Position numbers and translations under genes: made by a program. From the NCBI GenBank assembly GCA_003194445.1, contig PQXF01000006.1, positions 30,423-94,422 of the forward strand: DNA of 64,000 nt. The letters are read 5' to 3'. The notes beneath the pieces were generated by a model. That model was given only the letters and a program-made list of their open reading frames with translations, ran no database searches and was not told where the DNA came from. How positions within the stretch are numbered: the stretch's first letter is position 1; the number at the start of each line of letters is the position of its first letter. Shown here piece after piece: positions 1 through 64,000 of this stretch. This stretch comes from Candidatus Methanogaster sp. GTDB lineage: Archaea; Halobacteriota; Methanosarcinia; Methanosarcinales; Methanogasteraceae.

Positions 1-741
1 AAGCCACTTAAGAAGATTCCTGAGACCAATGCAATTTTTGAGAATGTTAATAAAGTCAATCACCAGTCAGACGAGGATCCAGAGACTTTGAGGATCTCAA
101 TTGACGCTAAAGCTAAAGTGAACATCGGAGAGTTTTCCAGAGGTGGAAAATCCAGAGAAGAAGAACCAGAAGAGGCTTTAGATCATGATATGAATCCTGA
201 TATAAAAATGGTTCCTTTTGGTATATTTGAACCAACAACGGATCATCTATCTATCGTATTCAGCACCTCGGTGGAGACCAGCGACTTTGTTGTGGATTGC
301 TTGGAACTGTGGTGGGAAGAAAATAAAGAACGGCATGCGGATATTCGAAAGTTGGTCATAAATCTGGACAATGGGCCGCACGTAAGTAGCCGTAGAACAC
401 AATTTATCAAAAGAATGATCGAATTTGCTGATAACACGGGATTGAAAATCCAGCTGGCTTATTATCCTCCTTATCACAGCAAATACAACCCTGTTGAACG
501 ATGTTGGGGGGTTTTAGAGATGCATTGGAACGGCACACTCTTGTCTTCAGTCAATAAAGCTATCAAATGGGCTGAAACCATGACGTGGAACAGTGTACAT
601 CCTGCAGTTCATCTTATCGATAAAGTTTACCAGAACGGAGTGAAATTGACAAAAGAGGCAATGAAAATCTGCGAAGAGAGAATTGAAAGATCGGGAAATT
701 TGCCAAAGTGGGATGTCACCATCGAGCCTGCATTCGGGTGA
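1..741 (+). CDS. ISAzo13-like family transposase, C-terminal part (gene continues upstream of the window)
   Basis: Frame +1 is open from base 1; translation contains IDAKAKVNIGEFSRGGKSR ... LDNGPHVSSRRTQFIKRM...YYPPYHSKYNPVERCWGVLE, typical of this DDE transposase family. Confidence 0.8.
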   Translation, partial: KPLKKIPETNAIFENVNKVNHQSDEDPETLRISIDAKAKVNIGEFSRGGKSREEEPEEALDHDMNPDIKMVPFGIFEPTTDHLSIVFSTSVETSDFVVDCLELWWEENKERHADIRKLVINLDNGPHVSSRRTQFIKRMIEFADNTGLKIQLAYYPPYHSKYNPVERCWGVLEMHWNGTLLSSVNKAIKWAETMTWNSVHPAVHLIDKVYQNGVKLTKEAMKICEERIERSGNLPKWDVTIEPAFG

Positions 742-1117
742 GTTATTTATTGGGGCTTGCCCTATATATCTGCAACACCTGAAGAGTGAATCATCTTCCT
801 GATCGTCCGGAACGATACTCTTTCTGTCTGGCAGCTCTCACTTCAAGACCTCTGCAACGGCACTGTCAAAAAATCTATTGATATCCATACTTTCCGCCCA
901 CCACATACACCTAAACTCCCTCGTCGGTATGTAATGAAAGTCTCATACCAGAGAATCCAGACCGGATTTACTACATTTTCCCGATAAAACCACGAAAACT
1001 GCCAGTACACCATTCAAAAATCGGCAACCACCGCTAATGACACCCACACATCATTCACGACTAATAATCTTCAACCGGTATCCAGAAACGGCACAAATCA
1101 AAAATACCTCCAGAAGC

Positions 1118-2033
1118 CAATGGCACTACCTTAAGAAAATAATCCAAATAGAAGCAATAAAGTAGATGTGATTGGCATCTTATTATGCTAACATAAAGAT
1201 TTATAAATTATTATGAATCCACAAACGAGGTACCAACCATGTTTGATTCCATTCGCAAACGGATTTCTCACCGGATAAACACACTGAAGAGGCGCTTTGT
1301 CCAAACCGAGGGATTGCCCTTCAACGATATCCTTTCGACTGAATCCATCCGGAATATTATAGATGAAGAAGTAGACAGTTATCGAGACCGTATATTTTCT
1401 CCTATAACCACTCTATCTACCTTCTTGTCCCAAGTACTCAAGTATCAGATCAACCCTGCCAAAATGCAGTAGCGAAGGTGCTTATAGAACGTGTGGCGCA
1501 AGGCGAGGCGCCTTGTTCGTCAAACAACAAATCCTACTGCAACGCCCGCATGTGCCTGCCTGAAAGACCTGTTAAGAGATTGGTGCGTGAGACGGGGAGA
1601 TTATTGCATCTACAGTCAGAAGAGGATTGGAAATGGAAAGGTCGTTTCAGTTAAGCTTGTAGATGGAAACGACGGTCTCGATGCCAGATATTCCTGAAAA
1701 CCAGAAGATGTATTCACAGCCTGAAGGGCAGAAACCGGGTGTAGGCTTTCCAATCGCCCGTCTCGTCGCTACAATCTCATTATCTTGCGGAGCAGTACTT
1801 GATGTAGCTATTGGACCCTATCAGGGTGAAGAAACTGGCGAACATGCCCTGTTGCGCCAGATATTGGACAGCATATCCGCAGGCGATATCATGTTGGGAG
1901 ATCGCTACTATTGTTCGTATTTCTTGATTGCTATGTTGCAGTGGTTGGGCGCGGATTCTGTCTTTCAGATCCATGCCCGCCGTAAAAGTGATTTCCGCCG
2001 GGGTAAGCAGCCTTGGTAAAAAAGACCATTTTC
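1118..2033 (+). pseudogene. Truncated, frameshifted copy of the IS4-type element seen intact at 47943-49460
   Basis: Left end caatggcactaccttaag matches the TIR of the intact copy; ORFs 1239-1472, 1491-1697 and 1663-2019 match successive parts of the intact transposase; homology stops near 2033. Confidence 0.85.
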
Positions 2034-2160
2034 GGGTGTAACCGGTGGGGCAAACACGCTTTGGGAAAGAGTTTATAATGGATTGATGACTAATATGGTA
2101 CTGGATATGACGAGGGGAATGAGATGGTGTTGCAATGGTTGAATTCAAGCTTGGTACTAC

Positions 2161-2390
2161 CGGACAGGGTGACTTGCGTTGATTGAGGTCACTGGACGGT
2201 TCGGGCAGCCCCATCTCTCAGTTGCGTCGGGCGGCGGTTTTCACGGTGTTGGTTTTCTGTACCTGCTCTGCACGACGGCAGCGGAAGGGGGCGTCGATCC
2301 GGTATTCAGGGATTATGGCCGGGTCGGATGTGGGTATGTGCGGACAGTTTTCCGGGGTCTTTTGTGGTATGTCACGTCTTTGAGGGATGG
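2161..2390. repeat. Imperfect ~230 bp direct repeat, left copy, flanking the glycosyltransferase gene
   Basis: cggacagggtgacttgcgttgattgaggtcactggacggttcgggcagcc... aligns with 3478-3705. Confidence 0.85.
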
Positions 2391-2489
2391 TATGGGCAGA
2401 GAGGGGTTGAGGTGGAATTGATAGTGAATGGGTACTTTTCGTTCGATTGTTTTGAACTGGCTCTCCGGAGCCGGGAGGGGAATTAATGA

Positions 2490-3446
2490 ATGTATCGAGA
2501 ACATGCGATCGGGGTTGTGGTTCCTGCACATAACGAGAGCGATCTGATAGAGGAGGCACTGACAGCGATTCCGGATTATGTGGATGCGATATATGCTATC
2601 GATGATGCATCTACCGATGATACGGCTAACATCATCAAAAATTTCGGTGACCGAAGGGTCGTTTTCGTATCACATGCCACAAATGGCGGCGTTGGGGCGG
2701 CGATCGTCTCTGGCTACAAGAGAGCGCTTGAGGAAGGTATCGATATTGTTGCGGTGATGGCTGGCGATAACCAGATGGATCCTGAGCAACTCCCGCGTCT
2801 GCTGGATCCGATTGTGGAGCGAAGGGCGGATTATACGAAAGGAAATAGGTTGCTAAGCCCTGAGTACAGGACCGGGATGAGCAGATGGAGATTCGCTGGT
2901 AATGCGATCCTCACGTTCCTCACAAAGATCGGGAGCGGCTACTGGCAGATGATGGATCCCCAGAACGGTTATACCGCGATATCAAAGAACGCTCTGGAGC
3001 GGATAAATCTTGATTCAATCTATCCGTGGTACGGATATTGCAATGATCTCCTTGTGAGACTGAATGTGTACGGGTTTCGGGTTGTGGATGTCGTGATGCC
3101 TGCGAAGTACGGGCGGGAGAAGTCCGGGATACGGTATAGCAAGTACATTGTTAAGGTGTCCTATATGCTGCTTACGGACTTCTTCTGGAGACTCAAGATG
3201 AAGTACGCCGTGCTCAGTTTCCACCCTCTTGTGTTGTTCTATATCTTTGGAATTGTACTGACGCCGATTGGTTTCCTGGCAGGACTTTACTCGCTGTACT
3301 ACAGGTTTGTGGTGGGGGGGTCTCTCTTCATCAGACTGACCCTTTCATTCTTGTTGTTCATAGTTGGCGTGCAGTTCTTGCTCTTTGCGATGCTCTTTGA
3401 TATGGAAGTGGACCGGAGCGAATGCGGAAGCGGAAGGTGTAGCTGA
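2490..3446 (+). CDS. Family 2 glycosyltransferase with C-terminal membrane segments (dolichyl-phosphate mannosyltransferase-like)
   Basis: GVVVPAHNESDLIEEALTAIPDYVDAIYAIDDASTDDT; C-terminal two hydrophobic helices. Confidence 0.85.
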   Translation: MYREHAIGVVVPAHNESDLIEEALTAIPDYVDAIYAIDDASTDDTANIIKNFGDRRVVFVSHATNGGVGAAIVSGYKRALEEGIDIVAVMAGDNQMDPEQLPRLLDPIVERRADYTKGNRLLSPEYRTGMSRWRFAGNAILTFLTKIGSGYWQMMDPQNGYTAISKNALERINLDSIYPWYGYCNDLLVRLNVYGFRVVDVVMPAKYGREKSGIRYSKYIVKVSYMLLTDFFWRLKMKYAVLSFHPLVLFYIFGIVLTPIGFLAGLYSLYYRFVVGGSLFIRLTLSFLLFIVGVQFLLFAMLFDMEVDRSECGSGRCS

Positions 3447-3477
3447 ATGGCAGCGGATGATACTGGGGCGATGCTAT

Positions 3478-3705
3478 CGGACGGGGTGACCTGCGTTGAT
3501 TGGGGTTGCTGGACGGTTCGGGCAACCTCCTCTCTCGGTTGCGCCGGGCGGTGGTTTGCTTGGCGTTGGTTTTCTGTACCTGCTCTGCACGATGGCAGCG
3601 GGAGGGGGGTCGATCCGGCATCCGGGATTGCGCCCGGGTCGGATGCGGATGTATGTGGGTGAGTCTCCGGGGTCTCTTATGGCGTGCTGCGTCTTTAGGG
3701 GATGG
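3478..3705. repeat. Imperfect ~230 bp direct repeat, right copy
   Basis: cggacggggtgacctgcgttgattggggttgctggacggttcgggcaacc... aligns with 2161-2390. Confidence 0.85.
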
Positions 3706-3717
3706 CGGGCGCGGATC

Positions 3718-3794
3718 GAGACTTGGTACGTAGCACTCTCAAAAACAGTGGCGGTAGCCACGATTCTGAAATTGCTTTTTCATCGACAGTATAA
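3718..3794. repeat. 77-bp dispersed repeat, copy 1 (74/77 identical to 60422-60498)
   Basis: gagacttggtacgtagcactctcaaaaacagtggcggtagccacgattctgaaattgctttttcatcgacagtataa; includes gtggc-ggta-gccac hairpin. Confidence 0.9.
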
Positions 3795-3934
3795 TCCTAC
3801 TTTGTCACATTACAGACAAACCAACAGCGGTCGGTGGCATGACCTCAATCGTTTCATCCTATTCAATACACTCCCAAAAGCCTGAAGATGTGTCACTCGT
3901 TATACAACCCGAATCCGTGGAAGATGTGCTTCGG

Positions 3935-4036
3935 AAGCCGGATGAGGGGGATCTTCAAGTCCGGTTCTGTGAGGGGGTTCATAGCAACCTTGGGGCTATT
4001 ATCTCAAAAAAAGGTGTGCTATGGGCTCTACTCGAC
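3935..4036 (+). ncRNA. Group II intron 3' end remnant: domain V (3935-3968) and domain VI (~3971-4036)
   Basis: 34-nt aagccggatgagggggatcttcaagtccggttct folds as a DV hairpin (AGCCGGA/TCCGGTT, 2-nt AG bulge, TGAGG/CTTCA); followed by CATAGCA...TGCTATG stem, a possible bulged A 7 nt before the end, and 3' terminus CTCGAC. Confidence 0.7.
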
Positions 4037-4060
4037 ATTTCACTGATTACGACCATCTAA

Positions 4061-4288
4061 TCATGTTTGTATTTTCCGAGTTGGCGTCATGTTTTCAACC
4101 GACCAGAACAGATCAAAAAGTCTCTCTTTTACATAGGTATGTACAGTATCTGCACACGGAATCCTTGAAATCGGATGCATTGCCTGTAAATCCTGCACTG
4201 CTGATTCTATAGAGTTTGAAGACGAAGTAGCAGCGTGCAACAGCAGATTGGTCGCATCTTCTGCGCTGTATTCTGCACCTTCGGGCAC
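4061..4288 (-). pseudogene. Possible transposase N-terminal fragment
   Basis: MPEGAEYSAEDATNLLLHAATSSSNSIESAVQDLQ...CADTVHTYVKE resembles N-termini of ISH3-like transposases; short and isolated. Confidence 0.35.
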
Positions 4289-4355
4289 TCATATAAAACC
4301 TCCTTCGCCGCAAAACTTATTCATAAGTACGCCCCTAATATCTGACTGTTTTATT

Positions 4356-4399
4356 AACATAGTCATCCATCACCTCATTTGTTGGGTGATGGGACTATG
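4356..4399. repeat. Long imperfect hairpin (16-bp stem with 2-nt bulge)
   Basis: acatagtc-at-ccatcacc tcatttgttg ggtgatgg-gactatgt. Confidence 0.7.
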
Positions 4400-4487
4400 T
4401 TTTATAGAATATAAAGGTATTCGGAAGTAGGGGTATTCGGAACTACTGTTTACAGGGATATTCGGAGTTTTCGCCAATCCGGGATTG

Positions 4488-4650
4488 TGGCAGAAGGCAT
4501 AGGCGAGGGTGCAGAGAAAAGCATAATCATTGCACTTACAGCGCGAGCGCGTTTCGGCGCAGTCTCGGACCAAAGAAACATCGCCCTGTTAAACGAACTG
4601 ATCAAGCTCGTGATGATTTCAAGAGTAAACCGGACAAGATAGGGCGAGCG
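4488..4650 (+). pseudogene. Decayed duplicate of the 3' end of the Rpn-family gene at 4775-5603
   Basis: cattgcacttacagcgcgagcgcgtttcggcgcagtctcgg...ctgttaaacgaactgatcaagctcgt...aaaccggacaagat matches 5440-5600. Confidence 0.75.
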
Positions 4651-4774
4651 ATTCTGGCGGATGCTTTGCATCACTGCTCCATCTCGCATGCATCGGGCCC
4701 ATCACCCCGCCATGGGTTATGTGCAAGCATGCAAGCAATACAGTTAGTAACCTCTGCCACAACCAACATCCAAC

Positions 4775-5603
4775 ATGCAGTACGACTCCGCCATAAAATG
4801 CATCTCGCCCGAACTCTCGGCAGACATTGCAACGCTGGTTCTCGGAAGTAAGCCAGATCTCAAGCAGATCTCCGAATCTCTCCCGTCAGGCGAACGCATC
4901 GTCGATTTCCTTGCAGAGATGACCGGCGATGAGGAGTCCATCCTTCACATTGAATTCCAGACCAGATACGACCCGGATATGCCGGTGCGGATGCTCGCGT
5001 ACCATGCAAGGATCGTGGAGCTGTACGGGTTACCGGTGTATCCGGTGGTCGTCTATCTCACACAAACAGACCGCCCAATCGAGACCACCTACAGTTCGCA
5101 CGTCGGAGGCAAGCACATATTCACATTCAACTACGATGTGGTCAAGGTCTGGGAACTGAAGTCGAAGATGGTCTTTGAAGAGGAACTCGCCCTGGCTCTA
5201 CGCGCTCACACCGCTGATGCCGGACGCGGATCTTGCCGAGTGCAGGGAAAAGTTGATTTGGGCGGTCGAGCATAATCTTATAAGTGCAAGTTCATATATG
5301 TGCATGGCGACGTTTGCACGACTGAAATACTCAAAAGAGGTGGTGAAAAACATGATCGAAGACAAATTGCTGAAACAATCCCCGTTCTATGAGGATCTGA
5401 TGGAAGAAGGTAGGGTAGAGGGTGTGGAGGAAACCGTAATCACTGCGCTTACAGCACGTTTCGGCTCGGTCTCGGATAAGTTGTTCGAGCGCATACACAA
5501 CCTCCGGGAAAGAAACAGCGCTCTGTTAAACGAACTGATCAAGCTCGTTGTTACCGCGAAAGACCTCAGTGATTTCGAGCGGAAACTGGACAAGATGGGA
5601 TAA
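4775..5603 (+). pseudogene. Rpn family recombination-promoting nuclease / PD-(D/E)XK transposase-like, frameshifted
   Basis: ORFs 4775-5275 (IVDFLAEMTGDEESILHIEFQTRYDPDMPVRMLAYHARIVELYGLPVYPVVVYL) and 5175-5603 join across a 1-nt shift near 5205-5215. Confidence 0.8.
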
Positions 5604-5988
5604 GCCCGCGTTGGCGAATATCTTCGCGTCAAGATGGTTTTTTCGCGTTTGTGGGGTACCGTCCATCTCGCACGTGTTCGGTGTATGTCGGCTGATGCCG
5701 CCACACGTGACGCACAAGTGCAAGTTCAAGCGATGAACCATGGTGCACCGCAAACTCCTGCGCTGATGCTGATAGATGACGACGGAAGCATATACGGGAA
5801 CTCGCATTGGCGAATGATAACCCAGGCGTGACGGCTGCACTGTCAGTAATGAGTAACAGGTGATGAGTAACATGTCACGGATTACAGGTCACATATTACC
5901 GCCCAAAGGATGCATGGATGGTGCGATTGTGGCGGTCGCGCATGACGAGTTTCGGGGGATGGGGTTTTGTTATAGGGGGCTTTGACTA

Positions 5989-6477
5989 ATGGATGTAAAT
6001 ATGAAAGTAACAATCGATGGAGTACACATCAAAGACCTGAAAGTCATTCCCGACGAGCGGGGCTGGCTTATGGAGATCCTGAGATGTGATGACCCTGCTT
6101 TCCAGCAATTTGGGCAGGTCTATCTGAGTACTGCATATCCGGGTGTTGTGAAGGCGTGGCATTATCACAAGTTGCAGACCGACAACTTCACATGTGTGCA
6201 TGGTATGATGAAAGTTGCACTGTATGACGACAGGGGGGATTCTCCGACCTATAAAACCCTGATAGAGCTCTTTGTTGGCGAGAAGAACCCGATATTGATC
6301 AGTGTTCCACCCGGCGTATATCATGGCTTCAAGGCGGTTGGTACAGAGACTGCATATTTTGTCAGCATCCCAACACTGCCGTACAATTATGAGGAGCCGG
6401 ACGAGTATCGACTACCTCCGGATACCGATGAGATTCCTTATGACTGGGGACTTGCGCCCGGATTGAAACATGGTTAA
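5989..6477 (+). CDS. rfbC: dTDP-4-dehydrorhamnose 3,5-epimerase-like protein
   Basis: Cupin epimerase motifs DERGWLMEILR, VVKAWHYHKLQTDNF; adjacent to rfbB/rfbD. Confidence 0.85.
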   Translation: MDVNMKVTIDGVHIKDLKVIPDERGWLMEILRCDDPAFQQFGQVYLSTAYPGVVKAWHYHKLQTDNFTCVHGMMKVALYDDRGDSPTYKTLIELFVGEKNPILISVPPGVYHGFKAVGTETAYFVSIPTLPYNYEEPDEYRLPPDTDEIPYDWGLAPGLKHG

Positions 6478-6500
6478 TTCGATTATAAGGGATTTAAAAC

Positions 6501-7463
6501 ATGAAAATACTTGTGACTGGTGGTTCAGGCTTTATCGGGAGTAACTTTATCAGGTATATGCTATATGAGCACCCCGATGATCTGATAATCAATCTTGACA
6601 AGTTAACTTATGCCGGCAATCCGGATAATCTGATGGATGTCGAGAGTGATCCCAATTATTCTTTTGTACGTGGTGATATCTGCGACCATGATCTTGTGGA
6701 CCGGCTCATGCAGAAGCAGCAGATTGAGCAGGTTATCCATTTTGCAGCCGAGAGTCATGTTGACCGTTCGATTGTGGATGGTTCTGCGTTTGTAAGAACC
6801 AATCTTCTGGGCACCTACACTTTGCTTGATGCTGCCTTGCGGCATGGCATCGAGCGATTCATCCATATATCAACCGATGAGGTTTACGGCAGCACAATTA
6901 AAGGATCGTTCAAAGAGACCAATATCTTGAATCCCTCAAGTCCATATTCTTCGAGCAAAGCCGGATCCGATCTGCTTACACGATCCTATTGTATGACCCA
7001 CAACCTGCCCGTGATCATAACCAGATGCACCAACAATTTTGGTCCCTATCAGTATCCTGAGAAACTGATTCCGTTGTTTATTACCAATCTTTCGGAAGGT
7101 AAGAAAGTTCCGGTCTATGGGGATGGCCAGAATGTGCGTGATTGGATCTATGTACTCGATCATTGTCGTGCTATCGATTTTATACTTAAGCGTGGTAAGG
7201 TGGGCGAAATCTATAATATTGGGGGCGGCGCCGAGAGGACAAATCTTGAAATTACCGGAAAGATTCTCGGAATTCTTGGGAAAGACGGTTCTATGATTGA
7301 GTATGTGAAGGATCGCCAGGGTCACGACTTCAGGTATTCGCTTGACTGCTCCAAACTGAGGGATCTCGGATGGGCGCCGAAATATAATTTCGAGGAGGCA
7401 CTTGAGAAAACCGTTGGATGGTATCTTGAAAACGAATGGTGGTGGAAGAAATTAAAACACTGA
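6501..7463 (+). CDS. rfbB: dTDP-glucose 4,6-dehydratase
   Basis: MKILVTGGSGFIGSNFIRYML, STDEVYG, PYSSSKAGSDLL, YNIGGGAERTNLE. Confidence 0.93.
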   Translation: MKILVTGGSGFIGSNFIRYMLYEHPDDLIINLDKLTYAGNPDNLMDVESDPNYSFVRGDICDHDLVDRLMQKQQIEQVIHFAAESHVDRSIVDGSAFVRTNLLGTYTLLDAALRHGIERFIHISTDEVYGSTIKGSFKETNILNPSSPYSSSKAGSDLLTRSYCMTHNLPVIITRCTNNFGPYQYPEKLIPLFITNLSEGKKVPVYGDGQNVRDWIYVLDHCRAIDFILKRGKVGEIYNIGGGAERTNLEITGKILGILGKDGSMIEYVKDRQGHDFRYSLDCSKLRDLGWAPKYNFEEALEKTVGWYLENEWWWKKLKH

Positions 7464-8248
7464 TACTCGGCGCTGATGGAATGCTTGGGCATGACTTGCA
7501 GAAGGTATTTCCAGATGCAGTCGCGCGGGGTCGGGATCCGAATATTACTGATGAGGCTCTGGTGAGTACATTTATACAGGAGTTAAGTCCCGATCTGGTG
7601 ATCAATGCTGCTGCCTATACTGATGTGGGTGGCTGTGAAGATGACCGCGAGACTGCATTTGAGGTAAACGGCGAGGCACCGGGGTATATCGCAAGAGCAT
7701 GTAATAAGGCGGGGGCAGTACTTGTGCATTATAGCACTGATTATATATTTGATGGTTCAAAAGAGGTGTATGTGGAATCTGACGCACCCGATCCGATCAA
7801 TGTCTATGGTGAATCAAAGCTTCTGGGTGAGATGAATATCATGGAACATGCAGACGATTACCGGATCATACGAACTTCATGGCTGTTTGGTGTACACGGG
7901 AAGAATTTTGTTGAGACTATGCTTGGATTATCAAAGGAGATGGACACGGTCAGGGTGGTGAATGATCAGTTTGGGAGACCTACGTATGCCGCGGATCTTG
8001 CCTGGAAAACTGCTGAGATTGTGGGGCTTGCACCGGGTATTTACCATATCACCAATGATGGTGTATGTTCGTGGTATGAGTTTGCATCGGCGATTATAGA
8101 TAATGCCGAACCCTGCTTAAGCGAAGAGTTTGTCATGAGGGCGAAGCGTCCCCGGTATTCGGTTCTGGTTAACACGAAGACCAGCCCGATGCGGCATTGG
8201 AGGGATGCGCTTGGGGCGTATCTGAAGATTAAAGGGACGGGACGATAG
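7436..8248 (+). CDS. rfbD: dTDP-4-dehydrorhamnose reductase
   Basis: GADGMLGHDL, DLVINAAAYTDVGGCE, STDYIFDGSKE, RTSWLFG. Confidence 0.92.
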   Translation: MVVEEIKTLILGADGMLGHDLQKVFPDAVARGRDPNITDEALVSTFIQELSPDLVINAAAYTDVGGCEDDRETAFEVNGEAPGYIARACNKAGAVLVHYSTDYIFDGSKEVYVESDAPDPINVYGESKLLGEMNIMEHADDYRIIRTSWLFGVHGKNFVETMLGLSKEMDTVRVVNDQFGRPTYAADLAWKTAEIVGLAPGIYHITNDGVCSWYEFASAIIDNAEPCLSEEFVMRAKRPRYSVLVNTKTSPMRHWRDALGAYLKIKGTGR

Positions 8249-8398
8249 ACATGGTGAAAATATTGCTTGATGCGATATTAATGTGCATAATAATGGTTTA
8301 ATAAGCAAGGAAAAAAGTATTAAGTATGCAGAATTGTTAAAACCAATGGTAATAGGTAAGAATATGTTTTACATAAGAAGCAAAATTGGGGGGCTGCA

Positions 8399-8689
8399 AT
8401 GAGTATTACAATAGAGGTGCCAGAAAGTATCGATAGTATTTTGGACAGATGTTCCCGGGAAGAGCACCTTGATAAAGTATCTGCCTTGAACCGGATCTTG
8501 TGGACGGGCGCGGAATCCTATCTGGTAAACCAGTATTCCAGCGGCAGGATCAGTAAAGGTAAATTGGCAGAACTGCTGGACCTGGATATATATGAAGTAA
8601 ACGAACTTTTAGAAAAGCACCATGTTAAAGATAGTAAAAGTTATGAGCGGTTCACTCGGGGAATCGAAGTCACAGAAAGGAGCAAGTGA
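8399..8689 (+). CDS. UPF0175-like small protein (possible antitoxin)
   Basis: ISKGKLAELLDLDIYEVNELLEKHHV motif; overlaps the rfbA start by 4 nt. Confidence 0.65.
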   Translation: MSITIEVPESIDSILDRCSREEHLDKVSALNRILWTGAESYLVNQYSSGRISKGKLAELLDLDIYEVNELLEKHHVKDSKSYERFTRGIEVTERSK

Positions 8690-9438
8690 ATAATATGAAA
8701 GGAATCATCCTCGCCGGCGGCACCGGCTCACGTCTTTATCCGCTGACAAAAGTGACAAACAAGCACCTGCTGCCGGTTTACGACAAGCCGATGATCTATT
8801 ATCCATTGCAGACCCTCATTGATGCAGGGATAGACGAGATCATGATCGTCTCTGGCAGGGGACATGCGGGTCATTTCCTTGAACTCCTGGGTTCGGGCTC
8901 GGAGTGGGGTGCGTCATTCACCTACGAGATTCAGGACGAGGCAGGCGGTATCGCACAGGCGCTAGGGCTTGCGGAGCGGTTTGCCGATGCGGAGAATGTG
9001 GCTGTGATCCTCGGGGATAATATCTTTCAGGACGGTATCAGGGGGGATGTCTCGACTTTCAGTGGTGGAGCAAAGGTATTTCTCAAAGGTGTGTCCGATG
9101 CCTACAGGTTCGGTGTCGCTGAGCTGGATGGGGGGCGGGTTCTTGGTATCGAGGAGAAACCTGCGAAGCCGCGGAGCAATCTGGCGGTTGCCGGGCTGTA
9201 TATGTATGGTTCGGATGTGTTTGATGTGATCAGGACGCTGAAACCATCGGGAAGGGGCGAACTTGAGATCACGGATGCGAATAATTATTATATCAGAGAG
9301 GGCAGCATGGGGTATCGGGTACTCGATGGGTACTGGAGCGACGCCGGGACGTTTGAGAGTCTGCTCCGGGCTGGGGTGATGGTGCAGAGATACAGGGAAG
9401 GCGGCGCGGATGAGGGTTTGGGTGATTGGGGAAGATAA
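8686..9438 (+). CDS. rfbA: Glucose-1-phosphate thymidylyltransferase
   Basis: KGIILAGGTGSRLYPLTKVTNKHLLPVYDKPMIYYPL. Confidence 0.94.
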   Translation: MNNMKGIILAGGTGSRLYPLTKVTNKHLLPVYDKPMIYYPLQTLIDAGIDEIMIVSGRGHAGHFLELLGSGSEWGASFTYEIQDEAGGIAQALGLAERFADAENVAVILGDNIFQDGIRGDVSTFSGGAKVFLKGVSDAYRFGVAELDGGRVLGIEEKPAKPRSNLAVAGLYMYGSDVFDVIRTLKPSGRGELEITDANNYYIREGSMGYRVLDGYWSDAGTFESLLRAGVMVQRYREGGADEGLGDWGR

Positions 9439-9517
9439 TGCTGAGAACCGTAGGTAACGCGGGCGTATTGCAACAGAAAGTTACAAAACTTGCAGGGGTA
9501 TGTAATAATTGTAATCG

Positions 9518-9712
9518 GTGGTTTGGATGATTAATCCGTATGTGTCGGGATTCCCGGCAGATCCGAAGTCCTTTGCAGGGGGCGAAAGGGGATTGGGGGT
9601 GCTAAAGAAGGCAATCGATTGCACTGGCAATTCAGAGCCAGTAACATTGCAAAATGTTGCAATTGTCCCTGATTGGGACTGGCAAAGCTTCACTCCTGCA
9701 TTTCGTAGATAA
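9518..9712 (+). pseudogene. N-terminal fragment of an archaeal AAA-type ATPase gene
   Basis: MINPYVSGFPADPKSFAGGERGLGVLKKAIDCTG resembles the NP(F/Y)xxGxPxxPexFxGRexEl start of archaeal ATPases; no Walker A follows. Confidence 0.5.
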
Positions 9713-9745
9713 TTTTATAAACATAGTACCGTAATAGGGTATGAT

Positions 9746-10534
9746 ATGAACAAGAATATCTATATGAGCAAACGAGAACAGATGATATTCAATGCGATAT
9801 CATCTGTTGACATAGCTTATACCGGCGAAATAAGAGATCTCTTTCCGGATCTAAAGCCCCATCAGATAAATAAAATCTGCCACAGCCTCTCTTCAAAAGG
9901 CTATTTGTACCGGCTGAAAAGGGGAGTCTATCTGGTTCAAAAGAAGCCGTCTGATCTACCTTTGATAAAGAATCCTTACAGCATTGCTTTAGCGTTATTT
10001 AAAGGTTATATCGGATTTTCCTCTGCACTCAGGATCTATGATCTTCTGGATTATGAGCCTTTCACGATATTCGTTGTGGCAAAGAACAGGTCAATGGAGA
10101 AGAGGGTGGGAGAATACACATTCAAATCCGTGGCAATGGGTGATAGAGCTACAGGGATGACATATTATAAAGACATTTACATATCCACCGTAGCGAAGAC
10201 ATTCTTCGATTGCTTTTATAAACCGCAGTACGGAGGAGGTTATTCAACGATAATGGAAGCGTTGTATGATGCGGATATGGATTGGACTGAATTTACCAGG
10301 TATTTTGAACTCGCATCGAGTTCCCTATGCCAGAGAACCGGATATGTTCTGGAGTTGTTTGGGGACGAGATAGATAAAATTCCGGAAGAGGTTTTGCAGT
10401 ACTTCAGGAAGAGGATTAAGAACAACACGAAACTACTACCCTCCGGGAGGCTTACAGGAAGATATATGAAACCATGGATGTTGCTTGATAATCTCGGAAA
10501 AGAGAACATACTGTCGTGGTGGTATCATGGCTGA
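9746..10534 (+). CDS. AbiEi-like antitoxin/transcriptional regulator (winged-helix N-terminus)
   Basis: wHTH start followed by LYRLKRGVYLV; directly overlaps an AbiEii-type nucleotidyltransferase gene. Confidence 0.75.
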   Translation: MNKNIYMSKREQMIFNAISSVDIAYTGEIRDLFPDLKPHQINKICHSLSSKGYLYRLKRGVYLVQKKPSDLPLIKNPYSIALALFKGYIGFSSALRIYDLLDYEPFTIFVVAKNRSMEKRVGEYTFKSVAMGDRATGMTYYKDIYISTVAKTFFDCFYKPQYGGGYSTIMEALYDADMDWTEFTRYFELASSSLCQRTGYVLELFGDEIDKIPEEVLQYFRKRIKNNTKLLPSGRLTGRYMKPWMLLDNLGKENILSWWYHG

Positions 10535-11321
10535 TCCGGAGATTTTAAGGCATATATCTGCAAAGACCGGTCTCGGTCTAAAGTATTTGTCAAAGGACGA
10601 GAAAGTCTCAATCGTTCTGGAACAGCTCAGGGGGTTGTTTCCGGAGGTGATTTTGAAGGGGGGAACTGCTTTAAACAGGGTGTATCTGGCGAGATTGGGG
10701 GTTAGCAGATTTTCAGAGGATATTGATCTGGATTTTGTCTCGGATTATAGTCTTAATGAGAAGATCTCTGCGATCAGTGAGAGGGTTATGGGAATAACTG
10801 ATTTTGATGTACAGGGTCCGAGGATTCTTCATAGAACCTTGAGGTTCGATTGTTATTACGTGAATGAGTTCGATGACAAGGACCGGATACGAATAGAGTT
10901 CTATCTTACCCGGACCGAATCCTTGAAGGTGGAGGATGTCCTGGTGAAATCTCATTTCATAGAGGCGCATCCAACCATCTTTAAGGTTTATTCACTGGAA
11001 GACCTGATGGCAAGGAAGTTCGTCGCCCTGTACAACAGGATGGAAGGAAAAGATATCTATGACATATTCTACTGCCTGGATCTGGATTTTGATGAGGGGG
11101 TTCTGTTTAAGGCATTAGACATCATGCTCGACTTTTATGGGATAGATCACCCGGGTTTTTTGGATGATCTTCTGGTGAGACTGGAGGCTGCGAGAGAGAA
11201 TAGTTATTATATAGGGAACTCCGCCAATCACTTCATACATAGAAACCTGCGACCGGACTGGAAGATATTTATTGATACGTTGATCTTGAAAGTAGAGGGG
11301 ACACTCCGGGGGATCGGATGA
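10527..11321 (+). CDS. AbiEii/AbiGii-type nucleotidyltransferase toxin
   Basis: VILKGGTALNRVYLARLGVSRFSEDIDLDF motif; ATG at 10527 overlaps upstream gene by 8 nt. Confidence 0.88.
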   Translation: MADPEILRHISAKTGLGLKYLSKDEKVSIVLEQLRGLFPEVILKGGTALNRVYLARLGVSRFSEDIDLDFVSDYSLNEKISAISERVMGITDFDVQGPRILHRTLRFDCYYVNEFDDKDRIRIEFYLTRTESLKVEDVLVKSHFIEAHPTIFKVYSLEDLMARKFVALYNRMEGKDIYDIFYCLDLDFDEGVLFKALDIMLDFYGIDHPGFLDDLLVRLEAARENSYYIGNSANHFIHRNLRPDWKIFIDTLILKVEGTLRGIG

Positions 11322-12775
11322 ACACGGTGCAGAGGATCGCAAAGAATACGGGTGTGCTGCTTGCTTCGCAGGTTGTGAGTTATGCGCTGGGGTTCTTCTT
11401 TATTATGTACACTGCCAGGTATCTTGGCGCGGCGGGGTTTGGTGTGCTGTCGTTTGCGCTTGCGTTTACCGGAATATTCGGGGTTTTTGCCGATCTTGGA
11501 TTGCGGCAATTGACAGTGAGAGAGGTGGCGAGGGATAAAAGCCTTGCTGGAAAGTACCTCGGGAATATTGCTGCGATGAAAGTGATTCTGGCTGTAGTTA
11601 CGTATGGATTGATCGCTCTTTTCATCAATCTTTTAGGCTATCCCGAACAGACGATCAAGGTCGTTTATCTGGTTGCCTTGTCCGTTGTTTTTAGTGCTTT
11701 TTCCGGGGTGTTTTATTCTATCTTTCAGGCGTATGAGAAGATGGAGTACCAATCGGTTGGACAGATTTTGAGCAGTGCTTTGATGCTTGCTGGTGCTTTA
11801 TTTGCGATAGACCGGGGTTTCAGTGTTGTTGGATTTGCTTCGATTTATTTTTTGGTTAGTGCAGTCGTCTTGGGATATGCTTTTGCTGTTTGTGCGTGGA
11901 AGTTTGTTTTGCCGAGGATGGCGGTTGATCTGGGGTTCTGGAAGCCAACGATAAAGAAGGCGTTGCCGTTTGGGCTAACTGGAACATTTATCACCATTTA
12001 TTTATGGATCGACTCGGTAATGCTTTCATTAATGAGGGGGGATGAGGTGGTTGGTTGGTATAATGCAGCATATAGAATAGTTCTTGTTTTGTTATTCATC
12101 CCAATAGCTTTTAATAGCGCTGTTTTTCCTCTTATGTCTCGCTTTTACGTGAGTTCTAAGGACTCTCTGAAATTCATGTTTGAGAAATATTTTAAATACA
12201 TGCTCATGATTGGCCTCCCGATAAGTGTTGGGATAACATTATTGGCAGATAGAATTATTTTACTGATTTTTGGTGCTGAATATGTGCCTTCGGTAATTGT
12301 TCTTCAAATTTTGATTTGGGTTATAGTACTCATTTTTGCTAGAACTGCTTTTGAACGTGTGTTAGAAGCTGCCAACCGGCAAATAATAGTAACTGAGGTG
12401 TTTGGAGGTTGTGCACTACTAAATGTAATCTTAAATGTTATATTGATACCTAAATATAGCTATATTGGGGCTGCTATAGCAACGTTAATAACAGATTTTG
12501 CCGTCTTTGTTCTCATATTCATTTGGAGTCTAAAAATTGGATATAGTATTTCCAATAAACAACTTGTAGAAGTTGTGAGTAAGGTTATAGCTGCAAGTAT
12601 TTTAATGGGCATTTTTATTGAATATTTTAGAGATCAGAATCTGTTCATACTTGTGTTTACCGCAGCTATTATTTACTTTGGGTTAATTTCACTGATTAAA
12701 GGTATTGATAAGAATGATATTAGACTGATTAAAATTTTGTTTCCTGAAAAGGAGGTTAGTAAAAGTGATTTGTAA
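11318..12775 (+). CDS. Polysaccharide flippase (Wzx/MATE-type multispanning protein)
   Basis: Many TM helices; YTARYLGAAGFGVLSFALAFTGIFGVFADLGLRQLTVREVARD. Confidence 0.9.
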   Translation: MNTVQRIAKNTGVLLASQVVSYALGFFFIMYTARYLGAAGFGVLSFALAFTGIFGVFADLGLRQLTVREVARDKSLAGKYLGNIAAMKVILAVVTYGLIALFINLLGYPEQTIKVVYLVALSVVFSAFSGVFYSIFQAYEKMEYQSVGQILSSALMLAGALFAIDRGFSVVGFASIYFLVSAVVLGYAFAVCAWKFVLPRMAVDLGFWKPTIKKALPFGLTGTFITIYLWIDSVMLSLMRGDEVVGWYNAAYRIVLVLLFIPIAFNSAVFPLMSRFYVSSKDSLKFMFEKYFKYMLMIGLPISVGITLLADRIILLIFGAEYVPSVIVLQILIWVIVLIFARTAFERVLEAANRQIIVTEVFGGCALLNVILNVILIPKYSYIGAAIATLITDFAVFVLIFIWSLKIGYSISNKQLVEVVSKVIAASILMGIFIEYFRDQNLFILVFTAAIIYFGLISLIKGIDKNDIRLIKILFPEKEVSKSDL

Positions 12776-13721
12776 AGTCTGTGGAAACTCTGAAAGTAAC
12801 AAAGAATTTCAAATAAGAGAGATGATGTTTGGATTTAGAGATGAATTTACCTATTTCGAGTGTTCGGAATGTGGTTGTCTCCAAATCGCAGAAATTCCAA
12901 AGGACATGGAAAAGTACTATCCCTCAAACTACTACTCATTCAAAAAAGGAGAATCTAACAATTTCATAAAGCAAATTCTAATAAGAAAAAGGGATGAATA
13001 CACGCTATTAAAAAAAGGGCTTATAGGGAAAGCACTGTATATAAAATACCCAAATCTACTTTTTGACATGATTAGCAAGATGGGAGTAAACTATAATTCA
13101 AGAATACTGGATGTGGGCTGTGGTGCAGGTAATTTGCTTTATTCTCTAAACGAAACGGGATTCACTGATCTGATGGGTGTAGATCCATACATGGACAGGG
13201 ATGATGTAGATGGAAATGTAACAATCCTTAAAAAGACCATCCATGAGTTGCCTGATGGTCAAAAGTTTGATTTGATCACCTCTAATCATTCATTCGAGCA
13301 CATTCCAGACCAATTAGAAACTCTTTCAAAAATCTCTAAAATTTTATCTGAAAATGGTGTTTGCCTAATCAGGATGCCCGTGAAGACAAAGTGTATATGG
13401 AATCGTTACAGTGTTGATTGGGTGCAAATAGATGCCCCACGTCATTTCTTTCTTCATACCTTAAAGAGTTTTGAGTTGTTAGTGGAAAAATCTGGTCTGT
13501 CCATACAAGATGTGATTTTTGACTCCACCGAATTTCAGTTTTGGGGCAGTGAATCATATAAAAGAGATGTTCCGTTAACGGCAGAAAATTCATATTCAGT
13601 CAATCCTAAAAAAAGCATATTTGCATCAAAACAGATTAGAGAATTTAGAAAGATGGCTAATGAGCTAAATAAGAATAAGCAAGGAGATCAAGCTGGTTTT
13701 TATCTCACGAGGAAGAAATGA
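12765..13721 (+). CDS. Class I SAM-dependent methyltransferase with N-terminal zinc-ribbon-like cysteines
   Basis: MICKVCGNSES..., CSECGCLQ, RILDVGCGAGNLLYSL, SNHSFEHIPD. Confidence 0.85.
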   Translation: MICKVCGNSESNKEFQIREMMFGFRDEFTYFECSECGCLQIAEIPKDMEKYYPSNYYSFKKGESNNFIKQILIRKRDEYTLLKKGLIGKALYIKYPNLLFDMISKMGVNYNSRILDVGCGAGNLLYSLNETGFTDLMGVDPYMDRDDVDGNVTILKKTIHELPDGQKFDLITSNHSFEHIPDQLETLSKISKILSENGVCLIRMPVKTKCIWNRYSVDWVQIDAPRHFFLHTLKSFELLVEKSGLSIQDVIFDSTEFQFWGSESYKRDVPLTAENSYSVNPKKSIFASKQIREFRKMANELNKNKQGDQAGFYLTRKK

Positions 13722-14746
13722 ATCCCAGAATCTCAATAATAATCCTGAACTGGAATGGGTGGGAAGATACGATAGAGTGTTTGGAGTCGCTTTATCGGAT
13801 AACTTATCCCAATTACGATGTCATTGTTGTGGACAATGATTCAAAGAATGAATCGGTTCAGAAGATTAGAGAATACTGCGGCGGTGAAATAGAGGTGGAG
13901 TCGAAGTTTTTTGAGTATTCCGGCGAGAATAAGCCGATAAAGATTATAGAATATACAAGAGAAGAGGCAGAAGCTGGAGGGGGGAAAGAGGGGGAAATTG
14001 TAGATTCACCACATAATAGAAGACTCGTATTCATAAAAAATAAGAAGAATTATGGGTTTGCGGAAGGGAATAATATTGGGATAAGATATGCTTTGAAGGC
14101 TTTGAATCCGGATTATGTGTTACTTTTGAATAATGATACGGTTGTGGATCCGGAGTTTTTGGGGGAGTTGGTGAAAGTTGGTGAAAGTGACGGAATGATA
14201 GGATTTGTGGGGGCGAAAGTATATTTTTATGATAAAAGTAATTTGATACAGTTCACAGGTGGCGGTAAAATAGAGCTTGTAAAAGGCAGAGCACCTCGAA
14301 TTGCTTCGGGTGAAACTGATAATGGACAATATGATAGTTGTTACGAAGTCGGATATATTGGAGGCTCTTGTTTATTGTGTAAAACAGATGTGGTAAAGAA
14401 AGTTGGAGTATTAGATCCTGCTTATTTTGCATACTGGGAGGAAACAGATTGGTGCTTAAGAGGGAGTAAAATTGGATATAAGTCTATCTATGTCTTCAGG
14501 TCGAAGATATGGCACAAAGGCGGTGCATCAGGCGGAAGTTGCATCGAAGCTTACTACCTCGCTAGAAACAGGTTTTATTTTATTAAACAACACGCAACCA
14601 AAAAGCAATATCTTTCTTTTTTAATCTATTTCTTTGGATTTCAGTTTTGGTATATGGGATATATTTATAGTATATCTCATAAAAATATAAATGCATTCAT
14701 GTCTTTTTTAAGAGGGACGTGGGATGGGATTAAAGGAGTTCATTGA
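13718..14746 (+). CDS. Family 2 glycosyltransferase
   Basis: ISIIILNWNGWEDTIECLESLYRITYPNYDVIVVDNDS. Confidence 0.92.
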   Translation: MNPRISIIILNWNGWEDTIECLESLYRITYPNYDVIVVDNDSKNESVQKIREYCGGEIEVESKFFEYSGENKPIKIIEYTREEAEAGGGKEGEIVDSPHNRRLVFIKNKKNYGFAEGNNIGIRYALKALNPDYVLLLNNDTVVDPEFLGELVKVGESDGMIGFVGAKVYFYDKSNLIQFTGGGKIELVKGRAPRIASGETDNGQYDSCYEVGYIGGSCLLCKTDVVKKVGVLDPAYFAYWEETDWCLRGSKIGYKSIYVFRSKIWHKGGASGGSCIEAYYLARNRFYFIKQHATKKQYLSFLIYFFGFQFWYMGYIYSISHKNINAFMSFLRGTWDGIKGVH

Positions 14747-16992
14747 TAATATACTTGTGCATTACCATTATTATATATCTTGTTACTGTTAAGCAAGGTG
14801 TTGTAAAATGTCAAGTTTTGAAGTGGTGCAAGTGTGTAGTTCATACGGGAGTTCATTGGGTCATTCAGCCTTATATTTCCATCTATAATATTTTCTTTTC
14901 CAAGAAAAAAATAAGCCCTATACGCGGTAGGAGTTATTACTTCATCAGTTCCTTGCAATGGAGACAAATGACCCGTCAACATCTGAAACAGGTATGAGTT
15001 ATACAAATCAGAATATGCTATGATGTTGGCAACTTTATTATCAGTTAACCATGTTGCCGCATCAACTTCCTGCAGCTCGAAATGAGGGCAATTAACAGCA
15101 GTCTGATTAAGAGAGAATGAGGAGGGATTACCAGCAATTTCATAGATAAGACCTGAGTTGAAAAATAAATAAATCACAAAAAATATATATAACTCCCTTA
15201 ACGAATTTCTCACGCTTTTACTTGTCCATGATGCCCTAACACTCATACTTAGCACTCTCAACATCCACATCCCACCGATCACACAAAAAGGCGCTAAAAA
15301 TAAGAGGATTATATGATATAACCGTGTTGTATTAATAGATGCTGCAAAATGAGGAACTATTATACTCGCTATGCACATCCCAAAGAATGGGATGGAGAAC
15401 GCGAAATATTCGGCGTTGAAATCTCTTTCTTTCCATTTCAACAACGACACAACGATGCCTACGGCAATAAAAAACTGTGTGGTGAAGTGAACAGCTTTAT
15501 TAAGATAACCAAGCGGTGTTTCAGGAGTCATGAGTATTATGTCCAATCCCTGTGTAGCTCCCGGATCTAAAAATTCTGTAAAGATGCTGCTTACAATGTG
15601 GCCACATATGCTCACAGCAGCATTGAATGCGGATGAGTTTGAAACGTACATGTACCACGTCAGTGTAAATACGACAAATATGAGGATAAAAGTCGAACTG
15701 ATTGTTCTATTTTTTCTTTTTGAAGAGATTGGGTTACCGGCAAGTTTCCCATCTTTATATCTGCTGAACTTATGATGGAGATTGTCCCTCATTTTTTGTA
15801 TCTCATGATTTTCTGCTAAAGCCAATAATAGCCATGCAGCGATAAGACAGGCCATGTAGATATAAGACAGTGCATAATGAGATACCGCCAACGAAACCCC
15901 AAATACAATAAATAGAAACGATCTATGTGTTTTATCTATATTTTCATCTATCATTGACAGGATCAATAAAACAAGGAATAATTCTGCAATTTGTTGACGG
16001 TTCAAGCCCAACATAGCCACATAGAAAGTGAACATCGACATAAAAAAAAAACATGATAAAAAGGAGATTTTTTCGTTGGTCTGTTTTTGAAATACTCGAT
16101 ACAACCCCAGTGGCACCAAGGAAAATAATAGGGGATAGATTATTTTGAAGACCCATGCTATACTCATGTATGAAATAACGGAATAAATTGGAGCTAGCAT
16201 AACAAGACTTAACATGGCATTACAAGTACTATATATCGTAGGATCCCAAATTGAATTCATCACTACCGTATTAGAAATCCAATATTCACCTGCAAGGTCT
16301 GCCCACTCGACCAAATACATAGAAATTAACGAGCTATGGTATAAAAGCGAGATTGCAGTTACAAAAACAGCCAGAGGATATAAATTCTTTGGAATGAACT
16401 TATCAAAACCGATTAAAACAGCTATTAGTGCAAGTATAACTATTAATAACATCAGAATAATGTTATTATGATGGAAATTAACCAGATACGTCCCGAATAT
16501 CGCCAAAAAAGGTATCAAGCACAAAAACAATACTGGTGGTGATAATATCTCGCCAACGTCAATGAAACTTGGGTTGGAGTAGTCTTTATCCCGTACGTAG
16601 CTTATAATACATAATATTAATACGAGAATGCTTATCGTGATTATCAAAGGCGTGATTGAAATCGGTCTGGAAATTCCGAAAAACGGATAGACCACGTTCA
16701 TAAACAATCCGATAAACATCACAGATGCAACGCTCAATCCAACGGTGTATAACAGTGTTTCGATATTGCCGAGTTTGTGCAATTTTAGAATCCTGAGAAT
16801 GAGAATGCCTGGTACAAAAGTAAGATAGATAAAACCGATGAATTGTCTTAAAATTGGAATTTGTAAGCCTGCTACATCTAATCCTATTGCACCCCATACT
16901 GCAAGTTGGATGGTTAAAACTACTTTGAGAAATTTTCCAATATCCCAGTCGTTCATCTGAAAAGGATTATCAATCACATTTGAACCTTTCAT
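14740..16992 (-). CDS. Large multispanning membrane protein (DUF2206-like, putative glycosyltransferase/polymerase)
   Basis: 750 aa with about 15 hydrophobic segments in glycosyltransferase cluster. Confidence 0.65.
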   Translation of the reverse strand: MKGSNVIDNPFQMNDWDIGKFLKVVLTIQLAVWGAIGLDVAGLQIPILRQFIGFIYLTFVPGILILRILKLHKLGNIETLLYTVGLSVASVMFIGLFMNVVYPFFGISRPISITPLIITISILVLILCIISYVRDKDYSNPSFIDVGEILSPPVLFLCLIPFLAIFGTYLVNFHHNNIILMLLIVILALIAVLIGFDKFIPKNLYPLAVFVTAISLLYHSSLISMYLVEWADLAGEYWISNTVVMNSIWDPTIYSTCNAMLSLVMLAPIYSVISYMSIAWVFKIIYPLLFSLVPLGLYRVFQKQTNEKISFLSCFFFMSMFTFYVAMLGLNRQQIAELFLVLLILSMIDENIDKTHRSFLFIVFGVSLAVSHYALSYIYMACLIAAWLLLALAENHEIQKMRDNLHHKFSRYKDGKLAGNPISSKRKNRTISSTFILIFVVFTLTWYMYVSNSSAFNAAVSICGHIVSSIFTEFLDPGATQGLDIILMTPETPLGYLNKAVHFTTQFFIAVGIVVSLLKWKERDFNAEYFAFSIPFFGMCIASIIVPHFAASINTTRLYHIILLFLAPFCVIGGMWMLRVLSMSVRASWTSKSVRNSLRELYIFFVIYLFFNSGLIYEIAGNPSSFSLNQTAVNCPHFELQEVDAATWLTDNKVANIIAYSDLYNSYLFQMLTGHLSPLQGTDEVITPTAYRAYFFLGKENIIDGNIRLNDPMNSRMNYTLAPLQNLTFYNTLLNSNKIYNNGNAQVYYQ

Positions 16993-18191
16993 ACCTCTAC
17001 CTTCTTCATTTCTTCAAGGTTCCCAACTTCGTCTACAACTTTCGCAAGATTCTGACCTTGTTTTTCCCATGAAAACTCTTCTACTAATCTCTTTGCATTC
17101 ATCCCAATTCTTTTTCTCATTCCTGCGTCTTTTAGTAAAATGCGAATGCCCTCTGCAAATGCCTCTTCGTCGTCAGGATCACATACAAAAGCGGCATCAT
17201 TTTCTTTTAAAAATCTTGAAAGATCGCTTACTTCATCTATAACCATCGCCTTACCAAAAGCCATATATTCCAATACTTTGATCGGACAAGCAACGTCTGT
17301 GCAAAGAGTTTTAGGAAAAGGTAAAAGTAAAACTTCAGAACGAGCGATCAGTTCGTATGCTCCATTTAAAGGAACACTTCCAGTAAACACCACGTTTGTA
17401 AGTCCGTAGCTACGTGCAAGCTCTTCCAACTCTTGGCGATATTCAGAGGTTCCGCCCCCTATAATATAAAAGGTAGCCCCTTCATTTTTAAAAATGTTTG
17501 CCACCCTGATAATTTTATCAACGCTAGCCCATTTCGCTAAGGCACCCACAAAGGTAACCAGTCCTTTACGCTCTTCAACTCTCTTTTCAGTGATGTTTGC
17601 TACTTGGGAAGCGAAGTATCCGTTTGAGACAATCGAAATTTTGTGTTTAGGCGCGTTCCATTCATTAATGATAAATTTTGCCATTGTATCAGAGACGGTT
17701 ACAACTTTTATCGCTCGCTTCACTGCAATTCTCTCTAAAAAGTACGTATATCTTTGATAAAGGCTTTTTGGAACATACCATGGAAGGATTGCATAATTAA
17801 TCTCATCAAAAGCAACTCCGTGAATGTCTAACACATAACCGGAGAATCCTGTCATGGCAAAGTACCCCCCCACAGTACTTGATTCGATAAGGGTAATGGA
17901 ACTGTTTTTTTGCAATTCCTTTACTTTTTTAATAAGCAATCGTCTTCTTTGAAGAGTATTTGTTATTGACCCTCCTTTCTGCTTTATCGGTATATAAACA
18001 AGGTTAACTCCGTATGGATCAATCATTGATCTGTTCTTACTTGGTTTGGGTACTACGAGAGTCACATCAATTCCATTCTTTTTAAGTTCAGAAGCAAAAG
18101 CCATAATTCTACAAGTATACCCATTGAAGATGCTCAAGTCAGCATCAGCAGCCACAATTACACTTAATCGATCTGTATGTGTGTCCATCAT
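16989..18191 (-). CDS. Family 4 glycosyltransferase
   Basis: GT4 fold motifs: LVTFVGALAKWASVDKIIRV, EVLLLPFPKTLCTDVACPIKVLEYMAFGKAMVI. Confidence 0.9.
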   Translation of the reverse strand: MMDTHTDRLSVIVAADADLSIFNGYTCRIMAFASELKKNGIDVTLVVPKPSKNRSMIDPYGVNLVYIPIKQKGGSITNTLQRRRLLIKKVKELQKNSSITLIESSTVGGYFAMTGFSGYVLDIHGVAFDEINYAILPWYVPKSLYQRYTYFLERIAVKRAIKVVTVSDTMAKFIINEWNAPKHKISIVSNGYFASQVANITEKRVEERKGLVTFVGALAKWASVDKIIRVANIFKNEGATFYIIGGGTSEYRQELEELARSYGLTNVVFTGSVPLNGAYELIARSEVLLLPFPKTLCTDVACPIKVLEYMAFGKAMVIDEVSDLSRFLKENDAAFVCDPDDEEAFAEGIRILLKDAGMRKRIGMNAKRLVEEFSWEKQGQNLAKVVDEVGNLEEMKKVEV

Positions 18192-18206
18192 TTCAAATCC
18201 CTTCTA

Positions 18207-19358
18207 TCATACACACTTTTCATACACCCTTTCTATATTTTCTATTATCTTATCCCAGTCATAATCTCTGGATTTTTTCTTTGCGTTCTCTTTAAACCTT
18301 TTTCTTAACTCATCGTCTACCAAAATTTTAAGTAATGCATTTTTCAGTCCTTTTTTGTTGTGTTCAACGACAAATCCAACTTTATCATCAATCCCTTCGA
18401 TAAAGTCTCCTTTATTTGTTGTTATTATAGGAACTCCGCAAGCTAATGCTTCTAAAAAAGTTATAGGAAACCCATAAAACCTTGGCGTGACGAAAACGTC
18501 CGCATCGACAAGTGCCATCATTTTCTCGTTTTCTGAAACGTGTCCAGTAAAGATAATTTTATTTTTAACATCCAAATCATTGACAAGTCTTTCTAGTTTA
18601 TTTTTATATCCATCATCGGGTCCAACAAGTATTAGTTTTGCATCATCTAAATCCTTTATTAAGTTCGAAAATGTCTTTAATAATAGGTCTATACCTTTGC
18701 TTTTATGAAGTCTTCCTAAATATAAAATCAGTTTTTCATTATTTCCAATTGAATATTTCTTTCTAAATTCTCCTTTTCTTGGAAAATTGTTAAATTCACT
18801 TAAATCAATACCGTTGGGGATAATTTCTACCTTATTTTTAGCAACCCCCATGGAGCTACACGCTTCAGCTTCACTTTGTGTTAAGGCGATGACTTTCGAA
18901 GCGCCTTTGTATAATTTATAGCCCCATATTATATCATACAACCTTTTCAATCTTTGAATTTCAATAATCCTTAAAATAGATCCATGAGTTTGTAAAACAT
19001 AAGGTACATCATATTTTATAGCATATTTATAAATAATATTATTTTGATATGCCCTTGCACCATTCAAATGGATAATATCATATTTTTTTATGTTTTTAAA
19101 TAGCCAATTTTTCATCGTCGGAGACGGTATAAATAGATGTAAATTGAATAAATAATCGAACGGTATAACCTCTACTCCTTCTTTTCCAATAATTTTGCTA
19201 TATCCTATATCAAATTTATAATTTGTGGTTATTATTGTAACATCATGCCCTCTCCTAGCCATGAATTTTGATATATTATATACTACATTTACGCCCCCGC
19301 CAAGTGCTGGATTAAAACGTGGAATAACCTGAAGTATTTTCATCTTGAATTCACCCAA
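18207..19358 (-). CDS. Family 4 glycosyltransferase
   Basis: IPRFNPALGGGVNVVYNISKFMARRGHDVTIIT; EKLILYLGRLHKSKGIDLLL; ITFLEALACGVPII. Confidence 0.93.
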   Translation of the reverse strand: MGEFKMKILQVIPRFNPALGGGVNVVYNISKFMARRGHDVTIITTNYKFDIGYSKIIGKEGVEVIPFDYLFNLHLFIPSPTMKNWLFKNIKKYDIIHLNGARAYQNNIIYKYAIKYDVPYVLQTHGSILRIIEIQRLKRLYDIIWGYKLYKGASKVIALTQSEAEACSSMGVAKNKVEIIPNGIDLSEFNNFPRKGEFRKKYSIGNNEKLILYLGRLHKSKGIDLLLKTFSNLIKDLDDAKLILVGPDDGYKNKLERLVNDLDVKNKIIFTGHVSENEKMMALVDADVFVTPRFYGFPITFLEALACGVPIITTNKGDFIEGIDDKVGFVVEHNKKGLKNALLKILVDDELRKRFKENAKKKSRDYDWDKIIENIERVYEKCV

Positions 19359-20542
19359 CCAATTAGATCAGACACCAATTTCGCATTTTCAAATGTTTTT
19401 TTTCTTGATTTAGCTGAACAGTTCAATAGTAACTTCGAATAATGTTGTCTATTACCACACACTTTTGAGAAATTATCAGACAATTCTTCACTGAAATTTT
19501 GTCTACTGATATCTTCCACATCCACATATAGATCATTTAGACCGATCAAATCCAAAAAACTTTTTACCTTTCCACTGTACGATATGGGTACAAAAGGAAT
19601 CCCTAACATAGTCGCAATAATCATGGAATGTAGTCTCATGCCTATTAATATATCCGAGATGGAAAGCAAGGATAAAAAGTATCTAAAATCGCTGTTATGT
19701 TCAATGGGGATTGTCTTATCAGCATTAGACATAAATTCTATTATTTTTAGATATCCATTTATATCGCTTTCGACGGTTGGAAGAAACATCAATCTTCGGT
19801 TATATTTTTCTATAATATTATCAAATGTAGTTGCTAATATTTCTCTACGAGGCGATAAATCGATTTTACTTCCACCTGATTTCCGATATATATCATCATT
19901 GTATAACAAATTATGTGAAGTTATACCTATAACCTTTTCACTACCAAACAAATTATTTTTGATTAGATTCTCATTAATCATATTTTTATTTGGTATATCG
20001 ATTGCAAATGCAGGATCTGCCGTCTGTATTACGTTTGACACTCCACAATTTTCCAAAGCAATTTTTGATTTAGAATCTCTAACAGTAACTAAATCTGCGT
20101 CATTCAGAATTCTCTTACATAGTGTTTTTCCAAAATTGGTTTCGATTGGCCCCGCGCCAATTCCGTAGATGACTGTCTTTTTATTTTTTTTCTGAGCCAA
20201 ATACACCAAAGATAAGAAAATCGGAAGATAGTGTACTTTCAAATCCTGAAGTAGTTCACCGCCACCTAAAATAAATATATCACAGTTATCCATGGCTTTA
20301 TATACTCGTATTAATTCTCTTTCCATGATTTGACTCTTGATGAACTGCAATGGACCTTTCTTATATGATTGTGAAACGGGTGTAATATTATGCAAATCCC
20401 GAGTTTCATTTGGATTATTTGTTATAACAAAAAATTTAGCATCATCTACATATCTCTTCAGTGAGTTTATTATTCCCGACAGAATAGCCTCATCTCCGAT
20501 ATTATCCAATCCATAGTAGCCAGTTATTAAAATGTTAGTCAT
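19340..20542 (-). CDS. Polysaccharide pyruvyl transferase family protein
   Basis: NILITGYYGLDNIGDEAILSGII, GGGELLQD, IGIGAGP, GMRLHSMIIATMLGIPFVPISYSGKV. Confidence 0.93.
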   Translation of the reverse strand: MTNILITGYYGLDNIGDEAILSGIINSLKRYVDDAKFFVITNNPNETRDLHNITPVSQSYKKGPLQFIKSQIMERELIRVYKAMDNCDIFILGGGELLQDLKVHYLPIFLSLVYLAQKKNKKTVIYGIGAGPIETNFGKTLCKRILNDADLVTVRDSKSKIALENCGVSNVIQTADPAFAIDIPNKNMINENLIKNNLFGSEKVIGITSHNLLYNDDIYRKSGGSKIDLSPRREILATTFDNIIEKYNRRLMFLPTVESDINGYLKIIEFMSNADKTIPIEHNSDFRYFLSLLSISDILIGMRLHSMIIATMLGIPFVPISYSGKVKSFLDLIGLNDLYVDVEDISRQNFSEELSDNFSKVCGNRQHYSKLLLNCSAKSRKKTFENAKLVSDLIGWVNSR

Positions 20543-20617
20543 GCACTTCCACCTCCGTTAACCCTGCAGATTTTTTAAGATGTTGGATTGTTATATCTAC
20601 GCCATAATCTACGAATT

Positions 20618-22066
20618 TCATTTCCTTCCTCTCCCCACGTACTTCATAAATACCTTCGCAGACTTTATCATCCCTTTCAACTCATGCAATCCGTTTTTCC
20701 GCAGTACATTACTCATTGCTACTGGTATATACGAAGGGCTTAAATAATATTCCTTCAACCCTCGGTCCACATAATTCTCTATATCTTCTTTTGTAAACTC
20801 CGGATATGATACGATGCACTTCTGGAATCCATTTTCATCAATGGACTCTTCCAAATTCTCTGTTAGTAAATATCCATTCTCTTTACACCACCTGTAAAAC
20901 TCAGTTCCTGGGATCGGTGACGCTATTGCTATTTGTAATATGTTCGGTTTAAGTTCTTTTATAAACTTCAACGTTTTCTCAGCAGTCTCTTTTGTTTCTC
21001 CAGGCAAACCAATGATAAAATCACCGTGCATCAGTAACCTCGCCTTTTTCACATCCTTAGCAAATGTCTTCGTCTGTTCTATGTTAGTCCCTTTTTTGAT
21101 ATTTTTGAGTATTTCATTACTTCCTGATTCGCATCCAACAATAAGAAGCCTGCAACCAGCATCTTTCATCTGTTTCATCGTCTCATAATCTAAGTCAGCT
21201 CTTGCGTTGCAAGACCATGTGATGTCAATTTTTCTTTTCCTTATTCCATCACATACATCTCGCACTAGTTTTTTGTTTATCGTAAAGGTATCATCTTCAA
21301 TAAAAATCTCTTTTACTTCCGGAAGTTCCTTTGTTATGTATTCAAACTCATCCGTGATGTTTTCAGCACTCCTTACTCGATATTTTCTACCCATCAAAGT
21401 TACAGGCCATGAACAGAAAGTGCATTTATGCGGACATCCTCGCCCCGTGAATATTTGAACTTCGGGATAAAGCGACTGGCTTAAGAAATAATCTTTTATA
21501 TTGAGGTGTTCTTTATAGATTCTTGATACAAAAGGCATCTTGTCCAGATCTTCAGAGGTGGTGAACTCCCTGTCCGGATTATGGACTATTTTTCTACTTT
21601 CTTTATAGGAAATACCTTTAACTCCTTTTAAATCTTCTTCATATACTCCAGCGATCTCTTTTAATGCAATATCATACTCAAATCTTGCAACAATGTCTAT
21701 TCCATCACTTTCCAGTATCTTATCCGGAAATTGTGATGTTGGGGGACCAACTAAAACAGTTTGTGCTTCTGTATGCTCTTTTAGTGATGCGGCTACATTT
21801 ATGTCATTGCTCAGGCTTGAGAAGTTACTATCTACAACTATTAAATCCGGTCTGAATTTCTTCGCATCTCCTATAACATCTTCAGTGCCCAATTTCCTTG
21901 CTGGAGCATCGACCAACTTAACGTTAAAATCTTCTTCCAACACTCCCGTAGCATAAGCAAGCCACTTTGGATAATCCAAACCACCGCTTCTGGCCGCAGC
22001 GCCCTGCCACCGCCCGCATCTAACAAAGTTAGGCAGAAAAGGAGGATTTAACAAATATATTTTCAT
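20618..22066 (-). CDS. B12-binding-domain radical SAM protein
   Basis: FTGRGCPHKCTFCSWP (CxxxCxxC), N-terminal cobalamin-binding-like domain; start chosen at MKIYLLNPPF. Confidence 0.9.
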   Translation of the reverse strand: MKIYLLNPPFLPNFVRCGRWQGAAARSGGLDYPKWLAYATGVLEEDFNVKLVDAPARKLGTEDVIGDAKKFRPDLIVVDSNFSSLSNDINVAASLKEHTEAQTVLVGPPTSQFPDKILESDGIDIVARFEYDIALKEIAGVYEEDLKGVKGISYKESRKIVHNPDREFTTSEDLDKMPFVSRIYKEHLNIKDYFLSQSLYPEVQIFTGRGCPHKCTFCSWPVTLMGRKYRVRSAENITDEFEYITKELPEVKEIFIEDDTFTINKKLVRDVCDGIRKRKIDITWSCNARADLDYETMKQMKDAGCRLLIVGCESGSNEILKNIKKGTNIEQTKTFAKDVKKARLLMHGDFIIGLPGETKETAEKTLKFIKELKPNILQIAIASPIPGTEFYRWCKENGYLLTENLEESIDENGFQKCIVSYPEFTKEDIENYVDRGLKEYYLSPSYIPVAMSNVLRKNGLHELKGMIKSAKVFMKYVGRGRK

Positions 22067-23250
22067 GATGGCGCTCCCATTAATATCTTTTCTAACTTCG
22101 AAGTAATTAATGACCAATTGTAGTTCTTTTCAACAAATTTTCTGCCTTCGGATTCCATCTTTTTTCGTAAATCCTCATCGTTGTAAAGTTCAATTATTCT
22201 ATTTTTGTATTCTTCACTATTGGACGCATATAACACTCGATTCTGGACTGTTGCCGTTATACCCTCTACTTTAGTTGAAATGACTGGTTTCTCACAAGCC
22301 AGATATTCAAACAACTTTAAAGGCAACGAATTTTGAGAAACCGCATCAAGTTTGAATGGAATGATGCACACATCCATACACGAGATATATTTTGGAACTT
22401 GTGTGTAAGGTACGGTTCCTGTAAATATGGCATTCTTTAATAATCCGTATTTCCTTGCTAACTTCATGGTCTCCTCGTATCCCACCCCTCCTCCTACTAT
22501 CAGCAGATTTATATCAAGCTTCTCGCTTAATTGCTTCACCGATATGAACAAAGGTTCCAAATCTATCCATTCCCTCAAAACACCAACATGCCCTATAACA
22601 AAAGCATTATTTATGCCCAATTCTTTTCTGATATCATCTGAAGGGTATTTTCTAAATAATTTGGTATCCACGCCGTTAGGAATCAGTTCTGACTTATTTG
22701 AAGGTATCTTACATGAGGATCTCAAAGAATCGGTAGTGTAACTAACTTTTGTAGATATGTGAATATTTTTCTTCATCACTAAATCGCCAATAAAATATCC
22801 GATAGGTCTTAATAAATTAGGTACTTGTGGCGACGTTTTAATCATTTCAGGTAAATCATCGGCTACGTCGTAAATGGTGTTTACACCCACAGATTTCATT
22901 TTTTTAGCCACAGCATATCCGGAAATGAGGGCATTGTAATTAAAATGCACATCAAAGTCGCGATATCTGGCTTTTCGTAATAGGTTATCAACAGTTTTGA
23001 TAGAATACATTTCTTGGAACACTGGACTGATTTTTTTTTCTGTTAAGTATATGCTACTAATTTTATCAAACAAATCCTCAAAATCTTCGCCATATTCCTT
23101 TGATTTATCATCCCATTCAGCTTTCCACCAATCGTTAATACTTAAAACAGTGATTTCATGATTTTTAGATAGGTACATTAAAAATTGATGTAGTCTACTA
23201 TTATGAGCTGATTTTTTAAGGTCTACAATAGACGTTATTAAGATTTTCAT
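22063..23250 (-). CDS. Family 4 glycosyltransferase
   Basis: FVIGHVGVLREWIDLEPL, DVCIIPFKLDAVSQNSLPLKLFEYLACEKPVIST. Confidence 0.9.
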   Translation of the reverse strand: MKILITSIVDLKKSAHNSRLHQFLMYLSKNHEITVLSINDWWKAEWDDKSKEYGEDFEDLFDKISSIYLTEKKISPVFQEMYSIKTVDNLLRKARYRDFDVHFNYNALISGYAVAKKMKSVGVNTIYDVADDLPEMIKTSPQVPNLLRPIGYFIGDLVMKKNIHISTKVSYTTDSLRSSCKIPSNKSELIPNGVDTKLFRKYPSDDIRKELGINNAFVIGHVGVLREWIDLEPLFISVKQLSEKLDINLLIVGGGVGYEETMKLARKYGLLKNAIFTGTVPYTQVPKYISCMDVCIIPFKLDAVSQNSLPLKLFEYLACEKPVISTKVEGITATVQNRVLYASNSEEYKNRIIELYNDEDLRKKMESEGRKFVEKNYNWSLITSKLEKILMGAPS

Positions 23251-23300
23251 TTATGAGATTCCTCTCACGATCGAAATGCATAACCGCACAAATTCTTCTT

Positions 23301-23405
23301 TCACTTCTCCACCGTACGATCAGTCGAATGCTCATCGACCACGATCACCTCATGCGACTTGAGGGATTTGGAGAATGCCGCCTCAAGACATCGCCCGATT
23401 TTATC
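23301..23405 (-). pseudogene. Fragment of a family 2 glycosyltransferase
   Basis: Translation DKIGRCLEAAFSKSLKSHEVIVVDEHSTDRTVEK*. Confidence 0.75.
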
Positions 23406-23495
23406 CATTTCTTTTCTTCTCCTCTTTTTCTTTCCTAACTACATTCAATATCACATCAAATCCCCGCATTATATCATCCGGCAAGTTAAACGCCA

Positions 23496-24440
23496 TCATC
23501 CTTTCTCATTCTTTAGCCTCTCAAATAACTGCGATATCGAATGTAATATGATCCCGGTGAAGGTTGCAAATGTTCCGATAATAAACAATAAAATCATGAG
23601 CAATGCAGGTCCAAATGCCAGAGAGCCACTTGCATTATAAATATTTGCGACCCATACGCCGACTATAGCCCCGATACCCATAGTTACAATCCCAAGCCCT
23701 CCAAATACATGTAACGGGCGGTTATACTCAAAAACCTTTATTAAATCTACCAGTACCCCTAACCCATGCGACACCGGATTCTGTGATGATGTGCCTTCAA
23801 TGTCATATCTCACATCTATCGGAATCTCCACCACGTTCAAATTGCGATCCCTTACCTGCGTTAATATCTCTGAACCCGCACCCATATCATGATTTCTTAT
23901 TTTGATCCCCTCTATCGCTCTTCTGCTATAAGCCCGGTAGCCACTTTGGGAATCCGTAGTTTCCATATCCCCGGCAAGCTCTGTAAACCTGTTTAATACT
24001 TTCATTCCCATAATCCGGTATTTAGGTATCGTCTTATTCTCTTCCAGAAAGCGCGAACCGATCACAACGTCTGCGTTACCGGTTTCCATCGCTTTGACAA
24101 AATCCGGAATATATGCCGGATCGTGCTGCCCGTCTCCATCCAGAATGACCATGGCCTCAAAACCATCGCTCTTTGCATAATCAAAGCAGGATCGGATTGC
24201 TGCACCGTAGCCCATATTCACATCATGCGAGACGACCACCGCACCCGCCGCTGCCGCCACAGCCCCGGTATCATCAGTAGATCCGTCATCAACCACCACG
24301 ACATCATCCGCGTACTTCCGCGCCTTCAGTACGACCGATCCGATTGATATGCCCTCATCATAGCACGGAATTGCTGCAAGTGTCTTCATGTTTTCACCCC
24401 GGTATTCAACACAATCATGTTCTCGATCAGGCTTCGTCAC
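23496..24440 (-). CDS. Family 2 glycosyltransferase (dolichyl-phosphate-sugar transferase-like) with two C-terminal TM segments
   Basis: KTLAAIPCYDEGISIGSVVLKARKYADDVVVVDDGSTDDT; start likely MKTLAAIPC at about 24390. Confidence 0.92.
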   Translation of the reverse strand: MTKPDREHDCVEYRGENMKTLAAIPCYDEGISIGSVVLKARKYADDVVVVDDGSTDDTGAVAAAAGAVVVSHDVNMGYGAAIRSCFDYAKSDGFEAMVILDGDGQHDPAYIPDFVKAMETGNADVVIGSRFLEENKTIPKYRIMGMKVLNRFTELAGDMETTDSQSGYRAYSRRAIEGIKIRNHDMGAGSEILTQVRDRNLNVVEIPIDVRYDIEGTSSQNPVSHGLGVLVDLIKVFEYNRPLHVFGGLGIVTMGIGAIVGVWVANIYNASGSLAFGPALLMILLFIIGTFATFTGIILHSISQLFERLKNEKG

Positions 24441-24933
24441 AACTTACCATGTCATTAGCTACCAACCGCACTTAAATGCAGTTACCCTGCTAAAATGCCT
24501 CGCATTACCCACGCACCCGCAAAATCGTCCAACTTGTTCCTATATGTCAGTGGTAGTGACTCTGCCGGCGCTTCATCGATCGAAACCTGCCTCTTAAATC
24601 GATCAATGAGAATACGCATAAAGACATTTAATTCCACACAAATCATGGGGCTTGTTGTTGTCGTCGTAACATTCTCCACCCTTCTTCTCACCTCCCATCC
24701 GTAGTATTATATACACTCTTCATCCTATATAAAACCTCGTCTACAATATCTCCGAAAGAAAATTGGTTCTCTGGTATCATCTCGTGATGGTAAATAAAAG
24801 CTCTATCGAATTAATCACTTATTCAGGAATCCGGTATTGGTTTCGGAGAGTTTATCTCTTTTTCCGGTTAGTTGTACTATCCGGATCGTAGACCAACCGA
24901 TATCGAGGGGGACAGGAGAGCTGATATCCGGTT

Positions 24934-25956
24934 TTATGGCGTATAGTCTCGCAGTATCGAGCCGTCACGGTTTAACAAGACGATGCGCACGCATGGAGCA
25001 TCTTCTTTTGCAGCGGCAAGCGTCCGGTCGATCCGTATGTCATCAGGGTTTTGGTCGATTAATTCCTGAGTCGTGAGACTGCCGGATCCGCGCAATATAT
25101 CAGGATCGATCCATTTCAGGATCAGTCCCGGAAGTCCACAGACGATCACTCCGTTTTTGTCCTTTGCAGCAGCAAGTCCCTCCGAGATCCGGTTTCCTAC
25201 CATGACAACCGTGTGATCCGGAAACAGCATATTCGAGTATCTCATGCCGAGGCGTCCGGTGGTCAGCACCACCCGATCTGCCTGCTGTATCAGTTCCTGC
25301 TTCGTCTCGAGTAGGTGTTCGTTCCACGGCTCGACAAAACCTGTGGTTCCGAGTATCGATATCCCACAGGTGACCCCGACCCTGCTGTTCAGCGTCTCAA
25401 GAGCGATCTCCTCGCCTCGCGGAACATAGATCAGAACGTCTGTACCGGAAATGCCGATCTCGCGTACAGCTTTTCTGATTGCTGTGCGTATCTGCTTCAG
25501 CGGAACCGGATTGATCGCAGGCACACCTCTCTTAACCCCGATGCCGCCCCCCGCTGTAATCGTGATACCATCACCGGAATTATCAGCATTACCAGCACCG
25601 TCCGATTCATGCGCTTCCGCCACGATCTCGATCCCGCCTGTGACGTCGAACCCGTGATCCCCGCAGTCCTTGATCACAGACGCCTTGCCGCCTGACGCCG
25701 AGACTGGCAGCGTCACCTCGATTCCAACCGGTGTCAGGACGGTGACATGCTCGATTGTGCGTTTGAGCGAGAGCACAGCCGCCTTTGCCGCTGCTGTTGC
25801 AGTTGTTCCCGTGGTATACCCGCGCCGCAACACCGAGCCGTCAGCAAGCAGCACGAGCCGTCCACTTGCTATGCCTGCGCTCAGTTCGTCTTCAGAGAGT
25901 GTAGCGCGCTTTATCCATTCCGAAGGGATTTCGAAGTTGTTGACAGGGTCTTTCAT
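24934..25956 (-). CDS. cbiD: Cobalt-precorrin-5B C1-methyltransferase
   Basis: RRGYTTGTTATAAAKAAVLSL, GGIGVKRGVPAINPVP, ILGTTGFVEPWNEH. Confidence 0.93.
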   Translation of the reverse strand: MKDPVNNFEIPSEWIKRATLSEDELSAGIASGRLVLLADGSVLRRGYTTGTTATAAAKAAVLSLKRTIEHVTVLTPVGIEVTLPVSASGGKASVIKDCGDHGFDVTGGIEIVAEAHESDGAGNADNSGDGITITAGGGIGVKRGVPAINPVPLKQIRTAIRKAVREIGISGTDVLIYVPRGEEIALETLNSRVGVTCGISILGTTGFVEPWNEHLLETKQELIQQADRVVLTTGRLGMRYSNMLFPDHTVVMVGNRISEGLAAAKDKNGVIVCGLPGLILKWIDPDILRGSGSLTTQELIDQNPDDIRIDRTLAAAKEDAPCVRIVLLNRDGSILRDYTP

Positions 25957-26456
25957 CCTGTTCTCATAAGTTTCCTCTTCGTATTCTCGATGAGCCCGAC
26001 ATCGAGCAGATCTACCAGAAAATCAGGAAGCGAAGGGAATGTGCATCCCGCGCTGGTATTCGTATTCACGATCTTTCCGTCCTCGAAATCGATAGCAAGA
26101 ACGTCCCCATCTGCTGCATCGACATCGCACTCGACAAGCGGTAGCCCGATGTTGATGCTGTTTCGGTAAAATATCCGTGCGAAACTCGGCGCAATCACGC
26201 ACTTGATCCCGGCGCCCAGTAGAGCGCGTGGCGCATGTTCCCTTGATGACCCGCTGCCGAAATTGGGTCCGGCAACGATGATGTCACCATCTGAGACATC
26301 TTTTGCAAAGTCTGGTCTCACGTTCTCGAATGCGTGCTTTGCAAGTTCCTGCCGATCACCAGTCACGAGATATATCGCTGGAATGATCTGATCGGTGTCC
26401 ACGTTCTCTGAAAATCGCCATACTCTGCCTTTGATATATTTTTCCATCGCAGTCAC
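25953..26456 (-). CDS. leuD: 3-isopropylmalate (or homoaconitate) dehydratase small subunit
   Basis: GRVWRFSENVDTDQIIPAIYLVTGD, GPNFGSGSSREHAPRALLGAGIKCVIA. Confidence 0.92.
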   Translation of the reverse strand: MTAMEKYIKGRVWRFSENVDTDQIIPAIYLVTGDRQELAKHAFENVRPDFAKDVSDGDIIVAGPNFGSGSSREHAPRALLGAGIKCVIAPSFARIFYRNSINIGLPLVECDVDAADGDVLAIDFEDGKIVNTNTSAGCTFPSLPDFLVDLLDVGLIENTKRKLMRTG

Positions 26457-27718
26457 CCCTCCAAAAGATCTTCAGGATCGGTTATCCGCCCGGTAATCGC
26501 GCTTGCTGCAACCACTGCCGGGTTCGCAAGATAGACCTCTGAATTCGGATGCCCCATCCTGCCGATGAAGTTACGGTTCGTGCTGCTGACGCACCGCTCA
26601 CCCTCTGCAAGCACGCCCATGTAACCGCCGAGACATGCACCGCATGTCGGTCCTGAGACATAAGCATCCGCATCCATGAATATCCCGATAAGTCCTTCCC
26701 GCATCGCCTGCTCAAAAACGCTTTTGCTTGCCGGAACCACGATCATCCTGACATCAGGGTGTACACTCTTCGAAGCCCCTTTGAGAACTGCTGCTGCCGC
26801 ACGCAGGTCCTCGATCCTGCCATTGGTACATGATCCGAGATACGCCTGATCGATCTGCACATCGATTTCGGATGCCGGAGTTACGTTCTCAGGAAGATGC
26901 GGCGTCGCAACCACCGGCACGATCTCGGAAGCAGCATATTCGAACGTATCCTCATATTCCGCATCCGCGTCTGCATAAACCGGCGAATACTCGCCGATGA
27001 CACGATTCTTAAGGTAATCGAAGACCGCGTCATCCGGCGGGATGATCCCGCACTTTGCGCCCGCCTCGATCGCCATGTTCGAGATCGTGATCCTGTCTGA
27101 TAGGTGGAGCGACTCGATTGCAGATCCGTAAAACTCCATCGATCTGTAAAGAGAACCGGAAACTCCGATATCCCCGATAATGTGAAGAATAATATCTTTT
27201 CCCATCACGTGTTTGCCAAGTTCTCCGTCAACGACGAACTTCTGCGTCTCAGGAACCCTGAACCACAGTTCTCCTGTCGCCATTGCGGATGCAGCTTCCG
27301 ATGAGCCGATACCTGTCGAGAGTGCGCCGAGTGCGCCGTAACTGCACGTATGCGAGTCTGCGCCCACGATCAGCCGTCCCGGTGCTGCAAATCCCTCCTC
27401 GATCATTATCTGGTGGCAGACACCGCCCCTGCCGACATCGAAATGGTTCTCGATTCCGTATCTTTTAGCAAACTCGCGCATCGACTTTGCCTGCTCTGCC
27501 GATGCCACATCCTTGTTCGGCACGTAATGATCCTGGATCAGCACCGACTTCTCAAGGATCGGTTTGGTATCGAACTCTTCGAAGACCTCAAACGCAGGAA
27601 GCCCGGTCACGTCGTTTACCATGACATAATCGATCTTTGCGTCTACGATCTCTTTTGGCGATACGCGCTCTTTACCGGCGTGTGCTGCAAGGATTTTTTC
27701 AGCGATGGTCATTCCCAT
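26453..27718 (-). CDS. leuC: 3-isopropylmalate (or homoaconitate) dehydratase large subunit
   Basis: GADSHTCSYGALGALSTGIGSSE, YLGSCTNGRIEDLR, SGPTCGACLGGYMGVLAEGERCVSSTNRNFIGRMG. Confidence 0.95.
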   Translation of the reverse strand: MGMTIAEKILAAHAGKERVSPKEIVDAKIDYVMVNDVTGLPAFEVFEEFDTKPILEKSVLIQDHYVPNKDVASAEQAKSMREFAKRYGIENHFDVGRGGVCHQIMIEEGFAAPGRLIVGADSHTCSYGALGALSTGIGSSEAASAMATGELWFRVPETQKFVVDGELGKHVMGKDIILHIIGDIGVSGSLYRSMEFYGSAIESLHLSDRITISNMAIEAGAKCGIIPPDDAVFDYLKNRVIGEYSPVYADADAEYEDTFEYAASEIVPVVATPHLPENVTPASEIDVQIDQAYLGSCTNGRIEDLRAAAAVLKGASKSVHPDVRMIVVPASKSVFEQAMREGLIGIFMDADAYVSGPTCGACLGGYMGVLAEGERCVSSTNRNFIGRMGHPNSEVYLANPAVVAASAITGRITDPEDLLEG

Positions 27719-27826
27719 GACTCTGGTGTTAGCGGCGATTAGATAAAAAGATGAGTGCGGGTGATGCCCGGTGTGTTGTGGGGGTCTGATGCGAAGATTT
27801 ATATAGTATGTACGTTAATTCAAAGT

Positions 27827-27852
27827 GTAATGTACGTAAAAACGTGCATTAC
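27827..27852. promoter_or_regulatory. Inverted repeat gtaatgtacgt-aaaa-acgtgcattac upstream of TA-like pair
   Basis: 10/11 matching arms about 30-55 bp before the first gene, downstream of a tttatatag TATA-like box. Confidence 0.6.
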
Positions 27853-27881
27853 GAAAGGAGGACGTGAACAATGAATGACAA

Positions 27882-28175
27882 ATGGCAAACAAATATATGC
27901 TCAAATTGAAAGAGCAGGTACGCGAACTCGTTCTCAACGAGAGATATGCCATCCAATGGCACCACATACTATCACGCCACCTGAATATCACCGAGGATGA
28001 CATAATAAATGGACTTTTATATGGATATTACAAACCAGATCGAGAAATAGATGGACGCTACTTATCATGGTCTCGAATGAATTATCCGCCAAGACTGATC
28101 CGCATCGTGTTCGAAGTGCACGAGACCGATTCTGGCAGTCTTGTGAGGGTTATCACAGCATTCGATGAAGATTGA
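27882..28175 (+). CDS. Small DUF4258-like putative toxin
   Basis: 97 aa; ...RYLSWSRMNYPPRLIRIVFEVHETDSGSLVRVITAFDED; coupled to MqsA/YgiT-like zinc-finger gene. Confidence 0.6.
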   Translation: MANKYMLKLKEQVRELVLNERYAIQWHHILSRHLNITEDDIINGLLYGYYKPDREIDGRYLSWSRMNYPPRLIRIVFEVHETDSGSLVRVITAFDED

Positions 28176-28672
28176 CACAAACAAACATGAACACAAAAAA
28201 AGAAGATGCACCCCAGATGAGCGATATTCCAATCATAACCCCTGAGATGGTGGAGGAAACAAAAATAGAAATTGCGAAGAGGCGCGCAGGCAGACACGGA
28301 TCACCACTAAAGAATATCACGGATGCTGCCTGTCCGGTATGCGGATCCTCCACAGTCAGTTTCGCAGATGATCTCGTATTCGAGGTTGTGCTGGCTGGCG
28401 AGCGGATCGTGATCCCAAATCTAACCGGGCTCCGGTGCTCAAACTGCGGAGATTTCGCATTCGATTCCGGTTCATCGAAGATAATCGATCGATACACCAG
28501 AAACAAGCCCTCCGGCGGATACGAATGCAGCATATCCACAGTCGGTGCAGGAAGACTTGGGATGTATATCCCAAAGGACGTTCTCCGGGTCATGGAGATC
28601 ACGAAAAAAGGTAAAGCTATCATGACGCCGCTTTCGAGGCAGAAGATGATCGTGGAATTGTGCTTGGAGTAA
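28172..28672 (+). CDS. YgiT-type zinc-finger / AbrB-like putative antitoxin
   Basis: CPVCGSSTVSF...LRCSNCGDFAFD (two CxxC) then GRLGMYIPKDVLRVMEITKKGKAIMTPL. Confidence 0.7.
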   Translation: MTQTNMNTKKEDAPQMSDIPIITPEMVEETKIEIAKRRAGRHGSPLKNITDAACPVCGSSTVSFADDLVFEVVLAGERIVIPNLTGLRCSNCGDFAFDSGSSKIIDRYTRNKPSGGYECSISTVGAGRLGMYIPKDVLRVMEITKKGKAIMTPLSRQKMIVELCLE

Positions 28673-28904
28673 CCTCCTTGTAAAAACGAGTCTTTTTAAT
28701 TTAGTAGGGTCGGTTGAAAAAACATGACACCAATCCTGCAAAAACTGGTGCTATTAGATTGTGGGAATCCGTGGAATTAGCGTTATGGCTTCGCCATTGC
28801 TGTCGCAATCGGTGGCTAAAAGTTTTATTTTCCACTGATTCGCACGTATTACGCCGATTAACCAGGTAAATGGATTTTTAGATAGATGGTGCCTCACCTC
28901 CCCA

Positions 28905-29567
28905 TCACTCGATCGCATACTCAAAAGCGATCAGCGATAGCAGGAAGAAGACGATATCATACACACAGAGCAGTCGGATTTGAGGGATCACGCTTGTATA
29001 TGTGAGCACATTGGCAGTCGCAGGCACCAGCACCAGGATCAGAGGAAATAACACCGGAATAAGTATCACTGGGAGCAGGATCTCTCTTGTCTGTGCGTTT
29101 AAGGTCAGTGCCGATAAGAGCGTGCCGACAGCGAGAAACCCGATCGTGCCGAGCAGCATGACAAGTGCCAGCCAGAGCAGGTTTGGTATTGAATACTTAA
29201 ATAGAATCATAAATATCGGTATGGTGACCGCCTCCACGATCAGCATCAGCACGAGATTGGAGAGCAACTTACCGGCATAGATGGCGCTGCGATCGACCGG
29301 GCAGAGTTTCAGACCTTCGATGCAGTTCTCCTCCTGCTCAAGAACGAACGATCTGGACAGTCCCGACATGCCGGCAAACATAAACGTAATCCAGAGAACA
29401 CCTGGGGCCAGTTCGGTGATCCGGTCGTGACTGCCGAGCAAACCCACAAATGAAAAACTGAAGATCAATAAGATAAGGAACGCAAACATGAGCATCGAGT
29501 TTAGCATCTGCTTGGTTCTAAACTCAGCTGTAAGGTCTTTTTTCGCGATTGCGATGCATCGCTCCAT
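28905..29567 (-). CDS. ccmB: CcmB-like heme exporter/ABC transporter permease
   Basis: IAIAKKDLTAEFRTKQMLNSMLMFAFLILLIFSF; six hydrophobic segments; AIYAGKLLSNLVLMLIVEAVTIPIF. Confidence 0.75.
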   Translation of the reverse strand: MERCIAIAKKDLTAEFRTKQMLNSMLMFAFLILLIFSFSFVGLLGSHDRITELAPGVLWITFMFAGMSGLSRSFVLEQEENCIEGLKLCPVDRSAIYAGKLLSNLVLMLIVEAVTIPIFMILFKYSIPNLLWLALVMLLGTIGFLAVGTLLSALTLNAQTREILLPVILIPVLFPLILVLVPATANVLTYTSVIPQIRLLCVYDIVFFLLSLIAFEYAIE

Positions 29568-29758
29568 ATCGCTTACTTGGTTTGACAGCACATAAACATG
29601 ATTGCACCAGCATCTGATATATGGCATCCATTGACGTTGATTCGCACGGATTTTACCCACGACTCATTGAGCATGCACTTTGTGAAAGGGGAGTTCTGTT
29701 TTAGGCAAAGGTTGGTATTTGAATCTCCTGCCCGCCCACACTGTGCACCGTACTCAGA

Positions 29759-30307
29759 TTATTTCATCGGCTCCTTCAGATCACCCATTTGCTCAAGGAG
29801 ACCTTCCCCAGTCCCATTCTGCAGTTCTCCGTAGTATCCAAGAAGATTCTGCAGGTCCTCGAAGTCTTCTTCGACCGCTTCTTTTTGACCCTCTTTCACG
29901 CATCCGGTCTCGTTGAAGTGTGATGCACACTCAAGCATCTCGGTACGGATCTTTAATTTTATGCTCTGTTTCCGCACGACCTGTGCGATCTCGTCTTGGC
30001 CCATTGCGGACAAGGCATCCGCACCTGCACCGAGGACTGCGGCATTTATGCTGTCCAGTATCTTCATCGTCTGAGACGATTCATTCTTGACCATCATTAT
30101 ATTTTTGGTAGCATTGTATACCTTCCGATTCAATTCTTCCTCAGATGATGCGTTGAACTCCTCCATCATCTTTATGGGATCGCCTGACGGCATTCCATAG
30201 ACGATATCGTTGATCGATGTTATGAATAAGACCATCATGCTAAACGTCAAGCTGACCACAGCAAGCAATATCGCAAGACTCACCGCCTTGATGATTATAT
30301 TGGTCAT
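29759..30307 (-). CDS. Hypothetical protein with one N-terminal TM segment
   Basis: ORF with ATG at 30307; divergent from cheR. Confidence 0.6.
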   Translation of the reverse strand: MTNIIIKAVSLAILLAVVSLTFSMMVLFITSINDIVYGMPSGDPIKMMEEFNASSEEELNRKVYNATKNIMMVKNESSQTMKILDSINAAVLGAGADALSAMGQDEIAQVVRKQSIKLKIRTEMLECASHFNETGCVKEGQKEAVEEDFEDLQNLLGYYGELQNGTGEGLLEQMGDLKEPMK

Positions 30308-30374
30308 TTTATTGCCTTCACACCTCGCAGGAGTTGTAAACTTACCTGGCATCGGATCAACCGATAACTTCGCA

Positions 30375-30405
30375 ACCCCATATTAACACAGATAATATAT
30401 GGGGT
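30375..30405. promoter_or_regulatory. Inverted repeat accccatat-N13-atatggggt in divergent promoter region upstream of cheR
   Basis: Perfect 9-bp arms between divergent genes 29759-30307 and 30450-31275. Confidence 0.6.
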
Positions 30406-30449
30406 GAAGTGTATTAAACCTATCGTCGGTACGTGGGAGGGAGGATGCC

Positions 30450-31275
30450 ATGGCTACAAAGATGTTTGATGACGAAACTGACTTTAAGATGGTGATGAGT
30501 AAGATCTACAAGGAGACCGGTCTTGATTGTAAGCAATATAAGGACAACTATCTAAAACGCAGGATTAACGTCAGGATAAGGGCCCTCAATGCAGAATCCT
30601 ACCGCGATTATATGAGAATACTGGACAACAGCCCGAACGAATACGATCTGCTACTGGATAAACTCACGATCAACGTTACACAATTCTTCAGGGATAAGAC
30701 TGTGTTTAATGCAGTCGGGAACACGGTGCTTCCCGCATTGATATCTGACAAGAAAAATAAGGGAAAGAAGCTCATACGTATATGGAGCGCGGGATGTGCC
30801 AGCGGAGAGGAGCCGTACACCATCTCGATACTGTTGCACGAAGTACTGGGTAGTGATATCCACAATTTCATGATCTCGATCTATGCCACAGACATCGATG
30901 ATGCGGTCAATGGCAAATGCAAAGACGGGCGTGTATGAAGCCGCAGCCCTCAAAGGTGTGGAAAAGAGGATCATCGATAAATATTTCACGTACGATGGAA
31001 AGTATCATATAACCAGTGAGATCAAACGTCTTGTACGATTCAAGCACCTTGACCTGATCTCGGGGACGAACTTTTCACACATCGATATTATATTCTGTAG
31101 AAATGTTGTGATATATTTTTCAAAAGATCTTCAGAAGCGGCTGTACAACAAATTCCACGATGCATTGAATAGAGGCGGATACTTCGTCATGGGAAAGACT
31201 GAGACGCTTGTTGGTGATGCGAGAGATAAATTCAAGAGTACTAACAGCAAGGAACACATCTACCGAAAGCCGTGA
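30450..31275 (+). pseudogene. cheR: Chemotaxis protein methyltransferase, frameshifted
   Basis: ORF 30450-30938 (WSAGCASGEEPYTISILLHEVLG...ATDIDDA) and ORF 30883-31275 (NAKTGVYEAAALKGVEKRIIDKYF...IFCRNVVIYFSKDLQKRL); removing one G at 30912-30913 restores DAVNANAKTGVYE. Confidence 0.92.
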
Positions 31276-31288
31276 TACTCCCAAACCT

Positions 31289-31585
31289 TCACCCACTCCT
31301 CCCGACTCGCACCTCCCGCCTCGCCAGGACGAACCATGCCATATTCGTCACGAATGATCCGGTGATCATAGAAGCGATGATCATTCCGTACAGACTCCAA
31401 CCTGATAGAGAGAGCACGATGATGAATATGATGAGTGCAAGTTCACAAAGCCCGACAAGACCTGCGATCTGCGATATGGATGTGCGATGCTCCACGGTCT
31501 GTTCATAGCAGATCGTCCTCAAGTTGCTAACAACGGTCTGAAGTGCTTTCTCCTTCGAGACTCCCCCTCTCGTATTTCTTTTCAT
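31289..31585 (-). CDS. Small membrane protein, two TM segments
   Basis: GLVGLCELALIIFIIVLSLSGWSLYGMIIASMITGSFVTNMAWFVLA; start chosen at MKRNTRGG. Confidence 0.6.
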   Translation of the reverse strand: MKRNTRGGVSKEKALQTVVSNLRTICYEQTVEHRTSISQIAGLVGLCELALIIFIIVLSLSGWSLYGMIIASMITGSFVTNMAWFVLARREVRVGRSG

Positions 31586-31592
31586 AGTCCTC

Positions 31593-32070
31593 CTATAGTT
31601 CTTTGTCAACGCCCCTCACGGTCTTCACCAGTACCTTGCCGGATATCAGATCAAATCTCACTGTGCGCCCATTGTTCCCGCCGATATCCTCGCCGACTAT
31701 TTTGATATGCTCTTCCGTAAGCTTCTTTCACAGCAGCTATGTTCCGCTCTCCGATGTTCATGGTGTTGCCCTTCATACCTGAAAACATGTGCGCCCCACC
31801 TGCAATCTTTGCGATCGTCCTTAACTTTCTCGCACCGATATCCATCATATCGTGGATCGTTAGTGGTATTGCTGTGTCAGCAAACTTTCCAGGGTTGGTG
31901 TTTCTGGCTTGCGTGCTGTCCGGCAGCATGATATGCGAAAGCCCACCAACCTTTGCTCTCGAATCATAGAGAGCGATTCCAACGCATGACCCCAACCCGA
32001 TTGTGACCAATTCACATGGGTTGTGAGCTGCCCTGTATTCTCCAATCCCAATAGTATATGTTTCATTCAT
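31593..32070 (-). pseudogene. cheD: Chemoreceptor glutamine deamidase, frameshifted near its C-terminus
   Basis: GLGSCVGIALYD...GLSHIMLPDS...GGAHMF; annotated frame ends YGRAYQNSRRGYRREQWAHSEI, but dropping one base at 31715-31716 yields YEEHIKIVGEDIGGNNGRTVRFDLISGKVLVKTVRGVDKEL*, the expected CheD C-terminus. Confidence 0.9.
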
Positions 32071-32704
32071 CGATCTGTCCCCCAAGCATTTTTAGCACAT
32101 TCTTAAGCGATTCCGGATCCGGCATCAGCATGAAATATCCGGAAAAAACATTTAACTCCCCTTTAAAGACTGTTTTGAAGAGTATAACCTGGTCCGCCAC
32201 CATACCGACTGTTGCAAGCACATAATCCATCACCGCACCAGCCATATCGAAGGCAAGTGTGGGTGGCGATGTAATCAGTGTGATTCCTAAGAAATCAGCC
32301 CACGCAGTAGCGAATGCGGACGTCAGGATATTTCCTATCTCCATCAGTGCCGATTCATCCATCTCGGATAATGCCCCGGTACTCCCGATCTCCCTACCCA
32401 TCAGGATATCCACCAGTGCCAGTGCGCTATCTTGCGCAAACAGTAGCTGTATGTAATCGGTGGTATCGCCGGATAGTTCAAAGAACAGTCCTGCCATCAT
32501 CTCTTCTTCGTTGGCGAGTCCTGGAATCTCCGTGATAGGTATGACACTTATGTCTGGCACCCTTATAGCGATCCTTACACCGGTCATCTCTGCTAACGCG
32601 GTGGTAGCATGACCGGTACCGATATTCCCGAGCTCTTTTAATGCGTCGTACTCCATCTCAGTTAGTGCTATCTCGGTCATCATATTCACCTCAATCCACA
32701 GCAA
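32063..32704 (-). CDS. cheC: CheC phosphatase family protein
   Basis: DALKELGNIGTGHATTALAEMTG; DESALMEIGNILTSAFATAWADFLG. Confidence 0.92.
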   Translation of the reverse strand: MLWIEVNMMTEIALTEMEYDALKELGNIGTGHATTALAEMTGVRIAIRVPDISVIPITEIPGLANEEEMMAGLFFELSGDTTDYIQLLFAQDSALALVDILMGREIGSTGALSEMDESALMEIGNILTSAFATAWADFLGITLITSPPTLAFDMAGAVMDYVLATVGMVADQVILFKTVFKGELNVFSGYFMLMPDPESLKNVLKMLGGQIDE

Positions 32705-34580
32705 GTGTGGTTGTATCCAGTATTGGAATCACCCGCCCATCCCCGAGAATGGTGGTGCCACTAAACCCCCTGTTCCCTTCCAGCAATTTCCCAAGAGGTT
32801 TGATTACAATCTCCTCCTGATCAAGGATAGAATCTATGACCAGTCCGATATTTCCGTCACTCTTCTCTACCACAACGACAACGCGACTCTCTGTGGTCAC
32901 ATCTGCCGCTATTCCAAATAAGTGGCGTAACGTCACGAGCGGGAGCACCTTTCCTCGCAGATTGATGACCTCTGTCCCGCGTAACGTCTTTATATCTGCG
33001 GTGTTGATCTTTAATATCTCCAGAACGCCTGATAGGGGTATCGCATAAGTCATATCCCCCACATCGGCAAGCAGAGCCTGAATGATCGCCATTGTGATGG
33101 GAAGTCTCAGTCTCGTTTTGGATCCCGTCCCGATCTGTGACTGTATCTCAACGGTACCGCCAAGGGATTCGACCTTGCTCTTCACAACATCCATCCCAAC
33201 CCCCCTACCAGATACATCAGTGGTAACCTCAGCAGTGCTGAAACCCGGATTGAAGATCAGCAGCAATGCGTCCGTATCGCTCAGTTCCGAGGCTCTCTCT
33301 TCCGAGATGAATCCCTTTTTGACAGCGATATTCCTTACCTCTTCCGGATCTATCCCCTTGCCATCATCTTCTACCTTTATTGTGACATAACCCCTCTCCC
33401 GCTCTGCAATTAGTTTGATCGTCCCTGTTCGATCCTTGCCTTTACTCACCCGGTCATCGGGCGATTCGATACCGTGATCCACTGCATTCCTGAGCAGGTG
33501 GAGCAGAGGATCACCGATCTCATCCAGCACTGTTCGATCAAGCTCGATCTCGCTACCTTCGATGATAAAGTCGATCTCCTTCTTCTGCGTCTTGCCAAGG
33601 TCTCTGACCAGCCTTGGAAATCTGTTGAAGATGTGATCGACAGGGATCATCCTCATCTGTGTGATCTCGTCCTGCAGGTCGGTTATTATCCTATCAACCC
33701 TGGCTAACGTCTCGGTCAATTCCCTCAGTTGATATTTGTCCCCGATCCGGATCAATCTGCTCCTGTTGATCACCAGCTCCCCGACCAGATTCATCACGAC
33801 ATCCAGACGTTCGACACCTATGCGAACGCTTGAAGCGCTTCTCACTGTGGTCTTACCTGGTGCTTCTTCCTTGATCGATTCCTCCTCTTTCGTACTTGTT
33901 GTTAGCTCAACATGCGCTATATCGCCGACAGACTCAACCGCCCCTTTAAGCGTATCATCATCCTCAACGCTCTCTATGAATACTGTTAATTCCGGACCAA
34001 ACTTCTCATCTTCGATCTCCTGCAGATCAGGGATTGTTCTGATGATTTTTCCCAGTCCGGATAGGGTTCTGATCACTAAAAATCCTCTGGCACCTTTGAA
34101 TTGGCAGTCCTCACTTATAGAGATGTTTATCTCACGGATATTCTCCATGGTATCGGCTTCGGATTCCACAGTCTCCCAGCCACCCCCGGTTTCCTTACTC
34201 TCCTTAAATCTCTTCAGTCGCTCAAGTAGCGAAGAGGTGTCGATCTCCGCATCTCCGCCCCGATCGATCTCATCAACCATCGCTTCCAGTACATCAAAGC
34301 AGTTTAGCAGCACATCGACGATCCCGGACGTTACACCAAGTTCGTGATTACGCAGCTTGTCCAGCACGTCCTCCATCACATGACAGAGTTCTGCCATTGT
34401 ATTGAATTCCATCGTGGCAGACATGCCCTTAAGAGTATGTGCAGCACGGAATATCTCGTTTAACAGTGCCGGATCAGGGCTATGTTCCATGTCCAGCAAC
34501 GATCTGTTCAGGGTCTGCAGATACTCTCGCGACTCCTCCACGAAGACATTCCTATATTCCGATGTGTCCATACCAGTCAT
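32691..34580 (-). CDS. cheA: Chemotaxis sensor histidine kinase
   Basis: FRAAHTLKGMSATM; LLHLLRNAVDHGIESP; GRGVGMDVVKSKVESLGG; C-terminal CheW-like domain. Confidence 0.97.
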   Translation of the reverse strand: MTGMDTSEYRNVFVEESREYLQTLNRSLLDMEHSPDPALLNEIFRAAHTLKGMSATMEFNTMAELCHVMEDVLDKLRNHELGVTSGIVDVLLNCFDVLEAMVDEIDRGGDAEIDTSSLLERLKRFKESKETGGGWETVESEADTMENIREINISISEDCQFKGARGFLVIRTLSGLGKIIRTIPDLQEIEDEKFGPELTVFIESVEDDDTLKGAVESVGDIAHVELTTSTKEEESIKEEAPGKTTVRSASSVRIGVERLDVVMNLVGELVINRSRLIRIGDKYQLRELTETLARVDRIITDLQDEITQMRMIPVDHIFNRFPRLVRDLGKTQKKEIDFIIEGSEIELDRTVLDEIGDPLLHLLRNAVDHGIESPDDRVSKGKDRTGTIKLIAERERGYVTIKVEDDGKGIDPEEVRNIAVKKGFISEERASELSDTDALLLIFNPGFSTAEVTTDVSGRGVGMDVVKSKVESLGGTVEIQSQIGTGSKTRLRLPITMAIIQALLADVGDMTYAIPLSGVLEILKINTADIKTLRGTEVINLRGKVLPLVTLRHLFGIAADVTTESRVVVVVEKSDGNIGLVIDSILDQEEIVIKPLGKLLEGNRGFSGTTILGDGRVIPILDTTTLAVD

Positions 34581-35158
34581 CCAAGCATACTCCCAATCTC
34601 TTCAGGTATCTTATGAAGTGGAGCGATCCGATCCACGCATCCGAGATCGATTGCAGCTTTTGGCATGCCAAAGATGAGACTTGTCTCCTCATCGCTTACA
34701 ATCGTCTTCCCACCATGTTCCCTGATCGCTTCCATCCCACATGCGCCATCAGACCCCATCCCGGTCAGGATCATCCCGAGTGTCCGTGAACCGTAGCTCG
34801 CTGCAACCGACTGGAGCATTATATCAGCAGCCGGTCGTACAGCATGTACCGGAGGGTCTTGATTCGGATCCACCACTCTCCCGCCATTCTCTGCCCGTCT
34901 CACAACTATATGGTAATCGCCAGGCGCGATGAGTGCCTGCCCATCCTCTATTATGGCTTTGAGCGCTTCCAGCCCATCCATGCGAGGCATCTCCACGTCC
35001 AGTGTGATCACATCCGGATGGTGCAGTCTCGCCTGTGCTACCGCATCCATCCCATCCTTTGCTGTTGCAATCACGTCGATATGGGAGTCCGAAACCAGCA
35101 TATCCGAGATCAAAGTGCGCATAAACTTCGAATCATCGACTACGAGTGTTCGTATCAT
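34577..35158 (-). pseudogene. cheB: Protein-glutamate methylesterase with large internal in-frame deletion (REC start fused to C-terminal part of catalytic domain)
   Basis: 193 aa: MIRTLVVDDSKFMRTL...MPRMDGLEALKAIIEDG directly joined to QALIAPGDYHIVV...TLGMILTGMGSDGACGM; GASTGG-type Ser motif and following His region absent. Confidence 0.92.
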
Positions 35159-35165
35159 CGTTTTC

Positions 35166-35528
35166 TCAGTTAAGCACTTTGTTTATCTCTTCCAAGACCT
35201 TTAGTGCTTGAAACGGCTTTATGATGTAACCACTGGCGCCTGCTTTCATCGCATCCATGACTATAGACTGCTGCCCGACAGCAGTGCACATTATAATCTT
35301 TGCACCCGGATCAAGCATCATTATGTTCTTTGTCGCCTCAACACCGTCTTTATCAGGCATTACGACATCCATCGTCACCAATTCAGGCTTTAGCTGCGCA
35401 TACTGCTCTACCGCATCATTTCCATCACAGGCTTCGCCCGCGACAAAGTACCCATTCGACATTATGATCTTCTTTAGAAGCATTCTCATGAATTCCGCAT
35501 CATCAACGATCAATACTCCCTTTCCCAT
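35166..35528 (-). CDS. cheY: Chemotaxis response regulator
   Basis: VLIVDDAEFMRMLLKKII...VTMDVVMPDKDGVEATK...GYIIKPF. Confidence 0.95.
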   Translation of the reverse strand: MGKGVLIVDDAEFMRMLLKKIIMSNGYFVAGEACDGNDAVEQYAQLKPELVTMDVVMPDKDGVEATKNIMMLDPGAKIIMCTAVGQQSIVMDAMKAGASGYIIKPFQALKVLEEINKVLN

Positions 35529-35563
35529 TCTAATCTCCTCCTTTCAGTGTGTTCTACACTCGT

Positions 35564-36430
35564 TCAACCACCGAATCTCCTGTCCTTGGATAGATCGGTT
35601 ACGTACTTCATTCCTTCTGTCGTCAGTTCCAGCTCTCTTCGCACACGTACGACCTTTGCCAGTTTCGATTGTATCAGATGGTCGAAGTATCCGTCCAGTT
35701 CATCAGCCCCGCACTCAAGCATCTCCTCCATTATGGTCGAATCGACACCGCCTGTATAGAGGAGCATCACGATCTGATCTTCAGTATCTGACAGATTCGT
35801 CTCTGTTTCGTACTTGGCAAGTATGGTAGAGAGGTATCCGGTCACCATATTCATCGTATCCGCAGGACATGCAATCAAGCTTGATAATGCCTCACCAGCA
35901 TCATAATGGTTGATGGATACGGCACTATCGTCCTCACTCAATTTAGTCTCCTTCCGTTCGAAGGATATGATCTTTTCAAAGGGGATGCGCGTGTGGCTAT
36001 CCCTACCCACGAGCCAGACCGACTTGCCTGCTATCGCAAGCAAGCCCTTAGTCCACCTCTTCTCTGTGAGTAGTACCCCCCCTTTGCTTGCTGGTGAGAT
36101 GTAATACATCTTGAACCAATCCGGTCGAGGGGCTCTGACGATACTCATCTCAACCATATCCAGCACATTTGCCGGAGCTGCAATCTTACTCATCACTACC
36201 GCATTCCCTTCGTAGTGGTCGATTTGCAAGATCCCTTTCTTGCGTTCAATGTCCGATATGGCTCTCATGGAGATGTGTATGTTGTTCTGTCCGTGGACCA
36301 GCCACAGATTCATGTTTGTCAGCACAAGCGTGCCAGTCACCCATCTCCGGTCCTTGTACATCGCACCGCCGCTTCCGGCAGGTGAGATGAACCGCACATC
36401 GAGATTGGCTATATTCATCTCTTCCATCAT
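35564..36430 (-). CDS. cheF: CheF archaeal taxis protein
   Basis: About 288 aa with duplicated PH-like segments and C-terminal winged helix; between cheY and cheW. Confidence 0.8.
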   Translation of the reverse strand: MMEEMNIANLDVRFISPAGSGGAMYKDRRWVTGTLVLTNMNLWLVHGQNNIHISMRAISDIERKKGILQIDHYEGNAVVMSKIAAPANVLDMVEMSIVRAPRPDWFKMYYISPASKGGVLLTEKRWTKGLLAIAGKSVWLVGRDSHTRIPFEKIISFERKETKLSEDDSAVSINHYDAGEALSSLIACPADTMNMVTGYLSTILAKYETETNLSDTEDQIVMLLYTGGVDSTIMEEMLECGADELDGYFDHLIQSKLAKVVRVRRELELTTEGMKYVTDLSKDRRFGG

Positions 36431-36508
36431 ACACACCTCATGATAATTATCATGTATTATCTTACTTAAACCTTTCGGACTTATGCGCTCTTGATATCTC
36501 CTGTGATA

Positions 36509-36988
36509 TCACCCCATCCTGAGCATCTCTTCCTCAGCCAGTATCTTCCCGAGATCTATCAGGATTAAAAGGCGGTTCTCCAACTTACCAACGCCTTTTA
36601 AGTAATGCGTATCGATCTTGCTTGCTATTATAGGTGGCACCGGTTCAATATCCTTCGTAGGCAGACGTATTACCTCTGATACCGAGTCAACCATCATGCC
36701 AACGATATTATCCTTCAGTTCCACGATGATGATACGCTCCTCCTGATCCCTGTCGGTGTGGTCAAGACCGAATCGTTTTTTAAGATCGACGATAGTGGTG
36801 ATCTGTCCCCTGAGATTGATCACACCCTTCACATAAGCAGATGCGTTTGGGATGTGCGCAATCTCTCCGGTCCTGATGATCTCACGCACCTGTGAGATAT
36901 CCACACCGAACTCCTCCTCGCCAAGCTCAAATACAACCAGTTGTTGCTCCTGCTCTATTGCGTCATGACGTTTTGAGTCTTCTGTCAT
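36509..36988 (-). CDS. cheW: Chemotaxis adaptor CheW
   Basis: QLVVFELGEEEFGVDISQVREIIRTGEIAHIPNASAYVKGVINLRGQITTIVDLKKRFGL. Confidence 0.95.
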   Translation of the reverse strand: MTEDSKRHDAIEQEQQLVVFELGEEEFGVDISQVREIIRTGEIAHIPNASAYVKGVINLRGQITTIVDLKKRFGLDHTDRDQEERIIIVELKDNIVGMMVDSVSEVIRLPTKDIEPVPPIIASKIDTHYLKGVGKLENRLLILIDLGKILAEEEMLRMG

Positions 36989-36989
36989 C

Positions 36990-39092
36990 TCAGAATTCTC
37001 CCTCTTTCACTTTGAACCGGTCCAGCAGTTCCATCGCAGCCTGTGCCTGCTCTGATAGATGCTGGGATCCGGCGCTTAACTCTTCGATAGCTGCCAGCTG
37101 TTCTTCGACAGCAGAGGATATCTCTTCCGATGCGGATGCCGCTTCCTCGGATGTGCTTGTCATCTCGTCCGCACCCTTAGCCGCTTTCCCGATGCTTGCA
37201 GATCCCTGCTTTGATCCGGCAGCAACCTCCTGTACCCTGCTAGTAATCTCGGCCATCATCTCCACAGCTTCTGCTGCGCCATCGACAGCTTCTCTGATAG
37301 TTTCTGTCACTTCGACCGATTTATCTGCCATACCATGAGAAGAGTTCACAACGTCCGCCATCTCCTTCTGTATATCCTTTGCAAGGATTGCGATATCGTC
37401 AGTCGACTTTCTCGACTCCTCGGCAAGCTTTCGAACCTCCTCGGCAACGACAGCAAATCCCCTGCCGTACTCTCCGGCACGGGCTGCTTCTATCGCAGCA
37501 TTCAACGCGAGCAGATTCGTCTGGTCTGCAATATCCTTGATCACATCAGTCACATCACCGATCTTCTGGACAGCATCATTCAGACCACCGACCACTTGTG
37601 ACGACTCAGTTATCGCATCCCGAATCTCATCCACGCTATTTCTCGCGCTTCCGGATACCTCGCCGACATGCTGCACCGTTTCAACGCCACGCTCCAGAAG
37701 CTTGCTCGATTCTTCAATGGTCAAGTCCATCTCCTGGAACATAGCCGCGGTATCTTTCAGCTCCTCGACAGCATTATTTACAACTTCAGTAAGATTCTGT
37801 GCTCCTTGCGCGATCTCCTGCGATGCTGAGCCTATCTGCTCCATGCCAGAGTTCATCTCCTCGGTGGATGCTGCTGATTCCTCTGATACGGCTGCCACCG
37901 CCTGGACTGCTTTCTGAAGACCTGATACCAAATCCGACAGATCCATATTAGCCTGATCGAGGTTATCCCTGATCATGCTAAAGTCCCCCGGAGTCTCGGC
38001 TTTGAAGACCGCGGTCATATCCCCCTCTGCCATCATCCCGGTCACTCTACCGACGTCTTTGATGATCTCCTGTAGACCATCTCCGAACTTATTTAAGGTT
38101 TCTGTCATCTCAAGAAGTTCGCCTGATGCTTTTGTTGTCTCTGCTCTGGTAGCAAGTTTTCCGCTTGCAAAATCATCGACGACCCGCACCACCTCACCAA
38201 CAGGTCCTGTGATCGACCTGGTGACAAAAGTCGCAACCCCAATACCTATAACAATCGCCACAATGATAAACACTACCACATACATGGCAGCTCTATCTGC
38301 TGCCGCTGACGACGCTGCCTCTGCATTGACAAGCAGTGTGGTTGCCGCTGCATCGACCGTGCGCCCTGACTGCACGAGCGGACCTTCTGTGGAAGTATAC
38401 TCGGTAAAGTCGTGAACCGTGCCAACATAATCGGAAAACGACTTCTGATACGTATCTGCCGCATTTCTGATCGCACTCTTCTCAGATCCTGTGATCTCTG
38501 CTGCATTGGCGTCTGCCTTCAGCCGGTTCACCTCTGTGGATACATCTGCCGCGTATCTGTCATCCTCCCTTGCTACGAAATTCTTCTCAGCCCGCCTGGC
38601 TGCCAGCAACTGGGTGATCATTGCATCCTCGGTTACCTGATCGGCTGAACTGTCCTTTATCGCAGTCTCTACATTCCGTGCATCATCTTCGCAGGCAGAT
38701 AGTTGCCTTGCTTTGGCAGCCGTAAGCGTCTGAAGATCAACAAAAGCCCGATCATACGTAGGGATTGTTCTCTTCGCATCCGCCAATGCGACTTTGTTCG
38801 CAGCGATTGTCACCATCGGCTCAAGCTCGGTTATCAGACGCTTCACCTTCGTCACTGCTTCATTGGTCTTATCGATGCTTGTCTGGTCGCCTCGCAGTAT
38901 GTAGTTCTTCTCCTGCTGCCTGACATCCTTCATCACCGCCTTTAAGTCTGCCGATTTCCCCATCACCACGCTCTGATCCTGCATGGTACCTATCTGAAGA
39001 TGTGAAACGATCCCCAGTGCTGCCGTCAGTATCAGCACAACGCCGAACCCGGCAAAGAGTTTCGGTCCGATCTTCATGTTTCCCAACTTCAT
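36990..39092 (-). CDS. Methyl-accepting chemotaxis protein (2 TM, HAMP, signalling domain)
   Basis: [54 protein letters not shown] hairpin tip. Confidence 0.97.
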
Positions 39093-39209
39093 CTCTTCTA
39101 ATCTCTCCTTGGTTTGTTCTGTTTGTTGTTTATTACCGGACGTGCCGGTGCTGATGCCCCGATACTACCGCGATAATTTTAAATGATTCTATATTTATAT
39201 TTTGTAGAG

Positions 39210-39668
39210 TTATTTTTTACCCCTCTTAAGCTCCGCCACAGTACGCCTCAGCTCAGCTACCAGCTCGTCCACCGTAGCCACCTCGAGATACTCCAGTATC
39301 TCATGATCTTCGGAATCATCAAGCTCATCGTCCATCTTTAGCTCTGTTAACAGCGTATCCTCTGTGGTATCTACCCCGCCTTGCCCGAATGCCTGCAGAT
39401 CGGTCTTATCATCATCCTGCTGAATCCATTCATCAGACTCTTCGCCTTCTCCGCCTTTAGCGGAATCGGAGGAGTCATCTTCAAAAGATGGTTCCTCATT
39501 ATCCACGTCATCTATCGTCTGCACCCATCCACCAGCAGATTCTGACTCCGGCTCTTCATCAGGCACCTCTTCATCAGATAATAGGTCTTCGATCTCCAGC
39601 TCAATGCCCAGCTCATCTTCCCCTTTCATCTTCCGGACCAGTTTTTCAGTTATCTCCCCTATATTCAT
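39210..39668 (-). CDS. Highly acidic hypothetical protein between MCP and arlJ
   Basis: 152 aa; long Asp/Glu-rich central part and short basic helical C-terminus VDELVAELRRTVAELKRGKK. Confidence 0.65.
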   Translation of the reverse strand: MNIGEITEKLVRKMKGEDELGIELEIEDLLSDEEVPDEEPESESAGGWVQTIDDVDNEEPSFEDDSSDSAKGGEGEESDEWIQQDDDKTDLQAFGQGGVDTTEDTLLTELKMDDELDDSEDHEILEYLEVATVDELVAELRRTVAELKRGKK

Positions 39669-39679
39669 ATCATCACCTC

Positions 39680-41158
39680 TTACACGTTAATCGCAAACAT
39701 CGTAGATACAAGAACCGGTACGACCAGCATAACCAGACCCGATATAGCAGTTATCATCGCGCCATAGAAGAATACCTTACACTTTGAACCGCCATCTGCC
39801 ACCGTCAATGCAGCGGTGTCTGCAATCGTCAGTATCAAGACGGATGCTATCGTAAACTGGTACAGGAATATAAGCTCGGCAGGACTTGTACTTCCGAAAC
39901 TGCCAGCAAGCCCTGCCATATCCGCCACGCCCCCCTCCACACCCTCAGCTAAGCCCGACGATTCGAACATCTCCGTAAGCGCATTATTAAATGCGACTAT
40001 GATCTCGATGATGAATATGAGAAGAGCTGACATTGCTAAGTGAAGCAGCATAACCAGCCCTGCAAAGTTGGCACTGACAGGTTTTCGCTTCATCCTTAAG
40101 AGAACGATTGCAAGGCTTGACGAAGAGACGATCCTTCCGATCTCCGCAGGATCTCCACCAAGCTTTATAGCATCGTTAAATATCCTCGTGCACCGGTTCA
40201 TCAGCTCGGATCCACTGTCCTTGATGAACCGCTCCCAGCAGAGACTCGGGCTGAGTTCAAGCGATAGGCTTTTATGTAGTGTATCGACCAGTGGTTCAAG
40301 GGATCCGACTGTTTCACGGTCTAAGTGGTTCATCGCAATATTCGGGTTGGTGCCCATCGTTCCTGCAAGTGAACCAAGCGTCTTTATAAACGCGGGAAAG
40401 TCAAAATCCCTGTCAGTTATCTTGCCATCATCGATCACCGCCATAACTCCGATCGGAGCTACGAATGCTGCGGCAACGATCATAATATACCCGAGAGGTA
40501 TCTGTAACAGAAGGAGCCCGAGTGTCAATAGGAATCCAGCCGGAAGTAATGCCCTGCAGAGCAGTTTTATGATCTCTTGTTCTTTCGATCCGGTCTCAAG
40601 CGAATGCACTCTAAACTCGAATGGAGCCGCATCGCGTATGGTAAACACTCCTATCCCACAGATGACTACCATCACCAGGGAGATCACAAACGCAGTCTGG
40701 TGTATCTCCCCAAGCGGGTACAGCATCGTTGATAGCAGTATAACCATCACAATGAGCGTTGTTGAGATAAGGAGCGCGGTATACCCATCCGTCCATTTCT
40801 TAAGTGCCTCGATGCTTCTTTCATAGTTATTAGAGTAGATACTTTCCGTCGTGCTCATCTCATTCTTTAGAAACTCCTTTTCAGGCTCTCCTGACGACAT
40901 GGCACTTGCCATTCTCCCAAAAAATTCCTTTAAGACCACAAATTTTGCTTTTTTTGAGATGAATTTGCACGCCCTTGAATATGCATAGCTCCACTTTGCA
41001 GCAAGCGTATATACCCGCTTGAAATATATCGACAGTTCATATTTCTGCTCGGATGTATGTTTGAATAGCTCATTCCTATCGATGTCTGCTGTGGCAATCG
41101 ATGCCATATATGTGAGCAGGAAGAGCAGATCATCCGCAACCCTCTTCTCCACACTCAT
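39680..41158 (-). CDS. arlJ: Archaellum assembly membrane protein ArlJ/FlaJ
   Basis: T2SF-like membrane protein downstream of arlI with 4-nt overlap. Confidence 0.92.
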   Translation of the reverse strand: MSVEKRVADDLLFLLTYMASIATADIDRNELFKHTSEQKYELSIYFKRVYTLAAKWSYAYSRACKFISKKAKFVVLKEFFGRMASAMSSGEPEKEFLKNEMSTTESIYSNNYERSIEALKKWTDGYTALLISTTLIVMVILLSTMLYPLGEIHQTAFVISLVMVVICGIGVFTIRDAAPFEFRVHSLETGSKEQEIIKLLCRALLPAGFLLTLGLLLLQIPLGYIMIVAAAFVAPIGVMAVIDDGKITDRDFDFPAFIKTLGSLAGTMGTNPNIAMNHLDRETVGSLEPLVDTLHKSLSLELSPSLCWERFIKDSGSELMNRCTRIFNDAIKLGGDPAEIGRIVSSSSLAIVLLRMKRKPVSANFAGLVMLLHLAMSALLIFIIEIIVAFNNALTEMFESSGLAEGVEGGVADMAGLAGSFGSTSPAELIFLYQFTIASVLILTIADTAALTVADGGSKCKVFFYGAMITAISGLVMLVVPVLVSTMFAINV

Positions 41159-42918
41159 ACGAGCCCCTCCTCTTCCGCACGCCCCATCATAGCGAATAGC
41201 TCGTAGAATCCGAGTACCCCTGCATCATGTACCTTCCTTAAGACCTTCTCTCTTCGATCAAGCTCCTTATATATCCTTCTCCGCTTATTCTTCGGTAAGC
41301 CGCGCTTTGGAGCGATCTTGTTCTCAAGCAAGTACGAGTTGTTCTTTCCTGTAAATTTGAATACATCCTTTGAGGCATCCCATTGAAACGTCTCAATGAA
41401 TGAGAATGCCTGAGAAGATGGATCATATCCTATGATCTCGTTGATGCTTGTGATGCGCCTTGCCATCCCTTTACCCGGGACGTTCACAGCGTTCTGGATG
41501 ACAACAAGGTTTAAGTTGTCTATATAAGTCTTCGGAACATTTATGGGATCACCGGTCAGCCGCTGGATCAGCTTCTCAACAGATGCTGCGTGAAACGTAG
41601 CCATTGCAGGATGCCCTGTCTGCATCGCCTGAAAAGCGATGTTACCCTCAGCACCCCTGATCTCTCCGATTATTATCTCATTCGGACGCTGCCTCAAGGC
41701 AGCCTTCAGCAGATCAAACATCGTCACGTCCGAGCTTCCCCCGTCTCCGGATCCTCTTGTGACTTCTCTCAGCCAGTTCTTGTGAGGTACCTGTAATTCA
41801 GGTGTGTCTTCTATTGATATAACCTTTGCGTCTGCCTGTATACACGTTGTCATTGCATTAAGCGTCGTTGTCTTTCCTGATGCGGTTTCACCAACAACGA
41901 AACAGTTCATCCCCGCACCCAACAACATCCAGAGGTACGCAGCCATCTTGTAGTTGAGCGTCTGGAAGTCGATGATGTTTAAGAGGCTAAGCGGCGTCTC
42001 TGAAAACTTCCTTATCGTGAAATTGCTGCCCCGTTTCGATACATCCTCTCCGAACACGATGTTTATCCTTGATCCGTCGGGAAGCGCAGCATCGACGATC
42101 GGATCCCGGTATGTTATCGGCTTTCCTATCTTCTCTGACATCCGTATAACATAAGAATCGAGATCCGCTATACTCCCAAACGTTATCGATGTCTTTAATC
42201 CGGAAAAGATCTTGTGCTCCACAAATATCCGCCCCACACCACTGCAACTGATATCCTCGATATACGGATCCATCAACAGTGGCTGGAGGGGACCCATCCC
42301 GATCTTATCCTTGAATAGATAGTATTTAACCTTCTTAAATTCATCAGGGGTTACATGCACCTTCTTATTTTTGGTGGTACTGGCAAATCCGTGGATGCGA
42401 TCAAATATCTTCTTCTTAAGCCCTCCCTCTTCTCCCACATCCCTACCGTCTTCTATGATGCATACGTCATTCAGACCCTCTTCGAGCAAGGCTTTCTTAG
42501 AATCCATATCCTCTGTTGTAATCTCCAGAACGTCTACGATATCGACAAGTGCTTCTTCCACCTCTATGAGCAGTTCATCGACACTCGCGAACAGGGTTGG
42601 TTCGACAGGGATGTAGTAGTTCCGCACATCCTCTTTATCCGGATATATGTGGATGGATACTCCATCTCCGGCAGGATATATGATATTTGGCTTTGCTATC
42701 TTCTTCAGATCTCTTGAAAGCTCGGGGTAGAACTTTGGTACGCCTATCTCATCGAGTGGAAGCATGTGGATATAGTCAAGTACATGGTGGTTCTCCTCTG
42801 CATTTAAGAACTTCTTCGCATCCGGAGGCAACATGCGGTAGAGCCCGCACTGTCTCAGGTCGGCTCCATGTGCCTCGGAGACGTTCGGTTCAAAGGGCAG
42901 AGATTCCATTTCAACCAC
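41155..42918 (-). CDS. arlI: Archaellum ATPase ArlI/FlaI
   Basis: CFVVGETASGKTTTLNAMTTCIQADAKVISIEDTPELQVPHKNWLREVTR; RPNEIIIGEIRGAEG. Confidence 0.96.
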   Translation of the reverse strand: MVEMESLPFEPNVSEAHGADLRQCGLYRMLPPDAKKFLNAEENHHVLDYIHMLPLDEIGVPKFYPELSRDLKKIAKPNIIYPAGDGVSIHIYPDKEDVRNYYIPVEPTLFASVDELLIEVEEALVDIVDVLEITTEDMDSKKALLEEGLNDVCIIEDGRDVGEEGGLKKKIFDRIHGFASTTKNKKVHVTPDEFKKVKYYLFKDKIGMGPLQPLLMDPYIEDISCSGVGRIFVEHKIFSGLKTSITFGSIADLDSYVIRMSEKIGKPITYRDPIVDAALPDGSRINIVFGEDVSKRGSNFTIRKFSETPLSLLNIIDFQTLNYKMAAYLWMLLGAGMNCFVVGETASGKTTTLNAMTTCIQADAKVISIEDTPELQVPHKNWLREVTRGSGDGGSSDVTMFDLLKAALRQRPNEIIIGEIRGAEGNIAFQAMQTGHPAMATFHAASVEKLIQRLTGDPINVPKTYIDNLNLVVIQNAVNVPGKGMARRITSINEIIGYDPSSQAFSFIETFQWDASKDVFKFTGKNNSYLLENKIAPKRGLPKNKRRRIYKELDRREKVLRKVHDAGVLGFYELFAMMGRAEEEGLV

Positions 42919-42923
42919 CTTGC

Positions 42924-43679
42924 TTACGCCTTTGCCTTCGAGATCGGGATGATCCTCATACCAAAGCCAGGATCAACGTCGAAGCTGACGATGTTTCCTG
43001 TGCTCTTCTGTGCACCCCGTATCTTTGCAACCTCCAGCGACTTTATCATCTGATCGCCGGCTTCTTCTATCTTCAGGTGCAGGTGTGCGTCACAGATCGA
43101 CCTGATCCTGATCAGGAGATTCTCAGGAAATGCATAGCCATGTGCAGTCAGTAGAATCGTCTTTCCAAGATCGCACAACTTCTTGCATCCTGTGAAGAAA
43201 TTTAAGATGTCGTTATCATTCGAATGAAAGACAAAGACCGTGAGCGAATCGATGATGATAATCTCATTCTTGCATTGCTTCATGGATTTCAGCATGAACT
43301 CGAGCAGGTTACCACTCGCGTTTTCATCCCAGTCAACGCCCTGCACGTGGATCGGGAATATATTCAAACGCCCTATGATGAAATAATCGTCTACATCGAG
43401 TGATAGACTTGTCATCTGCTTAAGCAGGCTCTTGATAGTGTTTTCAGTCGTAAATATGGAGATGCGCCGTCCCTGATTCAAGCCCCCCCACATAATCTGC
43501 TGCACAAGGACCGACTTACCACTGTCGTTCTGTCCTTCGAAGAGGGATAATGAATCCATCGGGATTCCGCCACCCATCTTCTGATCGATCTCATAATTTC
43601 CCGAGGATACGACATCCGCAAGAAAGTCTTCTTCATCGTCTTCTTCATCGTCAAATTCTTCTTCAGCCATATTGATCAC
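42924..43679 (-). CDS. arlH: Archaellum KaiC-like ATPase ArlH/FlaH
   Basis: GGGIPMDSLSLFEGQNDSGKSVLVQQIMWGGL; NEIIIIDSLTVFV. Confidence 0.93.
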   Translation of the reverse strand: MINMAEEEFDDEEDDEEDFLADVVSSGNYEIDQKMGGGIPMDSLSLFEGQNDSGKSVLVQQIMWGGLNQGRRISIFTTENTIKSLLKQMTSLSLDVDDYFIIGRLNIFPIHVQGVDWDENASGNLLEFMLKSMKQCKNEIIIIDSLTVFVFHSNDNDILNFFTGCKKLCDLGKTILLTAHGYAFPENLLIRIRSICDAHLHLKIEEAGDQMIKSLEVAKIRGAQKSTGNIVSFDVDPGFGMRIIPISKAKA

Positions 43680-44206
43680 CCACTAAAATATTTTGATGTG
43701 CTAACTCCGTTCGGAGTCGTTATCTGAAGCCAGTTATTCACACTGTCTACCTTCACCGGAGATCCACTCACTTTAATCCGGATGGTCATCTCTTCATCCG
43801 GATCGAATATACCCGGATTGATGTTATCAGGTGATATTCCTGTTATCGTCCATTCATTATCGTCCGGCGTTGTTTCCTCTGTGTATGAGATCCGGACGAT
43901 CTTCAGTGTCCCCCCACCGATAGGCGTATAGTAATGCAGGATCGCATCCATCTGTGAGAATTCCCGTATCTTCTCATGACCCGTATTTGCGAGTGTTACA
44001 TCGATGGTAGACCCATCAGCCGTGATATTACCGATCTCTATCTCGGTCTTCAACTGCTTATTCTCCGTATCCTGCACTTCCTTCATAGAGCTTGTTAATG
44101 TATTGGTCATATATAACCCCCCTGTTATAACAACGTTGGCTGCTATCAGGATTGCTGCAACCGCTACCACCGCCGCAATGATTGATCCAGCCCCCATTTC
44201 GATCAC
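43676..44206 (-). CDS. arlF: Archaellum stator-type protein, ArlF-like
   Basis: N-terminal single TM MGAGSIIAAVVAVAAILIAANVVITGG followed by beta-rich domain; position before arlH. Confidence 0.75.
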   Translation of the reverse strand: MIEMGAGSIIAAVVAVAAILIAANVVITGGLYMTNTLTSSMKEVQDTENKQLKTEIEIGNITADGSTIDVTLANTGHEKIREFSQMDAILHYYTPIGGGTLKIVRISYTEETTPDDNEWTITGISPDNINPGIFDPDEEMTIRIKVSGSPVKVDSVNNWLQITTPNGVSTSKYFSG

Positions 44207-44694
44207 ACCGTGAAATAGTCCTCATCCGAGATACCATTATACATTATTAACTTTACGAAGTACTCCGTACCCGATATAACCGGATCAGCAGTCGTATTCG
44301 CCGTGACCTTGATCGTCTCTCCCTGCCCCCACTTATCCCCGCCGTTTTCGAGTGTATAGTTCCAACCTGGTGAGATTGATCCGGACGCATTATACTCAAG
44401 CCTCATGAAATCTCCTTCCGGTCCGAAGAAGAGGTCTGAGTTAGCGATCATATTCTGAGGGATACGATTATTTCCCACGTTCTTGACCCAGATGTAGACG
44501 ATGTTTCCGGATGAAGAGTCTGTCTCGTGTATGATCGTTATGTCGGTCTTCATCCTATCATTGATCGCGTCTGTTGAAGCTATGAGCGGATCCTGTGTCC
44601 TTGCAATCGCCGGAAATGCCGAAGTGACGAATGTTGCAGCACATATCACGGACGCTATCGTGATCATAGCAATACTGATCGTTTCTCCGCCCAT
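44203..44694 (-). CDS. arlG: Archaellum stator-type protein, ArlG-like
   Basis: N-terminal TM MGGETISIAMITIASVICAATFVTSAFPAI then beta domain; position in operon. Confidence 0.75.
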   Translation of the reverse strand: MGGETISIAMITIASVICAATFVTSAFPAIARTQDPLIASTDAINDRMKTDITIIHETDSSSGNIVYIWVKNVGNNRIPQNMIANSDLFFGPEGDFMRLEYNASGSISPGWNYTLENGGDKWGQGETIKVTANTTADPVISGTEYFVKLIMYNGISDEDYFTV

Positions 44695-45750
44695 CTACCC
44701 CACCGTCCTCCATGGCAGTTCCCCGTATATCGAATAGATCGCCTTCTGATCAGACTCGCTTGGATGCAGTACCGCATTTAACTGGAACATCGCGGCTATG
44801 TGATCCTGCATCGTTGACGTACTCCCTTCAGCAACCTCCCGGGTGGACAGCTCCGCGATCTTCGAGACGATGTCTTTTAGCGCCTCTGATATATGGCCGG
44901 TAATCACATATAGATCCAGCAGCTCATCCAATCTACTTCGTTCGATCGTCGTAAGTGTGTAATCTGTCCATCTCATCAGTTCGGCGAGGGTACGGATGTC
45001 AAATCCGTTACCAGGTTGGATTTCCGGGGTTTCTTCCGGCATCTCTTCGCTCTGCTTCGCTTCATCGTACTGCTTAAACATCTCTGCAAAGCCCGGAGCA
45101 TGATCTGACGTCGCCTCCTGTGTAGCCCCATCATCTTCGCTCTGCTTCGCTTCCTCGTACTGCTTAAACATCTCTGCAAAGTCCGGAGCCTGATCTGGTG
45201 TTTCCTCTTGCATCGTCCCCTCCTGCTGCACCGGCATCTCATGTTGCACCGGCATTCCCTGTTGCACCGGCATCTCATGTTGCACCGGTATTCCCTGTTG
45301 CATCGGTATTCCCTGTTGCATCGGTATTCCCTGTTGCATCGGTATTCCCTGTTGCACCGGCATCTCATGTTGCACCGGCACCCCCTCCTGCACCGGCATC
45401 TCATGTTGCATCGGCATCCCCTGCTGCATCGGTGTCTCGGAAACGCCAGGTGCAGGTCCTGCGCCCATCTGCTGCCCTCCCTCCTGCGGCACCGGCGCTT
45501 CTGCAAAGTCCGGATGGGGCTCCTCTTCAAATACATCTTCAGGCTGGATGCTCCTCCCCGGGGCATCTCCTTTCAGTTCTACCTTTGTCTCTATTGAGGT
45601 GTCCGGACCATCAGTTATATCTTGAGTGTTATAAAATGGATTCTCCATATTATTCATGATCTCCCGGATATCTATCAGTAACGCTTTTATCTCCCCTTTT
45701 ACGATCTTAACCTCATTATCAAGTAATGTTAGCTTTTTATCTGATTCCAT
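44695..45750 (-). CDS. Archaellum ArlC/D/E-like protein with expanded Q/M/P-rich repeat linker
   Basis: C-terminal FlaD/E-like domain (LAELMRWTDYTLTTIERSRLDELLDLYVITGHIS); internal heptad repeats; start chosen at MESDKKLTLL. Confidence 0.82.
   Translation of the reverse strand: MESDKKLTLLDNEVKIVKGEIKALLIDIREIMNNMENPFYNTQDITDGPDTSIETKVELKGDAPGRSIQPEDVFEEEPHPDFAEAPVPQEGGQQMGAGPAPGVSETPMQQGMPMQHEMPVQEGVPVQHEMPVQQGIPMQQGIPMQQGIPMQQGIPVQHEMPVQQGMPVQHEMPVQQEGTMQEETPDQAPDFAEMFKQYEEAKQSEDDGATQEATSDHAPGFAEMFKQYDEAKQSEEMPEETPEIQPGNGFDIRTLAELMRWTDYTLTTIERSRLDELLDLYVITGHISEALKDIVSKIAELSTREVAEGSTSTMQDHIAAMFQLNAVLHPSESDQKAIYSIYGELPWRTVG
45225..45440 (-). repeat. 21-bp tandem repeat array encoding (P[MV]Q[QH][GE][IM]) type heptad units
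   Basis: ccctgttgcatcggtatt repeated four times nearly identically, flanked by diverged units. Confidence 0.9.
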
Positions 45751-45785
45751 GATTCCCACCTCCCAAAAAAATAAAGGAGGTACTC

Positions 45786-46526
45786 TTAGTTGAGTACCAT
45801 CGTCTTCTGTATCGAGCCTGGTGCGGTCTTTGTGATCGTCAGAGTCGCTCCCTGTCCTGGCTTTATGTCGATCACGAACTCTTCGTAAGCTCCTACGCCC
45901 CATGCTGGCAATGCTATCAGCATCAGCATCTTCTCTGTCGGGTCGAGCATGTTGGAAGTGCCCGCCTCATCTGTCAGCAGGGAGTATGCCCACTGTCCGG
46001 ACGTTGACGTTAACGTAAAGTTACCGCTACTTGCATTGCCACTCGAGTCAACAAGAGCCGTAGTTACAGCTTCCACCTCGGCTACATACGTGTCAACATC
46101 GCTGTACGAGACCACAATCTTATCCATGTCGACCGGATTCTGCCCTGCTGCAAGTTCCACCTGGATCTCAACAAGGTTAAGCCCGGTTGTGTTCTCTTTG
46201 TTCTTAGTCGCTGTACTATTGCCCCATGCGTAGTAGCTGTAGTAGTCACCACTAGCATTCCATATCCCGTCCGAGTCCACTTTGCCATACGTCCACCCGT
46301 GCCCGGCTATATAGCCGCCAATCTCCAGAGAGGATGTTGCCTGATCAACGCCTGTGTGGATGACCTCCTTGCTCTTCTCAGATGTGAAGAAGCCAGCACC
46401 CAGTACCACATAGCTGAATACCGCTGCAACCACCACAAACGCGGTCAGCACGATAGCAGCTTCAAGACCGGTGAAAGCTCTCTCATCCCTAAGCAGTTTA
46501 TTGTTAAATAGTCTCATCTTCATCAC
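45786..46526 (-). CDS. arlB3: Archaellin
   Basis: DERAFTGLEAAIVLTAFVVVAAVFSYVVLGAGFFTSEKSKEVIHTGVDQATSS. Confidence 0.95.
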   Translation of the reverse strand: MMKMRLFNNKLLRDERAFTGLEAAIVLTAFVVVAAVFSYVVLGAGFFTSEKSKEVIHTGVDQATSSLEIGGYIAGHGWTYGKVDSDGIWNASGDYYSYYAWGNSTATKNKENTTGLNLVEIQVELAAGQNPVDMDKIVVSYSDVDTYVAEVEAVTTALVDSSGNASSGNFTLTSTSGQWAYSLLTDEAGTSNMLDPTEKMLMLIALPAWGVGAYEEFVIDIKPGQGATLTITKTAPGSIQKTMVLN

Positions 46527-46527
46527 C

Positions 46528-47100
46528 TCAGTACAACCTCGTTATCCTGTTTATCGCGCCCGGCGTCGTCTTCGCTAACACCAGTGATCCACCCTGGCTC
46601 GGCTTGAACTCAAGCTCGAACTCTGTGTAGGTTCCAAGATCCTCTGCACCATGAATCGTTGCCCTAATCTCAGCTTTTTCGTGCGCTTCAAGCATGTTAT
46701 CGCTGTCACCTTCAAAGACTGTGTATGACCATGTCAGCGATGAATTGTGCACGGTCGCTGACGTATATGCTATCGTCGCCTGACTGAGATCGAGCGGGTT
46801 GTTGCCCGCGGTCAACTCGATGGTGAAGTTGATATAGTCTATATCACAGACACCGTCGAGAGTGGTATCATTTATGCCGACAATGTCGCCAACCACCTCT
46901 GCCGATGATGTTGCCTGATCAACGCCCGTGTGGATGACTTCCTTGCTCTTCTCTGATGTGAAGAAGCCAGCACCCAGTACCACATAGCTGAATACCGCTG
47001 CAACCACCACAAACGCGGTCAGCACGATAGCAGCTTCAAGACCGGTGAAAGCTCTCTCATCCTTAAGCAGTTTATTGTTAAATAGTCTCATTTTCATCAC
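46528..47100 (-). CDS. arlB2: Archaellin
   Basis: Same N-terminus as neighbouring archaellins; divergent C-terminus. Confidence 0.95.
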   Translation of the reverse strand: MMKMRLFNNKLLKDERAFTGLEAAIVLTAFVVVAAVFSYVVLGAGFFTSEKSKEVIHTGVDQATSSAEVVGDIVGINDTTLDGVCDIDYINFTIELTAGNNPLDLSQATIAYTSATVHNSSLTWSYTVFEGDSDNMLEAHEKAEIRATIHGAEDLGTYTEFELEFKPSQGGSLVLAKTTPGAINRITRLY

Positions 47101-47103
47101 CTC

Positions 47104-47778
47104 TTAGTACAATACCATTATGGTATCGATAGCTCCCGGGACCGTCTTTTCTATTGCAAGAGATGCCCCACTCGCTGGTTTCAGCTCCACCTGCAACTGC
47201 TTATTGATTGCAACTCCGCCGATACCGTTTCCCGCTTCAGTAGGCAGGTAGATTTTCACCTGTGCCATCTCGCCGGTCTCGAGCATGACATCGTCATCCC
47301 CGTGATCACCGTCCTGACCTGCGACAAAGGCAAAATCCCATTCCCCAGCACTGTTTGCCTCTATACTCTGGTATGGGGATCCTCCAGTGTCAGTATATGT
47401 AAGACTTCCGTTGTACACGTACTGGTCTGCATACGCTACCGTCAACTTGGACAGGTCAACCGGATTGTTGCCCGCTGTCAGCTGTATGTATACCGTTACA
47501 GCCCCTAACCTGTTCGTACCATCACTGGTCGCACTAGTATTCTTGTGACCTATCACATCTCCCGCGAGTTCGACCGAAGAAGTCGCCTGGTCCATACCCG
47601 TGTGGATGACCTCCTTGCTCTTCTCCGATGTGAAGAATCCCGCTCCGAGCACCACATAGCTGAATACAGCAGCCACCACCACAAACGCTGTCAACACGAT
47701 TGCTGCTTCCAGACCTGTGAATGCCTTTTCGTCCTTCCCAAAGTCCTTGAACTTCCCAAGGAATTTCAATATGTTCAT
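47104..47778 (-). CDS. arlB1: Archaellin (first of three)
   Basis: DEKAFTGLEAAIVLTAFVVVAAVFSYVVLGAGFFTSEKSKEVIHTGMDQATSS; SD aggagg before MNILKF. Confidence 0.95.
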   Translation of the reverse strand: MNILKFLGKFKDFGKDEKAFTGLEAAIVLTAFVVVAAVFSYVVLGAGFFTSEKSKEVIHTGMDQATSSVELAGDVIGHKNTSATSDGTNRLGAVTVYIQLTAGNNPVDLSKLTVAYADQYVYNGSLTYTDTGGSPYQSIEANSAGEWDFAFVAGQDGDHGDDDVMLETGEMAQVKIYLPTEAGNGIGGVAINKQLQVELKPASGASLAIEKTVPGAIDTIMVLY

Positions 47779-47821
47779 ATTTGTTTCCTCCTGTATTGTT
47801 GTATACCCCACTCACCCACCA

Positions 47822-47871
47822 ACCTCATGATGATAATGAGGTACAATGTAAACTATGTTTTGGAGGTATAT
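47822..47871 (-). promoter_or_regulatory. arlB promoter: TATA-like ttaatataca region and ACCTCAT-N7-ATGAGGT inverted repeat 23 nt downstream
   Basis: Reverse strand ATATAC-N23-ACCTCATTATCATCATGAGGT; see shared motif at 54446-54511. Confidence 0.6.
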
Positions 47872-47942
47872 TAAGAAAATTGTGGAAAAATCACTTCTTT
47901 TCCTTTTGCAAAGATCGCGAAACGAAAAGTTTACATATTGCC

Positions 47943-49460
47943 CAATACCACTACCTTAAGAAAATAATCCGATAGAATCAATAAAGTATATGTACTTGGC
48001 ATCTTATTATGTTAGCATAAAGTTTCGTAAATTATTACGAATCCACAAACTAGGTGTCAACAATGTTCAATTCTATCCACAAACGGATTTCCTACCAGAT
48101 AATCGCACTGAGGCTATGCTTTGCCCAAATCGATGGTTTGCCCTTCAGCGATATCCTTTCGGCTGAAACCATCCGGAATATTATGGATGAAGAAGTAGGC
48201 AGTTATCGAGACCGTATATATTCCCCTCTAATCACCCTATCTGCATTCTTGTCCCAAGTACTCAGTTCGGATCATTCCTGCCGAAATGCAGTAGCAAAGG
48301 TGCTTGCGGAACGAGTGGCGCAAGGCGAGTCGCCCTGCTCATCAAACACCAAATCTTATTGCAAAGCCAGATTACGCCTTCCTACAAGTCTTGTCAGGCG
48401 ATTAGTGCGTGAGACTGGTAAATTGCTGCATCTGAAGTCAGAAGAGGGTTGGAAATGGAAAGGTCGTTCAGTTAAGCTTGTAGATGGAACGACGGTCTCA
48501 ATGCCAGATACCCCTGAAAACCAGAAGACATATCCACAGCCTGAAGGGCAGAAACCGGGTGTAGGCTTTCCAATCGCCCGTATCGTCGCTATAATCTCAT
48601 TATCTTGCGGAGCAGTCCTTGACGTAGCGATCGGACCTTACAAGGGCAAGGAAACTGGTGAACATGCTCTGTTACGCCAGATATTGGACAGCATATCTGC
48701 AGGCGATATTATATTGGGAGATCGCTACTATTGTTCGTATTTCTTGATTGTCATGCTACAGTGGTTGGGCGCGGACTCGGTCTTCCGGATCCATGGCAGC
48801 CGCAAAAGCGATTTCCGCCGAGGTAAGCATCTTGGCAAAAAAGACCACATCGTTATATGGAAAAAGCCAAAACAACGACCGAATTGGATGGATGAGTCCA
48901 TGTACCGCCAAATGCCAGACACGCTTACAATACGCGAGATCAAAATCAATAGAAAAGTTATTACTACCACTCTCCTTGACCCAAAAAAATTTACAAGAGA
49001 GGAAATAGATGAACTTTACACGAAACGGTGGTTGATCGAAGTGGACTTCAGGTTCATCAAAACAGTTCTCCAGATGGATATTTTGAGGTGCAAAACACCT
49101 GACATGGTTTATAAGGAAATCTGGGTGAATTTGCTGGCGTATAATCTGATCCGAACGGTCATGGCGCAAGCGGCGCATCGTTATAACCTTCCACCACGAA
49201 CATTGAGTTTCAAAGGCACGTTACAGCAGTTAAATGCATTTAAGGAGAGATTTCTGCGCACTGCCAAAAAACATTTGTCTACTATGTGCAAATATCTTCT
49301 GGAAGCTATTGTCAGTCATCGTGTGGGGAATAGACATAGGCGCAGTGAACTGCGTGCCGTCAAACGACGGCGTAAACCTTATCCGTTACTCACTAAACCA
49401 CGAGAAGAAGCTCGTAATGAATTATGTGGAGGTGGGGTATCTGCTTAAGGTAGTGGTATT
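47943..49460 (+). mobile_element. Intact IS4-type insertion sequence, ~1.52 kb, with TIRs and 10-bp target duplication ACATATTGCC
   Basis: 17-bp perfect TIR aataccactaccttaag/cttaaggtagtggtatt; direct repeats acatattgcc at 47933-47942 and 49461-49470. Confidence 0.95.
48054..49448 (+). CDS. IS4 family transposase (ISPepr1-like)
   Basis: LVDGTTVSMPDTPENQKTYPQPEGQKPGVGFPIARIVAIISLSCGAVLDVAIGPYKGKETGEHALLRQ...GDRYYCSYF; YTKRWLIEVDFRFIK. Confidence 0.93.
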   Translation: MSTMFNSIHKRISYQIIALRLCFAQIDGLPFSDILSAETIRNIMDEEVGSYRDRIYSPLITLSAFLSQVLSSDHSCRNAVAKVLAERVAQGESPCSSNTKSYCKARLRLPTSLVRRLVRETGKLLHLKSEEGWKWKGRSVKLVDGTTVSMPDTPENQKTYPQPEGQKPGVGFPIARIVAIISLSCGAVLDVAIGPYKGKETGEHALLRQILDSISAGDIILGDRYYCSYFLIVMLQWLGADSVFRIHGSRKSDFRRGKHLGKKDHIVIWKKPKQRPNWMDESMYRQMPDTLTIREIKINRKVITTTLLDPKKFTREEIDELYTKRWLIEVDFRFIKTVLQMDILRCKTPDMVYKEIWVNLLAYNLIRTVMAQAAHRYNLPPRTLSFKGTLQQLNAFKERFLRTAKKHLSTMCKYLLEAIVSHRVGNRHRRSELRAVKRRRKPYPLLTKPREEARNELCGGGVSA

Positions 49461-49485
49461 AACATATTGCCTGTTTGGCGCATAA

Positions 49486-51630
49486 TCATCCTTTGTTATT
49501 CGGGATAAAGATCGTTTGCTCGCCAAACGTCAACTTTTTATCCTTTATTAACTTCTTATAGAACTTCTCATTCAGTTTTATCGTTCTCTTTTTACTATTC
49601 TTAGTAACTGTTATCTCATATTCACTGCCTACCTTCCGTATGCTCGATACAGCCCAGGATAACCCGTCATCCAGTCCTTCCTTATTCCCTTTCTGTTCTC
49701 TTGCAATCCTGCCCCACAGCAGGAACGCCGCAGCAAGGACAACGATTCCAATCGCCGCATATATCAGTAGATCAAACAGGTTCCCGCCCTCCGGTTCATC
49801 CTTCGGACCGGAAGCATTGGCGGGCAAGACACCGGTCCCATTCTCAAAAGCGGGTGTGGACACTTTCGGAGGGGGCTCTGACTGATCTGACCGGTTACCG
49901 GATGTTACATTCTCAGATGTTACAATCTCAGAGGTCAGATTCTCAGATGTCACATTGTAGTCCGGCACTGCCACAGGAAGACCCAAGATCGAGGAGAAGA
50001 CCACACCACCGTAGTCATTTCGAGCTATGAACCAAGCCTCTGCGCGAGAAAGATTCAGTTCACGATCAGATTGTACGTGATATGAAAACCCGATGGACTG
50101 TTCCGGCTCCAGGAGAATGTCATTTGCCATCAGGAGATACGAATCATCGGCTATGCGGAGATCGAAATCCCCTCCGGTGGGGATGCCAGTGCCTTCATCC
50201 ATGCCACCCTCGGTGTAGCGCGCGTATATGGGTATGGTGTCTGTGAGGTCTACGAGCGCGGCGCGATCACCATCGTTCTGCAGGTTAAGTGCCACCCGGT
50301 GCGTCCCATTGCCCGATTCCGTGATCGTCTTTGTGAGTTTGATGTGAGGTCCGTGAACCGTGATGGTAGCACCATCCGAACGCCACGAATGTTTCGTCCC
50401 GTAGAAATCCGCTCTGACAACCGTTGTATTCACTACATGCTTGCCAGGCTTTGTCGGCACAAGTTTGTACCGTATACGATAGGGATGCTCCTTAGATACA
50501 CACGTAAGCGATCCTTCCTCGTGAACCTCTGCAACCCTGAATCCGTCGGGTATCGGAGGGTCGGTGATATTGAGATCGTAGAGAGGGTAGAAGCCGATAT
50601 TACGGATGCTGACTTCCACGATGCTCCACTCGCTAACGTTATATATCAGGGCTTCCGGCATGGATATGGCGATCTCCTCCAGACTCAGATTCGAGCTTAT
50701 AAGGTTGCACCGACTCATACTGATCTCGTCGTAGCAGACCAATTGTGTAACCAGCAACTGAGGGTCGGTGCAGGATAGCGTCAGTGATTTGTTTGTGCAG
50801 TACCGCTTCTCCTGTATGTCAACTCCCTCAGCGGATACTGATATGGTGTAATTGATCCGGTACGGCGAGGTTACCCCATTCCATGCCGGTGCAGCAACAG
50901 TGAAATTGATCGATCCGGCATCACCCTTCTCCATACACCCAAGACTTTCGCATATCATCTGATCATGGAACTCAAAACCCTGATCTACAAGTTTCAGTTC
51001 TCCGAGATCAATCCATACCGCAACATCCTCGATCCATGCTCCTCCCTTATTCTTAACCTCTATCGAGATCGTCGTCTCCTCTCCCGGAGCATACTGATCG
51101 GATGACACGTTGATCCCATAGTGAGTCTCGGATGTCGCACCGATCTCGATATCGAGCCTGGGGTTCTCTCCGCGATACAGATCCAGATGTGCTGATGGGG
51201 TTTCATGTATATCTGTAGTTATACCCGTCAATACTACCCTCATATCAGCGCCCCAGTTAAACCAATCCTCCCCTGGCCGCGTATCGAGATACAGAACCTT
51301 TTCCCTAACGACCCCATCTTTCTCAATCGATATGAGCGCTGCACTCAGATCCTGATTGAAATCAGAAGCCCGTATAGTATACACAGCATCATCCGCTTCG
51401 AATTCGTATGCCGTGCTCCAGGCAAGGATCGTGCTACCGCTGCTCACCCACACAACGTCGGCGTCAAGATCATCATCAGGACATTCATTCGTGGCGGCGA
51501 TTGCCGGTTGCAGCAGCATTGAAAGTAGGATTGCGAAAATTACTCTCCTACCAGGGTCATGAAACTTGATATCCACCCCTCCGTGATATGTACTACTTTT
51601 TTGGCTTGACCACAATCGTATGCTTGCCAA
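49486..51630 (-). CDS. Secreted/membrane-anchored protein with conserved-repeat (CARDB/DUF11-like) domains, C-terminal TM and ~60-aa basic cytoplasmic domain (true start may be internal)
   Basis: Signal-like VIFAILLSMLLQPAIA; TM LFDLLIYAAIGIVVLAAAFLLWG; tail WAVSSIRKVGSEYEITVTKNSKKRTIKLNEKFYKKLIKDKKLTFGEQTIFI. Confidence 0.75.
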   Translation of the reverse strand: MASIRLWSSQKSSTYHGGVDIKFHDPGRRVIFAILLSMLLQPAIAATNECPDDDLDADVVWVSSGSTILAWSTAYEFEADDAVYTIRASDFNQDLSAALISIEKDGVVREKVLYLDTRPGEDWFNWGADMRVVLTGITTDIHETPSAHLDLYRGENPRLDIEIGATSETHYGINVSSDQYAPGEETTISIEVKNKGGAWIEDVAVWIDLGELKLVDQGFEFHDQMICESLGCMEKGDAGSINFTVAAPAWNGVTSPYRINYTISVSAEGVDIQEKRYCTNKSLTLSCTDPQLLVTQLVCYDEISMSRCNLISSNLSLEEIAISMPEALIYNVSEWSIVEVSIRNIGFYPLYDLNITDPPIPDGFRVAEVHEEGSLTCVSKEHPYRIRYKLVPTKPGKHVVNTTVVRADFYGTKHSWRSDGATITVHGPHIKLTKTITESGNGTHRVALNLQNDGDRAALVDLTDTIPIYARYTEGGMDEGTGIPTGGDFDLRIADDSYLLMANDILLEPEQSIGFSYHVQSDRELNLSRAEAWFIARNDYGGVVFSSILGLPVAVPDYNVTSENLTSEIVTSENVTSGNRSDQSEPPPKVSTPAFENGTGVLPANASGPKDEPEGGNLFDLLIYAAIGIVVLAAAFLLWGRIAREQKGNKEGLDDGLSWAVSSIRKVGSEYEITVTKNSKKRTIKLNEKFYKKLIKDKKLTFGEQTIFIPNNKG

Positions 51631-53206
51631 ACGTCATCTTTCTCTTCTTTATTAATTTCTTATATAACTTCTCATTCAGTTTTATCGTTTTCTTCTTATC
51701 GTCCTTATCGATTGTTATCAGATAGTCCTCACCCTTCTTCTTCATGGCTGATACCGTCCATGATAACTCATCATCCGCGCCGCCTGCCTGCCCTTTCCGT
51801 TTTTTTATGACCTTAGTGTATAGAAGGAACCCTGCAACAACGACCACAATCGCAAGCAGTATGTAAATCAGTATACCTGGTATGTTCCTGCCCCCGGATC
51901 GGTCATCAGAACCGGAAGCATTTGTCGTCTCATTCGTCTCGTTTTCGGATGAAAATGCAGCCTTTGGGCTTATGAACGAGATCGTAAGCGAATCACCTGC
52001 GATATCCGGTGAAGGTGTTTCTGCATTTATCGTCACGTCGCCCGCATCACCACACTCTACCATGGTTGCTGCCCTGCCCCCATCGGTCTCTACTTCTCTT
52101 GTTAAAAGAACGGCATTTCCTGAAACGATTGAGAAATTTATTGTTACTGTGGTGTTTTCCACGAGCGTTCCACCCTCATCAACAACCAGTGCGGTTATGT
52201 TGCAGGTTGCAGATCCCCCCTCCTGTAATACGGTAGTGGTTTTATCTGCGCTCAATTGAATTCTCTTATTATGTTCAATGTAGGTCATATAAACAGGCGC
52301 AGATTCGTTGCTCGGGTTTCCTGCTCTGTCCACTGCAACCGCTGTTATCGTGTTGTTGCCCACATCCAGGCCGATGTTTGGTAACGTAAAGTAACCGGAG
52401 TCTGACGCAGATATATTATTTTTTTCGATTTCATTTACAAATATGTGAACAATCGACTCTGTCTCGGAAGTTCCTGATATTGCAATCGTGCTTTTGTTGA
52501 CGGTTGGAGTGGGGATTGGGGAGATGATTGGTGCATCCGGTGGAATTGTATCAAGTGTGATATGGATCGGATTTGACCGTAGTTCCGAATCAACCGCTTT
52601 CATAACGATTTCATTATCCCCTTCCGATAGCGTGATTGCCGTAGTGAAGTTGTTGCCGCTGGTTATCTCTACAGTCCCGACAGGATTTTTGTTTAAGTAA
52701 ACTTCAAGGCTCTTCTCAGAGCTAAATCCGGTTATGTTAAGCGCAGTTTTGTTTGTAGGCGAGGTTGCTGGCGATACTGAAATCCCTCTCATATCCATAG
52801 TTATCCATGTGCCGCGCGATAATATGCCGCTTCCACCAGCGTCAATCGGTGTAAAAATGATCAAACCGCAGTACACATCGGCAGTCTCTACTTTTACCGA
52901 TACTTTCAGATCATGGGCAGTTCTTTCAGAGATATAAAATTCGTCTTCATAACTTATTCCGATGCCGAGATCGGATGCTGTTCTGTTGTATAGCGCAGGC
53001 TCTTTTGCACATACGCTACACGGTTCTGTCCATCGATCTTCCACTACTATCCGTCCACTGTAATCTTCACTCGAAACTACCAGAGTGAATGTAAATTCGT
53101 CCGTGTATGGGACATGATATGATTCTTCACTCGGGACGATGATATCTGCTGCCGATGAAATTCCTATCAAAGAAAATAAAAAAAGAGGAAGTAGAATTCT
53201 TTTCAT
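51593..53206 (-). CDS. Secreted/membrane-anchored Ig-like domain protein with same C-terminal domain
   Basis: APIISPIPTPTVNKSTIAISGTSETESIVHIFVN; TM IPGILIYILLAIVVVVAGFLLYTKVI; tail WTVSAMKKKGEDYLITIDKDDKKKTIKLNEKLYKKLIKKRKMTFGKHTIVV. Confidence 0.78.
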   Translation of the reverse strand: MKRILLPLFLFSLIGISSAADIIVPSEESYHVPYTDEFTFTLVVSSEDYSGRIVVEDRWTEPCSVCAKEPALYNRTASDLGIGISYEDEFYISERTAHDLKVSVKVETADVYCGLIIFTPIDAGGSGILSRGTWITMDMRGISVSPATSPTNKTALNITGFSSEKSLEVYLNKNPVGTVEITSGNNFTTAITLSEGDNEIVMKAVDSELRSNPIHITLDTIPPDAPIISPIPTPTVNKSTIAISGTSETESIVHIFVNEIEKNNISASDSGYFTLPNIGLDVGNNTITAVAVDRAGNPSNESAPVYMTYIEHNKRIQLSADKTTTVLQEGGSATCNITALVVDEGGTLVENTTVTINFSIVSGNAVLLTREVETDGGRAATMVECGDAGDVTINAETPSPDIAGDSLTISFISPKAAFSSENETNETTNASGSDDRSGGRNIPGILIYILLAIVVVVAGFLLYTKVIKKRKGQAGGADDELSWTVSAMKKKGEDYLITIDKDDKKKTIKLNEKLYKKLIKKRKMTFGKHTIVVKPKK

Positions 53207-54426
53207 ATTGACGTGAGTAGATACCTGATTGGTCCGTCATCGGTAGTAACGCTTGTCAGATCGCCTGGAGGGATTAATCGAACTTCCGTGGTCTGTGTCT
53301 CTGACGAGAAACTGACGATACGTCCGAAGTTGTTGTATATTGGAGCTATCGGAACATCAACTGAGTAGCTACCCATCTTCATACCATCTCCTTCTGACCT
53401 ATCATCTCTCAGGTATGCATACTTATAAATGTTGGTATCAAGGGCACCGATGGGTGGCTGCGGCGTAATCCTGATGTCGCATGTGCCGATGTTCTTGAAG
53501 GTTACCTTTGTCCAACCGGTGGGTGTTCCCGGGTATACCGTTCCAAAGTCCCAACCATTGGCTGCCATCACCTGAACTGCCATCAATTTAGGTGAGAATC
53601 TCGCACCCGGTGTTTCCAGGGGGTCCTCAAGTATATTTATGCCAGTCACGCAATCGTTTCTTATTCCCGTTTGATTGTTTGCATATAGTGTAAGGTCCAC
53701 GGTGTAGGACGTGCTGGCGCCGACCGATGCGGTTATTATCGTCACCCTGCTTTCGTTATCAGCCAGAAAGCTTCGGTTAAATCCACCGGTCTCATTAACG
53801 ACGCCATCCGCAAACATGAATACGCCTGTTTGTGTGATACTGCCGATGCCCGGGTCGCTGCATGTCCAGTGTGCATCAGGTATCTGGAATTCGTTGTCAT
53901 ATCGATCCACACCTTTGAGCCCAAATGGTATCGAAACAGACGGTGTCAACTCTGAGAAACTGACGAGTTCGGTATCATTTGCTGTGATGTGGATGCGGTC
54001 TACGGGTCCGTGATTGACGGTTACTATCGCCTCTGCAGATACCGTCCCATATATCACTTTTATTATGCCCGTACCGACTTCCTTCGCGGAAAAATGCCCA
54101 TTGGCATCAATGCTCCCTATTGTGCTCTGCCAGCTAACATCAGAAGATACAACCTCATCCGTCGTTTCTCCTGTTGTTGTATCCAAAACCGTCGCAGTTG
54201 CGATGAATCGCTGGCTATTTCCGGAATAAACCGTTGCGTTTGTCGGGTCCAGGGTAAAACCAACTACATAAATACCCTCTGTTCCGCCAGCACCTGTCTC
54301 ACCATCACTCGTGTATGCAACAGCAACAGAGCACATCGAAACTGCCAGTATCGTTGCGAGCAGTGCGCATCTAACAGACGCTACGAATTCCTTAAATCTC
54401 CCTGTCTTTGAATCTTCCATTTTCAT
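53203..54426 (-). CDS. Secreted Big2/Ig-like surface protein
   Basis: Signal peptide ALLATILAVSMCSVAVAY; FTLDPTNATVYSGNSQRFIATATVLDTTTGETTDEVVSSDVSWQSTIGSIDANGHFSAKEVGTGIIKVIYG. Confidence 0.78.
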   Translation of the reverse strand: MKMEDSKTGRFKEFVASVRCALLATILAVSMCSVAVAYTSDGETGAGGTEGIYVVGFTLDPTNATVYSGNSQRFIATATVLDTTTGETTDEVVSSDVSWQSTIGSIDANGHFSAKEVGTGIIKVIYGTVSAEAIVTVNHGPVDRIHITANDTELVSFSELTPSVSIPFGLKGVDRYDNEFQIPDAHWTCSDPGIGSITQTGVFMFADGVVNETGGFNRSFLADNESRVTIITASVGASTSYTVDLTLYANNQTGIRNDCVTGINILEDPLETPGARFSPKLMAVQVMAANGWDFGTVYPGTPTGWTKVTFKNIGTCDIRITPQPPIGALDTNIYKYAYLRDDRSEGDGMKMGSYSVDVPIAPIYNNFGRIVSFSSETQTTEVRLIPPGDLTSVTTDDGPIRYLLTSI

Positions 54427-54445
54427 ACCTCCTCCGTGTTTAACT

Positions 54446-54511
54446 ACCTCATTAATCCATCATTATAATAATAATGAGGTGCTGTATCTATGTGTGGATT
54501 GAAAGTATATA
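54446..54511 (-). promoter_or_regulatory. Surface-protein operon promoter: TATA-like tttatatac and ACCTCATTA-N17-TAATGAGGT inverted repeat 24 nt downstream
   Basis: Reverse strand ATATAC-N24-ACCTCATTATTATTATAATGATGGATTAATGAGGT. Confidence 0.6.
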
Positions 54512-54677
54512 AAACAGATGGACAAAGATTGTCATTTTCTTGATTTGACAATTTTTAGATACACAAGTTTTTCATTCTGCAAATATGGCGTCATGAAAAG
54601 GATGTGGTATCGACAAAAAGTTATATCTACTATGATTTCATAAGATTGTTACAGGGTAGTTAACCGGGGGAATAAAC

Positions 54678-55550
54678 GTGGAAGAGATGAAACTTACAAA
54701 TGTCGTCCAGACCTTTGAATCAATATTTGATGAGATAGGGATCGATGTACCGTATGAAGCTTCTTTGTATTATGTTGTTTCGATTTACCACACTCCGGCA
54801 AGCTTTACTGAAATGTACAGGGAAGCCAGAAGAATACGCAAAGCCATATCCGAAAGGGCGCTTAAGAATGGCAGGAACGCACTTGTGGACAATGGTTTGA
54901 TTGCACAGGTGTTGTTCGTGCATGGGTCGGACACGAGATTCGGGACAGAGCCATACCTACCCGTGAACCCAGGGATCGTTGCTGAGGTGCACAACGAATA
55001 TCTGAAGAATATCTATTCCGATGAAGATTTTTCCATCAGGAACCGGGATGTTGAGGAGCTGCATGGGATTTGGATGGAAAACTTTGGTAGATATGGGATT
55101 GAGATAGAAAAGGGGAGCATCACACTCCATTATGGTGATACATGGGTCCTGTATAATCTTCTGGGGATCATGGACAAACTTGAGAATACCACTATCTCGA
55201 TGATGTTGGGCGGAATCGATGTTTTTAAAGAGATATATGAAGTATATTATAGCCATATCCTTCAACAAGGATCGAAGATCAGGGCGATCATCAATAGAAC
55301 TGATGAGGCGGAAGATATAAAAAGATTAAAGATAGAATATGGAGATAAAATTGAGGTAAAATATATACCCAGTGAAGACTATGGGACCTGCAGACAGATT
55401 TTTTTCGATCATGATTTGGCGATGGATGGAAAGAAACTCCTGCTTTCGGATAGATCAGGACCATCATGTATCGGCACAATATATCTAAAAGAAGCGGATT
55501 CCATCGCTTTGTTGAGGAATAACTTTGAAAATATATGGCAAACCCACTAA
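54678..55550 (+). CDS. Hypothetical protein, possible TrmB-like/PLD-like regulator
   Basis: 290 aa, divergent from surface operon; C-terminal half resembles TrmB/PLD-type sensor regions (weak). Confidence 0.5.
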   Translation: MEEMKLTNVVQTFESIFDEIGIDVPYEASLYYVVSIYHTPASFTEMYREARRIRKAISERALKNGRNALVDNGLIAQVLFVHGSDTRFGTEPYLPVNPGIVAEVHNEYLKNIYSDEDFSIRNRDVEELHGIWMENFGRYGIEIEKGSITLHYGDTWVLYNLLGIMDKLENTTISMMLGGIDVFKEIYEVYYSHILQQGSKIRAIINRTDEAEDIKRLKIEYGDKIEVKYIPSEDYGTCRQIFFDHDLAMDGKKLLLSDRSGPSCIGTIYLKEADSIALLRNNFENIWQTH

Positions 55551-55817
55551 CCTCGTTAAACAAATTTCAATCACGATGGTGGCGTCTCTTCCTAATCGTA
55601 TTTTAGCGATTTTGCTAAAAGCTCATCAAAGGTCGGACCACTTCGAACTAAACTGGCAACTTACCGGGGTGTCAGGTTATGACTCTGATTGTTCTGGAAA
55701 TTCAAACCTGAAGCGGCAGATGCGAGACTCAAATCAATAACAATCTAAAAACAACGCCAGCACCAGGGTAACTTTGCAACCCCCAATTTTTTGGAATTGC
55801 TGTTGACCTAAAATCCC

Positions 55818-56600
55818 TCACTCCACGCGCTCTTGCAATGCATCGATCATGTCCTTAAACGTGAACTTCTCTGGCATCACGTCCACGCTGACGCCATATC
55901 CGAAAAGGACATCTGCGGTGGGATCTCCGATCGCTGCAACGACCCTCTCGCATAATATATCCACGATTCCCACCTCTGCGCCCATCGACCGTGCGACCGT
56001 CATGAAGTTGTGAACGGTCATCGCACTGGTGAATGCGAAGGCATCGATCTTCCCGTTAAGCGCATCCTCGATCATCCGCTGCTGCCTGCCGTCATCCGGA
56101 AGCACCAGTTTATACACCGCAGTCTCGTGCACCAGAACCCCGTCCCCGGAACTCCTCAGTTCTGTGATCAGCGCGGGATCGCCGTGCGTACTCCGCACCA
56201 CTTCTACGGTCTTGTTGTCAGTGCCGTGCAACATCTCAGCGATCCCCTTTGAACTGTATGAATCCGGCATCAGGGAGACATTTATGCCCCGCGTCTCAAG
56301 TGCCCTCTTCGTCTTTGATCCGATGGCAACAACAGATGTCCGGTTAAGCGCATGAACGAAACGCTCAGAGTCATCGATCTTCTGCAGCATGAATGCGATT
56401 CCGTTTGCGCTGGTGAATACCACGATATCCGATTCGCAGGCGAGCACGCGCTCTACAAACCCGTCGAAATTGCCGTCGTGATTATCCCGAAGTTCGATCA
56501 TCGGTGCCGCGATCACGTCAAAGCCACGAGAATGCAGAAGCGCGACTGAGGAATCGAGATGCATGTCAGGGCGCATGATTGCGATGACCGGTTTTTCCAT
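55818..56600 (-). CDS. hemD: Uroporphyrinogen-III synthase
   Basis: IVVFTSANGIAFML; DAFAFTSAMTVHNF; VVAAIGDPTADVL. Confidence 0.88.
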   Translation of the reverse strand: MEKPVIAIMRPDMHLDSSVALLHSRGFDVIAAPMIELRDNHDGNFDGFVERVLACESDIVVFTSANGIAFMLQKIDDSERFVHALNRTSVVAIGSKTKRALETRGINVSLMPDSYSSKGIAEMLHGTDNKTVEVVRSTHGDPALITELRSSGDGVLVHETAVYKLVLPDDGRQQRMIEDALNGKIDAFAFTSAMTVHNFMTVARSMGAEVGIVDILCERVVAAIGDPTADVLFGYGVSVDVMPEKFTFKDMIDALQERVE

Positions 56601-56754
56601 GATGGTTGTTTGGCAGGGTGGTAAAAATATGTTGTGGTTTCGGTCAGGTTTTTTGAAACAGGGCAGGTCTCTACCGCTGCGCTTCCGGTTGAGTTACGCA
56701 AATTTAAGCTAAGCCCCTAAAATCACGATGGCTGCTGGCATAGGCGGCAATTGA

Positions 56755-57219
56755 TTAATAATTGATAGAAGAACTCCGCGCGGTGAGCGCGAAGACGCTA
56801 ACTTTCTCAGGATTACGGCTCTCCTTGCAGGTGTATGGTGTGTGGTAGATGCTCGATGAGAGCCCGGCAAGAAAACCACGGATGAAATTGCAATTATCCT
56901 CGTCCGCATCCAGTTCGAAGGCATTGTGCAGCGTAACAACAAATCCATCGCTTCTATCGATCTCCATCTTTGTGAACCAGTCGGAAAACATCATGCTGCT
57001 TAAGATATTCTTAAAGATTGTATCAGGATCAAGGTCTTTTGGTATGCTCATGCGCGCATGGTATCTCTCTGCGAGCTGCTTACCAAAATTATATAAAATA
57101 CCCGCGCTCCCTTTGCCGATCACATCGACAAGCGAGTTCATCAGTAACACTAGATCGCCAGCCCTTGGGTATATCGGGATGTTCATATCCTCGTCCGGTT
57201 CCATACCTTTTGTCTGCAC
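56755..57219 (-). CDS. V4R-like small-molecule-binding domain protein (tentative)
   Basis: GSAGILYNFGKQLAERY...; adjacent to roadblock/LC7 gene. Confidence 0.45.
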   Translation of the reverse strand: MQTKGMEPDEDMNIPIYPRAGDLVLLMNSLVDVIGKGSAGILYNFGKQLAERYHARMSIPKDLDPDTIFKNILSSMMFSDWFTKMEIDRSDGFVVTLHNAFELDADEDNCNFIRGFLAGLSSSIYHTPYTCKESRNPEKVSVFALTARSSSINY

Positions 57220-57220
57220 C

Positions 57221-57598
57221 TTATAACCTCATAACCTTTTTGACCTTTTCGGCGGCATGTTGTAGTTCAATCATAACCAGTCCGACATTGGCGCCCGGGT
57301 CGAGCAGTGTTAACAGCGAAGCATTGCCCAGATTGAAGACTACAACGATCCCTTCACCGGTATAAATCACGACGCGATCAGAGGGGGGCAAGCCGAGATT
57401 GTGTACGGATTTGTTTGCAAGACCGACTATCGATGCGCTGATCGCATGGGCGATCGGCGTATCATAAGAGTGATCACGGAATCGATCTGCTATCTTAAGG
57501 CCGTCTGCGGATGATATGACAACCCCGCGTATGCAATCGACGCGAGCGGTCATATCCGCGAGGAGCACGTTTAATTGGTCGATCGTTGTCTGAGACAT
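57221..57598 (-). CDS. Roadblock/LC7 domain protein
   Basis: LADMTARVDCIRGVVISSADGLKIADRF...AHAISASIVGLANKSV. Confidence 0.85.
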   Translation of the reverse strand: MSQTTIDQLNVLLADMTARVDCIRGVVISSADGLKIADRFRDHSYDTPIAHAISASIVGLANKSVHNLGLPPSDRVVIYTGEGIVVVFNLGNASLLTLLDPGANVGLVMIELQHAAEKVKKVMRL

Positions 57599-57861
57599 GG
57601 CTACACCGTTTGGAATTTCTGCACAATGGGCATTGTTTTTGGATGTACGTTCCAATTATAGTATAGTTTGTGCCCTGTGTATGTAAAGATGTCGGTTGCG
57701 CGAACATCTTAAAAAATGACATTGTAGGAAATGCAACAACAGAGGGTACAGGAGGTATGGAGGATCGATTTGAAAACACTATACCCTCCATACCCTCTGC
57801 GGCGGTCATATAGAGCTCTAAATTAGACTTGCGGAGTATATAAATTCCCTGCTTTAACCGA

Positions 57862-58227
57862 TTATGCCATTCCGCCGCCAGCGCCGCCGCCGATCGCACT
57901 GCGCAACTGCTCCTGCAACTGCTGGAACCGTTTCTGGATGCGCTCTTCCTGCTTTTCGAGCGTGCGCACCCGAAGTTCCATCGTGTCCTTCTTTTCAGTA
58001 AGTTCTGTTGCAACAGAATCGTGCTCGCCCTTGATCAGCAGCTGTCCGACATTCTTGTAAATCACTGCGTCATCCTCGAGTTTCGAAAGTTCTTCGAGAG
58101 CCATCTCGGCCTCGTTGAGTGCTGATGTCACCTGCGCCTTCTGTGATGCAAGCGCCTGTGCCTGCTGCTGAACCTGCTGAAGTTGCGCAAGTTGATGCTG
58201 TACTTGTGGTGGTATCTCAGTAGTCAT
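57862..58227 (-). CDS. pfdB: Prefoldin subunit beta
   Basis: PPQVQHQLAQLQQVQQQAQALASQKAQVTSALNEAEMALEEL...VYKNVGQLLIK-type motif. Confidence 0.95.
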   Translation of the reverse strand: MTTEIPPQVQHQLAQLQQVQQQAQALASQKAQVTSALNEAEMALEELSKLEDDAVIYKNVGQLLIKGEHDSVATELTEKKDTMELRVRTLEKQEERIQKRFQQLQEQLRSAIGGGAGGGMA

Positions 58228-58231
58228 ATTA

Positions 58232-58972
58232 TCACTTTTTTATCGCATTAACAAATTCGGTAATCGTTCCCTGTATCTCTGATGCCTCTTCGACCGCGGT
58301 GCCGGTCACGATGATGTCAGCGCCGGCTTCTGCTGCGGCTCTTGCGGACTGTGCGCTTCCAATCCCGCCTCCGACCACGAGCGTCTCGCAGCCAGCTCTC
58401 TTAACAGCGCGGATCATCTCCGGCGGCACAGGGTCAGCTGCGCCAGAACCCGCCTCCAGGTAGGTGTATCTCATGCCAAGAAACTTTCCTGCAAGCGAGT
58501 ACGCCACTGCAAGTTCAGGCTTCTCTCTCGGGATCAGTTTCGCATCCCCGACCCATCCGGCTGTGCCGCCAGGCTCTACGATGATGTATGCCATCGGGAT
58601 CGGCTCGATTCCATAATCTAAGACGGCTTTTGCGCCAATCATCTGGTTGGTGATCAGATAACCAATATCCCTCGAATTCAATAGACTCATAAAGAATACG
58701 GAGTCTGCGTATCTGCTGATCCCGGATGCACTTGCTGGAAACAGGATGGTCGGAAGATCGGTCACCTCCTTGATCGCACGCAGTGTCTCATCGAGGACGT
58801 CACCGGATGCGCCGACCGAGCCGCCGATCATGATTGCGCTGCTGCCGGCTTTTGCTGCCGCCTCTGCGATCCCGGATGCCGCGGAAGGGTTCCCCTCATC
58901 CGGATCGATCAGGGTGAGGTGCGCCGTACCATCCCGTTTTATAACGTCATCGAGATACTGCTCTGTGCTCAT
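58232..58972 (-). CDS. Geranylgeranylglyceryl phosphate synthase
   Basis: [62 protein letters not shown]. Confidence 0.93.
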
Positions 58973-59115
58973 CCTCTACTTTCCTTCGACTTCATGCGCA
59001 GATGTTTGTAGCCGCATTTCCGGCACCTGGTCGCCCGGATCGGATTGCGTGCGTTGCATTTCATGCATATCTTCTTACGCAGCAGTTTGTTTTCTGCTTC
59101 TTCAAATCGTGCCAT
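58969..59115 (-). CDS. rpl40e: Ribosomal protein L40e (48 aa; missed by ORF track length cutoff)
   Basis: Reverse translation [48 protein letters not shown]; 4-nt overlap with downstream gene. Confidence 0.95.
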
Positions 59116-59285
59116 TTTCTTGATCCTCTACATACCGTTATAGGGCGCGGCATATTAACGTTGTCGTGTGGGTGATTGCAGGCGTATCCGGCATAAGCAC
59201 AGAAAGCATGAGTGATCTCGAACAGAAGAACGAGTATTACCATACCCTGTAATAGTAACTATCCTCCCAAAACATGCCGCCTCAT

Positions 59286-60260
59286 TTATCCCAGTTTCGC
59301 AGCCTCGCCGCGAACCAGTTTCCGAAACTGCTTGTGCGCCTCCACGATATCTGCGATCTTATCCGCATCCACCCCAACGAGGCAATCGACCCGCGGATCG
59401 TTTCTATAGTCCTGCTCGAGCGTGCGTGCCAGTTCGATTGCATCATCGCCGCGTGCACACGCCAGCGCAAATTCCCGCAAAAGTCCGATATCGGTTCCGC
59501 AGAGCGCGATGTTTGCATGAGGGACTGCGTACTCGTTGCCATTGAAAACGATCGCAATCCCGCCCGCATCCCGCACACGCCCGAGCATCGCAAAGTCTGT
59601 GATCGAATCCCCGACAACGATCACATCTCCGGGCGTCATGCTGTGAGCAAGAGCGATCTCCTCCATCGCCTGGACCTTGCGTGCACCTCCGACCACTCGC
59701 ACCTGTGAGAAGATATCGCCAAGCGCGGTCTCTTTTAGTTCGCCAAAGTAGAAATCATCCAATCTCTGAAACACCGCCTCTTCGTCACCGGTGCTGAGAA
59801 TCTCATCCTCGATGCCGCGTATGCAAGCAATATCGTCACCTGTGAGTCTCCCGCGCAAATCCTCGAGGTTGAGGCGCGTACATGCGATATGATCTCTGGA
59901 AACGCCAAGCTCATCACCGATCTGGTAGGCGTGCTGCTCATAACTCGTCGAGATGATGTGCACATCCCAACCATCTCCTTTCAATCTCGCAATCAGGTCC
60001 TTTGCGCCAGGTACGATCCGTGCACGCGAGGAAATCTCTGTAATATTCTCTTCCCTGATCCCATGCACAAGCAGGAACGGGACGATGAGCGCAAGCGTAT
60101 CACCTGGCTCGTAATTCTCGCGGCCTGCAAGTGCCAGTACGTCATCATATCGGCTCAACATCTCGAATATCGCATCTCCATTCTCGATTAAGGAGGTTAC
60201 CTCGTAGGCATTGTCTTGCGGCGACAGCGGACCTTCCAGATCAAAGCATATGATGTTCAT
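59286..60260 (-). CDS. HAD-superfamily protein (annotated elsewhere as energy-converting hydrogenase A subunit R-like)
   Basis: MNIICFDLEGPLSPQDNAYEV; DVHIISTSYEQ; GDVIVVGDSITDFAML. Confidence 0.85.
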   Translation of the reverse strand: MNIICFDLEGPLSPQDNAYEVTSLIENGDAIFEMLSRYDDVLALAGRENYEPGDTLALIVPFLLVHGIREENITEISSRARIVPGAKDLIARLKGDGWDVHIISTSYEQHAYQIGDELGVSRDHIACTRLNLEDLRGRLTGDDIACIRGIEDEILSTGDEEAVFQRLDDFYFGELKETALGDIFSQVRVVGGARKVQAMEEIALAHSMTPGDVIVVGDSITDFAMLGRVRDAGGIAIVFNGNEYAVPHANIALCGTDIGLLREFALACARGDDAIELARTLEQDYRNDPRVDCLVGVDADKIADIVEAHKQFRKLVRGEAAKLG

Positions 60261-60275
60261 AATTGTGATAATGCA

Positions 60276-60794
60276 TCAAAGTCGGTTCGACATTTTCTTG
60301 AAATCATTCTCGTTTTTCGCCATCAAACCATAAATTTCGCGAGATATCTCGATCAGATAGCCCCTGATATTAACAAATGGTATTGTACAACACTTAAAAA
60401 GCCCCAATCCGAACAAAACATGAGACTTGGTACGTAAAACTCTCAAAAACAGTGGCGGTAGCCACGGTTCTGAAATTGCTTTTTCATCGACAGTATAAGC
60501 ACTGCGGAGCAGGTCATGTCTGTTTTTTAGTATCTTCTGAAATGGGTTCTCCTTTGCCATATCTCTATCCACTCGAAAGAAATTAAAAATCCACCAAAAT
60601 CCTTCGATTAGACTTTTCAAAGACTCGTGGTTTTCTATCCGCATATATCTCTTACCTTTCCAATTTTCATACGGCGTGAATGTGCAATCTTCCAGGATGT
60701 TAGAGAATGCACCTATCACTACGGCTGATATAAATAATAATCCAAAAAATAAATCCGAAACTTCCAATTGGTGTATCTCCTTTGTGTCAGCCAC
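60276..60794 (-). CDS. Hypothetical protein containing the 77-bp dispersed repeat
   Basis: 172-aa ORF with N-terminal TM; repeat translates as AYTVDEKAISEPWLPPLFLRVLRTKSH. Confidence 0.4.
   Translation of the reverse strand: MADTKEIHQLEVSDLFFGLLFISAVVIGAFSNILEDCTFTPYENWKGKRYMRIENHESLKSLIEGFWWIFNFFRVDRDMAKENPFQKILKNRHDLLRSAYTVDEKAISEPWLPPLFLRVLRTKSHVLFGLGLFKCCTIPFVNIRGYLIEISREIYGLMAKNENDFKKMSNRL
60422..60498. repeat. 77-bp dispersed repeat, copy 2
   Basis: 74/77 identical, same orientation as 3718-3794. Confidence 0.9.
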
Positions 60795-60818
60795 CGATTC
60801 ATTTCACCACAGCCATAT

Positions 60819-61097
60819 TCAGACCGCTTTTTCGTCGCGTAATTTTATCAGCGCGAATACGCAGTAATTCAAGATATCCCTGTATTCAGACTCAATACCT
60901 TCGGAGACCTTTGGAGATCCTTCAGACTCCTCAATGCTGCGTATTCTATACACTTTAACGAGTATCTGGTCTGTTATTGACGGCAGTCTCATCTCTCTCC
61001 ACGAATCCCCGTAATCTGCATTCTTTGCGACCACCAGTTCCCTGACCTCCTTTAAGATCGCGTCGTATTCCTCGATCGTATTCTTTTCCTGTGACAT
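60819..61097 (-). CDS. DUF1599-like (nucleotide-modification-associated) protein
   Basis: LVVAKNADYGDSWREMRLPSITDQILVKVYRIRSIEES...YRDILNYCVFALI. Confidence 0.7.
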   Translation of the reverse strand: MSQEKNTIEEYDAILKEVRELVVAKNADYGDSWREMRLPSITDQILVKVYRIRSIEESEGSPKVSEGIESEYRDILNYCVFALIKLRDEKAV

Positions 61098-61119
61098 GCC
61101 AGCACCTATTTTATCCCGT

Positions 61120-63096
61120 TTACAACCTTAACCTTCTGACGATCTCGGGATTCTTCATCATCTCGCGTATTCTTCCAAGGATGACTAATGATATCAGTAC
61201 CATGAATGCGCGTTTGGTCCCTGATTCGTCGGATGCGTCATCGAAAACACTTTTTGACACCTTCCACAGCCCTGATATCGGTATGATCATCAGTTCGCCC
61301 ATCTTCCCTGTAATAGCGCTGTCCACAGCCCATAGTTCCTCTTCCAGATTCAGCGAATCTGCAAACACAGTCGGATCGCTGACCAGAGTATCCAATTGGT
61401 CTGAATATTCCCGGGCTCCTGCCACAAACCCGGCATCGTCAAAAGCGCCCATGTTCTTTGAGATGCAGATGTCAATAAATCTACTGTTATTTATCAAATC
61501 TGCAATATATTTGCAGGTCATCTCGCCGACATCGATCATATCATCGATCATCTCACTGTCCGCACCCTTTGCGTGCCCTATCATGTCGGCAACTGTGGTG
61601 CAGATGCTCAGGAGGTAGTGCGGGATGCAGAGATCACAGCCTATCGGGAGGTTGCTTATCGATTGGTTCACCAGATGTTTCAGTTCATGGAGGTGCCGTT
61701 GCTGCGCATCGGTAAGCATGGCTTTCGGAATCTCTTCTTCCGGAGCCTCTGTCGTCACAGCAGCAGATTCGAGATCCTCAGTATCTTTTGCCGCTTCCGC
61801 CACCTCTACCGTCGCTACAGTCTCTGTAATTTCCACTGCATCTACAGTCTCGTCCCAGACCACCTGGTACGCCTGCGTCATGGCATCTCGCACCTTAGCA
61901 CTCGGATCGTCAAGATGGCGTTTGAGCGGCTCTTTTGCGAACTGCACAAAATTCCTGTTCTTTTGCCCGATGCGCCTGATCGATTGCGCGGCATTGGCGC
62001 GGACGCGATCATCAGTGTCGTCGAGAAGCACTATCAGATGTGGAATAATAGATTCATCAACCTCCGCAGACGCGCCCGCCATCAGGGCAGATCTGGCACG
62101 CTCGTCAGCATCGCGACTGTGCAATTGATCGATGGTATTCTCTTTTTTCCTTTCGAAGAGTTTGTGTGCACGTTTTTTAATAGATAGTTCCTTATCCTTC
62201 GATTTCATAAGTATCAGCGCGGTTGCAGCTATTAATATAATGACAATCAGCACAAGCGTCCCTAAAACACGATTTTTAGCGTTGTTTCGACCCTTCCAGT
62301 CAGCGTACATCGATTTCTTGGTGTTGTTCGCATCGCGTACAATATCTGAGATCATTTTCTGATGCTTTGTCAGATCGTCTAAGAAAAAATCGGTTCCATT
62401 TACCATCTCCACCATCTTCCCGTCTACCTCCAGAAATCGCTCGCCAAAAGTGGAAAGCACCCCATAATCCGCAACATCCGAACTTGCGATATCATCACTC
62501 AGCACATCGAGCGAGTCGCATGATGTGATCAGGCTGATGCGAGTTTTTTCAATCACCTGCGGCGACCCCACAAGAGTTTTGATGGTATCAATCTCATCAG
62601 GATCGATCTTTGCTACCGCATCCGCTGCACTCCTCCATGCCGCCGCCTCAAGAACGCCATCAACGATCGCTGCATCAGTCACAACCGTACCATCGTCTGC
62701 GAAGACCTCAATCCCCTTCCCACAGACGACGTTTTTATAACAGACAATATAGTAGTTCTCCGCACCCATCGAGACCACCGCGATGGTATCGATCGAGTAA
62801 TCGAGCAGTACCTTGTTTGCATTCGCGGCATCTACGACCGTATCATCATCGATACTCCCGGTACCGCCTGCATCGGGCCCCCCTCTATCTGGTGTGACAA
62901 CTGGCGTAGCAGCCGGTGAAGTGGTGGTGGTAGGTGCAGTGATAGGTGGGTTGTTCGGAGCGCCCGGTGCGCCCGGTGCATCTGGCGCATCGGGGGCTGT
63001 AGGATCATCAGGAGCGGCAGTCGCGCCACCCATGTTCATACCCCCGATGCATAGTGCGGCAATCAGCGCGATGGCAAGTATTGTTATAATCTTCAT
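61120..63096 (-). CDS. Membrane-anchored HEAT-repeat protein with unusual C-terminal domain
   Basis: Signal/TM N-terminus, Pro/Ala/Gly-rich linker, TM NRVLGTLVLIVIILIAATALILM, HEAT units HLIVLLDDTDDRVRANAAQSIRRIG. Confidence 0.8.
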   Translation of the reverse strand: MKIITILAIALIAALCIGGMNMGGATAAPDDPTAPDAPDAPGAPGAPNNPPITAPTTTTSPAATPVVTPDRGGPDAGGTGSIDDDTVVDAANANKVLLDYSIDTIAVVSMGAENYYIVCYKNVVCGKGIEVFADDGTVVTDAAIVDGVLEAAAWRSAADAVAKIDPDEIDTIKTLVGSPQVIEKTRISLITSCDSLDVLSDDIASSDVADYGVLSTFGERFLEVDGKMVEMVNGTDFFLDDLTKHQKMISDIVRDANNTKKSMYADWKGRNNAKNRVLGTLVLIVIILIAATALILMKSKDKELSIKKRAHKLFERKKENTIDQLHSRDADERARSALMAGASAEVDESIIPHLIVLLDDTDDRVRANAAQSIRRIGQKNRNFVQFAKEPLKRHLDDPSAKVRDAMTQAYQVVWDETVDAVEITETVATVEVAEAAKDTEDLESAAVTTEAPEEEIPKAMLTDAQQRHLHELKHLVNQSISNLPIGCDLCIPHYLLSICTTVADMIGHAKGADSEMIDDMIDVGEMTCKYIADLINNSRFIDICISKNMGAFDDAGFVAGAREYSDQLDTLVSDPTVFADSLNLEEELWAVDSAITGKMGELMIIPISGLWKVSKSVFDDASDESGTKRAFMVLISLVILGRIREMMKNPEIVRRLRL

Positions 63097-64000
63097 AGTA
63101 TCCCCTGTTTCAGCCGTTTCACAATTTCAGGATTTTCATACATCTCCTTTGCATACTTAAGTAACGTGTCTGCGATCAATATCCGTATAGCGTGTTCGAG
63201 ATCGTCTCCCGACCGATCCGCAAGCAAACTTTTTGCAATCGACCAGACTCCGGTTATCGGGATTACGCTCATGTTCCGCGTCCTCGATGTGATCTCCCTA
63301 TCGATCTCGAGGAGTGCCTGCTCCACCTTCGGACTGGTTGCCGATACGAATCCGGACGGACTCGATACCAGGTCCGAGAGCCGATCGTAGTTGATCTGGC
63401 TTGCGTTGCATCCAGCTGAGTTCTCTGTACCAGCTCTGCTTCGTGCATACAGGTCGATATTTCGTTTGGAGACCATGATCTCGGATAGTTCCGTGCAGAC
63501 CGACTCGATGACAGATATCATCCGATCAGTCACCTCTTTCGGTCCTACGTTCCCACCTATAAACTGGATTGCAGTCATCCCGCGCACATATTCGATCAAA
63601 CGCTGTGCCACACTCCGGTAAAAGTTGGGGATGCACCGGTCATAACCTGATACCTCTCGATACCGGTTCTCAAATGCCCCCCTGACAGAGCGCAATTTTG
63701 CATCCTGCTCCTGATCAGGGCGGACTGCCGATGACAGCAGGATCGTTCCTTTGTCTCCCTCTACAGAGACCGTTCTACCCGCGTACAGGTTTGGGATACC
63801 GCTTACAATGACCGTGTGCTGCCCGCCACGATCCAGTGCGAACATAGCTTCTCCGGCAGCATCAGTCTTCCGGGTGATTGATCTGGTCTGTACCACAGCA
63901 CCTGATATCGGTGTTCTCGACGCGGAATCGAGTACTTTCACCTTCACCATGACCTTCGGCTGCACTGGCACAGGTTTCGGTCCGGGTGGTGCAATCCCGG
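63093..64000 (-). CDS. Carboxypeptidase-regulatory-like domain protein sharing the C-terminal domain of the upstream-facing neighbour (5' end outside the window)
   Basis: KVKVLDSASRTPISGAVVQTRSITRKTDAAGEAMFALDRGGQHTVIVSG; frame open to position 64000. Confidence 0.75.
   Translation of the reverse strand, partial: GIAPPGPKPVPVQPKVMVKVKVLDSASRTPISGAVVQTRSITRKTDAAGEAMFALDRGGQHTVIVSGIPNLYAGRTVSVEGDKGTILLSSAVRPDQEQDAKLRSVRGAFENRYREVSGYDRCIPNFYRSVAQRLIEYVRGMTAIQFIGGNVGPKEVTDRMISVIESVCTELSEIMVSKRNIDLYARSRAGTENSAGCNASQINYDRLSDLVSSPSGFVSATSPKVEQALLEIDREITSRTRNMSVIPITGVWSIAKSLLADRSGDDLEHAIRILIADTLLKYAKEMYENPEIVKRLKQGIL

What the first reader, a model, noticed from the sequence alone, without database searches (positions are those of the whole stretch)
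34577..35158. CheB with ~150-160 aa in-frame internal deletion: half a receiver domain fused to half a methylesterase
The 193-aa product runs MPRMDGLEALKAIIEDG|QALIAPGDYHIVV. Canonical CheB is about 350 aa; missing are the C-terminal REC half (Thr/Lys switch region), the linker, the GASTGG-type catalytic Ser and the catalytic His, while the MGSDGACGM Asp region remains. The frame is preserved and the ATGA-type overlap with cheA is kept, so the chimera may still be translated, conceivably as a phosphate sink or CheA-coupling relic.
Basis: partly seen in the sequence, partly recalled or inferred. Interest (0 to 1): 0.7.

Follow-up and report, generated by a model that had tools for sequence, protein, structure and literature searches.

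The report
Decaying chemotaxis operon in ANME-2c archaeon
A chemotaxis gene (cheB) in a methane-oxidising archaeon has lost its middle third and almost certainly no longer works; the two other genes that let the cell reset its chemical sensor are broken too, and close relatives have deleted the whole chemotaxis operon, so this looks like a steering system caught being lost rather than a new protein.

Summary
ORF 34577-35158(-) is a 193-aa in-frame fusion of the first ~69 residues of a CheB receiver to the last ~124 residues of a CheB methylesterase. It lacks ~146-150 aa against the nearest intact homologues, including the receiver Ser/Lys and the catalytic Ser and His. It is the only CheB-like place in the genome. 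AlphaFold2 gives an intact relative pTM 0.83 and the chimera 0.46.

The gene is not alone. In the same window cheR and cheD are each frame-shifted, while cheA, cheY, cheW, cheC, cheF and the genome's single MCP are open. So each of the three receptor-adaptation genes carries its own lesion. Three congeners keep closely similar archaellum genes at the same locus but have lost the operon from MCP to cheD, leaving a cheD relic (one genome), cheR scraps (three) and a group II intron (two). Intact CheB occurs in sister genera.

Best reading: a degenerate cheB in a chemotaxis operon being lost within an ANME-2c genus, with the adaptation branch hit first in this species. A phosphate-sink role is not supported. 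Assembly error is not excluded for single lesions. Ordinary gene decay, but a clear snapshot of stepwise loss.

The parts
34577..35158 (-). degenerate cheB: receiver half fused in frame to methylesterase half, 193 aa
   Evidence: Pfam, alignment with intact CheB, only CheB match in the genome
34949..34954 (-). deletion junction (GCC ATA|ATA GAG), uncertain by a few codons
   Evidence: alignment gap of 146-150 aa against same-family CheB
30450..31275 (+). cheR, broken by a frame change; first frame ends at TGA 30936-30938, second frame open from 30883; inverted relative to the operon in G008 and G010
31600..32085 (-). cheD, broken by a frame change near 31715-31735; the conserved C-terminus continues in another frame
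   Evidence: the G002 relic keeps the frame here
31289..31609 (-). small membrane-protein-like ORF between cheD and cheR, kept in three congeners
   Evidence: no Pfam or NCBIfam match
32063..32704 (-). cheC, open
   Evidence: Pfam CheC
32691..34580 (-). cheA, open, all five domains
   Evidence: Pfam Hpt, P2, H-kinase_dim, HATPase_c, CheW
35166..35528 (-). cheY, open
   Evidence: Pfam Response_reg 1-110/111
35564..36436 (-). cheF-like, open
   Evidence: Pfam CheF-arch; about 22% identity to G008 CheF
36509..36988 (-). cheW, open
   Evidence: Pfam CheW
36990..39092 (-). the only MCP of the genome, open; still carries methylation-site-like motifs
   Evidence: PF00015 search of own genome, HAMP and MCPsignal, motif scan
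39680..44694 (-). archaellum genes (FlaJ, FlaI, FlaH, FlaF/G-like), open; kept in congeners without che

Best explanation
The ORF is a non-functional cheB created by an in-frame deletion of about 440 bp, in a chemotaxis operon that is being lost within an ANME-2c genus of Methanosarcinales. In this species each of the three receptor-modification genes (cheR methyltransferase, cheB methylesterase, cheD deamidase) carries its own lesion, while receptor, CheW, CheA, CheY, CheC and CheF remain open. The sensor-to-archaellum path may therefore still run, but without methylation-based adaptation. Shown: the lesions in the assembly, the absence of other copies, and the collapsed syntenic loci in congeners that keep the archaellum. 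Inferred: that the chimera is inactive, that the lesions are real rather than assembly errors, and that the rest of the pathway still works (about even odds). Preservation of frame is a one-in-three chance outcome; it may have been tolerated because it leaves translation into the downstream cheA undisturbed, whereas cheD and the detached, inverted cheR could take frameshifts. That last step is speculation.
For: Two of three catalytic-triad residues and the receiver Ser/Lys lie in the lost block. The chimera scores 212 bits against the NCBIfam CheB model with cut-off 293; intact G008 CheB scores 441. AlphaFold2: pTM 0.46 for the chimera vs 0.83 for the intact control. cheR and cheD split in frame; no other copies of cheB, cheR or cheD in the genome. 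Frame breaks are rare elsewhere in the genome: 3/9 che genes broken vs 4/110 others, Fisher p=0.009. Congeners G002, G003 and G005 lack che between the archaellum and the permease but hold relics of cheR, and G002 also of cheD, with a group II intron at the site in two.
Against: No reads: each lesion could singly be an assembly or consensus error. The cheB frame is preserved, with no stop, and the remaining residues are as conserved as the intact che genes (48-56% to relatives), so either the lesion is young or the product is kept. The statistics on which genes are hit are post hoc.
Confidence: 0.8

Rival explanations
1. Assembly artefact: the cheB deletion is a collapse and the cheR and cheD indels are consensus errors; the organism has a normal adaptation system.
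For: Metagenome-like fragmented assembly (169 contigs, 91.6% complete); no reads available; a few other frame breaks exist in the genome.
Against: The cheR and cheD breaks are not at homopolymers of four or more; breaks are rare elsewhere; three separate lesions fall on three functionally linked genes; congeners independently show che loss.
Confidence: 0.13
2. The whole chemotaxis operon is already dead or unused and lesions fall at random; that cheR, cheB and cheD were hit first is coincidence.
For: Congeners lost the whole operon while keeping the archaellum, so che is dispensable in this genus; lesions are few and look young; cheF is weakly conserved.
Against: About 2,100 codons of the six other che genes carry no lesion while about 780 codons' worth of cheB, cheD and cheR carry three (p about 0.004-0.02, post hoc). 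This differs from the best explanation only in whether the remaining pathway still works.
Confidence: 0.4
3. The chimera is a retained functional protein, a phosphate sink or CheA-binding relic.
For: Frame kept; Asp54 and the acidic pair kept; P2 domain present in CheA.
Against: Receiver lacks strands 4-5 and the Ser/Lys; poor predicted packing; found in no other genome; accompanying lesions in cheR and cheD.
Confidence: 0.04

Closest known systems
CheB, receiver plus methylesterase (Salmonella CheB PDB 1a2o; Haloarcula marismortui CheB PDB 7esg)
   Same: Both halves are clearly derived from it; located between cheY and cheA as in relatives
   Different: Middle ~146-150 aa missing, including catalytic Ser and His and the receiver Ser/Lys
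Chemotaxis systems without CheR and CheB (Helicobacter pylori; PMC11357200)
   Same: CheA, CheW, CheY and receptor without methylation-based adaptation, if the remaining genes work
   Different: Here the genes are still present as broken copies; no CheV was looked for or seen; cheC and cheF are kept
Ordinary pseudogenes of a decaying operon
   Same: One lesion per gene, intact homologues in sister genera, relics in congeners
   Different: The cheB deletion keeps the frame

Membership tests
Functional CheB methylesterase | Catalytic Ser (STGG) | tested here: not met
   in the missing block
Functional CheB methylesterase | Catalytic His (QHMP) | tested here: not met
   in the missing block
Functional CheB methylesterase | Catalytic Asp (MGxDG) | tested here: met
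   aligned Asp present
Functional CheB methylesterase | Complete receiver with acidic pair, phospho-Asp, Ser/Thr and Lys | tested here: not met
   acidic pair and Asp54 present, Ser and Lys missing
Functional CheB methylesterase | Curated family cut-off (NCBIfam NF001965) | tested here: not met
   212 bits vs cut-off 293; intact G008 CheB 441
Pseudogene of a decaying che operon | Intact homologues in relatives, lesion absent there | tested here: met
Pseudogene of a decaying che operon | Relaxed selection (dN/dS near 1) on the remnant | not testable with these tools
   no second genome with this cheB was found
Chemotaxis without methylation-based adaptation | CheR, CheB and CheD absent or broken with no second copies | tested here: met
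Chemotaxis without methylation-based adaptation | Receptor, CheW, CheA, CheY, CheF and archaellum genes open | tested here: met
Chemotaxis without methylation-based adaptation | Remaining pathway still transduces signals | not testable with these tools
   needs expression or behaviour data

The most novel reading that the evidence does not exclude
A living archaeon runs chemotaxis from one receptor to the archaellum after losing all methylation-based adaptation (CheR, CheB, CheD), an intermediate stage on the way to losing chemotaxis while keeping the archaellum.
Probability: 0.3. Interest if true: 0.5.

Novelty: new member of a known kind. Interest (0 to 1): 0.32.

Why it matters
It gives a series of chemotaxis loss around one uncultured ANME-2c genus: complete operons in sister genera, an operon with only the adaptation genes broken here, and archaellum genes next to che relics in three congeners. 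If real, it suggests that ANME-2c may keep an archaellum without needing steering, and that receptor adaptation can be the first part to go. The chimera itself adds no new protein function.

Tried and rejected
A shared, ancestral chimera: rejected, because no relative has it and the scan of the species-level genome collection with patterns that included the junction peptide KAIIEDGQ returned no close junction match. A well-folded half-domain chimera: not supported by AlphaFold2 (vs control); Foldseek gives about 1 A over the receiver half but about 18 A over the whole chain. Programmed frameshifting in cheR or cheD: no slippery run seen at the breaks. A generally error-ridden assembly as the cause: few other breaks. 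L224 looked like a frameshift but is two adjacent genes. Literature searches for ANME-2c chemotaxis gave nothing pertinent.

Full report
Observation. The ORF at 34577-35158(-) exists as described. Residues 5-73 match the first 68 of 111 positions of the receiver profile, and residues 68-188 match positions 61-174 of the CheB methylesterase profile. It is the only CheB match in the genome. Aligned with 25 intact CheB proteins from the same order, a single block is missing: 146-150 aa against the same family, up to 184 aa against others with longer linkers. The junction lies between ALKAI and IEDGQALIAPGDYH (34949-34954, uncertain by a few codons). The missing block holds the receiver Ser and Lys, the catalytic Ser and the catalytic His; the acidic pair, Asp54 and the catalytic Asp remain. 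Microhomology at the junction cannot be judged, because no genome with the undeleted parental sequence is at hand.

Does it fold? AlphaFold2 on the chimera with 25 homologues gives mean pLDDT 78.5, pTM 0.46 and values below 50 at residues 73-79 across the junction. An intact relative with the same homologues gives 89.4 and 0.83. Foldseek superposes the receiver half on receiver domains at about 1 A over ~70 residues, but the whole chain only at ~18 A on full CheB. The chimera thus looks like two incomplete half-domains.

The neighbours. cheR (30450-31275, +) is split between two frames with a TGA at 30936. cheD (31651-32085, -) changes frame near 31715-31735 and its conserved C-terminus continues in another frame. 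Neither has another copy in the genome. cheR is also inverted: in G008 and G010 it lies on the same strand as, and directly behind, cheD. cheA, cheC, cheY, cheF, cheW and the only MCP are open with their expected domains. The broken set is exactly the receptor-modification set.

Chance and error. In 549 kb of this genome compared with reference ORFs, 119 ORFs had strong references. Outside the che genes four frame-break candidates appeared. One proved to be two adjacent genes, one concerns only the last 24 aa, and one sits at a T7 run. With the uncorrected count, 3 of 9 che genes broken against 4 of 110 others gives Fisher p=0.009. Three random lesions falling once each on cheB, cheD and cheR has probability 0.004 by length. 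Both figures are post hoc. Reads were not available, so an artefact at any one site remains possible.

Relatives. The seven congeners held have no CheB and no real CheA. In three of them, G002, G003 and G005, the archaellum genes are present, open and 75-94% identical in protein; FlaI and FlaJ between G000 and G003 show dN/dS of 0.14 and 0.27. In G002 and G003 homology to the window runs to the MCP start codon (39089) and then stops. It resumes, in G002, with a 109-bp cheD relic, and in all three with the small membrane ORF (31307-31560), a cheR scrap of 11-17 aa and the ABC-type permease. In G005 homology stops earlier, at 39571. A group II intron (RF00029) lies at the site in G002 and G003. 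The operon was therefore present in the ancestor, with cheR already beside the small ORF, and was lost in these species. The cheR scraps are short and their single-hit E-values weak (0.007-0.13), but they stand at the same place and orientation in all three. The G002 cheD relic keeps the frame where G000 has one extra base, so at least the cheD lesion of G000 is its own. Sister genera keep full operons with 333-343 aa CheB.

Organism. McrA of congener G002 matches, over all 561 residues and at 1223 bits, the MCR alpha subunit labelled as from ANME-2c (PDB 9qm5); the next best match scores 857 bits. The genus is therefore most likely ANME-2c; G000 itself carries mcrA.

Mechanism. Best supported: an inactive cheB remnant in a chemotaxis operon being lost. 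If the remaining genes are expressed, the MCP-CheW-CheA-CheY-CheF path to the archaellum could still signal but could not adapt by methylation. That has a precedent in Helicobacter pylori, which lacks CheR and CheB (PMC11357200). Whether the remainder works cannot be told from sequence. The phosphate-sink idea is unlikely because the receiver is incomplete.

Verdict. Observation confirmed; interpretation partly supported; ordinary gene decay in an informative setting. Interest 0.32.

Noticed in passing
L205:2266-4029 (congener G003), compare window 41155-42918: The archaellum ATPase FlaI of G003 reads GETASEKTT where G000, G002 and G005 read GETASGKTT: the conserved Walker A Gly is Glu, which may mean that the archaellum too is decaying there.
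   Followed up: partly
window 48054-49448 (+): DDE transposase (PF01609) about 240 bp upstream of the first archaellin ORF (47104-47811, -); it may affect expression of the archaellum operon.
   Followed up: no
window 3933-4036 (+): Group II intron (RF00029, 40.2 bits), similar to the one at the collapsed che locus of G003.
   Followed up: no
window 45198-45659 (overlapping ORF 44695-45903, -): FlaD/E-like ORF with a tandem repeat of MPVQQGIPMQ-type units; repeat number seems to differ among congeners (multiple overlapping matches).
   Followed up: no
G032 (same order), contig C224: Has a CheA match in a 496-aa frame but no CheB in a 92% complete genome; possibly another decaying chemotaxis operon.
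   Followed up: no
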